Positions 1-64,000 of a DNA stretch of 64,000 nt are shown here, in pieces (positions within the stretch are counted from its first letter, which is position 1; the number at the start of each line of letters is the position of its first letter). Both the position numbers and the translations under genes were made by a program. This stretch comes from Dichotomocladium elegans. Lineage: Eukaryota; Mucoromycota; Mucoromycetes; Mucorales; Lichtheimiaceae. The DNA is taken from the NCBI GenBank assembly GCA_025716815.1, contig JAIXMN010000003.1, forward strand, positions 248,001 through 312,000, given 5' to 3'. The notes under the pieces are model-generated. The model had not been told where the DNA came from and ran no database searches. It saw only the letters and a program-made list of their open reading frames with translations.

Positions 1-628
1 TGCCTGAATTGATTGCCGCTATCAAGAAGTTTTCGCCAATTCGATAGATCCTCCCCTCCCGCTCTTCCTCATGTCATACAAATCACTCATTCATATTCTT
101 ACAACAGCATGCGTGTGATATATAAGCATTGACCTCATCTTAATTTCTTCATTTTGTATAAAGTTTGTAATGTAAAATAGTCAGACGCGGTTTCCTGTTT
201 CATGCAATGCAAGACTGAGTTATTGTTAAGCATGTGACTAATTTTCAAGCCATTGGTGGCACGACGTATAAAACAAACGGAAGAGCCTCCTAAGAAGGTA
301 ATGCCCAGAAATTGAAATAAGGTAGTCACTTCTTCCATAGCTTCCGTTCTTGTTCGTTGCTAAGCCGACTAATATCAAAAGATATCCAGTATCACGTAAA
401 AACAAAAACAAAAAAAAACAAAACAAAAAACAGTAACTGCCGAGGCTCTGCTTTCCCTTCCGGATATCTCATCCTATCTGGCTGATCTGTCTACATCCAA
501 GTTATTCATTCCCTTGTGGCTATTGCCATAGATGTGTTGACTAGTACAAACATTTGCTGATCATGCCAAGAAGCGCCAGCCACTGCAATCACACTGTGGC
601 GTTCCGGACGTAATGGTGGTGGCCCAAG
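1..628. other. Left-edge intergenic DNA
   Basis: I see no supportable gene here. Only short open frames without family resemblance occur, plus an A-rich tract around 398-430. The stretch ends at the promoter of the small gene that starts at 759. Confidence 0.4.
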
Positions 629-637
629 TATATAAAG
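629..637 (+). promoter_or_regulatory. TATA-like box
   Basis: TATATAAAG lies about 120 bp upstream of the ATG at 759. The spacing suits a core promoter with a short 5' leader. It supports reading the small downstream frame as a real gene. Confidence 0.4.
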
Positions 638-758
638 CAGATTGTTTACTATACTACCCTCGGTTCTCTCCCCGGATACCTGCGTTTTTTTTCCGCCGAT
701 CTTTCTCGTCCTAATACTCCCATTCGATCACAGCCATTTTGATCTGCTACTCCACGAC

Positions 759-1096
759 ATGGTTCAAACATTGGAAACAAGGCTCAGCTACCTCTGGGAT
801 GAATATGCGACAATCAACGTGGTGTTTCAATCGCTACGCAATGCTTACTCCACCCGGTCACCGTCCTTACGAGCAACAGAAATGAACCGGGAGATACTGA
901 CGGCATACGATGATCTTGCAAATAAGGTGCTTCAGCTTGAGCGGAGGATAGCAGCGCTTGAATTGGAACTAAATTCAACCATGGCAGCTGCGGCATTTTC
1001 GGCTGCAGTATGGCACCATCAGTCGTGGAGCTGGGTACGTCCGCCATGCTATCTAAATTCGTATTCTGTGGCTGACTGATCCGCGTATAGTACTAA
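759..1096 (+). CDS. Small coiled-coil protein (93 aa, one intron)
   Basis: I do not recognise the family. The frame starts at ATG 759 (MVQTLETRLSYLWDEYATIN) and runs 92 codons to a donor GTACGT at 1035. A branch-like GCTGACTGA precedes acceptor TATAG at 1090, giving a 56-nt intron. The second exon adds only one Tyr codon before TAA. The product would be 93 aa. Its middle (residues about 40-72) is rich in heptad-spaced Leu/Ile/Val with Glu/Arg, so a short coiled coil is likely, followed by an Ala-rich patch and an aromatic tail (WHHQSWSWY). Small kinetochore (DASH-type) and Mediator subunits look like this, but no diagnostic motif allows a call. The upstream TATA box and the well-formed intron are the main support. 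Confidence 0.45.
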
Positions 1097-1814
1097 ACAG
1101 AGAAAAAGGATGGAAAAGAACCCCCATCTGTTGTACATAGCCACACTATTTTCTGGTAGTGCCCGATATCCATGTGACTTTGCGTTGTCATGAGCGCGGT
1201 TTAAAATACGAATATATGTTCGTGAATAACCACATTAGTCCACATCGTTAAAAAAGTATAAGAATCCGTAGAGTAATGTAGAGAAGGCTCTTGTTCATAG
1301 GTCTCATTATACTCTTGCTTATTTATCTCTATTCTACGTACTTCCCATGGATGAACTTGAGTTAAGGTTTTAGAGTTGCCATTCACGGTAACCTAGACAT
1401 AGATCACAAGAAACCATGCATATGCCATCAGCTATTGTTTCTACTTTTAATAAATGCTGGACGGTTGAGGAATCTGCTTCCTCATTGATCTACTGATACC
1501 CCTCTTTTTCGCATTGGAAAATGATGTACTATGTGTTTCACAATCAAGAAATCGATGCCTACAGTATGGCGCGCTCGTTGGTCATAAGAGACTTGTAAGC
1601 AGCTTATGGTCTGAAGTTCACTTGACTTTTGCAAGAAGACTTTCATGCTTCTATTTGGTCCTGTTGAAACGAACGAGATCTTTGGAGGCACTAATAATTC
1701 AGGGCCCGACCAACTGCAAATATCTTTGCAGTTTGTCTGTGCTCTGGAGACGTTCAGACATGATAGGACTCTTGCTTTGGTGTTCTGGCTGTCCCGCACT
1801 TGTGGAATAGCGAG

Positions 1815-2490
1815 GGAGCTCTAGCAGCATCTACAAAGTGTGTATGTATGCGAGACCCTAGTTGGATTGGCGCTTCAATACTTGCACTGGCGAGGACAAG
1901 AAGAGTGCCGCGACATCGTCAGCTGTATTATTCCAAACACGAATTTCCCGACTGCGTAGGTTTTATCGACGGGATGCATGTTGATCTCCCATAAGAACCA
2001 AAGAAGGATGGAGAAGACTTCTACAATAAGAGACGCGTCTATTTAATCCTTCAATGACCTGGTTGTTTGTGACGTTGAGAAAGCTATCCCCTTTCTCCGG
2101 GTGGTCTACCCTGGATCGATGGCTGATTCTACAATATTCAGGATATCAGAAATATAGAGAGATGATGCAAACCACTTCTTGGAGAACTAGTACGTACTTT
2201 CTCAGCAACTCAGGGGTACGTTCTTGAGAAGGTCTGTGTCCGTATCCCCATCCGGAATAAGCATATCCCATATGACAATTCCAGCACGTTCAACAAGCGC
2301 CAGGCTGTTGCACGCGCTATCCGAGGAAAACGCGACTGGTATCCTCGAGAACCGCTGGCGAAAGCTTAAACGAATTCGTTGTCAATATAACACGCCGAAC
2401 GATGGTCTCGAGAAAAATGAACTTATCATTGCTTATGCGCTAATGCGCGATATTATGACTGAGACCGGAGACCGCTGGTCAGTAATCTAG
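1815..2490 (+). pseudogene. PIF/Harbinger-like transposase relic
   Basis: Translated in shifting frames, this stretch keeps the landmarks of the Harbinger DDE nuclease. FPDCVGFIDGMHVDLP carries the first Asp and is followed by FYNKRRVYLI. Then comes VEKAIPFLRVVYPGSMADS, matching the conserved 'PGS..DS' strand. Finally ENRWRKLKRIRC with a helical tail matches the 'ENxFGxLKxRW' block. Several stops and frame changes separate the blocks, so the gene is dead. The first in-frame stop falls right after HVDLP at 1992. I could not see terminal inverted repeats or the partner Myb-like gene. The call rests on the order of the blocks. Confidence 0.6.
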
Positions 2491-3648
2491 AACAAGGACA
2501 CCTCAAGACCCCAGTGGTAAACCCACTCAAGATGATAAAGCATGGCGGAATAATATCAAGCATATTGTCATGAACAGTAGGGCTACGACAATTACACATA
2601 AAAGTCCTGAATAGACGTTGAAGCCTAGTCGTGGTCAGGGAGCAATAATAAACTATTAGATTGGGATTTTCCTTGTGCTGAATATACTCGCTTCTCGACG
2701 TTTTCCTCTCTCTTTTGAAGAGCTGAATATTCCGTCTGGCGCGCATATTCTCAGCACCTTCAGCAATAGACGCTTTACTAGGGGAAATTGCTGCAATGTT
2801 GCAGCGTCGTGCGCATTTCTCGGCCTGCCGATCTCGCCTATTTGCGGGTAAACGATGGATTTTCATATGGGGCCAGACACTTGAGGATCTCGAGAAGCTC
2901 TATGCAACAATTCTTGAATAGCTTACTTGGAGGAAGTGAACAACTGAGATCGAGCTGCGGTTAATACCGACTTCCATTGAGGCAGATTGCTGGATATCTT
3001 CGCTCGCGCCAAGCATGGCATCAAGTTGATTGTAGAAGCATAATAATACTCCTTATACTGCTCGGTCGTCTTGATGCCTCGTGCACAGTCTGATCATGCT
3101 TGAGTAGCTAGAGTCAGGTGGCCAATACTCAAGTTGAGCCAGCGTTCTCCACAGACTGCCAACCGCAGAAATTATCTGTGAGGCCATATAGATTCGCCGC
3201 GATCTTGCGCGCGATTGACGCCTTGATAAGCCTGTCCGAACCTTCTTGGGAATTGCGGACTCGGGATTGCATTAGCCAACTCTTTTATTAAGCCAAATGG
3301 CCTAGTCATTTGGATTTCTTCGAGAATCGAAGAGGAGCGCAATCTCCTCGAAGGAAGCTTTGATTCTGTTGTTATAATGAGCCTTTCAAGGAGATCGTAT
3401 TTGGTGCTGGGCATGGCAGCAATTGCGGCGATTGAGTAGAGAAAGGGGGAGCTGAGTTAGGTGAAACCGTCCTACTACAGCACGGTACTTCCCTGATTGT
3501 CTCCTTGTCCCGGCTCAAGCTGTCTGGTAAAAACGTTTTGTCGAGAATCTAAACTCCTCTGCACGCCCCTTTCACCCCTTTTTCGCAAAACAAACAACCA
3601 GCACTCCCCACTCTACTCTTCCAAAAGGGCATTCCTACGCGTTCACCA
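2491..3648. other. Intergenic region and SDH1 promoter
   Basis: No recognisable gene occurs here. The left part is probably more decayed repeat DNA next to the Harbinger relic. The last 250 bp (from about 3400) has pyrimidine-rich tracts before the SDH1 start, such as CCCCTTTCACCCCTTTTTCG, consistent with a fungal promoter and 5' leader. Confidence 0.35.
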
Positions 3649-5966
3649 ATGTTGAGATTCTTGCATTCCGCGTCGTCGACTGCTGCTGTACAGTACCTCC
3701 ACCCTTTGGGATTTTCCCTCAAGTCACTAACTTCGAATACATAGTCGCGCGCTTCCGGTATGCAGCAGCCAAACCAAAAAGCTTCTCATGACAGATACGC
3801 TAATTTATAGAACTTAGGCTTCTCCACAGCTCGCATGGCTATCCGAGCCATTCACCATTCTAAGCCTGCTATGCAGGTGATGGCCACGAACCCTCTTCGA
3901 GCCAAGGAAGCTACCGTAAGCATAACTTTGGTGTAGGTTTTATCTGCTAACGTATAAGCGAATTTTAATAGGGTCCGATTGCCAGTAAGTACCCTGTCAT
4001 TGACCACGAATACGACGCTGTCGTTGTTGGTGCCGGTGGTGCCGGTCTCCGTGCTGCTTTTGGACTTGCAGAGGCGGGTTTCAACACGGCCTGCATCACT
4101 AAGCTCTTCCCCACCCGCTCGCACACTGTCGCCGCGCAAGTAAGTAGATAAGGTGGATGATTCTTGTCGTTTCTGGCTAATTTTCGTCGTATTTTCAAGG
4201 GCGGCATCAATGCTGCATTGGGCAACATGACTGAGGATGACTGGAGATGGCACATGTACGATACTGTCAAGGGTTCTGACTGGCTTGGCGACCAGGATGC
4301 CATCCACTACATGTGTCGTGAAGCACCCCATACCGTTATTGAACTGGAGAATTATGGCGTGCCGTTCTCCAGAACCCCTGAAGGCAAGATCTACCAGCGT
4401 GCTTTTGGCGGGCAGAGCCTGAAATTCGGCAAGGGTGGACAGGCCTACCGCTGCGCTGCGGTTGCCGATCGTACTGGCCACGCCATCCTTCATACTTTGT
4501 ATGGACAATCACTCCGACACAATACCAACTATTTTATCGAGTATTTTGCTCTCGATCTGATCATGGAGAACGGTGAGTGCAAGGGTGTTATTGCCTTGAA
4601 CATGGAGGACGGCACCATTCATCGGTTCCGATCGCACAAGACTGTCCTTGCCACCGGCGGTTATGGTCGTGCATATTTCTCCTGCACGTCTGCCCATACT
4701 TGCACTGGTGACGGCAATGCTATGGCCGCTCGTGCTGGTATTCCTCTCCAAGACCTGGAATTTGTCCAATTCCATCCTACTGGTATCTATGGTGCTGGCT
4801 GCTTGATCACCGAAGGTTCTCGCGGTGAGGGCGGTATTCTGATCAACTCTGCCGGTGAGCGTTTCATGGAGCGCTATGCTCCTACCGCCAAGGATCTCGC
4901 CTCACGTGACGTTGTTTCGCGTGCCATGACGGTCGAAATCAAAGAGGGTCGCGGCGTCGGCGAGGAGAAAGACCACATCTTCCTTCAGCTCCACCATTTG
5001 CCTGCGGAGGTTCTCAAGGAACGTCTCCCTGGTATCTCCGAAACCGCCGCCATTTTCGCTGGTGTTGATGTAACCAAGGAGCCCATCCCTGTCCTACCTA
5101 CCGTCCACTATAACATGGGCGGTATTCCTACTCGTTACACCGGCGAAGTCCTTCGTGTCAATGAAAAGGGAGAAGATGAAGTGGTACCTGGTTTGTATGC
5201 TGCCGGTGAGGCCGCCAGTGTCTCCGTTCATGGTGCTAACCGCCTTGGTGCAAACTCACTCCTGGACATTGTCGTTTTTGGACGTGCGGTTGCACATCAC
5301 ATCGCCGAGACTCTTGAGCCCGGCACTCCGTTGAAGCCTTTCGCTGATGATGCCGGTTCTGAGAGCATCAACAATCTGGACAAGCTTCGCAATGCTAACG
5401 GCACCAGAAACACTGCTGACATCCGTCTCTCTATGCAAAAGGTCATGCAGGCCGACGCTGCTGTCTTTAGAACCCAGGAAACTCTGGATCAGGGTATATC
5501 TGCTAGAAGAATATGAAAATGAGGCTTGAAAACTCACGGGCAACGTTACAAAGGTGTCAAGAAAATTGATGAAGTCTGGAAGACTTTCAATGATGTCAAA
5601 GTCACCGACCGTAGCATGATCTGGAACACCGATCTTACCGAAACGCTCGAGCTCCAGAACTTGTTGACCTGTGCCGCTCAGACCATGCATGCCGCCGCCG
5701 TTCGCACCGAGTCTCGCGGTGCTCATGCTCGCGATGGTACGAGGCTTCTTCTAAGATTGATGGATAGCTTGCAGCTGAACTTAATATTTTTGACTTGTTT
5801 TTTTTTAGATTTCCCGAACCGTGACGATGACCAATGGATGAAGCATACCCTTTCATGGCAAGACATGGAAACCGGTGAAGTCAAGCTCTCTTATCGTAAA
5901 GTCGAGGCGAACACCTTGGACGAGAACGAGTGCAAAGCTGTTCCACCATTTGCCCGTGTTTACTAA
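3649..5966 (+). CDS. SDH1: Succinate dehydrogenase flavoprotein subunit, mitochondrial
   Basis: This is the FAD-binding catalytic subunit of respiratory complex II, which oxidises succinate to fumarate in the mitochondrial matrix. The coding region splices from six exons: 3649-3687, 3811-3915, 3972-4139, 4200-5493, 5554-5736 and 5809-5966. Introns 2-5 have clear donors and AG acceptors. The first intron (donor GTACAG) is less certain, so ATG 3835 is an alternative start. The product is about 648 aa, normal for the family. The first 50 residues are basic and hydroxylated, as in a presequence. The Rossmann motif [17 protein letters not shown] follows. The flavinylated His lies in [11 protein letters not shown] (about residue 99). 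[20 protein letters not shown] and [13 protein letters not shown] are the active-site and FAD blocks. The C-terminus ends PPFARVY. Codon use is cleaner than in the surrounding repeats. Confidence 0.95.
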
Positions 5967-6239
5967 CCTAGCCGCGCTTAGAAGCCTTGAAACGCTGTTG
6001 AATAAATCAAACTATAGTTGTATCTGTCGCCGACTTATTTTTCACAATAATGACGTTTAACGTTATATGAAATGGTCAACAGAAAACATTAATTCCCATC
6101 CTTGACATACTGGCTTTACGACCCAGCTCACACCAGTCGTATCTGGTTATGCCGTGGCGACAACCACTGTAGAGAGATTGGATGGTGCGCCAGGAGCAAG
6201 GGCTCCTCAGCACGGGTACGATTGGTTAATCTACAAAGG

Positions 6240-6400
6240 ACAGAAGGTGTTACTTTCGAAAAAAAAAAGCAAGTCGGTATCAAGATTCATCATCTTTCTC
6301 CGTGCTTTGTCATCACGTGTAAAGGTTTCTGGGCAAACCTCAACTTCCCATTTTCTATGATTCTGCGACTTTAAACCTGCTAGGACGGGACTTCTACTTT
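6240..6400 (-). mobile_element. End fragment of a Tc1-like element, inverted
   Basis: Read on the minus strand, this fragment matches the subterminal region of the Tc1-like family elsewhere in the window. It has a TTTAAAGTCGCAGAATC block, then TTTGCCCAGAAACCTTTACA and CGTGATGACAAAGC. It faces away from the copy that starts at 6648, so the two left ends are head to head. No transposase sequence is attached. Confidence 0.6.
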
Positions 6401-6647
6401 GGGAGAACATTGTACATAGTACTGTAGATAGGTTGGAAAGACGTATGGAATATATCAAGGTTCACTGTAGAGGGATGTGAGGCGTGTCAAGAGTTTAGAC
6501 AGAAAACCAAAAGGGGCCAAATCAAGTCTGTGAAACGGCTTCCTCTTTATTGAATAAAAACAAAATCTCTTTTACATGATTTTCAGACCAAGATAGTCAT
6601 GTTGGACCAAGTGTTAACCATCGAGGGTTACCCCCATTCGTTCCTTA

Positions 6648-8109
6648 TTATACACTCTTTTTCAAAATCAAAGTCGCAGGATCGCAAAAATACAAATCGC
6701 ATTTTGCCCAGAAAGCTTTACGCGTGATGACAAATCGAATGTCACACATATACACGGAAAGATGTCGCACAAAAAAGAAGCTTACTCTTTTATACACTTT
6801 AACATTCTGAAATGGGCAACCTAATTTTCTACCAAGATGGGCCAAGGTCATGTCGTTGATGAGCGTGGCTGTCTTGAACCTATGGACTATGCCATTGATG
6901 AGGAAATGTACTCACTTCAATCCGTTTGTTCTCACACTGAATATCTGCGTAGCATATTGTGCAAAGATAACCCTGAGCTTACTCCCACACACATTCCCCA
7001 GCGAAAGGATACAGACATTCGGATGAAAGAAGCTGGAATCAAGCGCAGTTACACAGCATAAACTGACCAAGACAAGGTCAGATTTTTCAGACGGACGCTT
7101 GAGAAGATCTTGGGTGCGTCAGCTGCTAGGTCTCCATATTCGTTCAGCCCAGCGATGGGCATTACAGTACAAGAAGGACCCTGACAGCATCTTTAAGAAA
7201 CCTAATACGGGGGGACCGTTCGCGTATTCTCAATGAAGAGCATAAGCGCATTCTCTTAGAATGCGTTGATGAAGACCCATCCATTGTTCTAGAGTAGCTG
7301 CTCCAACGATTTGAGGGTCTCAAAGCATCTAAAACGACGCTCCATCGATTTATGAAAAGGTATGCAACTTGTCATTAAAAATGGTTCGGTTTCAGCCTAT
7401 AGATAGGAATAATGCTGCGAAGATCCAAGAGCGCTTTGACTGAGTATGCAGATGGGATAGAACCGACATCGACTTCAAAAGCTGCGTTTTTTCTTTGATG
7501 AGTCTGGATTCCATATTAACATGAAATGCAGCATGGTGTGGTCCAAGAAAGGGACCCCTGCAGTGGTTACAATACCAAAGACAACCACAATCGTGGGAGC
7601 AATCTCAGCATCAGGCATCATTCAATGTAGATTGAGACTCCCGCAGCCACCAATCAAGAATAGAATAGGGCAGGTCAGTCTGAAGTTGCGAGCAGAGGAA
7701 CTGCAACTGAACATTATCTCAACTTCCTTAAGGCAACAATGGACGAGATGGATAAGTATGAACATATGAAGGGCCATTAGTTGGTAATGGACAATGCACC
7801 TATCCATACGGCTCAGGATATCTCTGAATACATCGAGTCTTGGGGATATCGATATGCTTATCTCCCACCATACTCGCCTGAACTCAATTCTATTGAGCAG
7901 TTTTGCTCAGTGGTCAAGGGCAAAGTTAAATGCAAGAGGTTCTTGGAAAGCGAGACGTTGATAACACAGATCAGCGAGGCATCCAACAGCTTAAAGCTGA
8001 GCGATTTCGAAGGTTTCGTTTCTCATTCTCATATATGCTTAGTTAACTGCCCTAATGGGAGCAACTGTGATCCGACTTCGAATAGTTCTACACAGATCAC
8101 ACGGTATAA
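6648..8109 (+). mobile_element. Tc1/mariner-like element with dead transposase
   Basis: This is the longest copy of a DDE-transposon family that recurs near 14.2, 19.3, 32.3 and 59.2 kb. The left end reads TTATACACTC followed by repeated GTCGCA motifs (6648-6770). The transposase N-terminus begins near 6837 (MGQGHVVDERGCLEPMDYAI) and continues through HIPQRKDTDIRMKEAGIKRS. An HTH part reads VRSAQRWALQ in other copies. The DDE domain near 7500-8000 includes FFFDESGFH-like sequence, LVMDNAPIHTAQDIS and YLPPYSPELNSIEQF. The order and spacing match Tc1/mariner nucleases. In-frame stops and frameshifts (for example TAA after YTA at 7059) show it is inactive. A decayed right end may lie at 8060-8109, where GACTTCGA and CGGTATAA echo the left end. 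Confidence 0.75.
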
Positions 8110-8606
8110 ATAGGTTAGAAATGAAGTGTATGCGTATAAGAATTGGATCTATCGAGGACGTTCCCTTCATGGGATCATCAATAGGTTTTGTTCGCCATTG
8201 GCCTGGCTTGGTTTCCTGTATAATAGAGATTTGAGAAAACTGGTTTTTGTTTATCAAACCCATCCTCAGCCTCTCTTCCATCATCTTACCTGATATGAAT
8301 CTTCATAATATTGACTTTCTTTTCATCCAAATTTAACACCTACTGTCTTTTGTACAATGACCAGTTTTTACACCCCCTCCAAATGCCACGGAAAAGAGAT
8401 GATCCAGCTACCTTTGGTTTCTAACTTGTCCATTCATGTCGTTAGCCAGGTGCCCCTCAGGCAAGACGTGCGCTGAAGATCTGAGACATTGGCTAAAGAA
8501 ATGTCATTGAAGTCAACAATATTTGCTATTCTGAGGCAAGTAATACATAGATAAATATAAAATAAAAGTGGCATGGGGCATAGGGAAATGAATGTGATAG
8601 AAGAAT
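8110..8606. other. DNA between Tc1-like copy and Fanzor relic
   Basis: No gene is visible. On the minus strand this is the 3' flank of the Fanzor relic. It holds a GCC/GGC-flanked G-rich patch (about 8448-8467) that is only vaguely like the hairpin region downstream of the better Fanzor copy. Confidence 0.3.
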
Positions 8607-10695
8607 CTAATGCGGAGGTTGTGGCCCATGTGGGCCACGTGGTCCTGGTTGTCGCCGTGATCGCCGTGGTCCTGGTCGTTGCCGTGGTCCTCGTGCTCTT
8701 ACGTTTCGCTGGTCCGGCTCTGGTTCCTGGATCCTGACAGCCGTCACGGCTCTTCAGCGAAATCTTTGGGGAACTGAGCCATCAGAACGAAGGCTGCGGA
8801 TGACGTGGTGCATGTTGAGACATGCCGCCAAATCACGGTTCCACACACGGCGCTGAGGACTGCAGTTTTGGTGACTATCACATTCAAAGTGAGAGAAAAC
8901 TTCTTACCTTAGGAGACCATGACATATAACCTCCGAACGCCATCTTTCTTCCCTTCCTCGACGGGCTGGTCGTGGATTTGGCACCCGCTTATAAGTTGAT
9001 AAGCTCTCATTGAGACAGGTTGGACAGCACTTGCTCGTCTTGTACTCGTCAATGAGGAATACCTCAAACCCGTTCTTCCGCAGTAGCACTCTAAACCCTT
9101 TTCCGCGGATGGGTTCGTGATATCTGCCATGGGGAGCCGACCAGTTTCCCATCACAAACATAGCGGTTTCTCCAAATTTTCTTTTCAGTTCGGTGATGAG
9201 CTTGAGGTCAGCACGGTGTTTGTTGAAGGTCAATGACAGACGAAGTTTGCGCATCAAAAAGCAACCGGGGTTATGAGACGTTCCTGTTGATCCATAAAAC
9301 TGCTGAAGAGCAGCAGTTTGGTCAGCCCTAGCAACGAGGAAGCGGAAGTACTCATCGACTTCCAAAGTGTTGCTCTGGAATCCCGAGAGATCGAGTTCAG
9401 CACGTACAACTTCCTCGTCCTGATCCTTGAGTCTTTGTATCAATCGTCGGTGCTTCTTCGTCTTCCTGATCTTTTCTTGCTCTTGCTTGGTGTAGCGAAA
9501 CTTGACAGGCTCAAGCGAAGTCGACCGCTCATGGACACAGTAGAACATATCTCTACGCCCTGGATCCACTGTTACGCATCGGCCTGCAATTTATCGATGC
9601 TTCTCAGCTGTCAAGCTGTCTACGTATGGAGACTGCTCCTCCACCTTCGGAGCTGCTCCGGTTCTTGGGAGTGCATCCCTGTCCCTTCTCTTCTTGATAA
9701 TGGAAACTCCTACGCCATCCGTTTCAAGTGTACCACGAAATCGAAGTACTCCATTTTCTGCAGGCTTGAGAGCTTTCGAATGAACATCGATGACCTCATC
9801 CCATCCGCCAGGATAAGGAACTTTTTGGTCCATGAGCGACCCAGAATGTTTTGCCATATGATTTTTGCGTCAATCATTATGTATGACGGAGACCATGACC
9901 GACGAAGAGGGAAACAGGCAAATGCAGGCAACTGAAGTCGCTCAAAAAGGAGAGCGAGCTGGTAAAATGCTGCCATATGTTGGATTGGATGAGCCTTTGC
10001 ATCGTAGTAGATACTATCGTTGTCAAAGGCGTAGGTACTGGTGTAGGCATTGAAAATTGGCCGGATGGCGTCGAAAGCTTCCTGAAGATAAGCTGGGTCG
10101 TCGGGGATATCGTCTCTGGATGCGTTTCGACGAGCTACAATCTGCTTAAATGTTGTTGCTGGTGTAATGATTGTCTCTCGGATGCGTTGACTGATTTATG
10201 TCGAGTCCAGACATTGGCCAATCAGCTGCTCTTCAAGCTCCTCTTTCCGCTGTCGAATATTCAGCAAGGTTTTGATAGCCCGCCGAAAATGTTGGCCGAA
10301 TCGCATTTGAATATTATTGGTGTAAGCAACAACCATCTTGGCGCCTCCGTAATTTGCACGTTGCTGGGAGTATGGAAAGGATGGTCGTTCATAATTTGTA
10401 TATAAGAGGTATGAAGTCGAGTATTCATCAATCAGATCCAGGTATCGAGTCGTTTCCTCGCCACAGCCACGTCCTTTGTAATCGATCAATGCGAGCCAGA
10501 CTTCAGCAAAGAATGTTTCGTTGATAAAACCCTGATGTCAAGATTTTCATTGGCTTGGAACTCGTGGAGAAAAATGTATTTTGGTAGTGCGTATGCATGC
10601 ATTGTCGTTATATTCACAAGGTCGACCAAATGGTTCAACTTTTCGCGGTACTCTTGTCCCCAGCCTATGCTGTCAATGGATACTTTCACAACCAT
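8607..10695 (-). pseudogene. Fanzor-family (eukaryotic TnpB-like) nuclease, decayed copy
   Basis: This is a diverged homologue of the frame at 20732-22929, read from high to low coordinates. The N-terminal part holds GWGQEYREKLNHLVDLVNIT and PSFPYSQQRANYGGAKMV, then AYTNNIQMRFGQHFRRAIKT. The middle holds FACFPLRRSWSPSYIMIDAK. RuvC-I is TVDPGRRDMFYCVHE. VMGNWSAPHGRYHEPIRGKG, LIDEYKTSKCCPTC and CHGLLR follow. A 48-nt intron (8907-8860, GTAAGA...CTGCAG) joins LLR to RVWNRDLAACLNMHHVI, the RuvC-III block. Damage includes several frameshifts in the N-terminal half, a TAA just before RuvC-I (near 9583) and a TGA at 8756 that cuts off a basic Arg/Gly/Pro tail still readable to 8607. Fanzor proteins are RNA-guided DNA nucleases carried by eukaryotic mobile elements; this copy cannot make one. 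Confidence 0.75.
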
Positions 10696-12265
10696 GGTAC
10701 GATCGCGGGTTTCGGGTCGATGAACGTTCGTACTTTTGTTGATTGTTTTAGTATGGTAGGTTGTCGATGAAACGAGTATATCAAAGAAAAAGAAAGAGTG
10801 AGAGTAAACAAGCGGTTTTCTACGCGAAAGTATATATTATCTATTATTTCTTATTTGACTAGTCATGAGCTTTCGCAAAGAGGGTACGTTATCAAAAAGA
10901 ATTACAAAACCTGCAACAGTAAAGTAAAAGATCACTCCAAACGCTTTGTTTCGCATTCTTACATATACTCGGATAAATACCGAAACGGAGATCCCATACG
11001 ATCATATAATAATACAATGATGAGGACCATGTGGGCAGCAATAAACAAGCAAGATAGCGATACATCGCGGTAAAAAAAGATCAGAAATGCTCATCTAACT
11101 CTTTTTTTCAAAAGCTAAACTCTTATTTTTTAACCTTGGAGAACACACCGTCCATAACTACATAGCTATAGTTGATTAGAAGATGAGAAGGGAAAAAGGA
11201 AAGAGCAACCTGAGAGAGAATAAAATACAGGGCCGGACACTGTACAAATAAAAGGAGGAAAAAGCAACATATGGTGGAATTGAAACGTAACTGCAATACC
11301 GCAATTATCTGGTGCTGCGAAGGCAGTGGGCGATGTAGTAGCCGTTGCTCGGAAAAAGAGAAATTATTGCTGTCGCTCTTGTGCTGATATTTTTGGCGCA
11401 TGCGACGGCTTTGCAGCACTACATTTTAGCAACGCATGCCCGGAAATAACTCCAGACCTGTAGTTATGATTTATACGAACCTGGGGATGAAACTAGATTA
11501 ACATAAAAGAGGGAGCGTAAGACTTGATATTTGAAGAACATGTATATTAAACATTAGTATATCCTACAGCCAGAAGGACGTGAAGATCATGGCATTGTCT
11601 TAATAAGGCATGCTTTACCAGGTGAGGTCAAAAAGAGTATTGCGGTATGTCCAGGTTCCTCGGTCACGACCGGGGCTAATAAGACGCACAGCCGTTGTGA
11701 AATTCCAGACGAGTTGAAGTAGGTTGGCAGCACAAATGGATATCACGTAACTATCTATTTCATGCGCCGATTTGTAGCTTGCTCAGAGCTTCTTGGTGAT
11801 ACATCTGCTGCGCTGCTTCATCAGCCTTACAAGGAATATTTTTCCTGCCAGAATTCGGTGAAACTGTATTTGAGACGCTGAAAAGACAAGATCCAGTCAG
11901 AGGTATTATCATCGAACATGCACAGAACAACGCTGTATCACGTAGTTCTAAACTTTAAAGACCAGGGATCCACAAATCAAAGGTTATTTTAATCTTGCCA
12001 ATTTTATCTCGAAAGCTCTTAATGACATGTAGTGCTCTTCCAAATATCCAAAATACGAGGTTGTGTCCTATGCTGAGCATGGTACAACATTCAGAATCAG
12101 CACATCTAAGTAATGATGACATTGGTAACGCAAGTCATTACACATGCTTTTCTCCCAAAGACTATAAGAACACACTTACTTTACACTTCTTCCTGCCGAA
12201 AACATCATTAAACATATCTTAAATCCACTTCTCCTTTATATAATATAGCCCTCATTGGTATCGCC
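10696..12265. other. Intergenic DNA
   Basis: No supportable gene. On the minus strand the right part of the Fanzor element (its 5' flank) must end somewhere here, but I see no terminal repeat. A TTTATATAATATA stretch at 12235-12247 sits just upstream of the gene at 12266. Confidence 0.35.
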
Positions 12266-13150
12266 ATGGACGACAATTACTACGATGTGGACTACGAAAA
12301 TTTCATCACTCAAAGCAGCATCGCCACTGCCGTGCTCAGTGGCCTGGTTTTTCTTTTTATTCTTATCCGTATGTCCCGAGTCTGTCTGTTCGGGCCCTAT
12401 CTACTGGCAGCTCTTACTGCACTCTGCTACCTTATTCCTAGTGCAATACTAGGAAGCTCACATGCAATGAGCTATGACCAAGCCTACTCCGCATCTCTGG
12501 CAGTGTACTTTTTCATCGGCATTTCCACGGCACTGATATGGACAATTGTCTTTAAGGTCATTGGACTAGCACTGCCGAGTAATACAGCACCAGATGTCCC
12601 CCGTAAATCGTGCTATCTCAATGGGTGCTACTTCGCCTACCTCTGGACGTTCATCTTGCTTATCTGCGACATCGCTTTTGTTGGCACATTGGACACTTAC
12701 TTCAACGGTTCCGGCGAAGTAACCAAGCGCAGCATCCTAAGCTCTGCAAAAGCTTACCAGGTTTGCATATTTGGCTCTTGGGGCTATGTCTTCTGGCTTC
12801 TCTGGCAGCTCCTCCTTAGCTGGACGTATATTGCTGCGTTCATTCGGTCATTGATGGTTTATATCTTCCTCGCTATCTTGGTCACCATTGGCCGTACAGT
12901 CCTATTCGCAACACCAGTGGATTATTATTCATCCCCCATGGTTCCTGCCATTGTCGATTTTGTTCTCTCACAACTGGTTGGCCTCATTGCTCTGGTCTAT
13001 GTATCCTGTTTTGCTCCTAAATGGCGTGCGAGCACGGATGGTCAGGCCGTTTTTCCCTCCTGCAATATCGATGGAGAACCCAAGAATCAAGATCGCAACA
13101 TTGATCAGCCTAGTACAGATAAAACCGAAGTCGCTCCTAACGTAGCCTAA
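12266..13150 (+). CDS. Orphan seven-helix membrane protein (294 aa)
   Basis: A single uninterrupted frame from ATG 12266 (MDDNYYDVDYENFITQSSIA) to TAA 13148-13150. I do not recognise the family. The protein has an acidic, Tyr-rich N-terminus. Seven hydrophobic segments follow, at about residues 20-37, 44-62, 78-103, 121-143, 165-191, 196-213 and 226-249. A hydrophilic tail of about 45 residues ends the protein. The architecture resembles fungal seven-TM receptor-like or RTA1-like proteins, but none of their diagnostic motifs is evident. It stands alone between transposon relics, intronless, and its intact frame argues that it is maintained. Codon use is even and includes many C-ending codons, unlike the degenerate repeats around it. 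Confidence 0.75.
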   Translation: MDDNYYDVDYENFITQSSIATAVLSGLVFLFILIRMSRVCLFGPYLLAALTALCYLIPSAILGSSHAMSYDQAYSASLAVYFFIGISTALIWTIVFKVIGLALPSNTAPDVPRKSCYLNGCYFAYLWTFILLICDIAFVGTLDTYFNGSGEVTKRSILSSAKAYQVCIFGSWGYVFWLLWQLLLSWTYIAAFIRSLMVYIFLAILVTIGRTVLFATPVDYYSSPMVPAIVDFVLSQLVGLIALVYVSCFAPKWRASTDGQAVFPSCNIDGEPKNQDRNIDQPSTDKTEVAPNVA

Positions 13151-14186
13151 TTCATGTATTTTATTATATGATAACTTTGATGTACGTATCTAACTGACTG
13201 TGAGGGTCTATTCCATTACATTCTTAACAATAATAAAAAAGGGCTCGCGTAGTATTGGGCTTATAGCTGAATTTTTTTTTGGTATACTTTCATGTATTGC
13301 AGATTTCTGAATTTATAAGAATCGAGGGGGGAGTTGGCGATATATTGGAAACCCGAGAGGGGAACCTGCAAATTTTTAAGTACGATAGTAGCCGGGCCTT
13401 GAGATCATATGAATAACAAACCGGTCGGTGTATCTAACACATTACTGTTTAACGAAGATGGAATGACATGTATCCTATGTGTGCTTCCAATAATTCAATA
13501 CCAAACGTTCTTTACACTCAGTGATCTAGTTTGTCATCTGCACCAGAGTGAACTAACCACACAGTTATTTGCATGAAACAAGTACTGCATCTTTTAATTG
13601 CTTTGCTTCTGCTATCTATTCTCAGTTTCGTTGACCTGCTAAGAAAAAAGGCAGATGTATAGACCAGGAGAGAGTTCCGAGTAGGACGAGCAAGGGTTTT
13701 CTTTAATGAAATGACACTTTCACCGGCCAAACCTGCTGTTCATACCTGTTATTATCCTCATGTACTACTACGCCGCATTTACTGTTACACAGTTACATTG
13801 TGTACTGAGGTACAGTGCACCGATTCGTCATTGATAAAGGGGCACAAGCGTTTGTGATACTAGCACATAATCTATCTTCCTTCGTACAACCATACCTTCT
13901 CGTCTGTCGTAGCCGCTGACTAGCTCCATTCTTGTTCCTTGACCTGCTTCGCCACTGCCAAGCAATTGCTAAGATCTCTACCATCATATGTATTATTCAG
14001 ATTATCTCAACTAATATAAATAACCATCGAAATAACGATAAACAACATCTTATTCCTATCATACAGATCAACCTCTCTTCTCTTACTCTCATTGACTCTC
14101 CCGCGTGGTCGTCATCTCACGGTATCCTATCCAGTTCCGTTTATACTCCGATGCCCCTCGCTTCTTACACGTCGGGTGGTGGGGTT
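13151..14186. other. Intergenic DNA
   Basis: The first 150 bp is AT-rich 3' flank of the membrane-protein gene, with AATAATAAAAAAG near 13228-13240 as a possible polyadenylation region. I see no gene in the rest. Confidence 0.3.
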
Positions 14187-14650
14187 ATACACTGTTTTCC
14201 AAAAATATAATGGTGTCCGAACAGTTCTGAAGTCGCAAAATCAAAAATAGAAATCGTGTTTGCCCAGAAATTTTACGCACGACAAAGCAAACGCCGCATG
14301 AAAGTCTATCTCTATAACTGTTGGCCTGCTTTTTGCCCTTTCTTTTATACCCATTTTATATTCTGGAATGAGCAATCAATTTTTTTTTACTACAATAGGC
14401 AAGGCCTTGTCGTTGATGTGCATGGCTGCCTTGGATCTATAGATTATGTTATTGATGAGGAAAATGTATTCTCTTCAATCCATTTGTACTCACATACAAT
14501 ATCTGCGTAGTCTACCTTGCAGGGAAACCCTGACTTTGCAGATTGGATATTACCATGCTAAAGAATCCAGACATTTAGATGAAAGAAGCAGACTTAAAGC
14601 ACGACTACACTGACAAGGCTAAGACTCTGTTTGTTTTTGGACCATAAAAG
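14187..14650 (+). mobile_element. Tc1-like element fragment (left part only)
   Basis: The end reads TTATACACTGTTTTCCAAAA, followed by GAAGTCGCA, TTTGCCCAGAAATTTTACGC and ATGAGCAATC, all in the family order. A decayed transposase N-terminus follows (QGLVVDVHGCLGSIDYVIDE) and then stops. The DDE half is missing. This copy is more diverged than the ones at 6648 and 19286. Confidence 0.65.
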
Positions 14651-16522
14651 GAGATTCTGTACTTCGGTTGCCTATTCCTCTAGGAGTGGATCCGATCCGC
14701 TTACTTTTATCAAGTCAAGCAACCATAAAACAGAAAGGTATCAATGAGGAGCCGTCAGCGTCCGTATTTCCTTATACTGTATGTTCCTTGAATAATCCAG
14801 AAGACGTCCACAGCACAGTATTTAAAGAATGGATATCTGATAGACCGGCAGATACGGCAATAATCGGATGACACGCCTTGCACCGCACACTTTACCTCCA
14901 TCTTATCTATCTCCAGCCTCCCTTGTACTTCTACATCATCTCCTAGACCTATATGACTACATCATTTCTCCTATGGCTTCAATGATCTTCCCCATATATC
15001 TGTACTTGACCACTTCGCACTTATTAAGACTCCCATATTAAACGTCAATGAGGCATCCTGAGTCCCGCGTATTGAAATTTTATCGCTTTCTTCGAGTTGC
15101 CCACACGTAAGCAAACTGTCCTCGCAAAATCGCTGTGATCAGGAAGATCCACTGGGTATGTTCCAATTGGGGGACGTCCTAGAAGAAATTTCCCATCGTA
15201 AATGCATGCGAAATGATTGTAAGAATTCAATCGCATGCGTAGTACAACTGGTCTCTCTTCTTTCTGAGGGATCTTCATTCCTAATACCACCTTTATTCAT
15301 CGTATGGTATGTCTTTTATTTTACAGTTAAAGAAACAGGTACTTTATAAAGTTGCCTTGTGGAAGTAGCTTGTGCGGTTTGGAAGATCTTTCTTTTGGCA
15401 GTAGACTGTGTCAACTCTTAGTTGCATTTGACCCGAAGCAGAAAGTGTCTATCGGATAGTATTGTGCGGTCCGGCAGAAAATTCTGGCCCATGGTCAAGT
15501 TGTGCTTCATGTTACCCATCTCTCGTATTTTATAATCAGACACATAGGTGATTTACGCGTACATCGATGCCTTTATGAAAAGGACAATTGCGAATGGTGT
15601 ATTGTTGATATAATCAAGCTTCTGTCACAAATGTAAGACCAAGGAGCGGCGATGTGTATTGGAGCATTTATTTTTATTTTATATCAAAAGTGTTGTTATA
15701 TATGATATGTAAAGACTATACGAATTAGTGCCGATGACTTCCATTTGTCGCTGATTTTACTTGAGAACAAGCGACAGACACGTTAGATCAAATCTTAAAG
15801 ACAGGCGCAAAAGAGATGTTTACTGGTTAGTTGAACTAGGAATGTTGAGGCTCAAAGTTTCACGAATGGCATCTAAAAATGCCTCGGTGGGCAAACTATC
15901 CGCAGTAGCTATGAAGCATGTTTCAAGTCGCCCAATGGCAGGCTTTTCTGGAAGGATTTTTCACCCGGAAACGTTGCAGAACTATGTGATATGTATTGAA
16001 CACTATAGAGAAAGAGAGACAATAAGAGGGCGCTCGCTTTGTCTATCTAGGCTCCTCGCCATTGTTCTAAATGACATTTGTCTCCTTAGAACTATGGCCT
16101 GTATGAAGACTCGGATGGTAATGTCAAGGTAAAATGGGCCAAAGGACAAGAATATGTAAGATGCGTATATAGTAAATCTAACCAACCGGATTTTGTCAAC
16201 TAACGCCAAATTAATAAGTGTGGATGGTTTTATGGGCATTTCGATTTTTTGACATGTCCCACCTACCTCAAAAGGAAATAAAAATAAGGAATGCCTCTAG
16301 GGTTAAATCCTAAGGGTTCACCCTTCACCCGACACGCGAGTTGCTAGAGAATCTGCCATGGCCTCGGGAGAGTAAAAGGAATAATTTAACATAATAACCA
16401 TCTTATTCCTATTCATGCACACAAGAGAGACATCCAGGTACGGCACAGGACCCCCGGGTGAAAAACGTCAAGTTAAGAGAAATAGGATAGCTGGTTTATC
16501 AATACTAAGAAAGTCTGAAGAT
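14651..16522. other. Gene-poor, probably repeat-derived DNA
   Basis: No frame here shows a family resemblance. A 123-codon open frame at 15761-16132 has no recognisable motif and no clear promoter, so I do not call it. The region ends at the left terminus of the pogo-like element. Confidence 0.3.
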
Positions 16523-16545
16523 TACAGTGGGTATCCGCTAATCCG
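16523..16545 (+). repeat. Left terminal inverted repeat of the pogo-like element
   Basis: 23 bp beginning TACAGTGGGTATCCGCTAAT; pairs with 18396-18418 with two mismatches. Confidence 0.85.
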
Positions 16546-16551
16546 ACTAGA

Positions 16552-16654
16552 CTATAAACCGGTTTCCGCCCTTCATCAAGTTTACATGCAAGCAATGGCC
16601 GGTAATTCTGTAGACCGGGCACCGGCCAGACTTTTCAGGGAAACCGGTTTATAG
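16552..16654. repeat. Subterminal 14-bp perfect inverted repeat
   Basis: CTATAAACCGGTTT (16552-16565) is the exact reverse complement of AAACCGGTTTATAG (16641-16654), separated by 75 nt. It lies just inside the left terminal repeat. More AAACCGG copies lie near the right end, so this may be a transposase-binding motif. Confidence 0.7.
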
Positions 16655-16845
16655 AGAGCCAATGAAACGTGTTACATGTCGGCGCTTTATTCTCTGATGA
16701 CAAATGTGTCAAGCGTGCATTGCTTTTCACTGTTCCGCACTTTTGACTCGAGTTTTCTGATCCTTTTATGGATTAATTCCAAGATTGACTTGGTCTTCTT
16801 CATCGCGGACTGAGATTAGTTCTTGACCTTGTTTATATACCCGCT

Positions 16846-18258
16846 TCAACTGAGTAGCTGAGACCAGCGGCAAAACATCCGACTCATCCAGATTGAATTC
16901 TCTATATTGTCACCAGTTATAATTGCCCATCTCTCACCGATTTCGCACTCGTTTTCCATGGGTACAATACCGTCAATTTCCTGCTCTTTTTCTTTTTCTC
17001 CCATATAAAAATCAACACGCTGATCCAGAGTGGGGACCTCATGGATGCTGATGTTTTCATTCTGAGGAGAAATTGGAATTGAGGATGGACCAACATCCTC
17101 ACCCAGGAGCTCACCAAGAAGTACTTCGCGCTCTCGACCATCCCCAGCTTGTTCTTCTGTTGCTTGTTGTATAGGCTCTGCGCCACCAATTGGCAATAGT
17201 GTTTCTAGAAACACGAGCCCATGCGGTGAGAACATTGTCAAGAGCCTGCTTTAGCCCAATGTTATAGATGTTTTCATATGAATGACGCTGGATCTTCCCA
17301 AGGGCCTGGATCATAAGTTGCGACCTATATACCCCGCCATCAGCTCCCCATTTCTCAAGTAGGGCAATTAATTAATAGAACATACTTGTATTTAACTTTG
17401 ACGCAATTGATGATACCAGCATCAAGAGGTTGGAAATGTGAAGTTGTGTTTGGAGGGAGCCTGCATAAAACGAGGTGCTTGAATTCGACATCAAGTTTGA
17501 CATGGGATGTGGCATTATCCATCAACAACAGGATCTTTTTTCCATTGAGCTTTCTGCCCAACATGATGTCAAGATAGAACGGGTCATGCACGCCTTTTGG
17601 TTGTAATAATAGTAATAGCCACAGCTGGAAACTTTAATTTATAGCGTTAACAAATAGTAGCATATCACATCCTCCTTCATTATATACATTCCTTGGTTTT
17701 CCGTGAAAAGTTGGATCACTTGATTTATTGCGGCATCCAATAAAGGTGGGAGGGAGCTTGTGTGATCCGTCCGCATTACAGGCGAAAACTACTGTAAATC
17801 TGTGCTTGTTCACAGCAGTACCAGCTACAGGCTTGCTTGAAATGGTCCGTCTGGGAGCAATCGCCTGCTGAATATCATCATAGCTGATATCAAATTGCGC
17901 TAGCTTCTCCGTGCATCATGCGTGACTTAAACTGGTTCCGGGCCCATGAACCTGGTCATCCATCCAACAGAAAACTAAAATCCAGTGGGTAGCTGGAGGC
18001 TCATTCTATTAGACTGGATTCACGACTGGCACTTCTTGTACGCTTGCCAGCCAAGTCGGCGTCAGTCATACCAAACAAGACATCGCGCAACTTGAGAATA
18101 TCTCCAATGGTAGATTTTCCTGGCTCTTTCTCAAGATTGAATTCTTCTTTGGCCCATCTTGCAAGTAGAGTTTGCTTGCTTGCTTTCGACTTGGGCAATG
18201 TATCCGCATAAATGCATATCTGTTTCTTCTGGGCTTTAGTAAGCGAGACTTGCGGTAT
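16846..18258 (-). pseudogene. pogo-like (CENP-B/DDE_1) transposase
   Basis: Read high to low. The N-terminal HTH region is LTKAQKKQICIYAD then LLARWAKEEFNLEKEPGKST, as in CENP-B-type DNA-binding domains. The DDE_1 core follows: KHRFTVVFACNADGSHKLPP, FIGCRNKSSDPTFHGKPRNV, then ILLLMDNATSHV and LPPNTTSHFQPLDAGIINCV. An intron (donor GTATGTTC, acceptor TATATAG, about 17392-17328) restores KYKSQLMIQALGK. The conserved WARVSRNTIANWWRRA follows. After that a frame change is needed to enter the acidic C-terminal frame that ends near 16846. I see no clear ATG, and the stretch between the HTH and the core is hard to read in one frame. I therefore treat it as probably inactive, though better preserved than the Tc1-like copies. 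Confidence 0.7.
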
Positions 18259-18395
18259 TATTGAGAATAAAGAGGTTTAAAGTACGGCCAACCAAAGATA
18301 TATCGCTTTATCTAATGTTTAGGTCGAACAAGGCTCTGAATTCTGTAAACCGGCCACCCGATAAACCGGACACGTCCAACCTTCATGGAGCCGAC

Positions 18396-18418
18396 CGGAT
18401 TAGCGGGTACCCATTGTA
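18396..18418 (-). repeat. Right terminal inverted repeat of the pogo-like element
   Basis: Reverse complement of the left end with two mismatches; ends in TA. Confidence 0.85.
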
Positions 18419-18546
18419 TTCCCAGAGTTTGATTAACGGGAAGAGGAACGACGATATGATACAAAATGATATTGCTGGCCCCAAGTTCTTAGCGCTACAA
18501 TAACATCTCCGAGCTGTCTTTCTACAGATACTTCTGCCTCTGTTCA

Positions 18547-18810
18547 ATGCTCGAACGACAGGTTGCTGTCATTTTGAAGAAGAAGTATCCGGACTATTAT
18601 CTTTGGACTTGTGATATATTCTCAAATGCAGAATTCCAGAGTTTCGAGATTGATTTGCTGGCATCGATTCATGAAGAAGGCATAAGCGTTTCCGTGCCGC
18701 AAATGCTACTAGCAGCCTTGCCAGAGATCGTGTCTGAATTGAGAGACGGTTCTGAGGCTATCCGGTCTTCGATAAGAGCTCTTTCGTTCAACCGGATGGT
18801 TGAATCCTAA
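18547..18810 (+). other. Unassigned open frame (87 codons)
   Basis: The frame starts at ATG 18547 (MLERQVAVILKKKYPDYYLW) and is open upstream to about 18490. It has protein-like composition, with amphipathic stretches near LLAALPEIVSELRDGSEAIR. I recognise no family. It directly follows the pogo-like element, so it may be a host gene fragment or part of another repeat. Confidence 0.25.
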
Positions 18811-19285
18811 AATTTTCAATCAAAGCTTTAAGGATGTTTCTTTGACATCGACTGGCGTTGCCCCTGGCTTGATATAATGTCTACTATTTTGAGCCCCGAC
18901 CAGAACGATATACCACTTTACCGTCTTCATCTAAATCTTATCACCATCACCGATAGTTAGCACGAGTATGTTCAGGACGTTTCTGGTGGTCCTGCGGTGA
19001 AGTGCCTGGAAAAGGAGTATTGGGGTTTTATGGAAGAAAAACAGGAAGGAGTCAAGGTTCTAAAGTAGACAAAAAGAAATTTACGATATGGTGAAGAACG
19101 AAGCGAGAAGCGAGCATATGTCAGAGGAGGAGGAGGGGTCGAGGCTGTTGGAAGGGAGAAGAAGACGTCTAGCCATATCGATAGACAGGTTCAGAACGAC
19201 CGTGAAGGGATCGACATTCTTGTAGCTGGAGCATTTCCTTAATAAATGCTGTTTCGTAGATCAGAAGCTGCGTCCACCATACATT
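18811..19285. other. Intergenic DNA
   Basis: I see no gene or repeat end here. Confidence 0.3.
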
Positions 19286-19890
19286 GAAGTTATACACCAT
19301 TTTTCAAAATCAAAGTCGCACCCTGCCAGTTTTGAAGTCGCAGGATCGCAAAAATACAAATCGCATTTTTGTCCGGAAATCTTTACGCGTGATGACAAAG
19401 CAAAAGTCGCATACATACACGGAAAGATGTCGCAAATCCATCTCATCCTTATGACTCTTTCTCTTTATAAACTTTTACATTTTGAAATGAGCAATCTATT
19501 ATTTTACAACGATGGCCAAGGTCATGTCGCTGATGAGGAAATGTACTCACTTCAATCCGTTTGTTCTTACACTGAATATCTGTGTAGCATATCGTGCAAA
19601 GATAACTCTGAGTTTACTCTCACACACATTCCCAAGCGAAAGGATACATACATTCGGATGAAAGAAGCGGGGATCAAGGGCAGTTACACAGCATACACTG
19701 ATCAAGGCAAGGTCAGATGTTTCAAACTGGTGTTTGAGGAGGTATTGAGTGCAAAACAGCTAGGACTCCATGTTCGTTCAGCACAGCGATGGGCATTGCA
19801 GTAAGAAAAGGATCCTGACAGCATTTTAAGAAACGTAGAAGCAGGGGGCCGATCGTGTATTCTCAATGAAGAGCATTTATTGTTCTAGAA
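19286..19890 (+). mobile_element. Tc1-like element fragment (left end and N-terminal half)
   Basis: This is the best-preserved left end of the family. GTTATACACC leads into a run of GTCGCA-containing blocks (19310-19435), then TTGAAATGAGCAATC. The transposase N-terminus is readable from about 19512 (GQGHVADEEMYSLQSVCSYT) through HIPKRKDTYIRMKEAGIKGS to LGLHVRSAQRWALQ, followed by a TAA at 19801. The DDE half is absent. Confidence 0.75.
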
Positions 19891-20329
19891 TGCAATTTTC
19901 GCTAAAAATAGCCGTACTCAAAAGAATCCTATATCGAGAAGACTAAGTTTATTCTTGGAAAGAACAAAGAACTATCAGAGTGTGCTTTCTTTGTCAATGA
20001 GCCATTTAGCCTGGGGATTGTAACTCCGAAGCTGGTTATCAAATGGAATAATGAAGTAATAGCTTTCAGGAGACTCCTGTGTTCTCATTGTAATATTCAG
20101 AGAAATTATTCATTATGTACCTACAATTTCTGAACGTATGGATAAGGATGACAGCAGTGTCGTGTTTTGTTGTGTTGTAAGAGACTGAGAGAGTACGAAA
20201 AGAAGTACAATCTTCCTACACTACACAAGTGCCGGATATGTATCGGATTATTCTTGAGATGGTCTCTTGGAATTACTTGTTGGAATTGTTTGGGATTTCA
20301 TTGTTGATTTCAGACAGCCCTCACGTCGA
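19891..20329. other. Unassigned DNA between two elements
   Basis: Short fragments of open frame occur, but none has a recognisable motif. Confidence 0.3.
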
Positions 20330-20489
20330 TACAGTGGCCGCCCCTTATAGTTATACCCTCGGTTCCAGGAAATCGCATCACTATAATGAATTGGAATAAG
20401 CCCTACCTGGCAATTTTGTCCTTCATAAAGTGTATCGCTATAACGAATTATCATTATAATGAATATCACTATAACGAGCGGCCACTGTA
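20330..20489. mobile_element. 160-bp pogo-type MITE
   Basis: The left end reads TACAGTGGCCGCCCCTTATA and the right end, on the other strand, TACAGTGGCCGCTCGTTATA. The first 12 bp are identical, and similarity continues for about 27 bp. Both ends include TA. There is no coding capacity. The interior is rich in CACTATAATGAA/CTATAACGAAT motifs. The first eight bases (TACAGTGG) match the end of the 1.9-kb pogo-like element, which suggests a related transposase could mobilise it. It lies 242 bp upstream of the Fanzor start codon. Confidence 0.75.
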
Positions 20490-20731
20490 AAACCTCATTA
20501 AAGAACCCAGTGGGAAAAAGAAAAACACTGTGGAGATGGATCATTGCTGACACTATAAATAGTGATGCTCAAGCAAGCTGTCCCTTTCCATTATCCACAT
20601 ACAAAACTAGAGCCCATTCAGCCTACAGAAAATAACACAGCACCACATTTACGGTTGAAAGTAATACGGCCGCTTTCATACTCGGCTCTGCGATACTAAT
20701 AAATAATATACCCTAGGTCTTCACCCACCAA

Positions 20732-22929
20732 ATGGCCCAACCCCACCGCCCCGTCATTCCCGAAGGCATGCGCACTGGCCACAGCATTGACCGCACTGGC
20801 CGTATAATTGGGGTGAAATCGTCCATACGGGGCATCGGCTGGCGACAGCAGTACCGTGAACGTCTGTATCAGTTGGTTGACCTTGTCCACAACACCACAA
20901 CACAGGCGTACGCGTTCGCCAAATATATTTTCATCAACGAGGCAGCGCGCGATCCAACTTTTAACATCCAGGAAAACATCACGGAGAAGTTCTTTTCAGA
21001 AGTTTGGCTCTCCATGGTTAACAAAGCCGAACGCCGCACCCAAGGTGAAACTGCCCGCATCCGAGAACTAATTAACCGCCACAAGGATGAGTACCTTCGG
21101 ATATCCGGATACGACAGGCCTGCGTTCCCTTATTCCCAGCAATGTTCTTCTTACAAGGCACCAAGATTTATACTGCTTACGTGAATAATGTCCACATGCG
21201 GTTCGGGCAACACCTTCGGCGTGTCATCAATGTCATCCTGAATCTTCGTCAGCGAAAAGCCGACCGCAAGCGAGAGTTAATCGCACAGGGCCTAAGCCCC
21301 GATCAAGTACGCCAGGACCTTTATGAAACCATCACCCGGCATGCCACAGGATTCAAGCTAGCAATTGCCCGTCGAGGTGTTTTGAGGGAAGACATTAACG
21401 CCGAACCTGGATTTCTTCGGGAAGCATACGATATCCTACAACCTGTCTTAAACGCTTACCCCCGAAACCACCAATTCCAACACCAGAGTATCTACTACGA
21501 CGCCAAGGCCAATCCTGTTAAGCATTTCAACGCCTTCTTCCAGCTTGCACGCGTTTGTCAACAGAACGGAATACGCGGATTCAACTGTTTTCCACTTCGT
21601 CGCTCGTGGTCACCATGCTACATGGAGATCGATACGAAAATCCTTTGCTACCATATCCTGGGCTGCAAAATGAAATCCCACACAAGTAATATGGAGTACT
21701 GGAGACGTGTTGTAAACCTGAAATCAAGAGCTTTCAAACCCCAAGAATCCGAGCTGCTCCAATTCCGTGGGACTATTCACACTGACGGCGTCGGTGTTAC
21801 TGTGTTCAAGAAGACAAATGGCCTTCAATCGGGTTTCGGACAGAGATTTGGCATCCAGAGCGAAGATATCGAATACGTCCCCCCACAGATACTCCGGAAC
21901 GAAGACTATAGAGGACAATGGGTCACCATTGATCCTGGCAGAAGGGACCTGTTGTATTGCGTTCATGAGAACTCGTCACCCGACAACCACCAGACCTTCC
22001 GATATACAAAGCAGCTTCAAGATCATACACGGAAGACCAAACGGTACAGCAGACTCCGAGAACGACTCAAGTTAGAGCGACCCGAGGTCGCGTTGGCTGA
22101 GCAGAGTCTATCGCAATTTCAAAGTCATACGCTTTCCGTGCCCAACTACGACGGATACCTCGCCGCCAAGAATCGGGTCTCTGTAGTTCTCAAGTCTTTC
22201 TACGCGACAACCACTACGAACCACCCGAACCCGCAATTTCTTTTTCGAAAACTTCGCCTGTCAGCGTTTTACAAGAAGCAGCAAGCAGATGAAAAGCTTC
22301 TCGATTCTTTGAATGCGAAGTTTGGCAGTAGATCCGTTTTCGTGATGGGAAATTGGTCTGCGCCGCATACAAGATATCACGAGCCTATCCGTGGTGTCGG
22401 CTTCCGGCGGCTGTTGAAGAAGAACAATTGCAATATTTATTTGGTCGACGAGTACAAGACAAGCAAGTGCTGCCCTGTATGTGACAATGAAAGCCTTGCT
22501 ACCTTTAAAATGGTTCCTAATCCACGCCCATATCGACGACCCGACAATCCGCTCACGATCTGCCATGGCCTGCTACGGTATGAAGGACGGGCATGTTGTG
22601 TTATACTTCCAAAAGATTATAATACAGTATTTTGATGTTTCAATAGATACACAAATCAAAACTGTACAGCAGGCATGGCAGAGGGTGTTTGTCAACCAAG
22701 GTTATGGAACCGGGATCTGGCGGCGGCTCTCAACATGCATCATATCCTCCGGGGTCTTCGGGAAGATGGTATCATCCCAGCAAGGTTCCAGAGAAGAAAT
22801 GCTGCACAAGCATCCGCAGCTGGTGGAAGACCACACTCACCTGAACCAGAGCAGCGCAGCGTGAGACCACGACGGGCAAGGCCAGGAAGGCCACGAGGTG
22901 CACGCTCTGGCGGGTCGAGACGACCGTAA
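20732..22929 (+). CDS. Fanzor-family (eukaryotic TnpB-like) nuclease, one frameshift
   Basis: Fanzor proteins are RNA-guided DNA nucleases related to bacterial TnpB. The frame opens at ATG 20732 (MAQPHRPVIPEGMRTGHSID). It runs to about 21157, where one missing base shifts it into the frame that continues TAYVNNVHMRFGQHLRRVIN. The middle contains FNCFPLRRSWSPCYMEIDTK. RuvC-I is VTIDPGRRDLLYCVHE (about 21922). The RuvC-II region reads FVMGNWSAPHTRYHEPIRGV, followed by LVDEYKTSKCCPVC and CHGLLR. A 123-nt intron (22578-22700, GTATGA...CCAAG) would join LLR to LWNRDLAAALNMHHIL, the RuvC-III block with its Asp. An Arg/Gly/Pro-rich basic tail follows to TAA 22927-22929. Without splicing, translation ends at 22635 and loses RuvC-III. 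Damage is minimal compared with the 8.6-10.7 kb copy, so inactivation is recent or the shift is a sequence error. Confidence 0.8.
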
Positions 22930-22948
22930 CCCCAACCAAGAATTTTCC

Positions 22949-23017
22949 GCGTCAGTTATCGCTGACGCACCCAGGATAACCACAGCCCTTCGGGGCAAGC
23001 CCCCTTCCTTTGGAAGG
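22949..23017 (+). ncRNA. Candidate guide-RNA scaffold: three tandem hairpins
   Basis: Three perfect stem-loops start 20 nt after the Fanzor stop. The first is GCGTCAG/CTGACGC with a 6-nt loop (22949-22968). The second is GCCC-TTCG-GGGC (22985-22996), whose C(UUCG)G loop is an exceptionally stable tetraloop. The third is CCTTCC/GGAAGG with a TTT loop (23003-23017). CACA (22981-22984) could pair with TGTG just downstream of the third stem. TnpB and Fanzor genes usually encode their guide RNA at or beyond the 3' end, so the position fits. Transcription and guide function are inferred, not seen. Confidence 0.4.
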
Positions 23018-23029
23018 ACGGTGTGTTGT

Positions 23030-23407
23030 AAGTCAACGGGATTGGAGAAGGCGTAGTGTTTTCTGCTGACTAACAGGGTTTCATCCATGGATGCGATATC
23101 TTTTTACCTATTGATACGACAAATTTATATAATCCTATGCGACATTTTTCTTGTATTTTGCACGACATTATTTTATCTTGTTTACGAAATTTATTTTTGA
23201 AAATAAGTATTTACTACAGAATTTTCGGTTTACAAAAGCACCTTCCATTCGTGATGCTGTCAGCTATGAGAAACGGGCATCAAATTTTTCTTCGGAAAGG
23301 TAATTTCTTCCGAGACCGAGCTTGACTACCAGAAATTACCCGCACAGCATTTGATGTTTCTGTTTACGCGACCGCTCTCAATCTTTACACGTCATTATTA
23401 TTCAACG
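23030..23407. other. Intergenic DNA, right flank of the Fanzor element
   Basis: AT-rich, with no gene. The right end of the Fanzor-bearing element should lie here, but I see no terminal repeat matching the left side. The last 60 bp is the promoter or leader of REX2. Confidence 0.3.
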
Positions 23408-24318
23408 ATGGTGAAGAATCCTCTTGTTTGGATTGATTGCGAGGTTCGATCCTGATGGCGAAACCTAAAGAATAGATTATGGCTGAAGTAGAGTAGATGA
23501 CAGGTCTCGATATTACAAAAGATCACCTGATTGAGATTGCGGTTCTCATCACTGACGGCGATCTCAATGTGGTTGCAGAGGTAGTGCCCGATCTTATGTA
23601 TCCTCGAAACTACTAAGCCGTTTAAAAGGGCCCTGAACTGGTTATTCATCAACCTCGAGAAGTTATGGATGATATGGGTGGTGGGTACGCCAAATGGATA
23701 CGCCAAAGGACGCATCTTTAATATATGGCATAAACTTAGATTGGTGCAAGGAACATCATGGCGCGGCAAGTTAAAACATATGTGAAATCACCTTGAAAAT
23801 AGCAATGTCCCTAACGTGGTAAACAATAGTCTGGACTGACTCAAGCTGTTCTTAATTCCAAAGTGTCAACTGCGGACGCTGCGAGCCAGGTGCTAACCTT
23901 CTTGAAGCAACACATCGAGCCTGGAGTTGCCCCTCTGGCCGGCAACTCAGTTCATGCCGATAAGCGGTTTCTAGAGAAGGAGATGCCGGATGTTGTTGAT
24001 TTTTTGCACTATCGCATCGTCGGTAAGCAGCGACAGTAGCCGGGGGGATGCGCTGATAAGTGGATGACCTGACTGTGGGCTGTATTTTATTCTGTCTCCA
24101 AGATGTCAGTACCGTCAAAGAACTTGCGAGAAGATGGTAAATGGCCAGGGAATAGTGATCAACGTCTGCAGAACGTTAACAAAAAGAACATTAGGTACCC
24201 TGACGTAGCCAAAAATATCGTCAAGAAAAATACCCATAGAGCGCTTGATGACATCAAAGAAAGCATTGCCGAACTTGAATACTATCGCAAGCACGTCTTT
24301 GTATCTCAGCAGGAATAG
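23408..24318 (+). CDS. REX2: Oligoribonuclease (DEDDh 3'-5' exonuclease)
   Basis: This enzyme degrades 2-5-nt RNA fragments; the fungal form works in mitochondria and in nuclear RNA trimming. Seven exons join: 23408-23443, 23497-23580, 23629-23680, 23740-23765, 23830-24022, 24103-24136 and 24195-24318, giving 182 aa, the normal family length. All catalytic residues are present: D10 and E12 in WIDCEMTGLD, D110 in [11 protein letters not shown]156 and D161 in THRALDDI. Other family blocks are [31 protein letters not shown] and [20 protein letters not shown]. The fourth intron (23766-23829) has a GC donor (GCAAGT), because only that choice keeps HHGASGLT in frame. The first intron has a weak GTTCGA donor. 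The third could also use the overlapping GTGGTG or GTACGC. No long presequence is visible. Confidence 0.92.
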
Positions 24319-25207
24319 AATTAATTCACAATGATAAATGGTCGTAAAGGGTCTTTTCCGCAGTTTTCTCTGCACTATATCTTTTGCTGAGGTATGCGAG
24401 TGAGAGTAAATTTAGAACTATCTCTCCCAATCGATAGAGCCCTAATATTCTATGTGCGAACAAATCTACTGAAAGAGAGTACATGCGACAATATAATTAA
24501 ACAGGTTAGGACCTGTATGCTCATAAACGACGTTTTGCCGGCCATCTTTTGATGGAATAAAACGATTTCACAGGGCTCGAATGTATGGAAGGCTAATGAT
24601 TTTCATGGAAGGTGTTTCCCGGCTTCCTGTACTCTCTAAAAGTATTGGAGTCGGGTAAGGTGATCAAACCACTTGAGAGGATATAATGACTAGTCAACAA
24701 TCGCTTATAGAATAACGCCTACATAATATTGATTATTTTTTAAAGGATGGCTTCTGCTCACTAATCGTAAGCAGCGTTTCATCAGGAACCACCGCAGTAA
24801 TCTCAGCAACAGCGGGGCGTAGGTGCAGTACTGGCCATAATGTCCGCGGAAGTTGGACATGAGCCATAAAGGTGCTTTTCTTGTAGGAACGGAAAATGCA
24901 TCGCGATCACTACCACTCTCCTTCTATTTTGATTGCCGTGCAATGAACGATTACATATATAAAATGAATCAAGAACTTTCGGCGACCTCTTTCGGATGGG
25001 GATGGGGACGGGGATAGGGGAAGGAAAGATTTACTTTATGTTACAATAAAGATAACAGATATATTGATTATGAGATATATATATATGTGGGTGTGTGGAA
25101 TGTGTGTGGTGCAGGGAATCGGTTACGTGAGCAGAGTGTATGGATGCCGGACTGATATTGATACAACAATTCGGATTATATGATAACTTGATTTCTTTTA
25201 CAAAATA
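24319..25207. other. Shared 3' flank of REX2 and the SH3-RA gene
   Basis: The two genes converge here. I see no gene, only AT-rich sequence with an (AT)n tract near 25074-25086 and a TGTG-rich patch after it. Confidence 0.35.
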
Positions 25208-28041
25208 TTAAAAAGCATGGGAAGCAATGATACGCTGAAATTCCTGTGATACAAGGACCACCGCCTTCCGTGAGTACTGCGCCCCCTGTTGATATCTTTT
25301 AACCCCAACTTACCTTCTCCAGATCATCCAAGGTTGACATTTGCCCAACTGAAGAATCTAGGATATCCAACGATAACGACCCATTTGCGGATCTGCGACC
25401 CGGCCTTTGCTCCTGCGCATCCAGACATGCCGAGCCATATCTGGTCAGAGCGTCGAGATCTTGCTCTGTGACTGATTGTAGATTGACGCTGACTGGTTTG
25501 CTGGAAGGCTGTGATACCACCTTGCTTGCCACTACCTCACCTGTCTTGGCTATCAACGTGTATTGAACCTGGTTTTGTAGCAGTGGTTTAGACCGTACGA
25601 GCCCGTTGGACAACGTAATATCGATGCCTCCGTCCATATTCCGCGAGACAGCAATGCCTGTCGCGAGGCTGCGCTTCTTATCCTTTGATAGAGATTGTAA
25701 CGCAGAATCTACGCGGTAAAGAACACCTTCGATTTTTGTATTTGCACAGCTGACTGTCAATGGCGTCCGCTGCTGTTGCCGTGAAATCCGCTCAGGTGAA
25801 ACTTTGGTAATGGATGAGCGGGAGGATGATGAACGAGGCTGATGAGCGCCCATTTTTCTCAGAATAAACGTCTTCTCGCCAACCTCACGGGGCGCATCGT
25901 CATGCATAATTTCAGCAAGTCTGGCGGAGGTGTTCAAGAGCTTGCCTAATAACCCCGTCAGCTGATCTGTTACTCTATGTATTCAAAAGCTAAAGTTACT
26001 TACTCGGTTGGGTGGATACCGCCATTCTATAGTGCACGTTTTCACTGTGTGAAATATGGAACTTCTCAAGGGCAGTAACAGTAAGGTCTGCAATAGAAAT
26101 ACTTGCTGGAACTGCAATCAGCTTGTCGATTCGTTCAGGGGAGATGTCCTGCTTCTTTTTCCGGAGGTTCTTGGAGAATGATGAAGATCGGGAAAGTTCC
26201 TTGCTTCGGACTGGGTCGCTGAGTAGAGCGACCTTGACATATATTTTCCCATCTCTCTCGTTGATACGTCTAATTCTTTTATGCAGGTAGAAGCCAATCT
26301 CGGGGTCTTTTCCTGGGCGGGGGTGAAGCCGTGGGGTCGTATCTGTCAGCTGGCTTTGTTTCTGAGAAAACTGTTTTACATGTGCAATAGATGGCATTGG
26401 AGTCGTGAGGTGATTTGTAAGAGTCTGGAAAATAGCTAAAGGTTTGTCCTGGGGTGCCAATGTAATTTCATCTGGTAGGAATGCGACGTCAGCACTCACT
26501 ATACATACTTAAGTGCTGCAATTTCTTTTCTTTACCTCCATTCAATGACTTCACTGTTAAATAGTACTCTACTCCGCTTGTATGCGTTGGCGTGATCGTG
26601 CGTGAAGACCGGCCAGCAGTCTTATCTTCAATCTGGGCAATGTGGAAGCGTTCCATAGCTTGGATGAGCAGTCGCTCTGCACTTGTATGTTCATCTACCA
26701 ATAATGTATGGTACATAGCGCCGACATTGATGTTTCCGGCTGACACGCGCAGCACCCGCAGGTTACCCGGGTTATTACTCGGAGATCGAGCGTGATTATT
26801 ATCTTCGTTACTAGATGAATTTACAGAGGCAATTGATCCCCGGTCTGTGTCTTCGCGCGGTGGAGTCAATTTCAGATTATCCTTCTTGTTACGAGAAAAT
26901 AAGCTCCAGAAAGGTGCCGAACGCTTGTCCTCTGGTCGTGTTACACTCGGGGAAGTTGATGAGCTGTTGACTATGACAGGCTGCTGCTGCTGCTGCGGTT
27001 GTTGTTGTGGTTGTTGTTTTAATGGGGCAACGATAGAGGTATTTGCTTGATCTGATAGTTGGTTTGACGGACCGGCTCCGTTGCTGTGGATTATTTCCGA
27101 AAGCGGCACGCACCCTTCCATGGAATCATCATCCGAGTCCACTTCTTCTCCATCATCACCATCAGCATCGTCGTCGTCGTCGTCGTCGTCATCTTCCGAC
27201 TCCGTGCTATTATCCACAATGTTCTCTTTCCACTCCTCGTAGGCTTCGCCAACTTCTTCCTCACCATCGTCGCCGATTAAAATGATATGTGCCTGAACAC
27301 TGAGGTCCTTCCCAATAGTCACTCTGCGCTTGACTTTGTTGCCAGTTTTTTCGATCTTTTTAGGGATATAGTGCGTTGCTTGATCCAATGAAGTTGTCTA
27401 TTAAAACCGCTTTTAGAACTTCCAATCGAGATTTCTATACAAATCGCCCTGACCTCTGCATTTCGATGTTTGTTTAGGCGAGCCAGTCGCTCAAAAGGAG
27501 TCTATAGGTCACCCGGCCGTCAAAATCAAAAAATGGATTGCATAATAACATGCACGCTTTCGTCACTTGCCTCGATATTTTCGGCCGGGATATAACCGAC
27601 TTCTGCTGTTTTGATGACGTTTACGAGCCACCAATAGGAGTTGGAATCGTCTAAGAGCGTCAAGGCATCGCCCTTGTAAACCGAAGCCTGTCCTTCCACC
27701 GTAGCGACAAAGGTGTGGAGCGCGTAAACCATATCAAAATTGATATTTTCATCAGGTATGCTAGGCGATGAGGTATATGTCGAGTCATCGTCCTCATCCA
27801 ACTCATCCTCGTCGTCCTCCTCCTCTTCTTCATCATCATCGTCGTCTTCTTCTTCTTCCTCTTCTTCTTCTTCAACTTCCTCAATGAGAGTATTAGTGCG
27901 GTTTCGCTGCTGCTGCTTGAGAGGGCTGCTGCTGCTATTCTGCTGGTGGAGCGCAGAACTGACAGTGGGGGATGGCTGCCAGTCGGACAATCGCGGATTG
28001 TTGCGATCGACTTGAGTGTTTATGACAAGATGCTTGGACAT
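25208..28041 (-). CDS. SH3 and Ras-association (RA) domain protein
   Basis: Probably an adaptor linking Ras-type GTPase signalling to polarity or growth. Six exons join: 28041-27571, 27501-27454, 27397-26536, 26471-26004, 25945-25314 and 25243-25208, about 838 aa. The N-terminus has a long Glu/Asp tract (residues about 55-85). The SH3 domain follows: YALHTFVATVEGQASVYKGD, SNSYWWLVNVIK and GYIPAENIE. Splicing then gives the conserved TPFERLARLNKHRNAE. Two ubiquitin-fold RA-like segments follow: GNINVGAMYHTLLVDEHTSA to GVEYYLTVKSLNG, and DKLIAVPASISIADLTVTAL. The protein ends DDLEKEFQRIIASHAF. The first intron starts with GC (GCAAGT). An Asp run, a Gln run and Ser-rich linkers separate the domains. 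Ascomycete proteins share the SH3-TPxERLARLNKHRN-RA order; I give no symbol. Confidence 0.85.
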
Positions 28042-29248
28042 TGTATATTCCGGAGCTTCTGGACAGTGCCAACAATGACTTCGAATTGCAGTATATTACA
28101 AAAAAAAAAGAGAGAGGGAGACACGAGAAAGAATACAAGGAAAAATAATATAAAAGAAGTGAAAGAACGAGCTAGTGCAGTTTTTAATATTCTGTGCTCC
28201 CATGCCCGATCTTCCTTTGTCGGTTCGGTGCAAGTTAGCAAGTATGACAAGTTATACACAGGTATCGGCTGCTATGACATGAACGATCATTATCATCCTG
28301 TAAACCAGATACCGCCTGCCCTGGTTCCGCTTGCCGCCCACAACCACTTGCATTGTTTTGAAGTTAGCTTATTCATTTATTTAGCTGGCGACATTTCCGA
28401 CGAACGGGCTTTTCCGCGAAAAAGTTTAAGGGGACGTGCGTGTGTGTATCTCCGCAGGCCAACGCAAAAAAAAAACAGTGTCAAACCTGACTTCGCGACC
28501 ACTCCCCTACCAGCAAGGGACAGAGTGGCGAACGAAAATGCCCCCTTTGCGCTATTAACACGTGCGATGCAAACAGAATCACCCGTTGCTTGCTTCACCT
28601 TTCATTTTTTCTCCTTTCTTGTCTGTACCCTCGGGCGGTTACTCGAAAAAAAATTATGGTTCCTTTCTGTAACATTACGCCCCTCGATTAATTTAATGAG
28701 GTGACAACACACACTTCACGTTAGTTCTGTCCCGCCCTGTCTCATCCTGTCCCGTGGTTTGCGTCTCCCGCTTATCGTGCTGTCTACTCGACGGTATCCC
28801 CGCTCTTGCCCTTCTGTTTGCCTATAGCGATGTATGACACAAGCGCGGTGTCTGTCGCATGGCAATTGCTCGCAGAAATCGCCCCTGGGCGGTGCACTTG
28901 TATCACTAACCCAGTTCATATTATGGCTCAGCATTTAATTCTCTCTCAAAATATCACAAGCTCTCCAGGGGAACGGGGTTCTGTTAGCAGGCTGGTTTAT
29001 AGTTCCATTCTTCGTCATGCATCGAAAGATGAAAGGCAGAAAACATGAGCGGTTAGTGTTTCATGATTTCAGGAGGCACGGATGGCGCATCATCGTATTC
29101 ATTAATGGCACGCGTACGTAGCACTAAAGTAACAAATGATTCTCTGCGGTGAACAAAGCAGGGTTGATGACATCGACTGATGGATAGGAAGCGAGACGGG
29201 CGCATGGATGGGTGTAGGAGGAGGTGGGAGATCAGGCTACTACTATAA
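28042..29248. other. Promoter region of the SH3-RA gene and 3' flank of RSC9
   Basis: Both neighbours are on the minus strand. A 252-codon open frame on the plus strand overlaps the SH3-RA start and has low-complexity, non-conserved sequence; I reject it as a gene. A-rich tracts (28100-28150) and CCTGTCCCG-type pyrimidine patches (28728-28760) are promoter-like. Confidence 0.35.
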
Positions 29249-31985
29249 CTAGTGAATGCAAAAATGGGAGAACATATATTGGATGTGAGGTGCCATTTTG
29301 GGTCGTCTTCTTGCGATTGCGAGAAGCTCATTTTCATAGGGTATAAAATATCGGTGGCTCTCGCGGTCTTTGGAGAGCTGCCGTAATAGATAGGCTGCAA
29401 CAAGGGCAACACCCTTTGGCTCTGAATGGTCTATATCCACAACATGATGCGGTAGTGGAGGAGTTAAGTCGATCCCGGCATCGAAGTGCGTTCCCAAATG
29501 TGTAACCATCTCATCCTTGTCTTTAAATTCCTGCAGTGTATCGGCGCAGTCTGTCCACATGCACTCCATTCCGTCTACTTGTTGGTACTCGCCAACATGG
29601 TCTTGCAGGATGTGACGCTGTAAGTGCATTTCATCCTCAAACACCTTTGAACAATCCGTCCATTGGCACATCATCTCTGCTCCTAATTGGAAACGACATG
29701 TTAACCACGCCCTAGTCATATATATATATATATCAATCTTTATCTTACCGTCTTTAAGAATACTCATTTTGATCTGGATACCACGAACCAAGGTTCCCTC
29801 TAGAACGAGTCCTTCTTGCGACCCATCTGTCGCCGATGCTTCCGGGAACGAAATTTTGAGCACCGTATAAAAATCCTTCATCTTGAGCGCGCGTTCCTGG
29901 CCAAATCGCATTTCATACAGAAGATACATGTCATCAAGGGAAAGTACGCTGTTACGGTCCGTCACTTCGAATTTGTCTTTCAACCTGGAGTGAAAAAAAG
30001 AAGACTATAAGCAGCTGAGAAGACGCGGCCAAGCACTCAAAATTTCCTTACCATCCAAGACACCGATATGGCTCATCTAATTCCTGGTATGCGCTGAGGC
30101 TAGGCACGCATGGAACAGAACCATGGGACTCCCCTGCTGCTTCAAAGGACGCCTGACCATTACTCGCAGGAGACTGACTATCTTGCGATCCTTCGTCACA
30201 TTCCAGCACGAGCTTTGGAGTAAAGTACTTGCTTTTTGCTGTCAAAAGGGAGACCAAAATCCCAATATCCGCACCCGAATGAATCAACAACAGCTGGCGC
30301 CTAAAGTCAGCCGAAACTTTGCTGTATTGATAGAGATACTCGATCACGACGCCAATAAGTTCTTCATCGTTAATGACGAGTAGATGAGAAACCCTTGCGA
30401 TGGTTGTTATCGCACCAGAGAGAAGATATAGTCGATTACTCTCGTTCAATGTCAACATCGTTAACACCAATATAGTACCAATGAGAAGGTGCCGTTCTTG
30501 CGAGTATAGTACACTGGTAAGACAAGGAATAAGCTCATCAAAAGGACCAGAAAGTTCTACATAGGGCGCAATATTTTCCAGGACATCGATGCAATGCCGT
30601 TTCAATTCAGCATCATCGACCGCAGCTAGCGCCAGACATTTTTGTAGCATGGTCAGGAGGCCCTTGGACCCAGCCAAGACTTGAGCATTAGTTCGAAGAA
30701 ACGAGAAATTCCGAAGGATATGAAGGACTGTGATTGTGGCCGACCGGTCATAGTCACCAAAGAAAGGACTTCCCCGCTCGACCAGCAAATCGAGGAGGCG
30801 AGGTGTACCGTCAAGCAGCAGTTGTTCAGGGCATTCAAATGATATAGTGACTATACAGTTCAAGGCCCAGTCAATATCCATCTTGTTCATGGATTGTAAG
30901 GAGTGAAGTATTCTCTCTTTGTCCTTCACTTCGATATTGTTCGCTTCAAGTTCCGAAAATGAGTACTCTTCGTATGATCATTCGGCATCTACAGATTGTA
31001 CCTTTTAAGCAAGCTCTTCGCTCCTCTTCGACAAGATGTATATGCTCCGATGGGTGGTTCTGGTGGTGAATTTCGGATATAGTACATTGGCTGGGTTCAT
31101 TTCTGATAGCTATCTCTTCAAAGGAAAATGGAGTGTGTATTCTTGGTAACGAAAGTCCTAGTCCCGCCATAGACATCGTCCCGCGAGGGGTCGGATCTGG
31201 TCGAATGGGCGTGTAGGAAGGCGTAGTCAAAGAGTGGACCCGTTTTTGCCGCAGAGTGGTACCTTTTTTTTGCGCTCCATAAGAACACATAGAGGATCTT
31301 CGTCACAACCTTTTTTTTTACCATTCTTATTTTTAAAAGTCTTTCCTGCGAGCGTAGATGCCTTGTGTGCATTCTGTTTTCGATAATATATGTCAATAAA
31401 CCATATTGCCTAACAAACATGAAATTCGCTCTTACCGGGCCACGTAACTCGTCAGGTGGGTCCCATGTCTTCCCCCACACCTTTTCCTCCTCCCACCCGA
31501 GCTAGGTTTTCAAAGTAAATATGTTTGGCAATGACCCCTCACACGGCTCATGGCTGATCTTTTACCAAATTGCGGATATATACGCCCTTCAAGATATAGG
31601 CACTATTGGTGCATGTGCTAGGAAAATTAAAATTATCCCCAATATATTTCCAGCGACGACTTCGGGTGACCTGCAAAGCACCGAGACAAATTATTCAGCT
31701 AATGGCTGCAAAAATGGTGGTGACACCATGCTAGACCCTGAGCACATACCTTGTCGAATCCTCCAGCATCCATTACCACCTTATAGATTTTGTAAAGATC
31801 GAGCTTTTTACCACCAAGAATGGGCTCGACCTGAAGAGTAGTGCTAAGGAATCTGTGAGCAAGTCTCATGGGTTATTGAATCAAAAGACATGCACGTACC
31901 CTTTGCTGGCATGGAAAGTCTTGAGATCGTCTATGAATTTGCTATATTCGCTGGTGCGTTCAATGTCATCTATAATTTTCGACAT
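29249..31985 (-). CDS. RSC9: Rsc9/ARID2-type chromatin-remodelling subunit
   Basis: Rsc9 is a DNA-contacting subunit of the RSC/PBAF remodeller. ATG 31985 begins MSKIIDDIERTSEYSKFIDD. The ARID spans exon 1 (31985-31900), exon 2 (31843-31750: LQVEPILGGKKLDLYKIYKV) and exon 3 (starting about 31670: WKYIGDNFNFPSTCTNSAYI). GWEEEKVWGKTWDPPDELRG follows. A Pro/Ser/Thr-rich exon (about 31280-30995) precedes the helical repeat domain ending at 30052 (SMNKMDIDWALNCIVTISFE onward). Then come the RFX-like part (EPYRCLGWLKDKFEV, exon 29984-29749) and two C2H2 fingers, CQWTDCSKVF...HILQDH and CMWTDC...HLGTH (exon 29682-29249). The C-terminal KGVALVAAYLLRQLSKD block is typical. I could not find a splice that keeps phase between the GPVR donor (about 31437) and the Pro-rich exon, and the next junction is ambiguous. 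Confidence 0.87.
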
Positions 31986-32312
31986 CCTTGGCCAGCAGAC
32001 GTGGAACGTGCAGGGTGACAATAGAAATGCAAGAGAGAGCGTAGTTCGGGATAGCACGAAAAAACCCATAACCACGAAGGTCCTCGCACATCCTGTGCTG
32101 CAGTCGGAGATGAAATCCGATTAGGTACATTGCAGGCGAAAGAGATAGTCTCGTTGCACAAGGCCCGTTGGAGTAGCTTCCTTTGTCTGTGCTTTTTGTT
32201 CTTCCTGGGTTCTACCGTGTAATGAGGCTTTCGTCGTCGCATTACTATAATGCCAGATCCTAACGTTTGTTGGGCATATGAAAATAATTCATACGCACTG
32301 CTTATAGGCGGA
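31986..32312. other. RSC9 5' flank
   Basis: No gene is visible. The stretch holds the RSC9 promoter and ends at the left terminus of a Tc1-like fragment. Confidence 0.3.
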
Positions 32313-33150
32313 TTACACACAGTTTTCCAAATCGAAGTCGCGCCCTTCGAGTTCTGAAGTCGCTCTTTGCTCAGAAATCTTTACGCGTGATGACAAAGCA
32401 ATTGTCGCATCCACGGAGAAATCCTTTTCCATATGCTCATTTTACACTTTGAAATGAGCAATCTATCTTCTTAGGAGGATGAGCATGTCCACGTCGTTAA
32501 TGAGCATGGCTGCCCTGAACCTATGGGCTATATCATTGATCATGAAATATAACTGCGTGGTCTATCTTGAAGGAGTAGCCCTGACTTTGTTGCTACGCAT
32601 ATTCACAAGCGAAAAGATTCAGACTTTCAAACGAAAGAAGCAGACTTTAAGTGCTGCTGCACCGAAAAAGATAAAATCGGACTCTTCAAACTGGTATTTG
32701 AGAAGGTCTTGCGTGCATGAGCTGCTGGAAAACAGCTAGGAGTTCATGTTTGTTCGGCGCAGTAGTGGGGATTATAATATGGAAAGGACTCTTATAACAC
32801 TATTGAAAAAAGTAGACGCAGAAATCATTCACGTATTCTATTGAAGAGCATAAAAGTGCTATTTGAGAATGGATTGATAAGAATACATCGGCAGTCCTAG
32901 AACAACTGAGAGGAAAACTGCTCTAGAGGGTTTGAGAGTCTTAAATGTTCGAAAACAACGCTCCATCGCTTTATGAAACATGAACCACAGCTGTTGCAAG
33001 CAATGGAACTGTAACTGTATATTATCTCAGTTTCCTTAAGACCACGGTGGACGAGGAGATATGAGCGATTGAAGGTTCTTATTCGGTAATCAACAAGCCA
33101 TCTATTCATAGTGTTGAGAGTATCTCAATCTATCGGGTTCTTCTAATGAG
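32313..33150 (+). mobile_element. Tc1-like element, strongly decayed
   Basis: Left-end blocks are present in family order: ATTACACACAGTTTTCCAAA, AAGTCGCG, GAAGTCGC, CTTTACGCGTGATGACAAAG and TTTGAAATGAGCAATC. A decayed N-terminus follows near 32490 (VVNEHGCPEPMGYIIDHE). Traces of the DDE domain appear near 33035-33140 (FLKTTVDEE and a ghost of the DNAPIH motif). Many stops; inactive. Confidence 0.65.
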
Positions 33151-33358
33151 CCAACCTGGGTATTGCCACACACACACATCAGCATAGGTTTTAGTGTTGG
33201 CACAGGTGGTACGTTAAGAATAAAGAGAAAGGTTGTATTTTCTGCCGTCTAACAGTATCACGAAAACACTCCCTTGGACATCGCCAATTGAAAGCCAGTT
33301 CGACACTTACTTTTCTGACCTCAGCTTATTTATACTGAATCTCCATTCCGCTCAAATC

Positions 33359-35748
33359 ATGGGGCCTATGTCGCCCGATTTTATTGATAGCGCTGGTGAT
33401 AACTATGTAGGAACATCAAGTCGACATCATGGCTGGTCCATGTCATCCGTTCCTTTCCTAGGAAGGAGGGCGGCAATGGGGTGGCAAAAGCGAAAATCAA
33501 TCCATCAGCATGTGCTGCCAGTCGCGAAAGTGCAACGCCGCTCAGCCTTTTTTCCGAAACAGAGAGGACACTGGCGATGGTGGAGTTATATGTTCTTTGC
33601 GATCCTGCTACTGGGCATAATTCAATCTGGAGTACTGCCGATCGCCAGCATGCTTATTTATAGAAAACAGCTACCCATTCGAATAGGTAAGAAGAAACTG
33701 AGGAAGAAAGGCCCACACGGACATAGATAGAAAGAGATAGAAAGAGAACTGCAATAAATCAAGCGTGTATGTCTTATGGGAGCTTCTACGACTGCTCGAT
33801 TGCTTATGTAAACGTATTTATTTACCATTTAGACGTCCAGAACTATCCTGCTCTTAAATACAGTGATCTAGATGCTGTCACCTTGACTGCGACCGACCAA
33901 AAACCCATTGCCACATACCATGTCACCAAGGAATTTGGGCCGGCTACAATGGGAGGCATGGGAATGATTGTGACAGCCTTGGCATCTGCACAGCAAAAGA
34001 CCGGACGTATGAAGCCAGCCATCGTAATGCCGCTCTATTCGTTCCTCCGCGAAAAGCACTCGCTAAAAAAGGAGGTTAATCTGACCATCCATGTCCACGA
34101 CAAGAAAGGACGTCTTAGACCTGTTGACTTTCAAGTGTGGAAGATGATACATCCCACAGCACACTCAGATAATGTTGCTGACGATCACAATACTGCCGTC
34201 GCTTCTGTACAACTATCGGAACCAATTCCGGTATATCTCATTGGTCCGGCCCAGGCGGAGCCATTTGACAAGGCCTTCTTTGCCACCGAGATTGTAGAAA
34301 TATATTCGTCACCAGACGGGTTACCGCAAGAGTGGAGTAACCAATATTTCAATAAGGCATCTGCCGAGTTTCTTATCCATCAAGCTGTTGCAACGAATCC
34401 ATCGAGGGTATCTGACTCGACTATGAGTCCAGCATCATACGGTGTGGACGTCATACATCTCCATGGAGCAACGAACGCGTATGCAGCAAAGTATATTCGA
34501 GACGCTCAGAACCGCGATAAACTCGGTGCAACTCCCCCTTCTATCCTTTATACTATGCACGACTATCTGGACGAATTGCAGTACACAATCATGGAAAAGA
34601 ATGTGCAGAAGTTCCTAGACAGACAGGATGGACAACTTCAACGATATATACGTGGTGGTCGAATGTTCATGTCAAGCTTGGGTATTGACTATGCCAACGT
34701 TGTAACATTTGTGAGCCATCGAATGGCAGTTGATGTTGTGGAAGGAAGAGATGATTTTTATCTCAAGGAGCTTGTGATGAATAGCATCCTGCGTAAGGCA
34801 GAGAAGGGCCGCTTTTTCGGCATCACCAATGGAGTAGATTACGGTGCCCTCGATCCATTTTCAAGCCCAACGCTCGCGCATCACAAGGCGGCGTTTCCTG
34901 AATACGCACTAAACTTAGTAAATGAGCATCTAAACAGGTCTATGGCAGGTCAACCCACGACATGGTCTCTCTCCGCAGCGGCGGACGACTATGTGGTATC
35001 GGCTAAGGATCGAGCACGGCGATACCTTGTGGATCAGGGAGTTTTATCACCTGAGGATATGAATCGGCCTCTTGTACTCTTTGTCGGACGTTTTCAGTAC
35101 AACAAAGGCCTCGAAATGTTTCATGAAGCGGCTCAACATTTTATGAAGCGCGACATGAAGTTTCTCATCATCGGGCAACCAAATAACTACCCATTCGAAT
35201 GGATCAAGAAGCTTGAGAAGCACTATTCTGACCACGTCTTGGTGATGTCGACTGCTGCGGAGCAAGAACAATGGCTTCTGCTTGGTCGTGCAGCTGCTGA
35301 TTTTGTCTTTGTTCCGAGTCTGACAGAAAGTTTTGGTCTGGTGGCTGCTGAGGGACTCTTGTTCGGCTCACCCGTGATCTCAACAGGTGCTGGTGGCTTA
35401 AAGGAATTTCTAAGAGACAGGCCTAAAGAGGCTACTAGACGTGTCCCGCGTGCAATGTCAAATGCAAGCGGGGTAACGGTGACCAGTGTGGAGACGTGGA
35501 ACGGATATCTGTTTGAACCCTTTGATTCAACGGCGCTTGAGGCTGCGATTGAGGATGCTTATCAAGACTATACGCTTCTTCATGACAGTAGACCGTTGCG
35601 GGAAGATCTGTCGCTGAGAATGATCCGAGACGCCTTCAACTTAGGGTGGGATCGTCCCGGTCAGAAGGGACCAGTGCATGACTATCTGAAGGCGTACCAA
35701 GTTGCGATGATGGATAATCTCCTTTGGACTGCTCACACATTAAAATAG
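33359..35748 (+). CDS. Membrane-anchored GT5 (glycogen/starch-synthase-like) glycosyltransferase
   Basis: Likely transfers glucose from a nucleotide sugar to an alpha-glucan. Exon 1 (33359-33686) encodes a 75-residue basic N-terminus and one hydrophobic segment (residues about 76-100, FFAILLLGIIQSGVLPIASM), a type II signal anchor. A 146-nt intron (33687-33832, GTAAGA...TTTAG) joins PIRI to DVQNYPALKYSDL. The product is 747 aa. The GT5 N-domain reads KEFGPATMGGMGMIVTALAS, where the usual Lys-x-Gly-Gly-Leu is degenerate. FFGITNGVDYGALDPF, VLFVGRFQYNKGLEMF and LTESFGLVAAEGLLFGSPVI (about residues 603-622) are the sugar-nucleotide blocks, including the spaced Glu pair. Cytosolic glycogen synthase of fungi is GT3, so this is a different enzyme. 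It lacks the amylase-like and multi-TM parts of alpha-1,3-glucan synthase. Substrate and compartment are inferred. Confidence 0.82.
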
Positions 35749-36129
35749 AATATGAGGAATAATATCACGTACTGCTTTGTAGAATATAATCTTCTCTCTT
35801 TCTCTCATCATATTGTTGAAAGTGAATACCCATAACATGATGCTACTAATGAGAAAAAAATCTATATTATAAATGGAAATGTACAGAGTTGCGTCAAGCG
35901 AGCTACTGGTATTTTGTGGGGGTAGAAGAATATGTGAATTGAATGAATTAATATACAAACGAAGTATAGATTGATGTTTGAATTCTAGGAACCAGCCTTG
36001 AGAGAAAATCTGCGATCGTTCGCACCTTCCCGCCTTCAGATCTGGTCTGTGTTGATGAGGGAATCGATCATTTGATTTACTACCATGGAGAGGTTAGTCC
36101 CTATCATGTCAACTTCAAACCAGCTATGT
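35749..36129. other. Convergent 3' flanks of GT5 and bZIP genes
   Basis: 380 bp of AT-rich DNA with no gene, consistent with two short 3' UTRs. Confidence 0.4.
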
Positions 36130-37567
36130 CTATCTACCGTAATCGTTATCCCTCCCATCCACCATTCTTGTAGTTACGTTGTGGTCGCTTGAAAATGATG
36201 CTACGGGATGGATATACCCTTCCTTAGTGAGCTGGATGGGCGAGGAAAGGAAGAGGTCGTTTGAAGTTGAAGAGACGCTTGACCGGCTCGAGATATTCGA
36301 TGAAAATGGCGATGAGCTTGCGCTCTCCCGAGGCTTTTCCGTCTGAGGGCAAGGATGAGAAAAGCCGGGGTCGTTTATTTCGAGGATCTGTTCAGGGAGG
36401 GATTGAAGAGTGGATATGGTCTGCCAACGATTGATCATACGTTGGGTGGAGTAATCGGCAGTCAGGTACCAATACTTGTCAAAAAACTCGGGAGAAAGCT
36501 GCCAGCTGGATGGTGAGGTGGGATCGCCGCCAAGGAAAGTAGCTTCGCCAATGATATGCTGGAAGCAGTCATCAAGGTCGAAGAGATCACGAAATAGAAT
36601 CATTCGGTCCCGCATTGCACCGGTGGGAATAAGATCGATACGCGGGTCATGGGGGACCGTGAGCTACCACATCCGTTTCGATCAGAGATACAGCCTCGTG
36701 TCTGGTCAATATTCAATGTTTTTTTACCTGCAAAGGAGTCGGCTGAAGAGCAAAAGGCCTGGAATCCATCTGAGCACAAGCTGACTGGAGGCGAAGCCTT
36801 AAGCGTAGGGTCTGTATGGCGGCAATGTTGGATGTTACCGCATCTTCATCGCGGTCGAGAGCCAAGGGAGCAGAGGAAGTCGTCGAAGATGATGCATGTA
36901 GCACCGTCGACAAATTGATCTCAGGCTTATCCTTCGGAAAATCAAAATCGCGCGTGTCAAAAGCATGTGTTTGGATGTCATCCTTTGTGACAAGAAGCAA
37001 CCCTTTTGAAATGAACCGTTCACGGGTCTTTCGATGACTTAGTGGTTGGATATGGGTTGAGTCCTCAATCGTCGGTGGTGGCTTGTTTTTGGCCCTGGCC
37101 TGAATGTAAGCTGCAGTCGGCCCAGGTATCACATGGGATAGAAGCTCCAAAGTTTCGTCATCAATATGCGGCGCGTGTTGGGGAAGAATTATCCCATAGC
37201 GAAAGCAGGCAAGATGCATACTCAAAAGCATTCCCTTCATATACCAGTTCTCGTTCCTCATGGTATTAAGCTCGGCCTTGAACTGCTCGTTTTCAGTATG
37301 CAGTCTGTTCCGTTCCTCTCTCAGTTCCTTGACGGACGCTTCGAGTTCCCGAAGATGGCGCTCTTTGCGGTCCCTGAATGCCCGCTGAGCAGCACGATTT
37401 TGAGCCTTTCGCAGTGCTGGAGAGGCTGGATTAGGCTTGCGACCAGGCTTTTTCCGAATTTTGGATGGATTGCAGTCATTTGACTGACCAGGTTGGTTCT
37501 CATCCATTTCCAGGTCGGACTCGGAGTTGTTGGATGGGACATCTCCAGAACGTGGGGACTGTGGCAT
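36130..37567 (-). CDS. Yap-type bZIP transcription factor with DUF3425-like C-terminus
   Basis: A sequence-specific DNA-binding regulator. Two exons (37567-36728 and 36663-36130) separated by a 64-nt intron (GTAAAA...GGTAG) give 457 aa. The basic region (residues about 53-70) carries QNRAAQRAFRDRKE, the Yap/Pap1 signature. Heptad Leu positions follow to about residue 104. Upstream, KIRKKPGRKPNPASP is basic and may add nuclear targeting. The C-terminal exon reads LTVPHDPRIDLIPTGAMRDR then FRDLFDLDDCFQ, the conserved DUF3425 block in many fungal bZIPs of this class. The last 90 residues are Ser/Pro-rich. The Cys-rich redox domains of Yap1 are not evident, so an oxidative-stress role cannot be assumed. 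Confidence 0.9.
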
Positions 37568-39014
37568 ATTCGCTGCTGTAGAAAAAAAAAAAAACGAATC
37601 TAAAAATTTGTTGCGGCGAACAAGGCGGCTTTTATTTAAAATTTTAGGCCTTGTGGAACGAGTTACCTCTCCCGGGACTTCACCAAAATGCGGGGTAAAC
37701 GAAACGATTGGCTGTTTCCGTCGATATCAGCGCCGTACAGACGGGTAGGGGATGCTTCCCACACTCTGGAGAGAACCCTATTCGATGACGATCAAGGGCG
37801 GAGAGTGTGAAATGGTTGGGGGAGGAGGGGAAACATCAGCGAATGATTTTCAATCGCAGTTACGCAAAAGGTAAGATATCATGGAGATGCACAGTATTGT
37901 GTGTGGGAATATTTCTCATAGGCTCCAAATTTTATACCCGGTGGCTGTCATGGTTGCATCTTGGTGCATCCCGACGATTCCTTCGGTAACCGCTCCCTTC
38001 CATATGTAGTTTTTAAGTCTAAAGGCTAGATATGAAATGGTTTTCGTTAACGCTATCGATACAGTATTGGCAATCATCTGAAAATGCTCAGTTATCTCCA
38101 CGCAGCCAAAAAAAAAGAAATCCTTGATAGATACAAACAAACACGTGTTTTGCCAGCAGCGCAATGAGAAATCGCATATTCCAACTTCATTTAGCTTGAC
38201 ATAGGCTTTGATGATTGACATGTCCCCTCATCCGACATACCGCGTGTTGAAACTTGGAAAACGGTATATGCGCTCTTCGGCTTGCAGCATAATATTCTTT
38301 TTCTTCCTCTCTCGAATTTCTCTTCGATGGAAAGGACATACTACTGCTTTTCAGGTATCAGAAATGAAAATGCGAATTGCTATATTTAACCACAGTCAAA
38401 TTGAGTAGGGTTGCTGATGTCTCCTTAAATCCCTGTGGTCCTAGTGGCCTGATGCAGAGCTTCTCGATGTCGAGTGAAGCAAATGCGGTCGTTAGCTTGT
38501 ATTCTTCCATAAAAATAATCTGGGATAGACGATCTGAGAGAAGAAGTACTTGTAAGTTTTCTGGTGCTGATTTTCATTTTGAAAAAAGAAAATAGGCACG
38601 TCTGTCATGTATCTATGTGTCTATCTCCTGTTCTTGGGATCAATACAAAGAGAAAGAGAGAGAGAAAGACGATGGATCGAGTGTGTAGTATCAGAATGTA
38701 TCTGAACAAACAATAGCTCCTGTTCATGCACATATATCCAATTCTGCTTAGATGCATGTCGTGGTACCCTGCAGAGATGGCCACAAGGGCGCCAAATATT
38801 ATGTGGCGGCGCGGCGCGGAGCGATAGAGCTGACGCTGAAGATGGTAAGGAAAGGCGGTATCTGAGTTCCAAATGGATGGTGAGAATGACAATAAGAGCC
38901 GGAGGTACTACGGAAACGAAATCCCATCCTCCTCTGAAGTTGCCATCACAATATGAAAATCTGGAGTATATGAGTTAAAAACATCTTCTACCCTTTTTAT
39001 CTACTGTTTATATA

Positions 39015-39045
<31 letters not shown>

Positions 39046-39750
39046 CATCACGGACTTTTTGCATGATGCTTTCTTTTTGCACAAATGATAAACAAGAATC
39101 TTCGAAGGTAATGAATCCTAGATGCAATTTTCGGAAGTGCTTTGCAGGTCTAACATGTAAAAGGCTGTAGCTTATGTAGAGCTATGCAGAAGACTATATG
39201 TGCTGTATCACGTTTCTGACAGAACTGCGGGGGGGCAGGGGGAGAAAGAAAGTATAAGGTACAGTCGACTGGCGGATGGGATATAGCTTCGCCGCGTCTA
39301 TGACATGTACGTTCCGATGAATTGCTATCGGTGCTTTATGTTAGCGAAGTTCGTCAAAATTTATCACTGTTGCAAATCTTGGTGAAGCCATTTGAAAGAA
39401 GCGAATATGGAAGGCGGATCAAGATCACGAAAGGAACACGATTGCATTGTGCCTTTTATGGAAGTAATGAACAAAACCATACAGAGCTAAGCTTTAAGTA
39501 GACAACGGCAATGTAATCTATGAACGTCATTCACGCGCTGTATAAAAGAAATGCGGCTTAGGGGGTGCAGAACAGATTAGCCAATGGTTATCGGGCTCAA
39601 CCTCAAACCCTATATCTTTTTTCCACACAGACGCACCTACGCCACCAAGATGGTAATTACCCTATGACCTCAAAACACCAACACCACCTCACCCCTCCCC
39701 CAATTAACCAATTAAGGGAGGGCTATTGGGGATCAACACGACGTAACTGG
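37568..39750. other. Long 5' flank of the bZIP gene
   Basis: About 2.2 kb without a supportable gene. It includes a poly-A/T tract directly upstream of the bZIP start (37580-37592) and a (GT)n microsatellite. The length fits a large regulatory region for a transcription factor, though nothing specific can be assigned. Confidence 0.3.
39022..39045. repeat. (TG)n microsatellite
   Basis: Twelve uninterrupted TG units in the bZIP upstream region. Confidence 0.9.
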
Positions 39751-39758
39751 TATAAAAG
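39751..39758 (+). promoter_or_regulatory. TATA box (TATAAAAG)
   Basis: Lies 91 bp upstream of the ATG at 39842, followed by a pyrimidine-rich leader (CTTTCTCAACCCCCAACCC). The spacing fits a fungal core promoter. Confidence 0.55.
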
Positions 39759-39841
39759 GTCAGACCCAGGCAAAAGAAGTTTAATCTACATCTTTTCCTT
39801 TCTCAACCCCCAACCCTTCACAGAAGTTATATCCCATCACC

Positions 39842-40168
39842 ATGCTTCTTCGCTCACGCAGCCTGAAAGGCTATCTTTCCTTGCCCGATACAACATCCAT
39901 GGATGATGAACACAATTACTCGTTATCACCGCCACCATACATTGAGCAAGATAGCAACGTATTGGGGAGCCGGATATCCAGATATTACTTGCACTTGAAA
40001 CCCACAGCATCGGCAAATCACAGGTCACATGCCACCATAGCCAAAGATGTGAAAAACACCGAGATAAATACGAACGTAGTTCAGAATATCAAACAATATA
40101 TGGCACGCAGACGCACAAGTAGACGGGAGAAGAGGCCGCAAGATGGAAAGACGAATCCATTTGAATAA
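39842..40168 (+). CDS. Small protein with PPPY and NPF motifs (108 aa)
   Basis: Intronless frame from ATG 39842 to TAA 40168, with a TATA box and CT-rich leader in the right place. I recognise no family. The protein begins MLLRSRSLKGYLSLPD and contains SPPPYIEQ, a PPxY motif of the kind bound by WW domains. It has a basic stretch (YMARRRTSRREKRPQ) and ends GKTNPFE, an NPF motif of the kind bound by EH domains. That pairing is common in endocytic or ubiquitin-ligase adaptor proteins. The function is inference only; the motifs are short and can occur by chance. Confidence 0.5.
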   Translation: MLLRSRSLKGYLSLPDTTSMDDEHNYSLSPPPYIEQDSNVLGSRISRYYLHLKPTASANHRSHATIAKDVKNTEINTNVVQNIKQYMARRRTSRREKRPQDGKTNPFE

Positions 40169-40841
40169 ATACACACACACACAAACAGATATATATATAT
40201 ATATACAAATTTGTGAGGAAACAGCTACACTCTCCATCATTCCCAACGTTATCAGCTGGAGAGGAAATCGGTTTGCATTCGAGTGCATGCATCTGCTGGG
40301 ATCCGTCCTGGCGAGTTGACTTAACTAACGTCACGTTCCCAAACTTGGATCATCTCCTTGTATTAGCAGATGAAGATGGCCGACTGTTCTGTATCTTGAG
40401 TCTAAAAACTGATTAGTTTACCCGGTGCAATTGTTTGGCCATGCGCGTGTGGTCATACATGCAAGCTTCTTACTGCGATAATCAAAATCCACGCTGATTA
40501 AGGACTATGTGTGCGGATACAAGCCGTGGGAGTGTGTAGAAAATAATCACCCGAAGCATGGGATGACCAACCACCCCCCCGAACGACGGGTCACCTGCTG
40601 ATGATCCATCTACATTCTCCATATATTCGTTCTTTTTTCATCTCTCTCTCTTTCCCTCTTTATATGATTCGGCCCCAAGGCTAATTGGGTCTCCCCACTT
40701 CAACATTATTCTCTCAAACCGAATAAGAATGATAAGATAAGCCATCATGCGGGGCTAAATAGATATTTGTATAAACGATATATGTAAACAAAAGGGACAC
40801 GCGAGACAAATAGAAGTATAACTGGAGAGGGAGCGAGTCTT
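40169..40841. other. Convergent 3' flanks
   Basis: Contains CA and AT microsatellite tracts just after the small gene (40171-40206) and a CT-rich patch near 40643-40660. No gene seen. Confidence 0.35.
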
Positions 40842-42836
40842 TCATAAATCTTCATAGGCATGCTCATGCCCTGAGAATCCCCGACATAGCTGCCGAATTG
40901 CCTTTTCGTATAAGAAGGGGGAGTGATCTAGCAGCATTGTCCTGGAGAACTTGATCTCTGAAAAGCGTCCCTCGACGTCATGGCAACGACTAAGCTTGAC
41001 ATGGCTTATTTTCTGGGAAGCTTGGTCAGTCATCTCGATGAGGTATACGGCCGAAGGAGGATATAATTTGTCTGCTAGCATATCGGCGCGCATTGTCTTG
41101 ATGAGCGCCCAGAACCAGTCATCGCTGCCGTCGTCAATGTTTTCCTTGCGTTGGCCGCAACACCAATTTACTACCCGGGTCAAAATTTCGTCTGTCATAT
41201 GACTCTCCGCCTGCAAGCTTACAGCCACGTTCTTAAAGTCCTTGAGGAGTCCCAGACTCAGGCAGCTGACAACATCATAGCCGTGGACAACACTCGTAAC
41301 CAAGCCGTCGCAGTACTTGCTCATGTCAAGCGACATGACGCACGGTGGTCCATAAACGTAGCAGTGGATTGGCCGACCCGGCGGAAGACCGGATGAGGAC
41401 GAGAGCACAAAGCGATTGTCCTCGTTCTTTTCGCTCCAAAGAACACCCACAAGACTCGCAACCCCTCCTCCGAGCGAATGACCACACAATACAAGCCCAT
41501 AATTGGGGTATAACATCAGCCCGTCCAAGATGGCCCGGAATACTTTGCCTTTCTTCTTCGCAAGCAGCTGAGCAGCATCCCACATGCCGCAATGTGCACG
41601 AAAATCACCGACTTGGCCGTTGAGCGTCACATCCGAATAATGGCAGGTGAGGTCTGTCAATATATCGCTTAGACCGAGGGTACCGCGACATGTGAGGACA
41701 ACGGCCTGGGCCGCATGATCCACCGTAACATAGTGGACGAGCTCGTGGATGGAAGGATGATGCATGGTGAGGGGAGATCGGTCTGTGTAACTAGAAAGAA
41801 GGATGTCTTCAATGGAAACGCCCGTGTGGTACGCAAACACGTGATGATTGGGATGATGGGAAGCGGGGAGAGCACGAGGTATGTTGCCAATGCCAAGGAT
41901 ACGCATGAACGATTCCCCATAGGCAGCACTGGAATATCGCATGAAACGAGCAATGTTGCTGATCAAGTGCTGTGATGGAAAGTGAGCATAATCGGACTTT
42001 GTTAATATATTGCACGTCACGGGAGGACGGGAGCAGGAGGAGGCAGTAGTAGTAGTTGTAGTAGTAGTTGTAGTAGTAGTAGCGATAGCAGTAGAAATAT
42101 TACTAGTTCTTGGAGCCGCATAGGTGGTGAGTGTGAAGTTAACGCTAGATATAGAGCGGGATCGGTAAACACGATGAGAGAGCATGTCCTTTTGGTGAAC
42201 GGATGTGATCGATGATGAAAATGATACACTGCTGGTGGAGGATCTTCGTTGGCGAGCAACGCTGCGTTGTTTTTTGAGATATCGCTCATGTATCATCGAA
42301 TATGTGCTTTGATTACAGCAAGAAGGGTGCGGTTTTGAATAGAAGTCTGTCATATCGCCATCGTCATTGTACTGATTTTGTTGCTGCAAAATTTCGGCTG
42401 TGGACGTTTGCTGGTCATTGGATGGAATAGCACTGACGTTCACATCTCTAAGGGTTTCCAATAACATGGAGGAGTCACTCGAAGGTGAGTTTACAAGCAC
42501 CTTCCCTTGTTGTTGCAACTGTATTGTATTGCTCGGCAACCTCTTGACGGTTGCCGCACAACCATCCTGCCGACCTTGCTCAGGCTGTACATAGGCGTGT
42601 TTCTTTTTCGGATCGATGCTTATGTCAATGGATTTTATGAATGTTGTGGTTGTGGAAGTGGAAGTGGAAGTGTTATACTGAGCTGCGGTTACATCATGCG
42701 TATCAGTAAGGTTTTTTTGGAGAGTGTCAGTATCGGCTTTCATGCTGCGCAAGAGGGCTCTTTCAACCTCGCAAATAGCGTCTTTTGACGGGCCGTCGAA
42801 GGATAGCATGGGAGCTGAATGTTGATGTATGAAGCC

Positions 42837-42870
<34 letters not shown>

Positions 42871-43778
42871 CGGCCGCGACCGTTAGCATCGTCGTCGTCG
42901 TCTTTGTCTGGCACGAGACCCTCCCAGATGGGAGTTATTTTGACTTGTTTCATCGTTCGCTTGTGTGTCACATGCTGCAGGACAGCAAATGAGGTCATGG
43001 CTTTCGTTAACCCCGCCAAAATGGCCACTTTGCCACTTCTTGCGAGCTCAAACTCTGGGTCTTGCATCAATTCACGATGGACCAAAGAAACGAGAGACGC
43101 GATTGCACGTGATGTCTCGTTCGAACCAAATATCCCGTCAATAATGCGGACAGATTCCTCTGCGGTCTAAAGAATGGGGGGAGGGAACGGATTAGGAGAG
43201 GATGTCATGTCCATGAAACACGTTAAGAATTTCACACCTTCAGGCCAGATTTCACTGTTTGGGATGTCAGCTGTAACCCTGATAACGCAAAGAGTTCAGC
43301 CAACGTGAATGTGCTGTGCACAATGTATATTCCTAAACTGGTATATTTTTCGAGTATCCGCAGGAACACACTGCAGGTCGCCCAATATATGAGCCTGTAT
43401 GTTTCAAAGCATCGATTGTATTCTCTCTCTCTCGCTCACGCATGCCCACCCGGAGGAATGCAGGTGAGCTTGGTTGGCAAATTCTCACCTCTCTTCCACT
43501 TCTTCCGCTGGTTTGTCGTATGTGAGTGTGTGGAATTGCTTAGCCGTCTCAAGGGCGTTTGTTAATGTCTGTCTGGAGAGTCCCAGTGACAGTACGGTGC
43601 CATACTTTGCTGCTTCGAAGAGAGCTTCGACAAAAATGGAGGAACATCGCAACGACAGTCTGGTTGCCAAGGATGCTGCCGTTACAAGACTTGCCATATT
43701 TTCCGGTAATAGCGTCGGTGAATCACGGACAGAGGTCGTACAGGCTGTGAGTTCAGTGGCGGTGTGGATGGGTGTCAT
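40842..43778 (-). CDS. Class-3 lipase, sn-1 diacylglycerol-lipase-like
   Basis: A serine hydrolase expected to act on membrane or storage acylglycerols. Three exons (43778-43489, 43370-43238, 43166-40842) give 915 aa from ATG MTPIHTATELTAC. The N-terminal part has hydrophobic helical segments (TAASLATRLSLRCSSIFVEA; LGIYIVHSTFTLAELFALSG) and AEESVRIIDGIFGSNETSRA, a block typical of this fungal group. A long low-complexity middle follows, including a (Gly-Asn) run coded by GGCAAC repeats and a Thr run coded by ACTACT-type repeats. The lipase core contains the nucleophile in VLCGHSLGGGVASLVG (Ser near residue 700), with GYDVVSCLSLG as the likely Asp region and MLLDHSPFLYEKA as the likely His region. 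The mRNA is probably translated on membranes. Introns have GTGAGA and GTGTGA donors. Confidence 0.88.
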
Positions 43779-46700
43779 GTACAAAAAGGAGTGAATATAC
43801 AAAGAGGAAGAGGTGCAGGAGCGATCGAACCCACTGAACCCCTTTTTCTTTTTTTTTCTTTTTTTGCGTGGGGCAAATTGCCCAAAGAGGGACAGACATG
43901 CTTCCATGCTTGAACGTTTTTCAGGGCAAAGCGGAGCATAAAGTGCTGCCGTTTCTCTATTCAAAGGCTTTGCAACCCCATCTCCCCGCTGTTCGACCGT
44001 CCAACTCGTATGTGCCGTTTGTTTGTTGTCCCCTGCATGTAATTATATCTCTCTAATAAACTGTCTGGTCTGGCTATTGGTGGGAAATTCTCTTATTTTT
44101 GGTACCCAAACAAGAGAAATGGGGGTCTGTGAATCCTGAGAGACAAGACCTCCTTAGCGCTATGACAGTGACCAAATTCCAGGTGATCCTAATGGGTCTC
44201 GCAGATAGAGGTTGGGTGCTATTCACTTTAGCTTTAGGGATTGTGACGTACATGATTGCCATATGCACTTTGCGCATTTATTATTCCCATCATCTTGTCA
44301 TGGGGCAGAAAAACTGGGCGTACGTATGTCCGAAAATTCTCTCGGAAGTACGCGTCGTAATCTCTAATGATTGGTCGCCCTTTCCTCGGCATATTACCAC
44401 GGCAGCTTTCGACGGCAGTCCTTTGCCAGCAGGGTCCCGTTCCTAATCGGGCTGTAAAAAATTTATGCAGAGTATTCTTCTGGGCACTTGCCCAGGAAGT
44501 CTTGTAACGCATAAAAGAGAGGACCAATTCTTGGTGCGGAGACCCTTATTTTGTGCAATATGCGCAATCCTCTGTATGATGGCATCCATAAAGGTGACTT
44601 GGAGGCGATGCTTATCATGCGAAAATGAAGTTCTTTGTTCTTTGCTGTTCAGTTCCTCATCTTTCCCTTCATTGCTTTGAAGTGGTGTAAAGATCCCCTC
44701 AGCAGCTCCATCCACTTTTCCGTTTGCTGTTGTCTCATTTCACCGTATAACTTGATACAGAGAAGAATCAAATGGAGTTCAGCGGTTTGTCATCAAAGGT
44801 TATTGAAAGAATTCAAACAAACTTCTAGGGGACTGCTGCTAATCTCATACAATGACAATCAATCATGAGTTGCCCCTTCTACTCATAACCTATATTGGGA
44901 ATGTCCGATTATTGATACGATAGGATACAGCGCATTCTGTTGGTTACTTTCCATTCTGAAGAGCGATTCTACTTCATGTTTGCATGTAATCATGACCTGG
45001 CCCAATTGCTGCTAGCAAAGAATTTTAAACCAAGGCTTTCAACATATTTCTAATAAATATATTTTGCCATCGCATCTCCGAAGTAACTGTATCAACTCTG
45101 TCAAAATGTACTTTGCCAACTACTTCATTCTATTTCCTTTTACATTGTCGTCATTAGAAATGAAAAGATTGGAAGCAAACAGAACGTTCTTTTATGTAAT
45201 AATAACGAGGCCGAAGAAAGCATTTTGGATACAAAAGTCACCTTTTGCAATATTCGAAAGGAAAACACCATTCGACTCATTGATATAGACCGGATGCGCT
45301 CGAAGAAAATCATTTAGCCTCACCACGAAAAACAACTAACTATATGCATAAATGACCATGAAGCGGTCATTACCTTCCAGAATGCTCTTGGTAACCCCAA
45401 TCATGATAATTGGGAGATTTCCGCAAGTATGAAGCTTGAGCAAATTCTCCCAGCTTACTATCAACTGAGCATTTAAGTGTTTCGCTGAGACTCATATGGA
45501 GATAGATACCAATTAGAAGCATATAGACATTCCAATCATGCTTTAGCTCAGCGCTCTTTGGAAAAACCTATGAAGGATACGCGCATTTTTGTCGACTGCG
45601 ATATGTATCTTCATGTATAAGCGTATCTGAAGGAGAAGTATAAAAAGAACCTGATGCTCACTTTGTCACGGGAAAATGATGAATCAACGTATCTATCGCG
45701 GCGCTTTGGTTTACCATGTTAGCGAAGGTCATAGTTTTTTTTTGTTTTCTCGTTACAAATCTATAGCTTTCAGAGAGCTCTTACCCTAAATAGCAGGAAG
45801 TAATCGAATACCTCGATGACTGGACATGTTTTGTCATGATATCTAAGGCCGTTCTCCGCTATATCTTGATGTAAATATGAAACAGTCCCATGATCACTTA
45901 GGCGAAGAGTCTAAGTGAGGTTCATGATCCCATTACCTCGTCCGTCACCCCTATATGATTGACAATATTGGATGTTCGAGACCATCTAGAGTGCTACTGT
46001 ATTCCATTTAAAGGCCACTGCCTAGAACATTCAGCTGGAATCAAGTTTCCGAAACGATCAAGGCCAATGGGCGGTAAACACTGACTGAAGTCGCTGCTCA
46101 AATGGAGAAGAGTTCGTATGTTTCCCTTGTTTACATAAGTGGATATCAAACTGCTCTTCGAGAAATGCAAGCTAGAGACAATAGAAAGCGGCAGCGTTCA
46201 TTGCTTGGGCTTAATCGAAAATCAATGTATCATTGATTTTGCGTATGTGTCTAGAGAGCTCCTAGAATCAAAGCACCAATTATAAAAGTACTATCAACTA
46301 AGATAAATGTAATGACGGTAAATTACTGGTCTGTTGCTATAACAAATATTTGAAAATCTACATGTAAATAAATGAACACGGGAAATATAACATCGCTGTC
46401 GACTAGGCTGAAAAGAAACGAAAGAGGATTGTCAATGGATACGCAACAAGGCATTGCGCGATAATCATTACCGAGAAGATGGACAATCGAAGTGTCCTGT
46501 CACAGAAGCAGGCCAACCAAGAGTCCCCACCATCAATGATCAAAAAAGGAAACTTCGACACACTAGGTGCCATATCACCATTCCTCTGTTCTAACTAGGG
46601 AAGATAGGATACTCGTCGTTATTACCTGTCTTGTGCGTAAAATATCTTGCGAAGCGCTCCATCTACCAATTCTACCACTGTGATCTAGTGTCCCGAGCTG

Positions 46701-47744
46701 TGCTAGGTCCGATCCAGTCGTGCATTTGAGGAGGAAATCCTACCATCAATAACTTAGATTTCCCCATCCGCTATATATATACAGCCTTTTTCACTGATAT
46801 GCAAAGGGCCTCATCCTTTCTTTTAAAGATACAGTGCATTAAATATCCTGCTATAGATCGCTCCTTTTGTACACCTACCATTGAGCGATCAGCATTACAT
46901 TTCTTGAGCCGCAGGACGATTATGTATGGCATTATCATGGTTATGGTTACGATAACAGCTATTGCATAAAGCTAAAGCGAGGGAAGTCAACTTCAGACTC
47001 TCCCATCCCAGCCTCGAAGAGCTTGAATCTAACGAAAAGAATTACACCTTCAGCACGTTAAGAACAGACACCTCGTATAGATGGCTTCGCTATTTCTTTG
47101 GAAAGAAAGGTGCTTGTTTTTCTTCATTTTCAAGCCGTAATGAATGCTCAATATATTGACTTAACAAGTCGATGTAGAGGATTTCAATTGCGGGGTTGGA
47201 TGACTGACAAGAGCCATATTATCCTTTGGCTAGCAAGTCTATTGAGAATTGGATGCGATTGTGTTGCAAGTGAATGACCTGCTTTTTATTCCGCCGTTGA
47301 ATGCATAAGCTATCGCTTATTGGAGAAAGCCAGCCGCTTATAATACCTTTTATGTATTTCATCTGGTAGCGCGCTTCTTACCAAAGTAAGTCCAGCTTTT
47401 CGCTTTTAGAGGATGCAATAATGGAAATGATAAACGTTCGGGCTGGCGTTCTACGAATAAAATGCAGGGATCAATCGCATACAACAGATGGACGAGTAAT
47501 CCAGGATGCTGTAGAAGGGACGGAACACGTTTTCTTTGTTGTTTCTGGCGGACGCCATATTCGGAGGTGACATTGCGCAACCCAAATGAGCCTGATTCAA
47601 AAATAAGACTTTATCAGATCACGGGCGGAGAATCAGATGAAGGCAGAGAGAATATGTCAAACCATCTGATAACAGGGTGTTGATGCTCTGCATTTAAAGC
47701 CTTCGTACCATACTGTATCTGTGCTCGTTTCTTCTTTCTTGTCC
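43779..47744. other. 4-kb gene-poor interval
   Basis: It separates the divergent lipase and PPR genes. I find no host gene. The central part (about 45300-46300) has many short open frames and may be decayed repeat DNA. One stretch at 46030-46180 reads as a plausible protein fragment (LTEVAAQMEKSSYVSLVYIS) but has no neighbours to support it. The outer 300-400 bp on each side would be promoters. Confidence 0.3.
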
Positions 47745-50700
47745 ATGGACTATCTTCATGCCCCTCGTTCTCGTAAAACACTAAAGCAAAAACAACCGAT
47801 CGCTCAGCAGTATCTCCACAGCGCTACTTTAAAACATCAAGTAGCAACGGGATCTCAAAGGCATCAGCAGCCGCTGTCGCTGTCGCCGCATGACTATGGA
47901 TTGGATGGGTTGCCAACGCCACCGGATTCTCCTACAGTCGGATATCAAGGTCTTCCATTTTTCGCAAATTTCTCTGAAGATTACGCACAACTTCAGGCCG
48001 CCAAACGGAAAGGGTGTCTCAAGTCTGTTCTGTCTACGTACGCTTTGATGCGAAAACGGCACATTCCATTAACCCTAAGAGCATATAATCTTGTTCTTGA
48101 CGCACTAGCCAAGTTTCGCAAGAAAGGGACTCCGCTATTTCGACTGCTTAAAGGTAAGAAGTTTAAAGAAGCACTTCAGCCGACCTATGAGTAAGGAGAT
48201 GGATTAAATTATTGTTGCAGTTTATGATGAAATGATTACATCACAAATCCAACCGAGCAGCTACACACACATTATCCTCATCCAAGCGCTATGTAGACGT
48301 GATGTGGAAGTCCAGAAAACTATTGCCATGCTGCGACGGCAAGAAACCCGTATGTGCAGGGAAACAGACGGCATCGATGTACTCGAAGCAGAACAGAACT
48401 TAGAGCATGCCCTCTCCATCTTCCGAAAGGCTTCCAAGCAGCGGCACACACAAGAATTCAAAATTGAGCTATACAATCAGATTTTGCGCGTCCTGTCACA
48501 TTACGGGGATAAGCCCAATGCTTTCTTCGTCTACGACCACCTCAACCGCTCTTCCCATCCGAAACCTAACGCGGCTACCTATGCCGCACTTATAAATTTA
48601 TACGGCCGCGCAGGAGACATAGACGGAGCATTGACATTTTATAAGGAGTATCACGCCATCAAAAGCATGACGGCGGAACATGATGCCTCTTACGTCTATA
48701 ATGCCCTTGTCGATGCGTATCTTAAATGTAACCGGCTTGATGATGCTCTGAATATAATCGAGAACGATATGGTCCGAGATAATATTAAAGTAACCATTGT
48801 TCCGTACAATTCAGTCATACGCTATTATTGCGCAAACCATGCCGTGGAAGCCGCACGTACATTGATCGGGCGTCTTGTAAACGTTACAAGTGATCTGACC
48901 CTTCCCCGCCCAGACGCAAGCAGCTACGGTCCTGTACTTTCGGCGCTCTGCAAGGCCAACCAGTATGCATCTGCTTCGGAAGTGTATGTGCAACTGCTGG
49001 CTACAGATATTACCAAGGCTTACGGTAATCTTGCCAACTATGCATTCTTGTGCATTTCCCACGGAAAGCACGAGGCCGCACTCGCTGTCATTCGCGACAT
49101 GCGATGCGCTCACCTCGAGCCTGACACCGAACTTGCTCGGCGCATCGTCCTAAGTTATGCGTCAGCCGAGGGTGCAGTCTTTGCGTATACGACAATCATC
49201 GAGGCCATGTCGCCCTGTACCATTATCAAAGGCACGGATATGCTTATTGAGATGGCATTACAAGTGTTGAGCAGGATATCGGAGATCGATGTTGCGCTGT
49301 CTTTTTTCAACACTCTGAAGAAGAGATTCAGACTCCCTGTCGCCGCGCATCGTGTTTTGCTTGACGTATATGATCACCAGAACGAGGAACGACTGAAATC
49401 GAACATCGATTATACACCTGTTCTTGTGTCTGCCATGATCGTGGGCGATATCCGGCTCGCGAGAGTAACCGCTGACCTTGCAGCAACCCATTATCGGCCA
49501 CAACCGGCGCTCTACTCACGTGTACTTTTGAAGCTTGAGGAATTAGGCCTTGATACTGATCCATGGAAATCAACCCTCATATGCCATCACCAGGAAGTTA
49601 GCGATTCAGGATCGTTTTCTAGCAAATTTCTCTTGGAGCTTGCTCATGGACATGGCAAGGAAGCCGTCCGAATGCTCGAACATATTCTGCGTACGGGACG
49701 CATGATGCCAGCCCCTGAGGTGATGAGGGATGCGATAGCCGCTATCGGGAAGCGTGGAGACCTCACATCTGCAGCGCGACTTTACAGTCTCTGTTGCAAA
49801 GCTGGTTACGACGACCGCTCCGTCTTCCTCCTTCAGAACAGTCTCCTGGTTGTGTATGCGCAGCAGGGCGATGTGATCAACGCTAAACGATGCTATGACG
49901 CCATCAAGGCAAAAGGTCTCTTTCCGGATGGCAATGCGTATGCCTCACTGCTGCTCTGCAAAGCTCATGACGTGACGGATGAGGCTGCGTATGCAATAGC
50001 GATTTATGATGAGGTCAAACGTCATAATATCAAGCCCGGTATATTTTTCTATAATGTTGTGATTTCAAAATTTGCAAAGACACGCAAGTTGGAGCTCGCT
50101 CTGCAGCTTTTTGACGAGATGGACTGTCAGCCCAACTGCATTACCTATGGCGCAATGATATCCGCATGTGTACGGGCTGGATCCGAGATGCATGCCCGGC
50201 GCATATTTGGTGAAATGCTCTCGTCAGCGTCTTACCGACCGCGCGTGGGTCCGTTCAACAGCATGATCCAACTTTATGTCCATCAGCACCCCGACCGCGA
50301 GCGTGCACTTGGGTATGTGAAAGAGATGCGAAGGCGAGAGATAAAACCTTCAGCGCACACGTACAAGTTGATTATGGAAGCCTATGCCACCATTGCACCT
50401 TACGACATGCCAGCAGCCTACCGGATGCTGAGTGAGATGGTGCGTCGAGATAAAATCACGCCCTTGGCAACACACTATGCAACTCTCATTTACTCCTACG
50501 GCTTCCTGCAGCGGGATGTCCAAAGTGCCGAACAAGTCTTTCTCCAAATGAGCAAGGCCAACGTTGCTCCAGATGAAACAGTCTATCAAGCCCTCCTGGA
50601 TATGCTCATCAGCAATGGGCTTTTCAGACGCGCAGAGGAGCTATACAACAGTGCGGTGAGCAAGATCCAGAAACGAGCATCGCCATATATAGAGAATATA

Positions 50701-50949
50701 TTTCTCCGCGAGTATGGACGAAATGGTAACGTTGCCATGGCCGAAAAGATGTTTTACTCCATGTCCGACAATAAATTCTCCAGCTCACCTCCTGTGGTGG
50801 TGCGTGAACCAAGCACCTACGAGACAATGGTCAAAATCTATCTTGAAAACGGCATGTCTGACAAGGCCAAAGATATCTTCAACTTGATGATCAAGCGCGG
50901 ATTCCCGAACAAGGTCCTGGCAACTGCCGCTCGTCTGGTTACGGAATGA
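47745..50949 (+). CDS. Large pentatricopeptide-repeat (PPR) protein, probably mitochondrial
   Basis: PPR proteins bind organellar RNA and guide its processing, stability or translation. ATG 47745 begins MDYLHAPRSRKTLKQKQPIA. Exon 1 ends at 48153. A 67-nt intron (GTAAGA...TTGCAG) joins LLK to VYDEMITSQIQPSSY. The product is about 1,045 aa. At least twelve degenerate 35-residue repeats can be followed, for example TYAALINLYGRAGDIDGALT, VYNALVDAYLKCNRLDDALN, FFYNVVISKFAKTRKLELAL and TYGAMISACVRAGSEMHARR. The N-terminus is basic, lacks acidic residues for about 50 positions and would suit a presequence. No catalytic domain is added. The order of repeats does not identify a particular yeast orthologue such as Pet309 or Dmr1. 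Confidence 0.9.
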
Positions 50950-51769
50950 GCATGTCAGTCCGGATACCTCGTATCAGATTTTATTATTTCAAAACTTGCC
51001 TATTTCAGCTGCTGTGCGTCAGTGTGGCGACGCATGACCATGGGTTGTTCTACTGAATTTTCCCTGGCGGTGTATTCAACCAGTGGAATGTCTTTGTTCC
51101 CTGGATATAAAAATAGCTTAGCGGTGGAGCAGCTTATTATACATATGGTTTTCGACAATAAAGTAGCCGTAGCGCTCTCTGAATGACTCAGTCATCATTC
51201 TACATAATGTTTTACCTCCATGTTTGATTGCTGCAAACTGCTGCTGGCTGCTATATCATCGTTATCCCGACATCACAATCAAATTTCTCGGCAGCAAAAT
51301 CATTGGGCTCGTCAGCAGCGAGGGCAGTGTTTTTTGGCGTTTCATTGACTTCTCTAGAGCAGGTTTTATGGATCTGAAGTGCAGTAACAGCACGCTTAAA
51401 AGTTGGTGTTCCGTGCTATGTTGATAGCAACAATCACCGTGTTAGAATGGCCATTCATCACACCTAGGAGGTGTATTTTCACGTCAATGGGGACCCTTTG
51501 CCACAGCAGTGCGGAATCCTGGCATATCAAATCACCATTTTCATGTTTAGGGCGGTTACCAGTAGCATCGGTAGAAACGAATACTACTGTATTTTTAGTT
51601 TTTGATCCACCTAGCATACCACTTGCTGCCTTATACATAGAATCTCAGCAATCTCTTCTCTATGTTGCTCAGAACCCATTAAGGAATAGTTGTGAAGAAG
51701 TTGTCTAAAATGCAGAGTTAGCACGTACATCCCAGTCTCGAATATACCAAAGTCGCTGTTATATCGATA
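50950..51769. other. Intergenic DNA, possibly repeat-derived
   Basis: No gene. An 80-codon minus-strand frame (51396-51638) has protein-like stretches (TVVFVSTDATGNRPKHENGD) but I recognise no family. Confidence 0.3.
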
Positions 51770-52330
51770 ATTGCCGAAGACTGTGTCAACATTATCAAGA
51801 CGTCTTTGCGATTTGTTGGGTTGGAAGCAAGTATATCATGAGATTCTGGAGAACCTGATGCAGACTACGGAATTTCTTACCACGCAAACCTACCCGCTCT
51901 CGCTCTGTATCATCCTCCACGAGCAGGACCGCGACCATAGCTTTGACCCCAGCGAGCTCTTCGGGCGAACACTCTACAATGTTTTCTCATTCTTACCGGG
52001 AGGAAGTTTATGCGCGAGAAGGCCAAGCAATTCATCAAAGCCATTAGCGTGGCCATCCAGATACACTTCAGAGGCTACATGAATGCTGCCTGCATTGAAC
52101 TTGGGCAACACCGCAACGTGTCCCAGGTGGCGGGGCCTTATGTCAGCACTAATGTCATGACAGCGTACAATACCAATGTCCAGCCGCCTGTCGGCGAGTA
52201 TTTCCGGTGCGCTGCCAACACTGTGTTGAAGGTGTACTAGCGGAAGGAATATGTCCGCAATGAAACGGTTAACAGCTATGAACACGAGTTCAGCCAGGTC
52301 TGTGAGGAGAGAAAATGGAGGTCAGAGCGT
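51770..52330 (+). pseudogene. Diverged Fanzor-family N-terminal fragment
   Basis: Two adjacent frames resemble the N-terminal third of the Fanzor frame at 20732. LMQTTEFLTTQTYPLSLCII then HEQDRDHSFD lines up with LVHNTTTQAYAFAKYIFINE then AARDPTFN. After a frame change near 52000, FIKAISVAIQIHFRGYMNAA precedes TAYNTNVQPPVGEYFRCAAN, which lines up with TAYVNNVHMRFGQHLRRVIN. The order and spacing are the same. The frame stops at TAG 52240, and no RuvC or zinc-finger part follows. Similarity is well below that of the 8.6-10.7 kb copy, so this represents an older insertion or a separate subfamily. Confidence 0.45.
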
Positions 52331-53234
52331 CCAGTGCACGTAGCTGGTTGCGACGCAGACCCGCCCCCCGGGATCCCAGTAACCTTCCAGCGGAAGAGCA
52401 ACCGCAATGGATAGATGAAAACGGATGATAATAAGTCGCGAGACTCGAAGGTGGTGAACATTTTCAGAGAAAGAAATAGAGCGTCATAATTGGAGTGGCC
52501 TCTGCTGAAACTATTGATTGACAGTTAACATCAGTAGTTTTGATATGTATCACGACACGACAACGGCGCGTATGTGCTCGCAGAAAGTGAGTTCTATGAT
52601 GACACCAATGAGCTCTGCAGATTTCTAAAAGCCGGAAGAACAAAACCAGCCCAGTGTTTTCTTTTTCCCTCCGATGCTCTGGCACCGTGCCACATGCACC
52701 TGCACACATGAATCTAATTCTCCCGCAATCCCACTAACAAATTTTCTTGCCCTGTTATCGCAGGGTTTAAGATAGCATCAGCAAAATGCTTGGGGGCACA
52801 CTCCATCCAGCCAGTGGACTTGAACGCACCCCTGAAGGTAAGTTGGCTGAGCAGAGATCATCATTTAAGCAATACAGCCTGGTGTGTGACAACATAGTAA
52901 TAGCTCGATCTTTTACCATTCTGTCTGCGAACTTGCTAATTCACACGGATTAAAAATAGATTCTGTCAAATAAAAATCATCCAGAATTTTGGCAGTACCC
53001 CCGAGGAAGCATCATGAATTACTTCATGGTCCCTTTATCCTTATAATCGATAGGATAGAGGGAGAGAGAGAGAGAAAGAGACTATATGTGTTTTGTCATG
53101 GAAAAGACGTTGTCTGAATTGGAAATCACACATCTTTCGCACATTATGCATTTCGACCTATTCTTATCCATTTGCCGGGTGAAAAAGGGAATCAGGGCCC
53201 GCATGCCAAATATGTCGCTCTTTTTCAATCCATC
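52331..53234. other. Intergenic DNA
   Basis: No supportable gene. A GA-rich run sits near 53054-53076. The last part is the 5' flank of the nucleotidase gene. Confidence 0.3.
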
Positions 53235-54502
53235 ATGTTCCTTGCGAAAGCGTCAGAATTAGGCAAGTACCATTCGCATTTGCGCATACACATACACACA
53301 CATATATATGCGTTGTGTGTTTCTGTAGGTGAAAAGAGAGTGGTCTCGGTAGCAATGCTCAATCGTTCTATGTAGTCCAGAAATTATTGCTGATCCCCAC
53401 TGTCCGAATCAACAATGTCGAAAGCACCACCGCAAAAGTGTCCAAGATCTTACACGATGGCCCTTCCAATCTCCATTTCATCTGTGGTAATTTTCTCTGT
53501 GGAAAGGAAAAGATGTGCCAGAAGAAGAGCTCACGACCATGTCACAGATTTCGACATGACAATGTCGCGTTACTGGATTCGGGATACAGCTACCGATGCC
53601 CTTGTGCGAAATGTCTCTTGCCACGGAACACCTGCATTGTATTCCAAAATAGATCCAAAGGTAGAATAGACGCAGGATTGCAATGTCAAAAGGCTCACAT
53701 CTGTTTTAGTTCAAGGCTGTGACGGATGAATTGGTCCGCACTTATTATCCTATTGAGACTGACAGGACAATGACGAAGGAAGAGAAAACGCCTTATATGA
53801 TCGGTACGTGCCATGAATTCACGAAGAAGACCGAAAGGAGGAATAATGACTCACTGGTTGTTATCCACATTCAGAATGGTGGGAAAAGGCCCACAAGGCG
53901 CTGGTCCAGCAGAATCTTACACGAGATGGTAGATTACATCCGTCCATTCTGATGCAACTTATTTGACAAACTAATCGGTTGTTTAACCATACAAAGATGT
54001 GAAGGCAATGGCCAACGAAGCTCATATCAAGCTCCGGCCCGGGGTGGAGACCGTCCTCGAACAGTGCCACACTGCTGCCATTCCATTGCTCGTCTTTTCT
54101 GCCGGCATTGGGAACATTATCGAAGAGGTTCTCAAAAGCAAAAATCTCTTGTATAACAACATGCATATTGTGTCCAACATGATGACCTTCGATGACAAAG
54201 ACGTTTGTGTTGGCTTTGACGAACCGCTCATCCATGTTTTTAACAAGTCGGAATTTCAGCTTGAGGAGACGGCATATTATGAGAGCATCAAGGACCGGCC
54301 CAATGTTATCCTTATTGGCGACTCCTTGGGCGATTTACAGATGAGCCAGGGTGTAAAGCATGAGCTGTCTCTGAATATCGGATTCTGTAACCACGACTTT
54401 AATTCGCTTGAGCCGATTTACAAGGAAGCATTCGATATCGTCATCATGCAAGACGCAAACTTCGGTCCCGTTATCGATCTATTAGAAGCCATTACAAAAT
54501 AA
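53235..54502 (+). CDS. Cytosolic pyrimidine 5'-nucleotidase (UMPH-1/NT5C3 type)
   Basis: A HAD-family phosphatase that dephosphorylates pyrimidine mononucleotides. Coding sequence is secure from about 53387 (IPTVRINN). Exons then end at 53486 and continue 53548-53660, 53716-53803, 53875-53928 and 53997-54502. HAD motif I is CDFDMTMSRYW, split by the first secure intron. Motif II lies in LLVFSAGIGNIIEEV and motif IV in LIGDSLGDLQMSQGV. Other family blocks are KTPYMIEWWEKAHKALVQQN and SNMMTF then HVFNKSEF. No ATG is in frame at 53387, so an upstream exon is needed. ATG 53235 (MFLAKASEL) followed by a GCAAGT donor and the TATGTAG acceptor at 53373 would join in phase, but this start is tentative. 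The stop lies only 25 bp from the stop of the convergent UBX gene. Confidence 0.88.
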
Positions 54503-54527
54503 AAGGCTCGACCCATAGACTATATCA

Positions 54528-56158
54528 TCAGACAAAAGTGACGACGAGAGCGGTGGACGGAACAAGATCTACGCACAAGGCTGATAAATACACACGATGT
54601 TCTATTTTTAAAAACGAACACACAAATACTTACTGAGTTCCCTGAGTGTCTTGCCCGTTTCTTCGGCACCAAACGTTTTTCTATAGATGGTCAGCTAACG
54701 CGTGCACATAATAGATCCTGTGCAATCTGATCGGCTTACCGAGGGAAGGTCATTGATACTGTGAAAGGTCTGTCACATCCCTGTGACAATAAAAAGGAAT
54801 TGACGTCCTCAAAAGGCGCGTCTGCAGGAAATGTATGGGTGATGGGAGCCATGCCGGGAATGCGGAACTAGGTTTACAAATGTTATTTCATAGCGCCTCA
54901 CCGCTTCTCCCGGTGTGCCTGAATTATTTGCTTACCTGTAACCGAGCTTCGGTGTATTCCTTCTTGGCCCCGGGGGCAGCTGTGGGGAGCGAAGCAGATG
55001 CGGAGGCTTGTTGTGCAGATTGTTCAGTGATGGCTTTCTTAGCAGCCTCACGCTTCAATTGAATGAACAATCCACCCGTTAACGAGCGAAAGAAGTCCTA
55101 CACACATGATCGCTTTTGCCCTCTCACCTTGGCAGCCCGCTCACGCTTATCCGCCTCGATTTGGGCCTTAATCTTAGCTTTCGCCAATTTATCTGCTTCT
55201 TTTTCCCGTTTCTTTGCCTCAAAAGCCTTCTTAAGCTGTTGTTCCTCCAGTTTCTCTCTTGCAGCGCTTATATCCTGGCCGGCCTTGCGTCGAATCCGCT
55301 CTGCTTGTTTGCGTTCCTCGGCTTCTTCGAAAGCTTTGTTGGCGCGCTTGGCCGCCAGTTTCGCTTTCAGGTCTGCTAGTTTCTGTCGCTTTTCTTCTTC
55401 GGTCAAAGGCGCAATGGCCTCGGTGCTCTCTGAAAAGTTTTGATGGGTTGTCTTGATGGCATGGTGCTCTGCACTGGCCGCTAACATGCAAATACAATTG
55501 ATAAAAGCGTTGACGTGAGCATCATAGGCCCGAAATACAAATACTCATCTGTCTACTCCCTCCCCCCTTTACCATTTCGGAAAAGCTTCCCGCAGTCATT
55601 GCATTTTAGGCTTTGGGCCGTCTGCTCGCCTTCTTTAATTTCACCTAAGGCACCAAAAGTATTTAGCATATCTTCATTGCCCCGGAACCACCACGAAATA
55701 AAATATTGACGGCCCCCACCTTCTTCTTTATCCTTGCTGCTGTCATCATCATCGTTTGTCGGTCCGCTCAGGCTGTGTGTCGTTTCGTCCTCAGGTTCAT
55801 CAGTTATCTCGGGATGCGCGAGCAACCTGCAGTGTTATAAAAATGCCAGAGATTGTAAAGAGACCGATCCTGATCGGCGTCACAGAACACCGGCATCCTC
55901 CTCTTTTTTTCGCAACCCAAACGAAACCTTTCTATCGGCTGGCCATGTTGCATGCGGCGTTCCTCATAACCACGCACCAATCATTCTCTTACCAGTCCAT
56001 GGCAGGCTGCAGCCCAGCACCATTGGTCGCTCTCCACGCCTTTTGCCTGTTGAAAGCTAATAGCGTCAGTTGAGCTGGTATAACTGTTAATGATTCCATC
56101 CATACACTTTGGCGCGCGAGAAGCCCATATCCACAAGCGTATCAATGTCGCTGGCCAT
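54528..56158 (-). CDS. UBA-UBX protein with a C2H2-like finger (UBXN1-like)
   Basis: Likely an adaptor that binds ubiquitin through UBA and Cdc48/p97 through UBX. Eight exons join: 56158-56106, 56046-55993, 55826-55573, 55480-55128, 55052-54936, 54867-54740, 54680-54634 and 54580-54528, giving 352 aa. The UBA domain is MASDIDTLVDMGFSRAKVQK then ATNGAGLQPAMDWLLAHPE. An acidic linker (TNDDDDSSKDKEE) leads to a zinc finger, SLKCNDCGKLF with AEHHAIKTTHQNFSE. A long charged coiled coil follows (LADLKAKLAAKRANKAFEEA onward). The UBX fold begins FRIPGMAPITHTFPADAPFE and contains TVSMTFPRKTFGAEE and the C-terminal VDLVPSTALVVTFV. The FPR loop that contacts Cdc48 is intact. Domain order matches animal UBXN1/SAKS1. 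Confidence 0.88.
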
Positions 56159-57181
56159 TGTAGAGTATTTGATAAAAAAGAACAAAAAATAAAGAGGCCA
56201 CCGCGCGTCATGCATTTTACGGATTAAGATCATAATGTACGAATAGGGTGACTGTGTCCCCCCACCCCACCCCACCCCCAACGAATGAAATAGGGGGTTG
56301 GGAAGTTGTGAGTGGAGGTTTCCCGCATTCCCAGGGCGATTTATCTTTTTGGCGGAATCGACCGCACAGAGCTTTTTTTTAAAAAAATCCAAATTATGCA
56401 GAAACATTTTATCTTCTAAAAAAAAATCACCAAGATTGAATGAACGGGGGGGGAGTAGAGAGAGAAGGAGGGAATAACCTATAATTAAAAGATGGACATG
56501 TCTTTGTTGTACGTCTCTGAGCATTTCGGTGCACTAGCCATCGCCCAGGTCCTTCTTTTCCGGTAAAAGAACCATCGCGATAGCAACGACGAAGACGTTC
56601 CTGGGGATACAATGCTGTGGTAGACACCATTACGATATGACTGGAGATAATATTCTTTATCTGATAGATGCATATAATGTTAATCATTGCGCCGAGACGG
56701 ACAGGTTAGGCTGAGAAAAGGGATGTGGAGTGCGGGAAGTACTCCAATCATACGGTGCTTCGCTTACCTTTTGTTTCAAATTCGGGCAGAAGGTATCGTC
56801 GTCGTTTTGTATATTTCTCTACCCGCCACAGATCCAGCTGCTTCTTTAACTTGTCCATTGCCAAATACAGTAGAGACAGGAAAATAGAGCATGTACTATC
56901 CGTGCTGATGGACAATGCACGAGAGAGAAAAAGAAGAAAGAGAGGAGGAGCGAGAGAAGGCAAAGAAATAAGAACGCTTCCAGATTTATAAATATTCAAA
57001 GTATAGGAGAACGCCATGCAGTGTTCATATCTTTTTCGTTGCAAGCGTCATTTCGTCTTCTTCTTTTTTCCTTTCGTCATTTGCTCCTATTTTTTCGCCT
57101 TCTCTTTCTTCTGCAATGCCAAACACTTTCTTTTTATTCTATACAATTTTGACATGCCTTGAGTACATGAGTTTGCTTACT
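56159..57181. other. 5' flank of UBX gene and 3' flank of GT49 gene
   Basis: No gene. It contains a C-rich CCCCACCCC tract (about 56258-56280) and several homopolymer runs, plausibly part of the UBX gene promoter. Confidence 0.35.
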
Positions 57182-58817
57182 TTATAGGTTAAGCATCCGT
57201 AAACTGCGTAATTCTTTTGCGCATTCTTCCCGTACGTGTTGTCCTCGTTCAGTGTGGAACACGTCTGTTTGATCAAACTGGCGCGCGAAGAAGACACATT
57301 GCTCGATCCGGAAATTCTTGTAGAGCTTGACCTGCATGATGCGCTATCGTCCGAGACGTGGATAAGACTTATTGTCTATATGTCTCTCTGTCTCTTCTTC
57401 ACTGAGATTTACCTCATCTTTTGTTAACTTATTCTCTGGCTCCTGGCCAGTACGAACGATATAATCGTTCGGAAGAACGAAGAGATCGGCGCCATTCAGA
57501 TAAGTCGAATAAAGACAAGCTGATATTTCGTCCGCAAATCGCTCTTCGCACCTAAATCATTATGCTTGTGAGAACTGGGGAGGGGGACGGGAGGAAGGAG
57601 GGAGGGGAGGGGACACAATGATATGCATTTAGGAGAGCATTATGAACTTACCAGGGATGGTTATCCCTAGTGGCAATATAGACAGGACCGTAGTGGAAAT
57701 CATAACTTGGCAAGGGGTAAGGCTCTGTAGCGTTTCGCCAGTCGGTATAAGATGTGGGGCCTTCGTTTAGAGGCCAGTGGTAGTCTAAGAGGCCCATCTT
57801 GCCATCGTCCACCCATGGCAGCATATCATCCTTGTTAGTTGGCCAGGTATCAGTGACGGGTGTTCTGGTCTTCGGGAATGCAAAGGTCGGTACGATCAGG
57901 AGATCGCCCCGGTCCAGAAACTCGGTGTAGGCCGTCACACTTTTGCTGATGTTGGTCATCCACAGTGCAGTGGCGGGAATATAGGCTACGTAGCGGGTTC
58001 GACTCAAGAGTCGAGCCATGTTGCGTGCATCCTGGTAACCACCATGTGTGGAGCCTGCGCGGCCAACAACATGGAGATCGACATGGCGTGCCAACCAAGC
58101 ATTTGCCTGGTACGCACGGCGGATAGTCGAATAGTGCTGTATCATGGCACCTGATCCGAGGTCGGTGCCGTCTGTAGGAACAAGCAGAGTGGCGGAAATA
58201 GGACCTGGATAAGCAAGTTCATCAATTTGTTTGTTTCTCAAAGACTTCTTGCTTCAAGAATGTTACCCTGCCAGATTTCTGCAAGATGGACAAGATGATC
58301 CCAGTCATCCATGTCGAGTACAGTGACGATGGTAAGTGAATCCTCGGACGGAGTGACCGAAGCGCTCGCCCAATATGGTCGAATGTGATTCATTCGCAGT
58401 AATGACTTTGAAAACATTTTTGAAAGACGAAGTTGTTGCGGCAAGAGACTCAGAGGGGATGATGACGATGGGATCGGCGCAGGTAAAGCCACCTCTACAA
58501 CCACGATCGAATGATGAGCAGGACATGTAAAGAAAGTCATCAACGCTTTTACCTATTGGCTCTTCTGCAGGTACGATAGGCGCATGACTGGTATATCCGC
58601 TAGCTAGGTGAAGACTGAACACGATCACGCTGACTAAAAGATAGGTCCATCCCAGGAAACGAATGATTCGTAACCGAAACAAGCGCTTGCAGCACTGAAA
58701 TGATGATGTATCTGCCATGGGTGATCGAGTGCTTGTCGGCGATAATACCGTGGCCAACGAGGGTTTGTGCTGATGAGAACTGTCTATTGATTGGGCCAGC
58801 TCCGAGATATTCGACAT
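57182..58817 (-). CDS. GT49 (LARGE-like) type II membrane glycosyltransferase
   Basis: A Golgi-type glycosyltransferase; relatives extend beta-linked glucuronyl/xylosyl or GlcNAc-containing chains. Exons are 58817-58553, 58494-58267, 58204-57652, 57551-57413 and 57343-57182, about 448 aa from ATG MSNISELAQSIDSS (ATG 58718 is a possible inner start). A cytosolic tail precedes one hydrophobic anchor (FLGWTYLLVSVIVFSLHLAS, residues about 55-74) and a Ser/Pro stem. The catalytic domain begins HIRPYWASASVTPSEDSLTI and includes EIWQGPISATLLVPTDGTD, RNMARLLSRTRYVAYIPAT, FLDRGDLLIVPTFAFPK and YDFHYGPVYIATRDNHPWCE. The C-terminal KLYKNFRIEQCVFFARQFDQ block confirms the last exon. A classical DxD pair is not obvious at the usual place. 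Donor and substrate cannot be assigned. Confidence 0.85.
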
Positions 58818-59234
58818 TGCTGCTCTGTAATGGGCGACCAAGTCAAGATTGTTGGCGGACGTATCCTTCCTTTTCGGGAGGTGGAGGAGAGAATAAGAAG
58901 GAGTGTCGTGTTCCTCGAGAAAAGGAAGGCGCGCTCGAAACTCTCTCACTTTCGGGTGCAAAAAATAAATTGCAAAAAAAAAATCCCGACGCAAGCTTGT
59001 TTCAAACGTCTTGTCCATTGCAATCGCTCTCGACGTTGTATATTCTTCTGGAAGCGCCTTGGTAACAAAATATCTTTGATTGGCGTGGCTTAATTCACAT
59101 TCTTTATGTATATATACAATGTAGGTACAGCACATGAACCGGGAAATAGAATTGGTTACAAGAACGGTTTGTATGACATCCCTGAGGCAGACATTTCAAG
59201 AGAAGTTACATCTCAAAACCGCAGGGTGATAAAA
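58818..59234. other. 5' flank of the GT49 gene
   Basis: No gene called. The minus-strand frame of the GT49 first exon stays open upstream to about 59135, so a longer N-terminus is formally possible. The added sequence has no family match that I recognise. Confidence 0.35.
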
Positions 59235-59545
59235 ATAAATTAAAAGGATGTCGCACAAAAACCTCTTCAAAAGCTCATTGCTTTTTAGGGCCTATCTATC
59301 TTCTTTCTTCTGTACACAATCATCATTCTGAAGTGAACATTCAATCTCTTTAAGAAAACGAGTAGGCCAAGTTATGAATAATGAGGAGCTACGCTTTCAC
59401 CACTCCGTTTGTTTCCCAGAAGGCAGCTAGGAAAACATGTTTGCTCGGTCTGCACAGCACCTGACTCTGCAGTTCAAAAAGGATCTTTTCAATGAAGAGC
59501 ATAGCAAGATAATGCAAGGTCTCGAGTTATGAATCCACTCGTACA
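59235..59545 (+). mobile_element. Tc1-like element fragment, very decayed
   Basis: GATGTCGCACAAAAACC, TTCTGAAGTGAACATTCAAT, AGGCCAAGTTATGAAT and TCAATGAAGAGCATAGCAAG keep the order seen in better copies (GTCGCA motif, TGAAATGAGCAATC, GGCCAAGGTCATG, AATGAAGAGCATAA). Large internal deletions are evident. The weakest copy of the family in the window. Confidence 0.45.
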
Positions 59546-61242
59546 TTCTTACCAAGCCCCGTTGCATAGGATCAACGCTTGATCATTCTAGACTCGTCAA
59601 GAAGATAAATGCGGCAGTGATATCGCATCAGCATCCGAGGAAACTACTCTTATGCCCTCGATCAGTTCATGACACCGAACCTGGGGTTCCGACACCATGC
59701 CAATGATCCAAACACGAGCTTTGGTAAACTTATCGTTCAAACTGTTCATGAGTTTCCAGCTGACAATCAGTCTTTGGTATAGATATTTCGGAACAGCTAA
59801 CGAATAAAGCGGAGGACAGGATCATGAGTGAGAGTTGCTTCGGCATATACATCACGCTACAGTACTCTTGTCTGGGACGGAAGGAGTGTGGCGGCTGTAT
59901 CTACCAGCTGCATATGCTTAACACATAAGATATCTTTGCATTTCTTCTTTTTCATTACTATTCTTGTCTTACTGTGGTTTAGTTTATCAAAACTTTGAGA
60001 TCTCTGAGGTGTGAATCGACTATTTATGTAGGAGAGAGCATCTCCGCTACCTGAGAAAAGATGAGCAGAAGATTTGCTAACCCTTCTACTTCTGTTAATA
60101 TATAAGTTCCTTGAATTTCTGGGACTGATCATGCGTATAGACTGACGTATATAGAAGAACTCAAACCTATCCTTTTACGCCACTGACGCACCACCATCAG
60201 GATCGTATGCGGGAACTTCGCTCATGAGTTCATATTAGTAAGACTGTAAGTACTGAATGTCTCCTTTGAGAGAAAGGTATACGGGATAATTAAGCATAAC
60301 TAGAGTGGGGAGGGGACCAGCAACAAACCGGAGCCTCTAAGTCAACTTCTGACGGACACCCCTTCCCAAAGAATGTGTACCCTCGCAACACCTATAGTAG
60401 AGGAGATAAATACCGTCAATACCTTTCTCGAACTAAAAGAGTACAGTATCTTGGATGGACCTGACCCTTGTTCTTTCTCTAATTGATTGGTTAACGAATG
60501 ACAATCCAAATGAAGGAATGCTTTGCAGAAGGCCAAAAAAAAGGATATTTGGAAGGTCACAAAATGCCGGAAGCCTGAATATGACCTGAACTATAGGAAG
60601 GGTGACAAGCTATGATAGTCATTACTGCAAAGAGTCATTTCTTCAACAGCAAACCAGTTATGGGAATGGAGTTTGCTGTGAACAATTAGCATATATTTGC
60701 AGAGACGAAATGCGTGCAAAATAGTATGTAAGAGCAGGTACGATTCATATTGAATACGCCAAGGAGGTTTGATTAGATGCGAGCGATGGCGCTGGGGCTG
60801 GTCAGCTCTTATTAAAGAAGGATTTTGAAGAAGAGCTCCTCTATTAAAAGGAATGATAGCAGTCTGCCGTCTCTCTCTCTCTATCTCTACATCTTACCCC
60901 ATGGATGTGCATGTGACTAAATAATTAAAGTGAGGCCAACGCGTTGAGGGGGAACACCCAACGGCCGGACCCCATTTCAAAATCAGCATTGAACATTGTA
61001 AATAGTGCTTCCATGTTCAGCGGAAGTTTTCAATAAAGACGATAGACCCTTTCTTTACATAGGACACGTCAGGTGTATGCACACTTCATTAAGTTAGGAG
61101 ATGCGGAGTTCTTTTTTGTTTTGTCGTGAAGAGCAATATCCTAAGCACTACTCAACATTACTTAACATTATTATTTTTTTTTCCTTTTGCGCTGCTGCTA
61201 TTTTCTTCCTTTTATCTTTTTTGTTTTTAATTCAAAGGCGCA
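59546..61242. other. Intergenic DNA
   Basis: 1.7 kb without a supportable gene. A CT-rich patch lies near 60871-60886. The last 100 bp is T-rich with pyrimidine runs and is probably the BUR6 promoter and leader. Confidence 0.3.
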
Positions 61243-61852
61243 ATGAAAAAGAAATATAAAACCAAGTTCCCGGTTGTGAGTGACGCCAAAGAGCCGATGC
61301 ACCACAGAGATCAGAATATTGATCCATTCGTAGGCACGCATTAAAAAAATCATGCAGTTGGATGAAGACGTCGGCAAAGTAGCTCAAGCAACTCCTGTTT
61401 TAATTTGTAAGTACATTTGTAATGATTATCGATCCTACTTGGCATATAGATGTTATTACTTACACGTATATATTTTCACCTATTGTGCTCGATAATGCAG
61501 CGAAGGCGTTGGAATTGTTTATGCAATCGCTGATTGACCAAGCCTGTCAGGAAGCCCGGCAAAGGAATGCAAAGCGTCTGTCTGCAGCTCACCTGTAAGA
61601 TTGTGTGCGCTTGTAATTGCGATGAACAATAGGCTGATGAATAAGACAAAATATAGCAAGAAGACCATTGAGACAGTGGAACAGTTTGATTTCCTAAAAG
61701 ATGTTGTTGCCAACATTCCGGATCCCACGGAAACTTCACTGCAAGCAGATGGGGAGGAATCAAAACCGGTTCGGCGGCGCACTAAAGCGGGCGTTACAAA
61801 GCTGACCAAGCAGCAGACCCAACCTCAAGATGAGGAGGATATGGAGGAATGA
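61243..61852 (+). CDS. BUR6: NC2-alpha (DRAP1-type) transcription corepressor subunit
   Basis: NC2-alpha pairs with NC2-beta through histone folds and binds TBP on promoters, blocking or tuning TFIIA/TFIIB entry. Four exons join: 61243-61275, 61334-61406, 61501-61594 and 61657-61852, giving 131 aa. The histone fold starts KYKTKFPVARIKKIMQLDED. It continues VGKVAQATPVLISKALELFM, QSLIDQACQEARQRNAKRLS and AAHLKKTIETVEQFDFLKDV, nearly the full canonical alpha1-alpha3 sequence. The 45-residue tail is rich in Glu, Gln and Asp and ends DEEDMEE. Introns have GTGAGT, GTAAGT and GTAAGA donors. Length fits the compact fungal form. Confidence 0.95.
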
Positions 61853-61909
61853 TTTGATGCGCTATTATCGTCCATATCCTTGCTTTGGTTGCAGCCTTCG
61901 TCTTTGTCG

Positions 61910-61910
<1 letters not shown>

Positions 61911-61941
<31 letters not shown>
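61911..61941. repeat. (TC)n-(GC)n compound microsatellite
   Basis: TC repeats run directly into about six GC units, 60 bp downstream of the BUR6 stop, probably within its 3' UTR. Confidence 0.85.
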
Positions 61942-61984
61942 TTCATTATCATATCGCCACGTCTTCCCATCCATTTGTGTATAG

Positions 61985-62020
61985 TCTTCTTCTTCTTCTT
62001 CTTCTTCTTCTTCTTCTTCT
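61985..62020. repeat. (CTT)n microsatellite
   Basis: About twelve CTT units just beyond the TC/GC tract. Confidence 0.85.
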
Positions 62021-62024
62021 CTAT

Positions 62025-62616
62025 CTTTCGCATTTATTTCTTTACTAAATTGCCCCTTGTTCTTGTTTCTAAGAATACTCTGGTACTTTAGCATACGTCC
62101 TTTTTTATGTCCATACAGGAAATATTATAACCAAAATTAACTGAGCAAAGAATGCATTCAAATAAAGAGGAAATGGGTTAATTTTCGTGCTTCATAAACA
62201 TCGTGTAGATAATGTAACAATTGCTTTGGTATATATTTGTTAGTCAACAGGCATTTAAAGACTTCAACTTTCTGAGCATTATACATAGCTACTGTTATAA
62301 GGAGATATTGGAATTGATTATAAGAAATTCTCTCTATCACAAGACATTGCGCTTTGATGCGTTGCTATGGATGTTTTCGAGCACGGTAACAAAAACATTG
62401 AAGGAGATAAGCTCAATTTGGATGGGCGGGATACATTTGAACTGGAAATAAAGACTGTTCTCAAATAAGTAATAGCTTTGATTAACAGCGTTTTAAAGAA
62501 TAATCAGATTATAGAAATATTTGATAGAGCTACAATTATACAATAGAAAGAAGTGTGTCAAAGGGAAGGTGGTGTGAGGATGATTGTTTGTTTTACAGCG
62601 AAAAGCTAAGCTGTTT
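62025..62616. other. Convergent 3' flanks of BUR6 and the transporter
   Basis: AT-rich DNA; no gene recognised. Confidence 0.35.
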
Positions 62617-64000
62617 CTACAAGTTTGATTTCTCCGATGTTTCAACGGCGATCTTCCCACTGCCTGGCTTGGTTTCCGAGTTGGCAGAGGATGTGTCCGA
62701 AATATGAGCTTTTTCCGTATCATGCGGACGGCCATATTGCTCGGTGTTGCCAAAGTAGCGCGCAAGTTCACGTTCGAGGGCAGCGCCCTCGAGCTTCTCC
62801 ATGCGTTGAGCCATCTTGACAGGCGAGATTTTCTCCTCGTTTGCCTTGGCAAACATGACATCCAGTTCTTCGAGCGAACGTCCCTTTGTTTCGGGGTAAA
62901 AAAAGTAGACCTAACAAAAGGTTTTGAGAACCCCCAATGAGTAATATAATAAGATCAATTGCGGGCTCTTTGTATTGCTGCGCGCGGGGAGGGCGGGTGT
63001 CATCATCGCCACCTCACATTTGGACGGATGAAATATACTCACAATGGGGATGAAAAAGAAGTTGAATATGGTGAAGATGACATAGATACCATAGCCAATG
63101 TTGGCAATAGCAGGAGGGGTAATCATGACAATGACATAATTCGACAGCCAGTTGGAGCATGTCGACAGCGCGTTGGCCTGGACTCGGGTCCGGAGGGGAT
63201 TGATCTCCGCAGGATAGAGCCAGGTCATGCCAAGGAAACCGATGGCAAAGAAAGTGTTGAAAGTGAAGAGAGTGAGCGTGGCGACGTACCCTTCGGCATC
63301 AGCGAGTACGATGTTACCCTCAGCATCGCGCCAGCCCTGCGAGAGACAGCCGGCCAGCATAGCCATGGAGCATGTCATGCCGACCAGGCCGACAAACATA
63401 AGCTTTCGGCGACCGAAGCGCTCAACCATGTACATGGCAACGACTGCAGAAAGCCAGTACTCTGTGCCGTTTACAGCTGCCAAAAGACGAGACATAGCTG
63501 CATCATAGCCAAGCGAGTTCTGAAAGAGACTCGTAGCATAATAACTATACCGGATTGCACGATCGTCTGTCAGTTTAAAGATCGTCGGTACTGTACATGC
63601 ATATACCAATCTACTCACGTAATCACGTTGATACCGCAGTACTGCTGCATAGCCTGAGCAATCACACCAAGCAACATGCGACGGAAGTGCTGAACCTTCC
63701 CATGGACCCAGAACTCACGCCACGAAAATTTCTGAGACTCGAGAGATAAGGTATGCTCCAGAATAGCGACTTCTTCAGCGACAAGTTCGTCGTTGATATC
63801 GACGCCTTTAAGACGGGCAATGACATCACGAGCCTCGTTGACATAGTTCTTCTTAAGCAACCAACGTGGGGAGTCTGGGAGAATGAAGATACCAGAGAGC
63901 ACGACGAGCGCAAACAGCGCTTGAAAGGCGATGGGGAACCGCCAGCGGATGCTGCCAGTTGCGAAGTAGAAACCATAATCGATCCAGTATGATACCATAA
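62617..64000 (-). CDS. MFS sugar-porter family transporter, 5' end outside the window
   Basis: A 12-helix facilitator or proton symporter for hexoses or related sugars in the plasma membrane. Only the C-terminal two-thirds is present; the frame runs off the right edge. Exons visible: 64000-63619, 63544-63043 and 62910-62617. Signature blocks are IRWRFPIAFQALFA, LPDSPRWLLKKNYVNEARDV (the PESPRWL motif), QQYCGINVITYYATSLF, YMVERFGRRKLMFVG (GRR loop), TWLYPAEINPLRTRVQANAL and YFFYPETKGRSLEELDVMFA (PETKG motif). After the last helix an 80-residue charged tail (LARYFGNTEQYGRPHDTEKA) ends at TAG 62617-62619. Donors are GTGAGT in both introns. Confidence 0.92.

Follow-up and report, generated by a model that had tools for sequence, protein, structure and literature searches.

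A candidate spliceosomal intron at the end of a Fanzor1-carrying Tc1/mariner-type transposon may link its omegaRNA scaffold to the flank of each insertion

Background

Where does the guide of a transposon-borne Fanzor nuclease come from when the predicted RNA scaffold stops well short of the transposon end? This question is raised by a locus in a 64,000-nucleotide stretch of the Dichotomocladium elegans genome (assembly GCA_025716815.1, contig JAIXMN010000003.1, positions 248,001 to 312,000), which we call the window. A preliminary description of the locus had proposed a near-complete Fanzor gene followed by three hairpins that could be its guide RNA, with the guide itself taken from the DNA just right of the third hairpin, after position 23017.

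Published systems, all cited here from excerpts of the papers, offer several points of comparison. In the Fanzor and TnpB cases that we compared, the guide RNA continues without interruption across the transposon end (PMC10432273, PMC10711439). In SpuFz1 of Spizellomyces punctatus the scaffold extends across the right-end repeat and is immediately followed by the guide (PMC10432273). The omegaRNA of PpFz1 from Parasitella parasitica is 75 nt long, its guide preceded by a 7-bp SL1 and a 4-bp SL2 (PMC11423790; structures PDB 9cf0-9cf3). The three solved Fanzor1 omegaRNAs all have a 7-bp SL1, and the known Fanzor1 omegaRNAs range from 75 to 150 nt (PMC11423790). Bao and Jurka (2013) reported that mariner elements captured Fanzor1 and that Mucorales Fanzors lie in MuDr-like elements; the element described below resembles theirs in carrying Fanzor1 within Tc/mariner, for which the excerpts of that paper describe neither a guide RNA nor a terminal intron (PMC3627910).

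The Fanzor1 gene and its product

The gene has two predicted exons:

20732..22577, + strand: Fanzor1 exon 1, with its ATG at 20732; frame-shifted in the window copy
22578..22646, + strand: predicted coding intron of 69 nt (GTATGA...AATAG), whose removal in copy L023 joins CHGLLR to CTNQNC
22647..22929, + strand: Fanzor1 exon 2, with the zinc ribbon and WNRD (RuvC-III), ending in the stop codon TAA at 22927-22929

By its predicted sequence the protein is a Fanzor1 close to PpFz1. Exon 1 of copy L023 matches PpFz1 in the PDB with E=4.9e-118 and SpuFz1 with E=3.2e-43, which bears out the initial identification of the locus. The predicted spliced protein of L023 is 709 aa long and contains RuvC-I, zinc ribbon and RuvC-III in the order that had been described (IDPGRRD, DEYKTSKCCPVC, CTNQNC and WNRD). 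Although PpFz1 is homologous to the protein of the window's family, here called family A, it has 93 additional residues (1002-1094 of its chain) without a counterpart there, and we infer that the stretch absent from family A is the FRI domain. A Pfam search gave no Fanzor match above threshold, the TNB domain scoring 15.8 bits against a cut-off of 26.3.

The label "near-complete" is apt for the length of the DNA but not for the protein, because the reading frame of the window copy is broken. It lies over two frames (20717-21184 and 21091-22635) because 1 nt has been lost relative to other copies, and a zinc-ribbon Cys codon has become Tyr relative to L023. A stop-free exon-1 frame of 639 codons is present in 16 other copies. 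Fanzors of a second family, B, are about 56% identical to those of A, and over 112 codons dN between the two families is 0.205 and dS 2.60, the latter being near saturation and the B sequence coming from a copy that has a stop outside the compared piece; these values indicate purifying selection on the predicted protein.

A recently spread family of elements

Fanzor DNA corresponding to 20732-23017 has at least 42 matches in the 39.4-Mb genome (122 contigs), with 40 of the 220 candidates scored, and many of the matches are at least 99% identical. We retrieved 20 copies together with their flanks and aligned them (L009-L028). The copies have approximately 3.9 kb in common and diverge sharply outside it, which defines the following features:

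19291..19292, + strand: presumed left TA target-site duplication; the flanks of the 20 copies split just 5' of TATACACC or a close variant
19293..23207, + strand: Fanzor-carrying Tc1/mariner-type element of family A, common to 20/20 copies, with differing flanks outside
19760..19876, + strand: mariner transposase gene remnant, 39 codons matched, with one internal stop (position taken from the window ORF)
20330..20489, no strand assigned: nested MITE-like inverted repeat whose 26-nt arms are 88% complementary; also in L023
23208..23209, + strand: presumed right TA target-site duplication, which may complete a scaffold stem once spliced

Relative to the column majority, 15 of the 20 copies carry 8-22 substitutions and the other five carry 43-55; these low counts show that family A has spread recently, in multiple copies. 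Internal deletions are present in 4/20 aligned copies. TA borders both ends of the 20 family A copies; no empty insertion site was found among the retrieved sequences, and the duplication status of the flanking TA is presumed.

The right end of the transposon in the 20 copies is the position of window 23207, which is 190 nt past the third hairpin (stem 3). The proposal that the guide comes from DNA directly right of stem 3 does not survive this result, because the transposon continues to 23207 and flanks vary only beyond that point. A guide start at 23017 is ruled out by the boundary, and the predicted start is 23210.

Family A retains only a remnant of its own transposase, and a DDE_3 domain was found in related elements. 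The part of copy L023 that corresponds to the window remnant shares 61.5% identity with a transposase piece of L084 across 39 aa. Pieces of L084 match Pfam DDE_3 (3437-3742, E=5.8e-14) and, below the cut-off, HTH_32. Subterminal TGCGA-type repeats are common to both transposon ends. The nested MITE-like repeat (TACAGTGGCCGC...GCGGCCACTGTA) lies at 20330-20489 in the window and at 3084-3260 in L023, and a similar one, recognised by eye, ends the G copy in L109.

The proposed omegaRNA scaffold

The three hairpins are present as first described (22949-22968, 22985-22996 and 23003-23017), the second carrying the C(UUCG)G loop. We divide the region as follows:

22949..22968, + strand: SL1, a 7-bp stem with the 6-nt loop UUAUCG, in the proposed omegaRNA scaffold; covariation over 56 distinct sequences
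22978..23027, + strand: remaining proposed scaffold, comprising the UUCG hairpin (22985-22996), a hairpin present only in family A (23003-23017), and GUGUGUU up to the proposed 5' splice site

The predicted folding energy of the 88 nt from 22940 to 23027 is -31.7 kcal/mol, whereas 200 dinucleotide shuffles gave -23.84 +/- 3.35 (z -2.35; 4/200 shuffles equal or better), a result that is modest taken alone. We regard the apparent covariation of SL1 across families as stronger evidence than the folding energy. An Rfam search over 22700-23400 returned a single sub-threshold match (E 0.53, 23274-23314, minus strand).

Families were labelled by pattern: 100 of 114 copies or flanks passed the 5'-site pattern and fell into A (29), B (22) and G (49). 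Family G was found with a B-derived motif, the UUCG hairpin plus GTAAG..., at up to 2 mismatches; the motif occurs at 212 places genome-wide and at 0 in a reversed control. Of these places, 100 were listed and 40 retrieved for reading. Both the 5' site and SL2 were in the pattern that found G, and are partly circular there. For SL1 we used a fixed-offset alignment that ignored pairing, in which the 71 copies from B and G yielded 53 different segments and A contributed 3 more. Across the three families, 83.2% of the cells pair, against 63.8% when shuffled, and 85 cells show double changes, against 35.5 +/- 4.2. The covariation value of 0.559 compares with 0.253 +/- 0.022 for shuffles and with 0.024-0.171 for six slid registers. 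Two of the five covariation measures were no better than shuffles, namely double-change pairs (6 vs 5.9) and further pair types (19 vs 16.6, 47/500). SL1 is very likely a selected 7-bp RNA stem.

The idea that related copies would preserve the hairpins through compensatory changes was upheld for SL1 but not for stem 3, which is missing from families B and G. Its absence there marks stem 3 as a family-specific insertion in A, and as a general scaffold feature it is ruled out. The suggestion that the 3' hairpins are a guide RNA gains from SL1, which behaves as a selected stem at the omegaRNA position, and needs amending for stem 3. At the DNA level, the 7-bp SL1 is encoded 3' of the Fanzor gene, where an omegaRNA would lie, and SpuFz1 likewise has a 7-bp SL1 (PMC10432273, in excerpt). 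We consider it highly probable that the hairpin region is the Fanzor omegaRNA scaffold. In families C (L033) and D (L037), inspection by eye showed no matching hairpins 3' of Fanzor.

Splice-like signals 3' of the scaffold

The scaffold end at 23027 and the transposon end at 23207 are 180 nt apart. Splice-like signals, which the preliminary description did not mention, are present in this interval in three families, with a putative 5' site, branch point and AG acceptor in register in all three despite their divergence. In the window they are:

23028..23033, + strand: proposed 5' splice site GTAAGT, in 20/20 copies retrieved regardless of the motif (L009-L028)
23067..23074, + strand: proposed branch point TGACTAAC, its A near 23073
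23077..23205, + strand: AG-free stretch with TGCGA-type subterminal repeats, containing 0 AG
23206..23207, + strand: proposed 3' splice site AG, the final two transposon bases

With one mismatch at most and within 60 nt, TGACTAAC is found in 29/29 copies of A, 18/22 of B and 40/49 of G, and in one shuffled control in 1/29, 2/22 and 2/49, respectively. To locate the transposon end we used an anchor independent of the final bases; it placed 76 of 100 copies, of which 67 read AATA or AATG. Terminal AG is present in 61 of these 67 (A 27/27, B 15/17, G 19/23), including the variants AATACAG and AATGAAG, and one of the B misses, L047, is mis-anchored and actually ends in CAG.

Between branch point and end, AG is absent from 27/27 complete copies of A, 14/15 of B and 7/14 of G, the observed totals being 0 vs 120.4 expected, 1 vs 33.8 and 11 vs 51.2; these counts omit copies in which no branch point or no end was recognised (2 A, 7 B, 35 G), set aside the AG abutting the branch point in A, and are not independent, because the copies are related. 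The pattern that located the end mostly required AG. Shuffles of single copies gave p 0.003 for A (L017), 0.028 for B (L031) and 0.0005 for G (L115), and in ten copies tested singly the numbers of AG before the branch point were near expectation. In L017 no AG-free run on either strand of the element exceeds the 130-nt one at its right end; 6 of the 7797 AG-free runs in the whole window reach 129 nt, probably including the right-end run.

Part of the shortage has another source. AG is scarce at the left transposon end too, when that end is read in the same orientation (2 vs 7.6 expected, p 0.005), so the terminal repeats common to both ends explain some of it. Simulated neutral evolution of a single AG-free ancestor gave P 0.017-0.12 for three AG-free lineages. 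The distance from branch point to end is 36-146 nt, and the proposed terminal branch point is unusually far from its acceptor; in the coding intron, the distance between branch candidate and acceptor is 11-19 nt, and 3 nt in one case (the pattern found the intron in 5/14 loci). In family A, an AG at 23075-23076 abuts the branch point, and a 49-nt intron is possible instead.

A spliced guide and its alternatives

In the mechanism that we propose, the Tc1/mariner-type transposon copy, which carries a Fanzor1 gene, would also encode, 3' of the stop codon, an omegaRNA scaffold consisting of SL1 and the UUCG-capped stem. The terminal stretch between scaffold and transposon end would be excised as an intron by the spliceosome, using GTAAGT at 23028, the branch A of TGACTAAC near 23073 and the acceptor AG at 23206-23207. 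Splicing would link the scaffold to TA and the genomic flank, and the guide of each copy would match its own insertion site; the ribonucleoprotein would then cut the site vacated by excision, and repair using a filled copy as template would bring the element back. For the window copy this predicts:

23210..23229, + strand: predicted guide in flanking genomic DNA, placed by the transposon boundary, with 20 nt assumed

We think it reasonably probable that a spliceosomal intron joins scaffold to flank guide in this Fanzor element. We also lean, a little less firmly, towards the specific form in which the final two bases of the transposon serve as the 3' splice site, every insertion joins the scaffold to its own flank by splicing, and the TA duplication completes the stem. 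Splicing itself, use of the guide, cutting and the role in retention are what we infer from the arrangement of the DNA. We prefer splicing because the 5' site, branch point and AG are in register in three families, because the 5' site directly follows the scaffold even in A despite the extra hairpin there, and because the RNA predicted for B and G matches that of PpFz1 in the order of its stems and roughly in length (75 nt). The predicted spliced RNA of family A is approximately 85 nt plus guide. The repeats common to both ends offer a reason for retaining the terminal stretch in the DNA while discarding it from the RNA.

Folding of the second stem bears on the same proposal. The predicted spliced RNA of B and G reads as a 7-bp SL1, then UACC-UUCG-GG|UA, then the flank, the UA being flank-derived; with its 7-bp SL1, short SL2 and size near 75 nt it resembles the PpFz1 omegaRNA (PMC11423790, in excerpt). 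In copies with an exact TACCTTCGGG and a TA flank, folded with 20 nt of flank and scored as positive when at least 3 of 4 pairs formed, the second helix appears in the minimum-energy fold of 11/13 spliced against 2/13 unspliced B sequences, these counts not being independent because the B scaffolds are nearly identical to each other. For G the figures are 8/17 spliced and 4/17 unspliced. Single folds with flank gave the junction hairpin in L031 and L043 and not in L073 or L087, and in family A folding showed no preference for the spliced form (-19.1 spliced vs -20.6).

The leading alternative, which we consider unlikely, is one continuous, longer omegaRNA running unspliced from SL1 to 23207, approximately 260 nt, with the guide still drawn from the flank after 23209. 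Known Fanzor1 omegaRNAs do vary in length, up to twice the 75 nt of the shortest, and identity across families at aligned positions is 80-85% in the interior of the supposed intron and 80-82% in its 5' part, so that both parts of the stretch fall within 80-85%. The interior, although more gapped, is no less conserved than the 5' part, which counts against splicing. PpFz1, the nearest solved relative, nevertheless uses only 75 nt according to the excerpted paper; otherwise similar copies differ by large indels in the stretch (L010, L012, L026, L027); and intron-type signals lie in register within it. The terminal stretch is shortened, with 5' site and terminal AG kept, in L010, L012, L026, L027, L051 and L062.

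Splicing could instead serve the mRNA, either by fusing it to downstream host sequence or by removing terminal repeats from its 3' UTR, while the guide is made in some other way. This reading draws on the same splice-like signals as the spliced guide, and an AATAAA hexamer overlaps the end in 52/67 anchored copies. We nonetheless judge it quite improbable, in view of the scaffold lying directly 5' of the splice site in three families despite the extra hairpin sequence of A, and of a junction that favours the second stem in B.

If the spliced guide is real, production of a guide RNA would depend on eukaryotic splicing machinery, and the guide junction would be predictable from DNA alone in every copy. 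A Fanzor could keep its omegaRNA short even where its host transposon requires an extended terminal region. This could explain how Fanzor1 lives in many transposon types, and would make the adaptation of one nuclease family to unrelated transposon ends testable by RNA sequencing. In IStrons, which combine TnpB with a group I intron, the end of the transposon holds both the intron and the guide RNA, and the self-splicing intron competes with the guide; the spliceosomal intron proposed here would, in contrast, build the guide.

A fixed flank base can belong to a scaffold, as the IS607 TnpB precedent indicates: in the reRNA of ISXfa1 a fixed flanking base is part of the scaffold, although ISXfa1 is bacterial, involves one flank nucleotide, and has no splicing described in the excerpts (PMC10711439). 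SpuFz1 differs in that its guide abuts the scaffold, whereas 180 nt separate scaffold and end here (PMC10432273, in excerpt). In the excerpted main text of the PpFz1 paper "intron" is absent and "splice" occurs only in a reference title (PMC11423790). A limited search of titles, partial abstracts and paper excerpts found no spliced guides for Fanzor, and we suggest only tentatively that a spliced guide RNA may be a new arrangement.

Scaffolds behind transposase pieces

The scaffold also occurs in other surroundings. Among the 100 scaffold places listed, 26, which include some shortened B copies, lie on the same strand as, and 150-1600 nt downstream of, one of the 150 mariner transposase pieces listed, a spacing too short for a full Fanzor gene in between; none of the listed places has a piece on the opposite strand or downstream, and a further 7 of the 100 have one 2.3-3.7 kb upstream. 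These pieces indicate that scaffolds occur in transposase-type elements too. Two G loci, L083 and L084, were tested for Fanzor and gave no significant match.

Both results could be taken to mean that the hairpins are mRNA 3' UTR elements or DNA sites for transposase rather than guide RNA. We hold this to be very improbable: SL1 has the same geometry as in Fanzor1 omegaRNAs (PMC11423790, in excerpt), and in Spizellomyces many Fanzor-free copies of Spu-1, termed ghost elements, retain the omegaRNA region, which the scaffold-plus-transposase elements here recall (PMC10432273, in excerpt). Hardly credible is a fixed internal guide, in which the 20 nt after the scaffold (GTAAGT...), alike among copies, target one constant site, because in its family G form this stretch matches the genome at 115 places when 1 mismatch is allowed, 36 of them exact, and 18 of those 36 are listed scaffold places while the 5 read of the other 18 were all decayed scaffolds (5/5).

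Several minor observations concern neighbouring elements and flanks. By eye, a family C-type Fanzor lies tail-to-tail with a mariner transposase, a 475-aa frame (L033, L125; G000 C57 and C44). An A- or B-type scaffold was not seen in the 1.6 kb read near the 475-aa mariner (C44, L125), nor in the pieces read of L033. In the right flanks of 64 copies with TA, T or C occupies the position right after TA in 61/64, and A the next position in 40/64; the left flanks of the 20 aligned copies show weak base bias only, and no mirror of the right-hand bias. In L115, the right flank of a G element resembles Fanzor coding DNA by eye, and one element may sit inside another.
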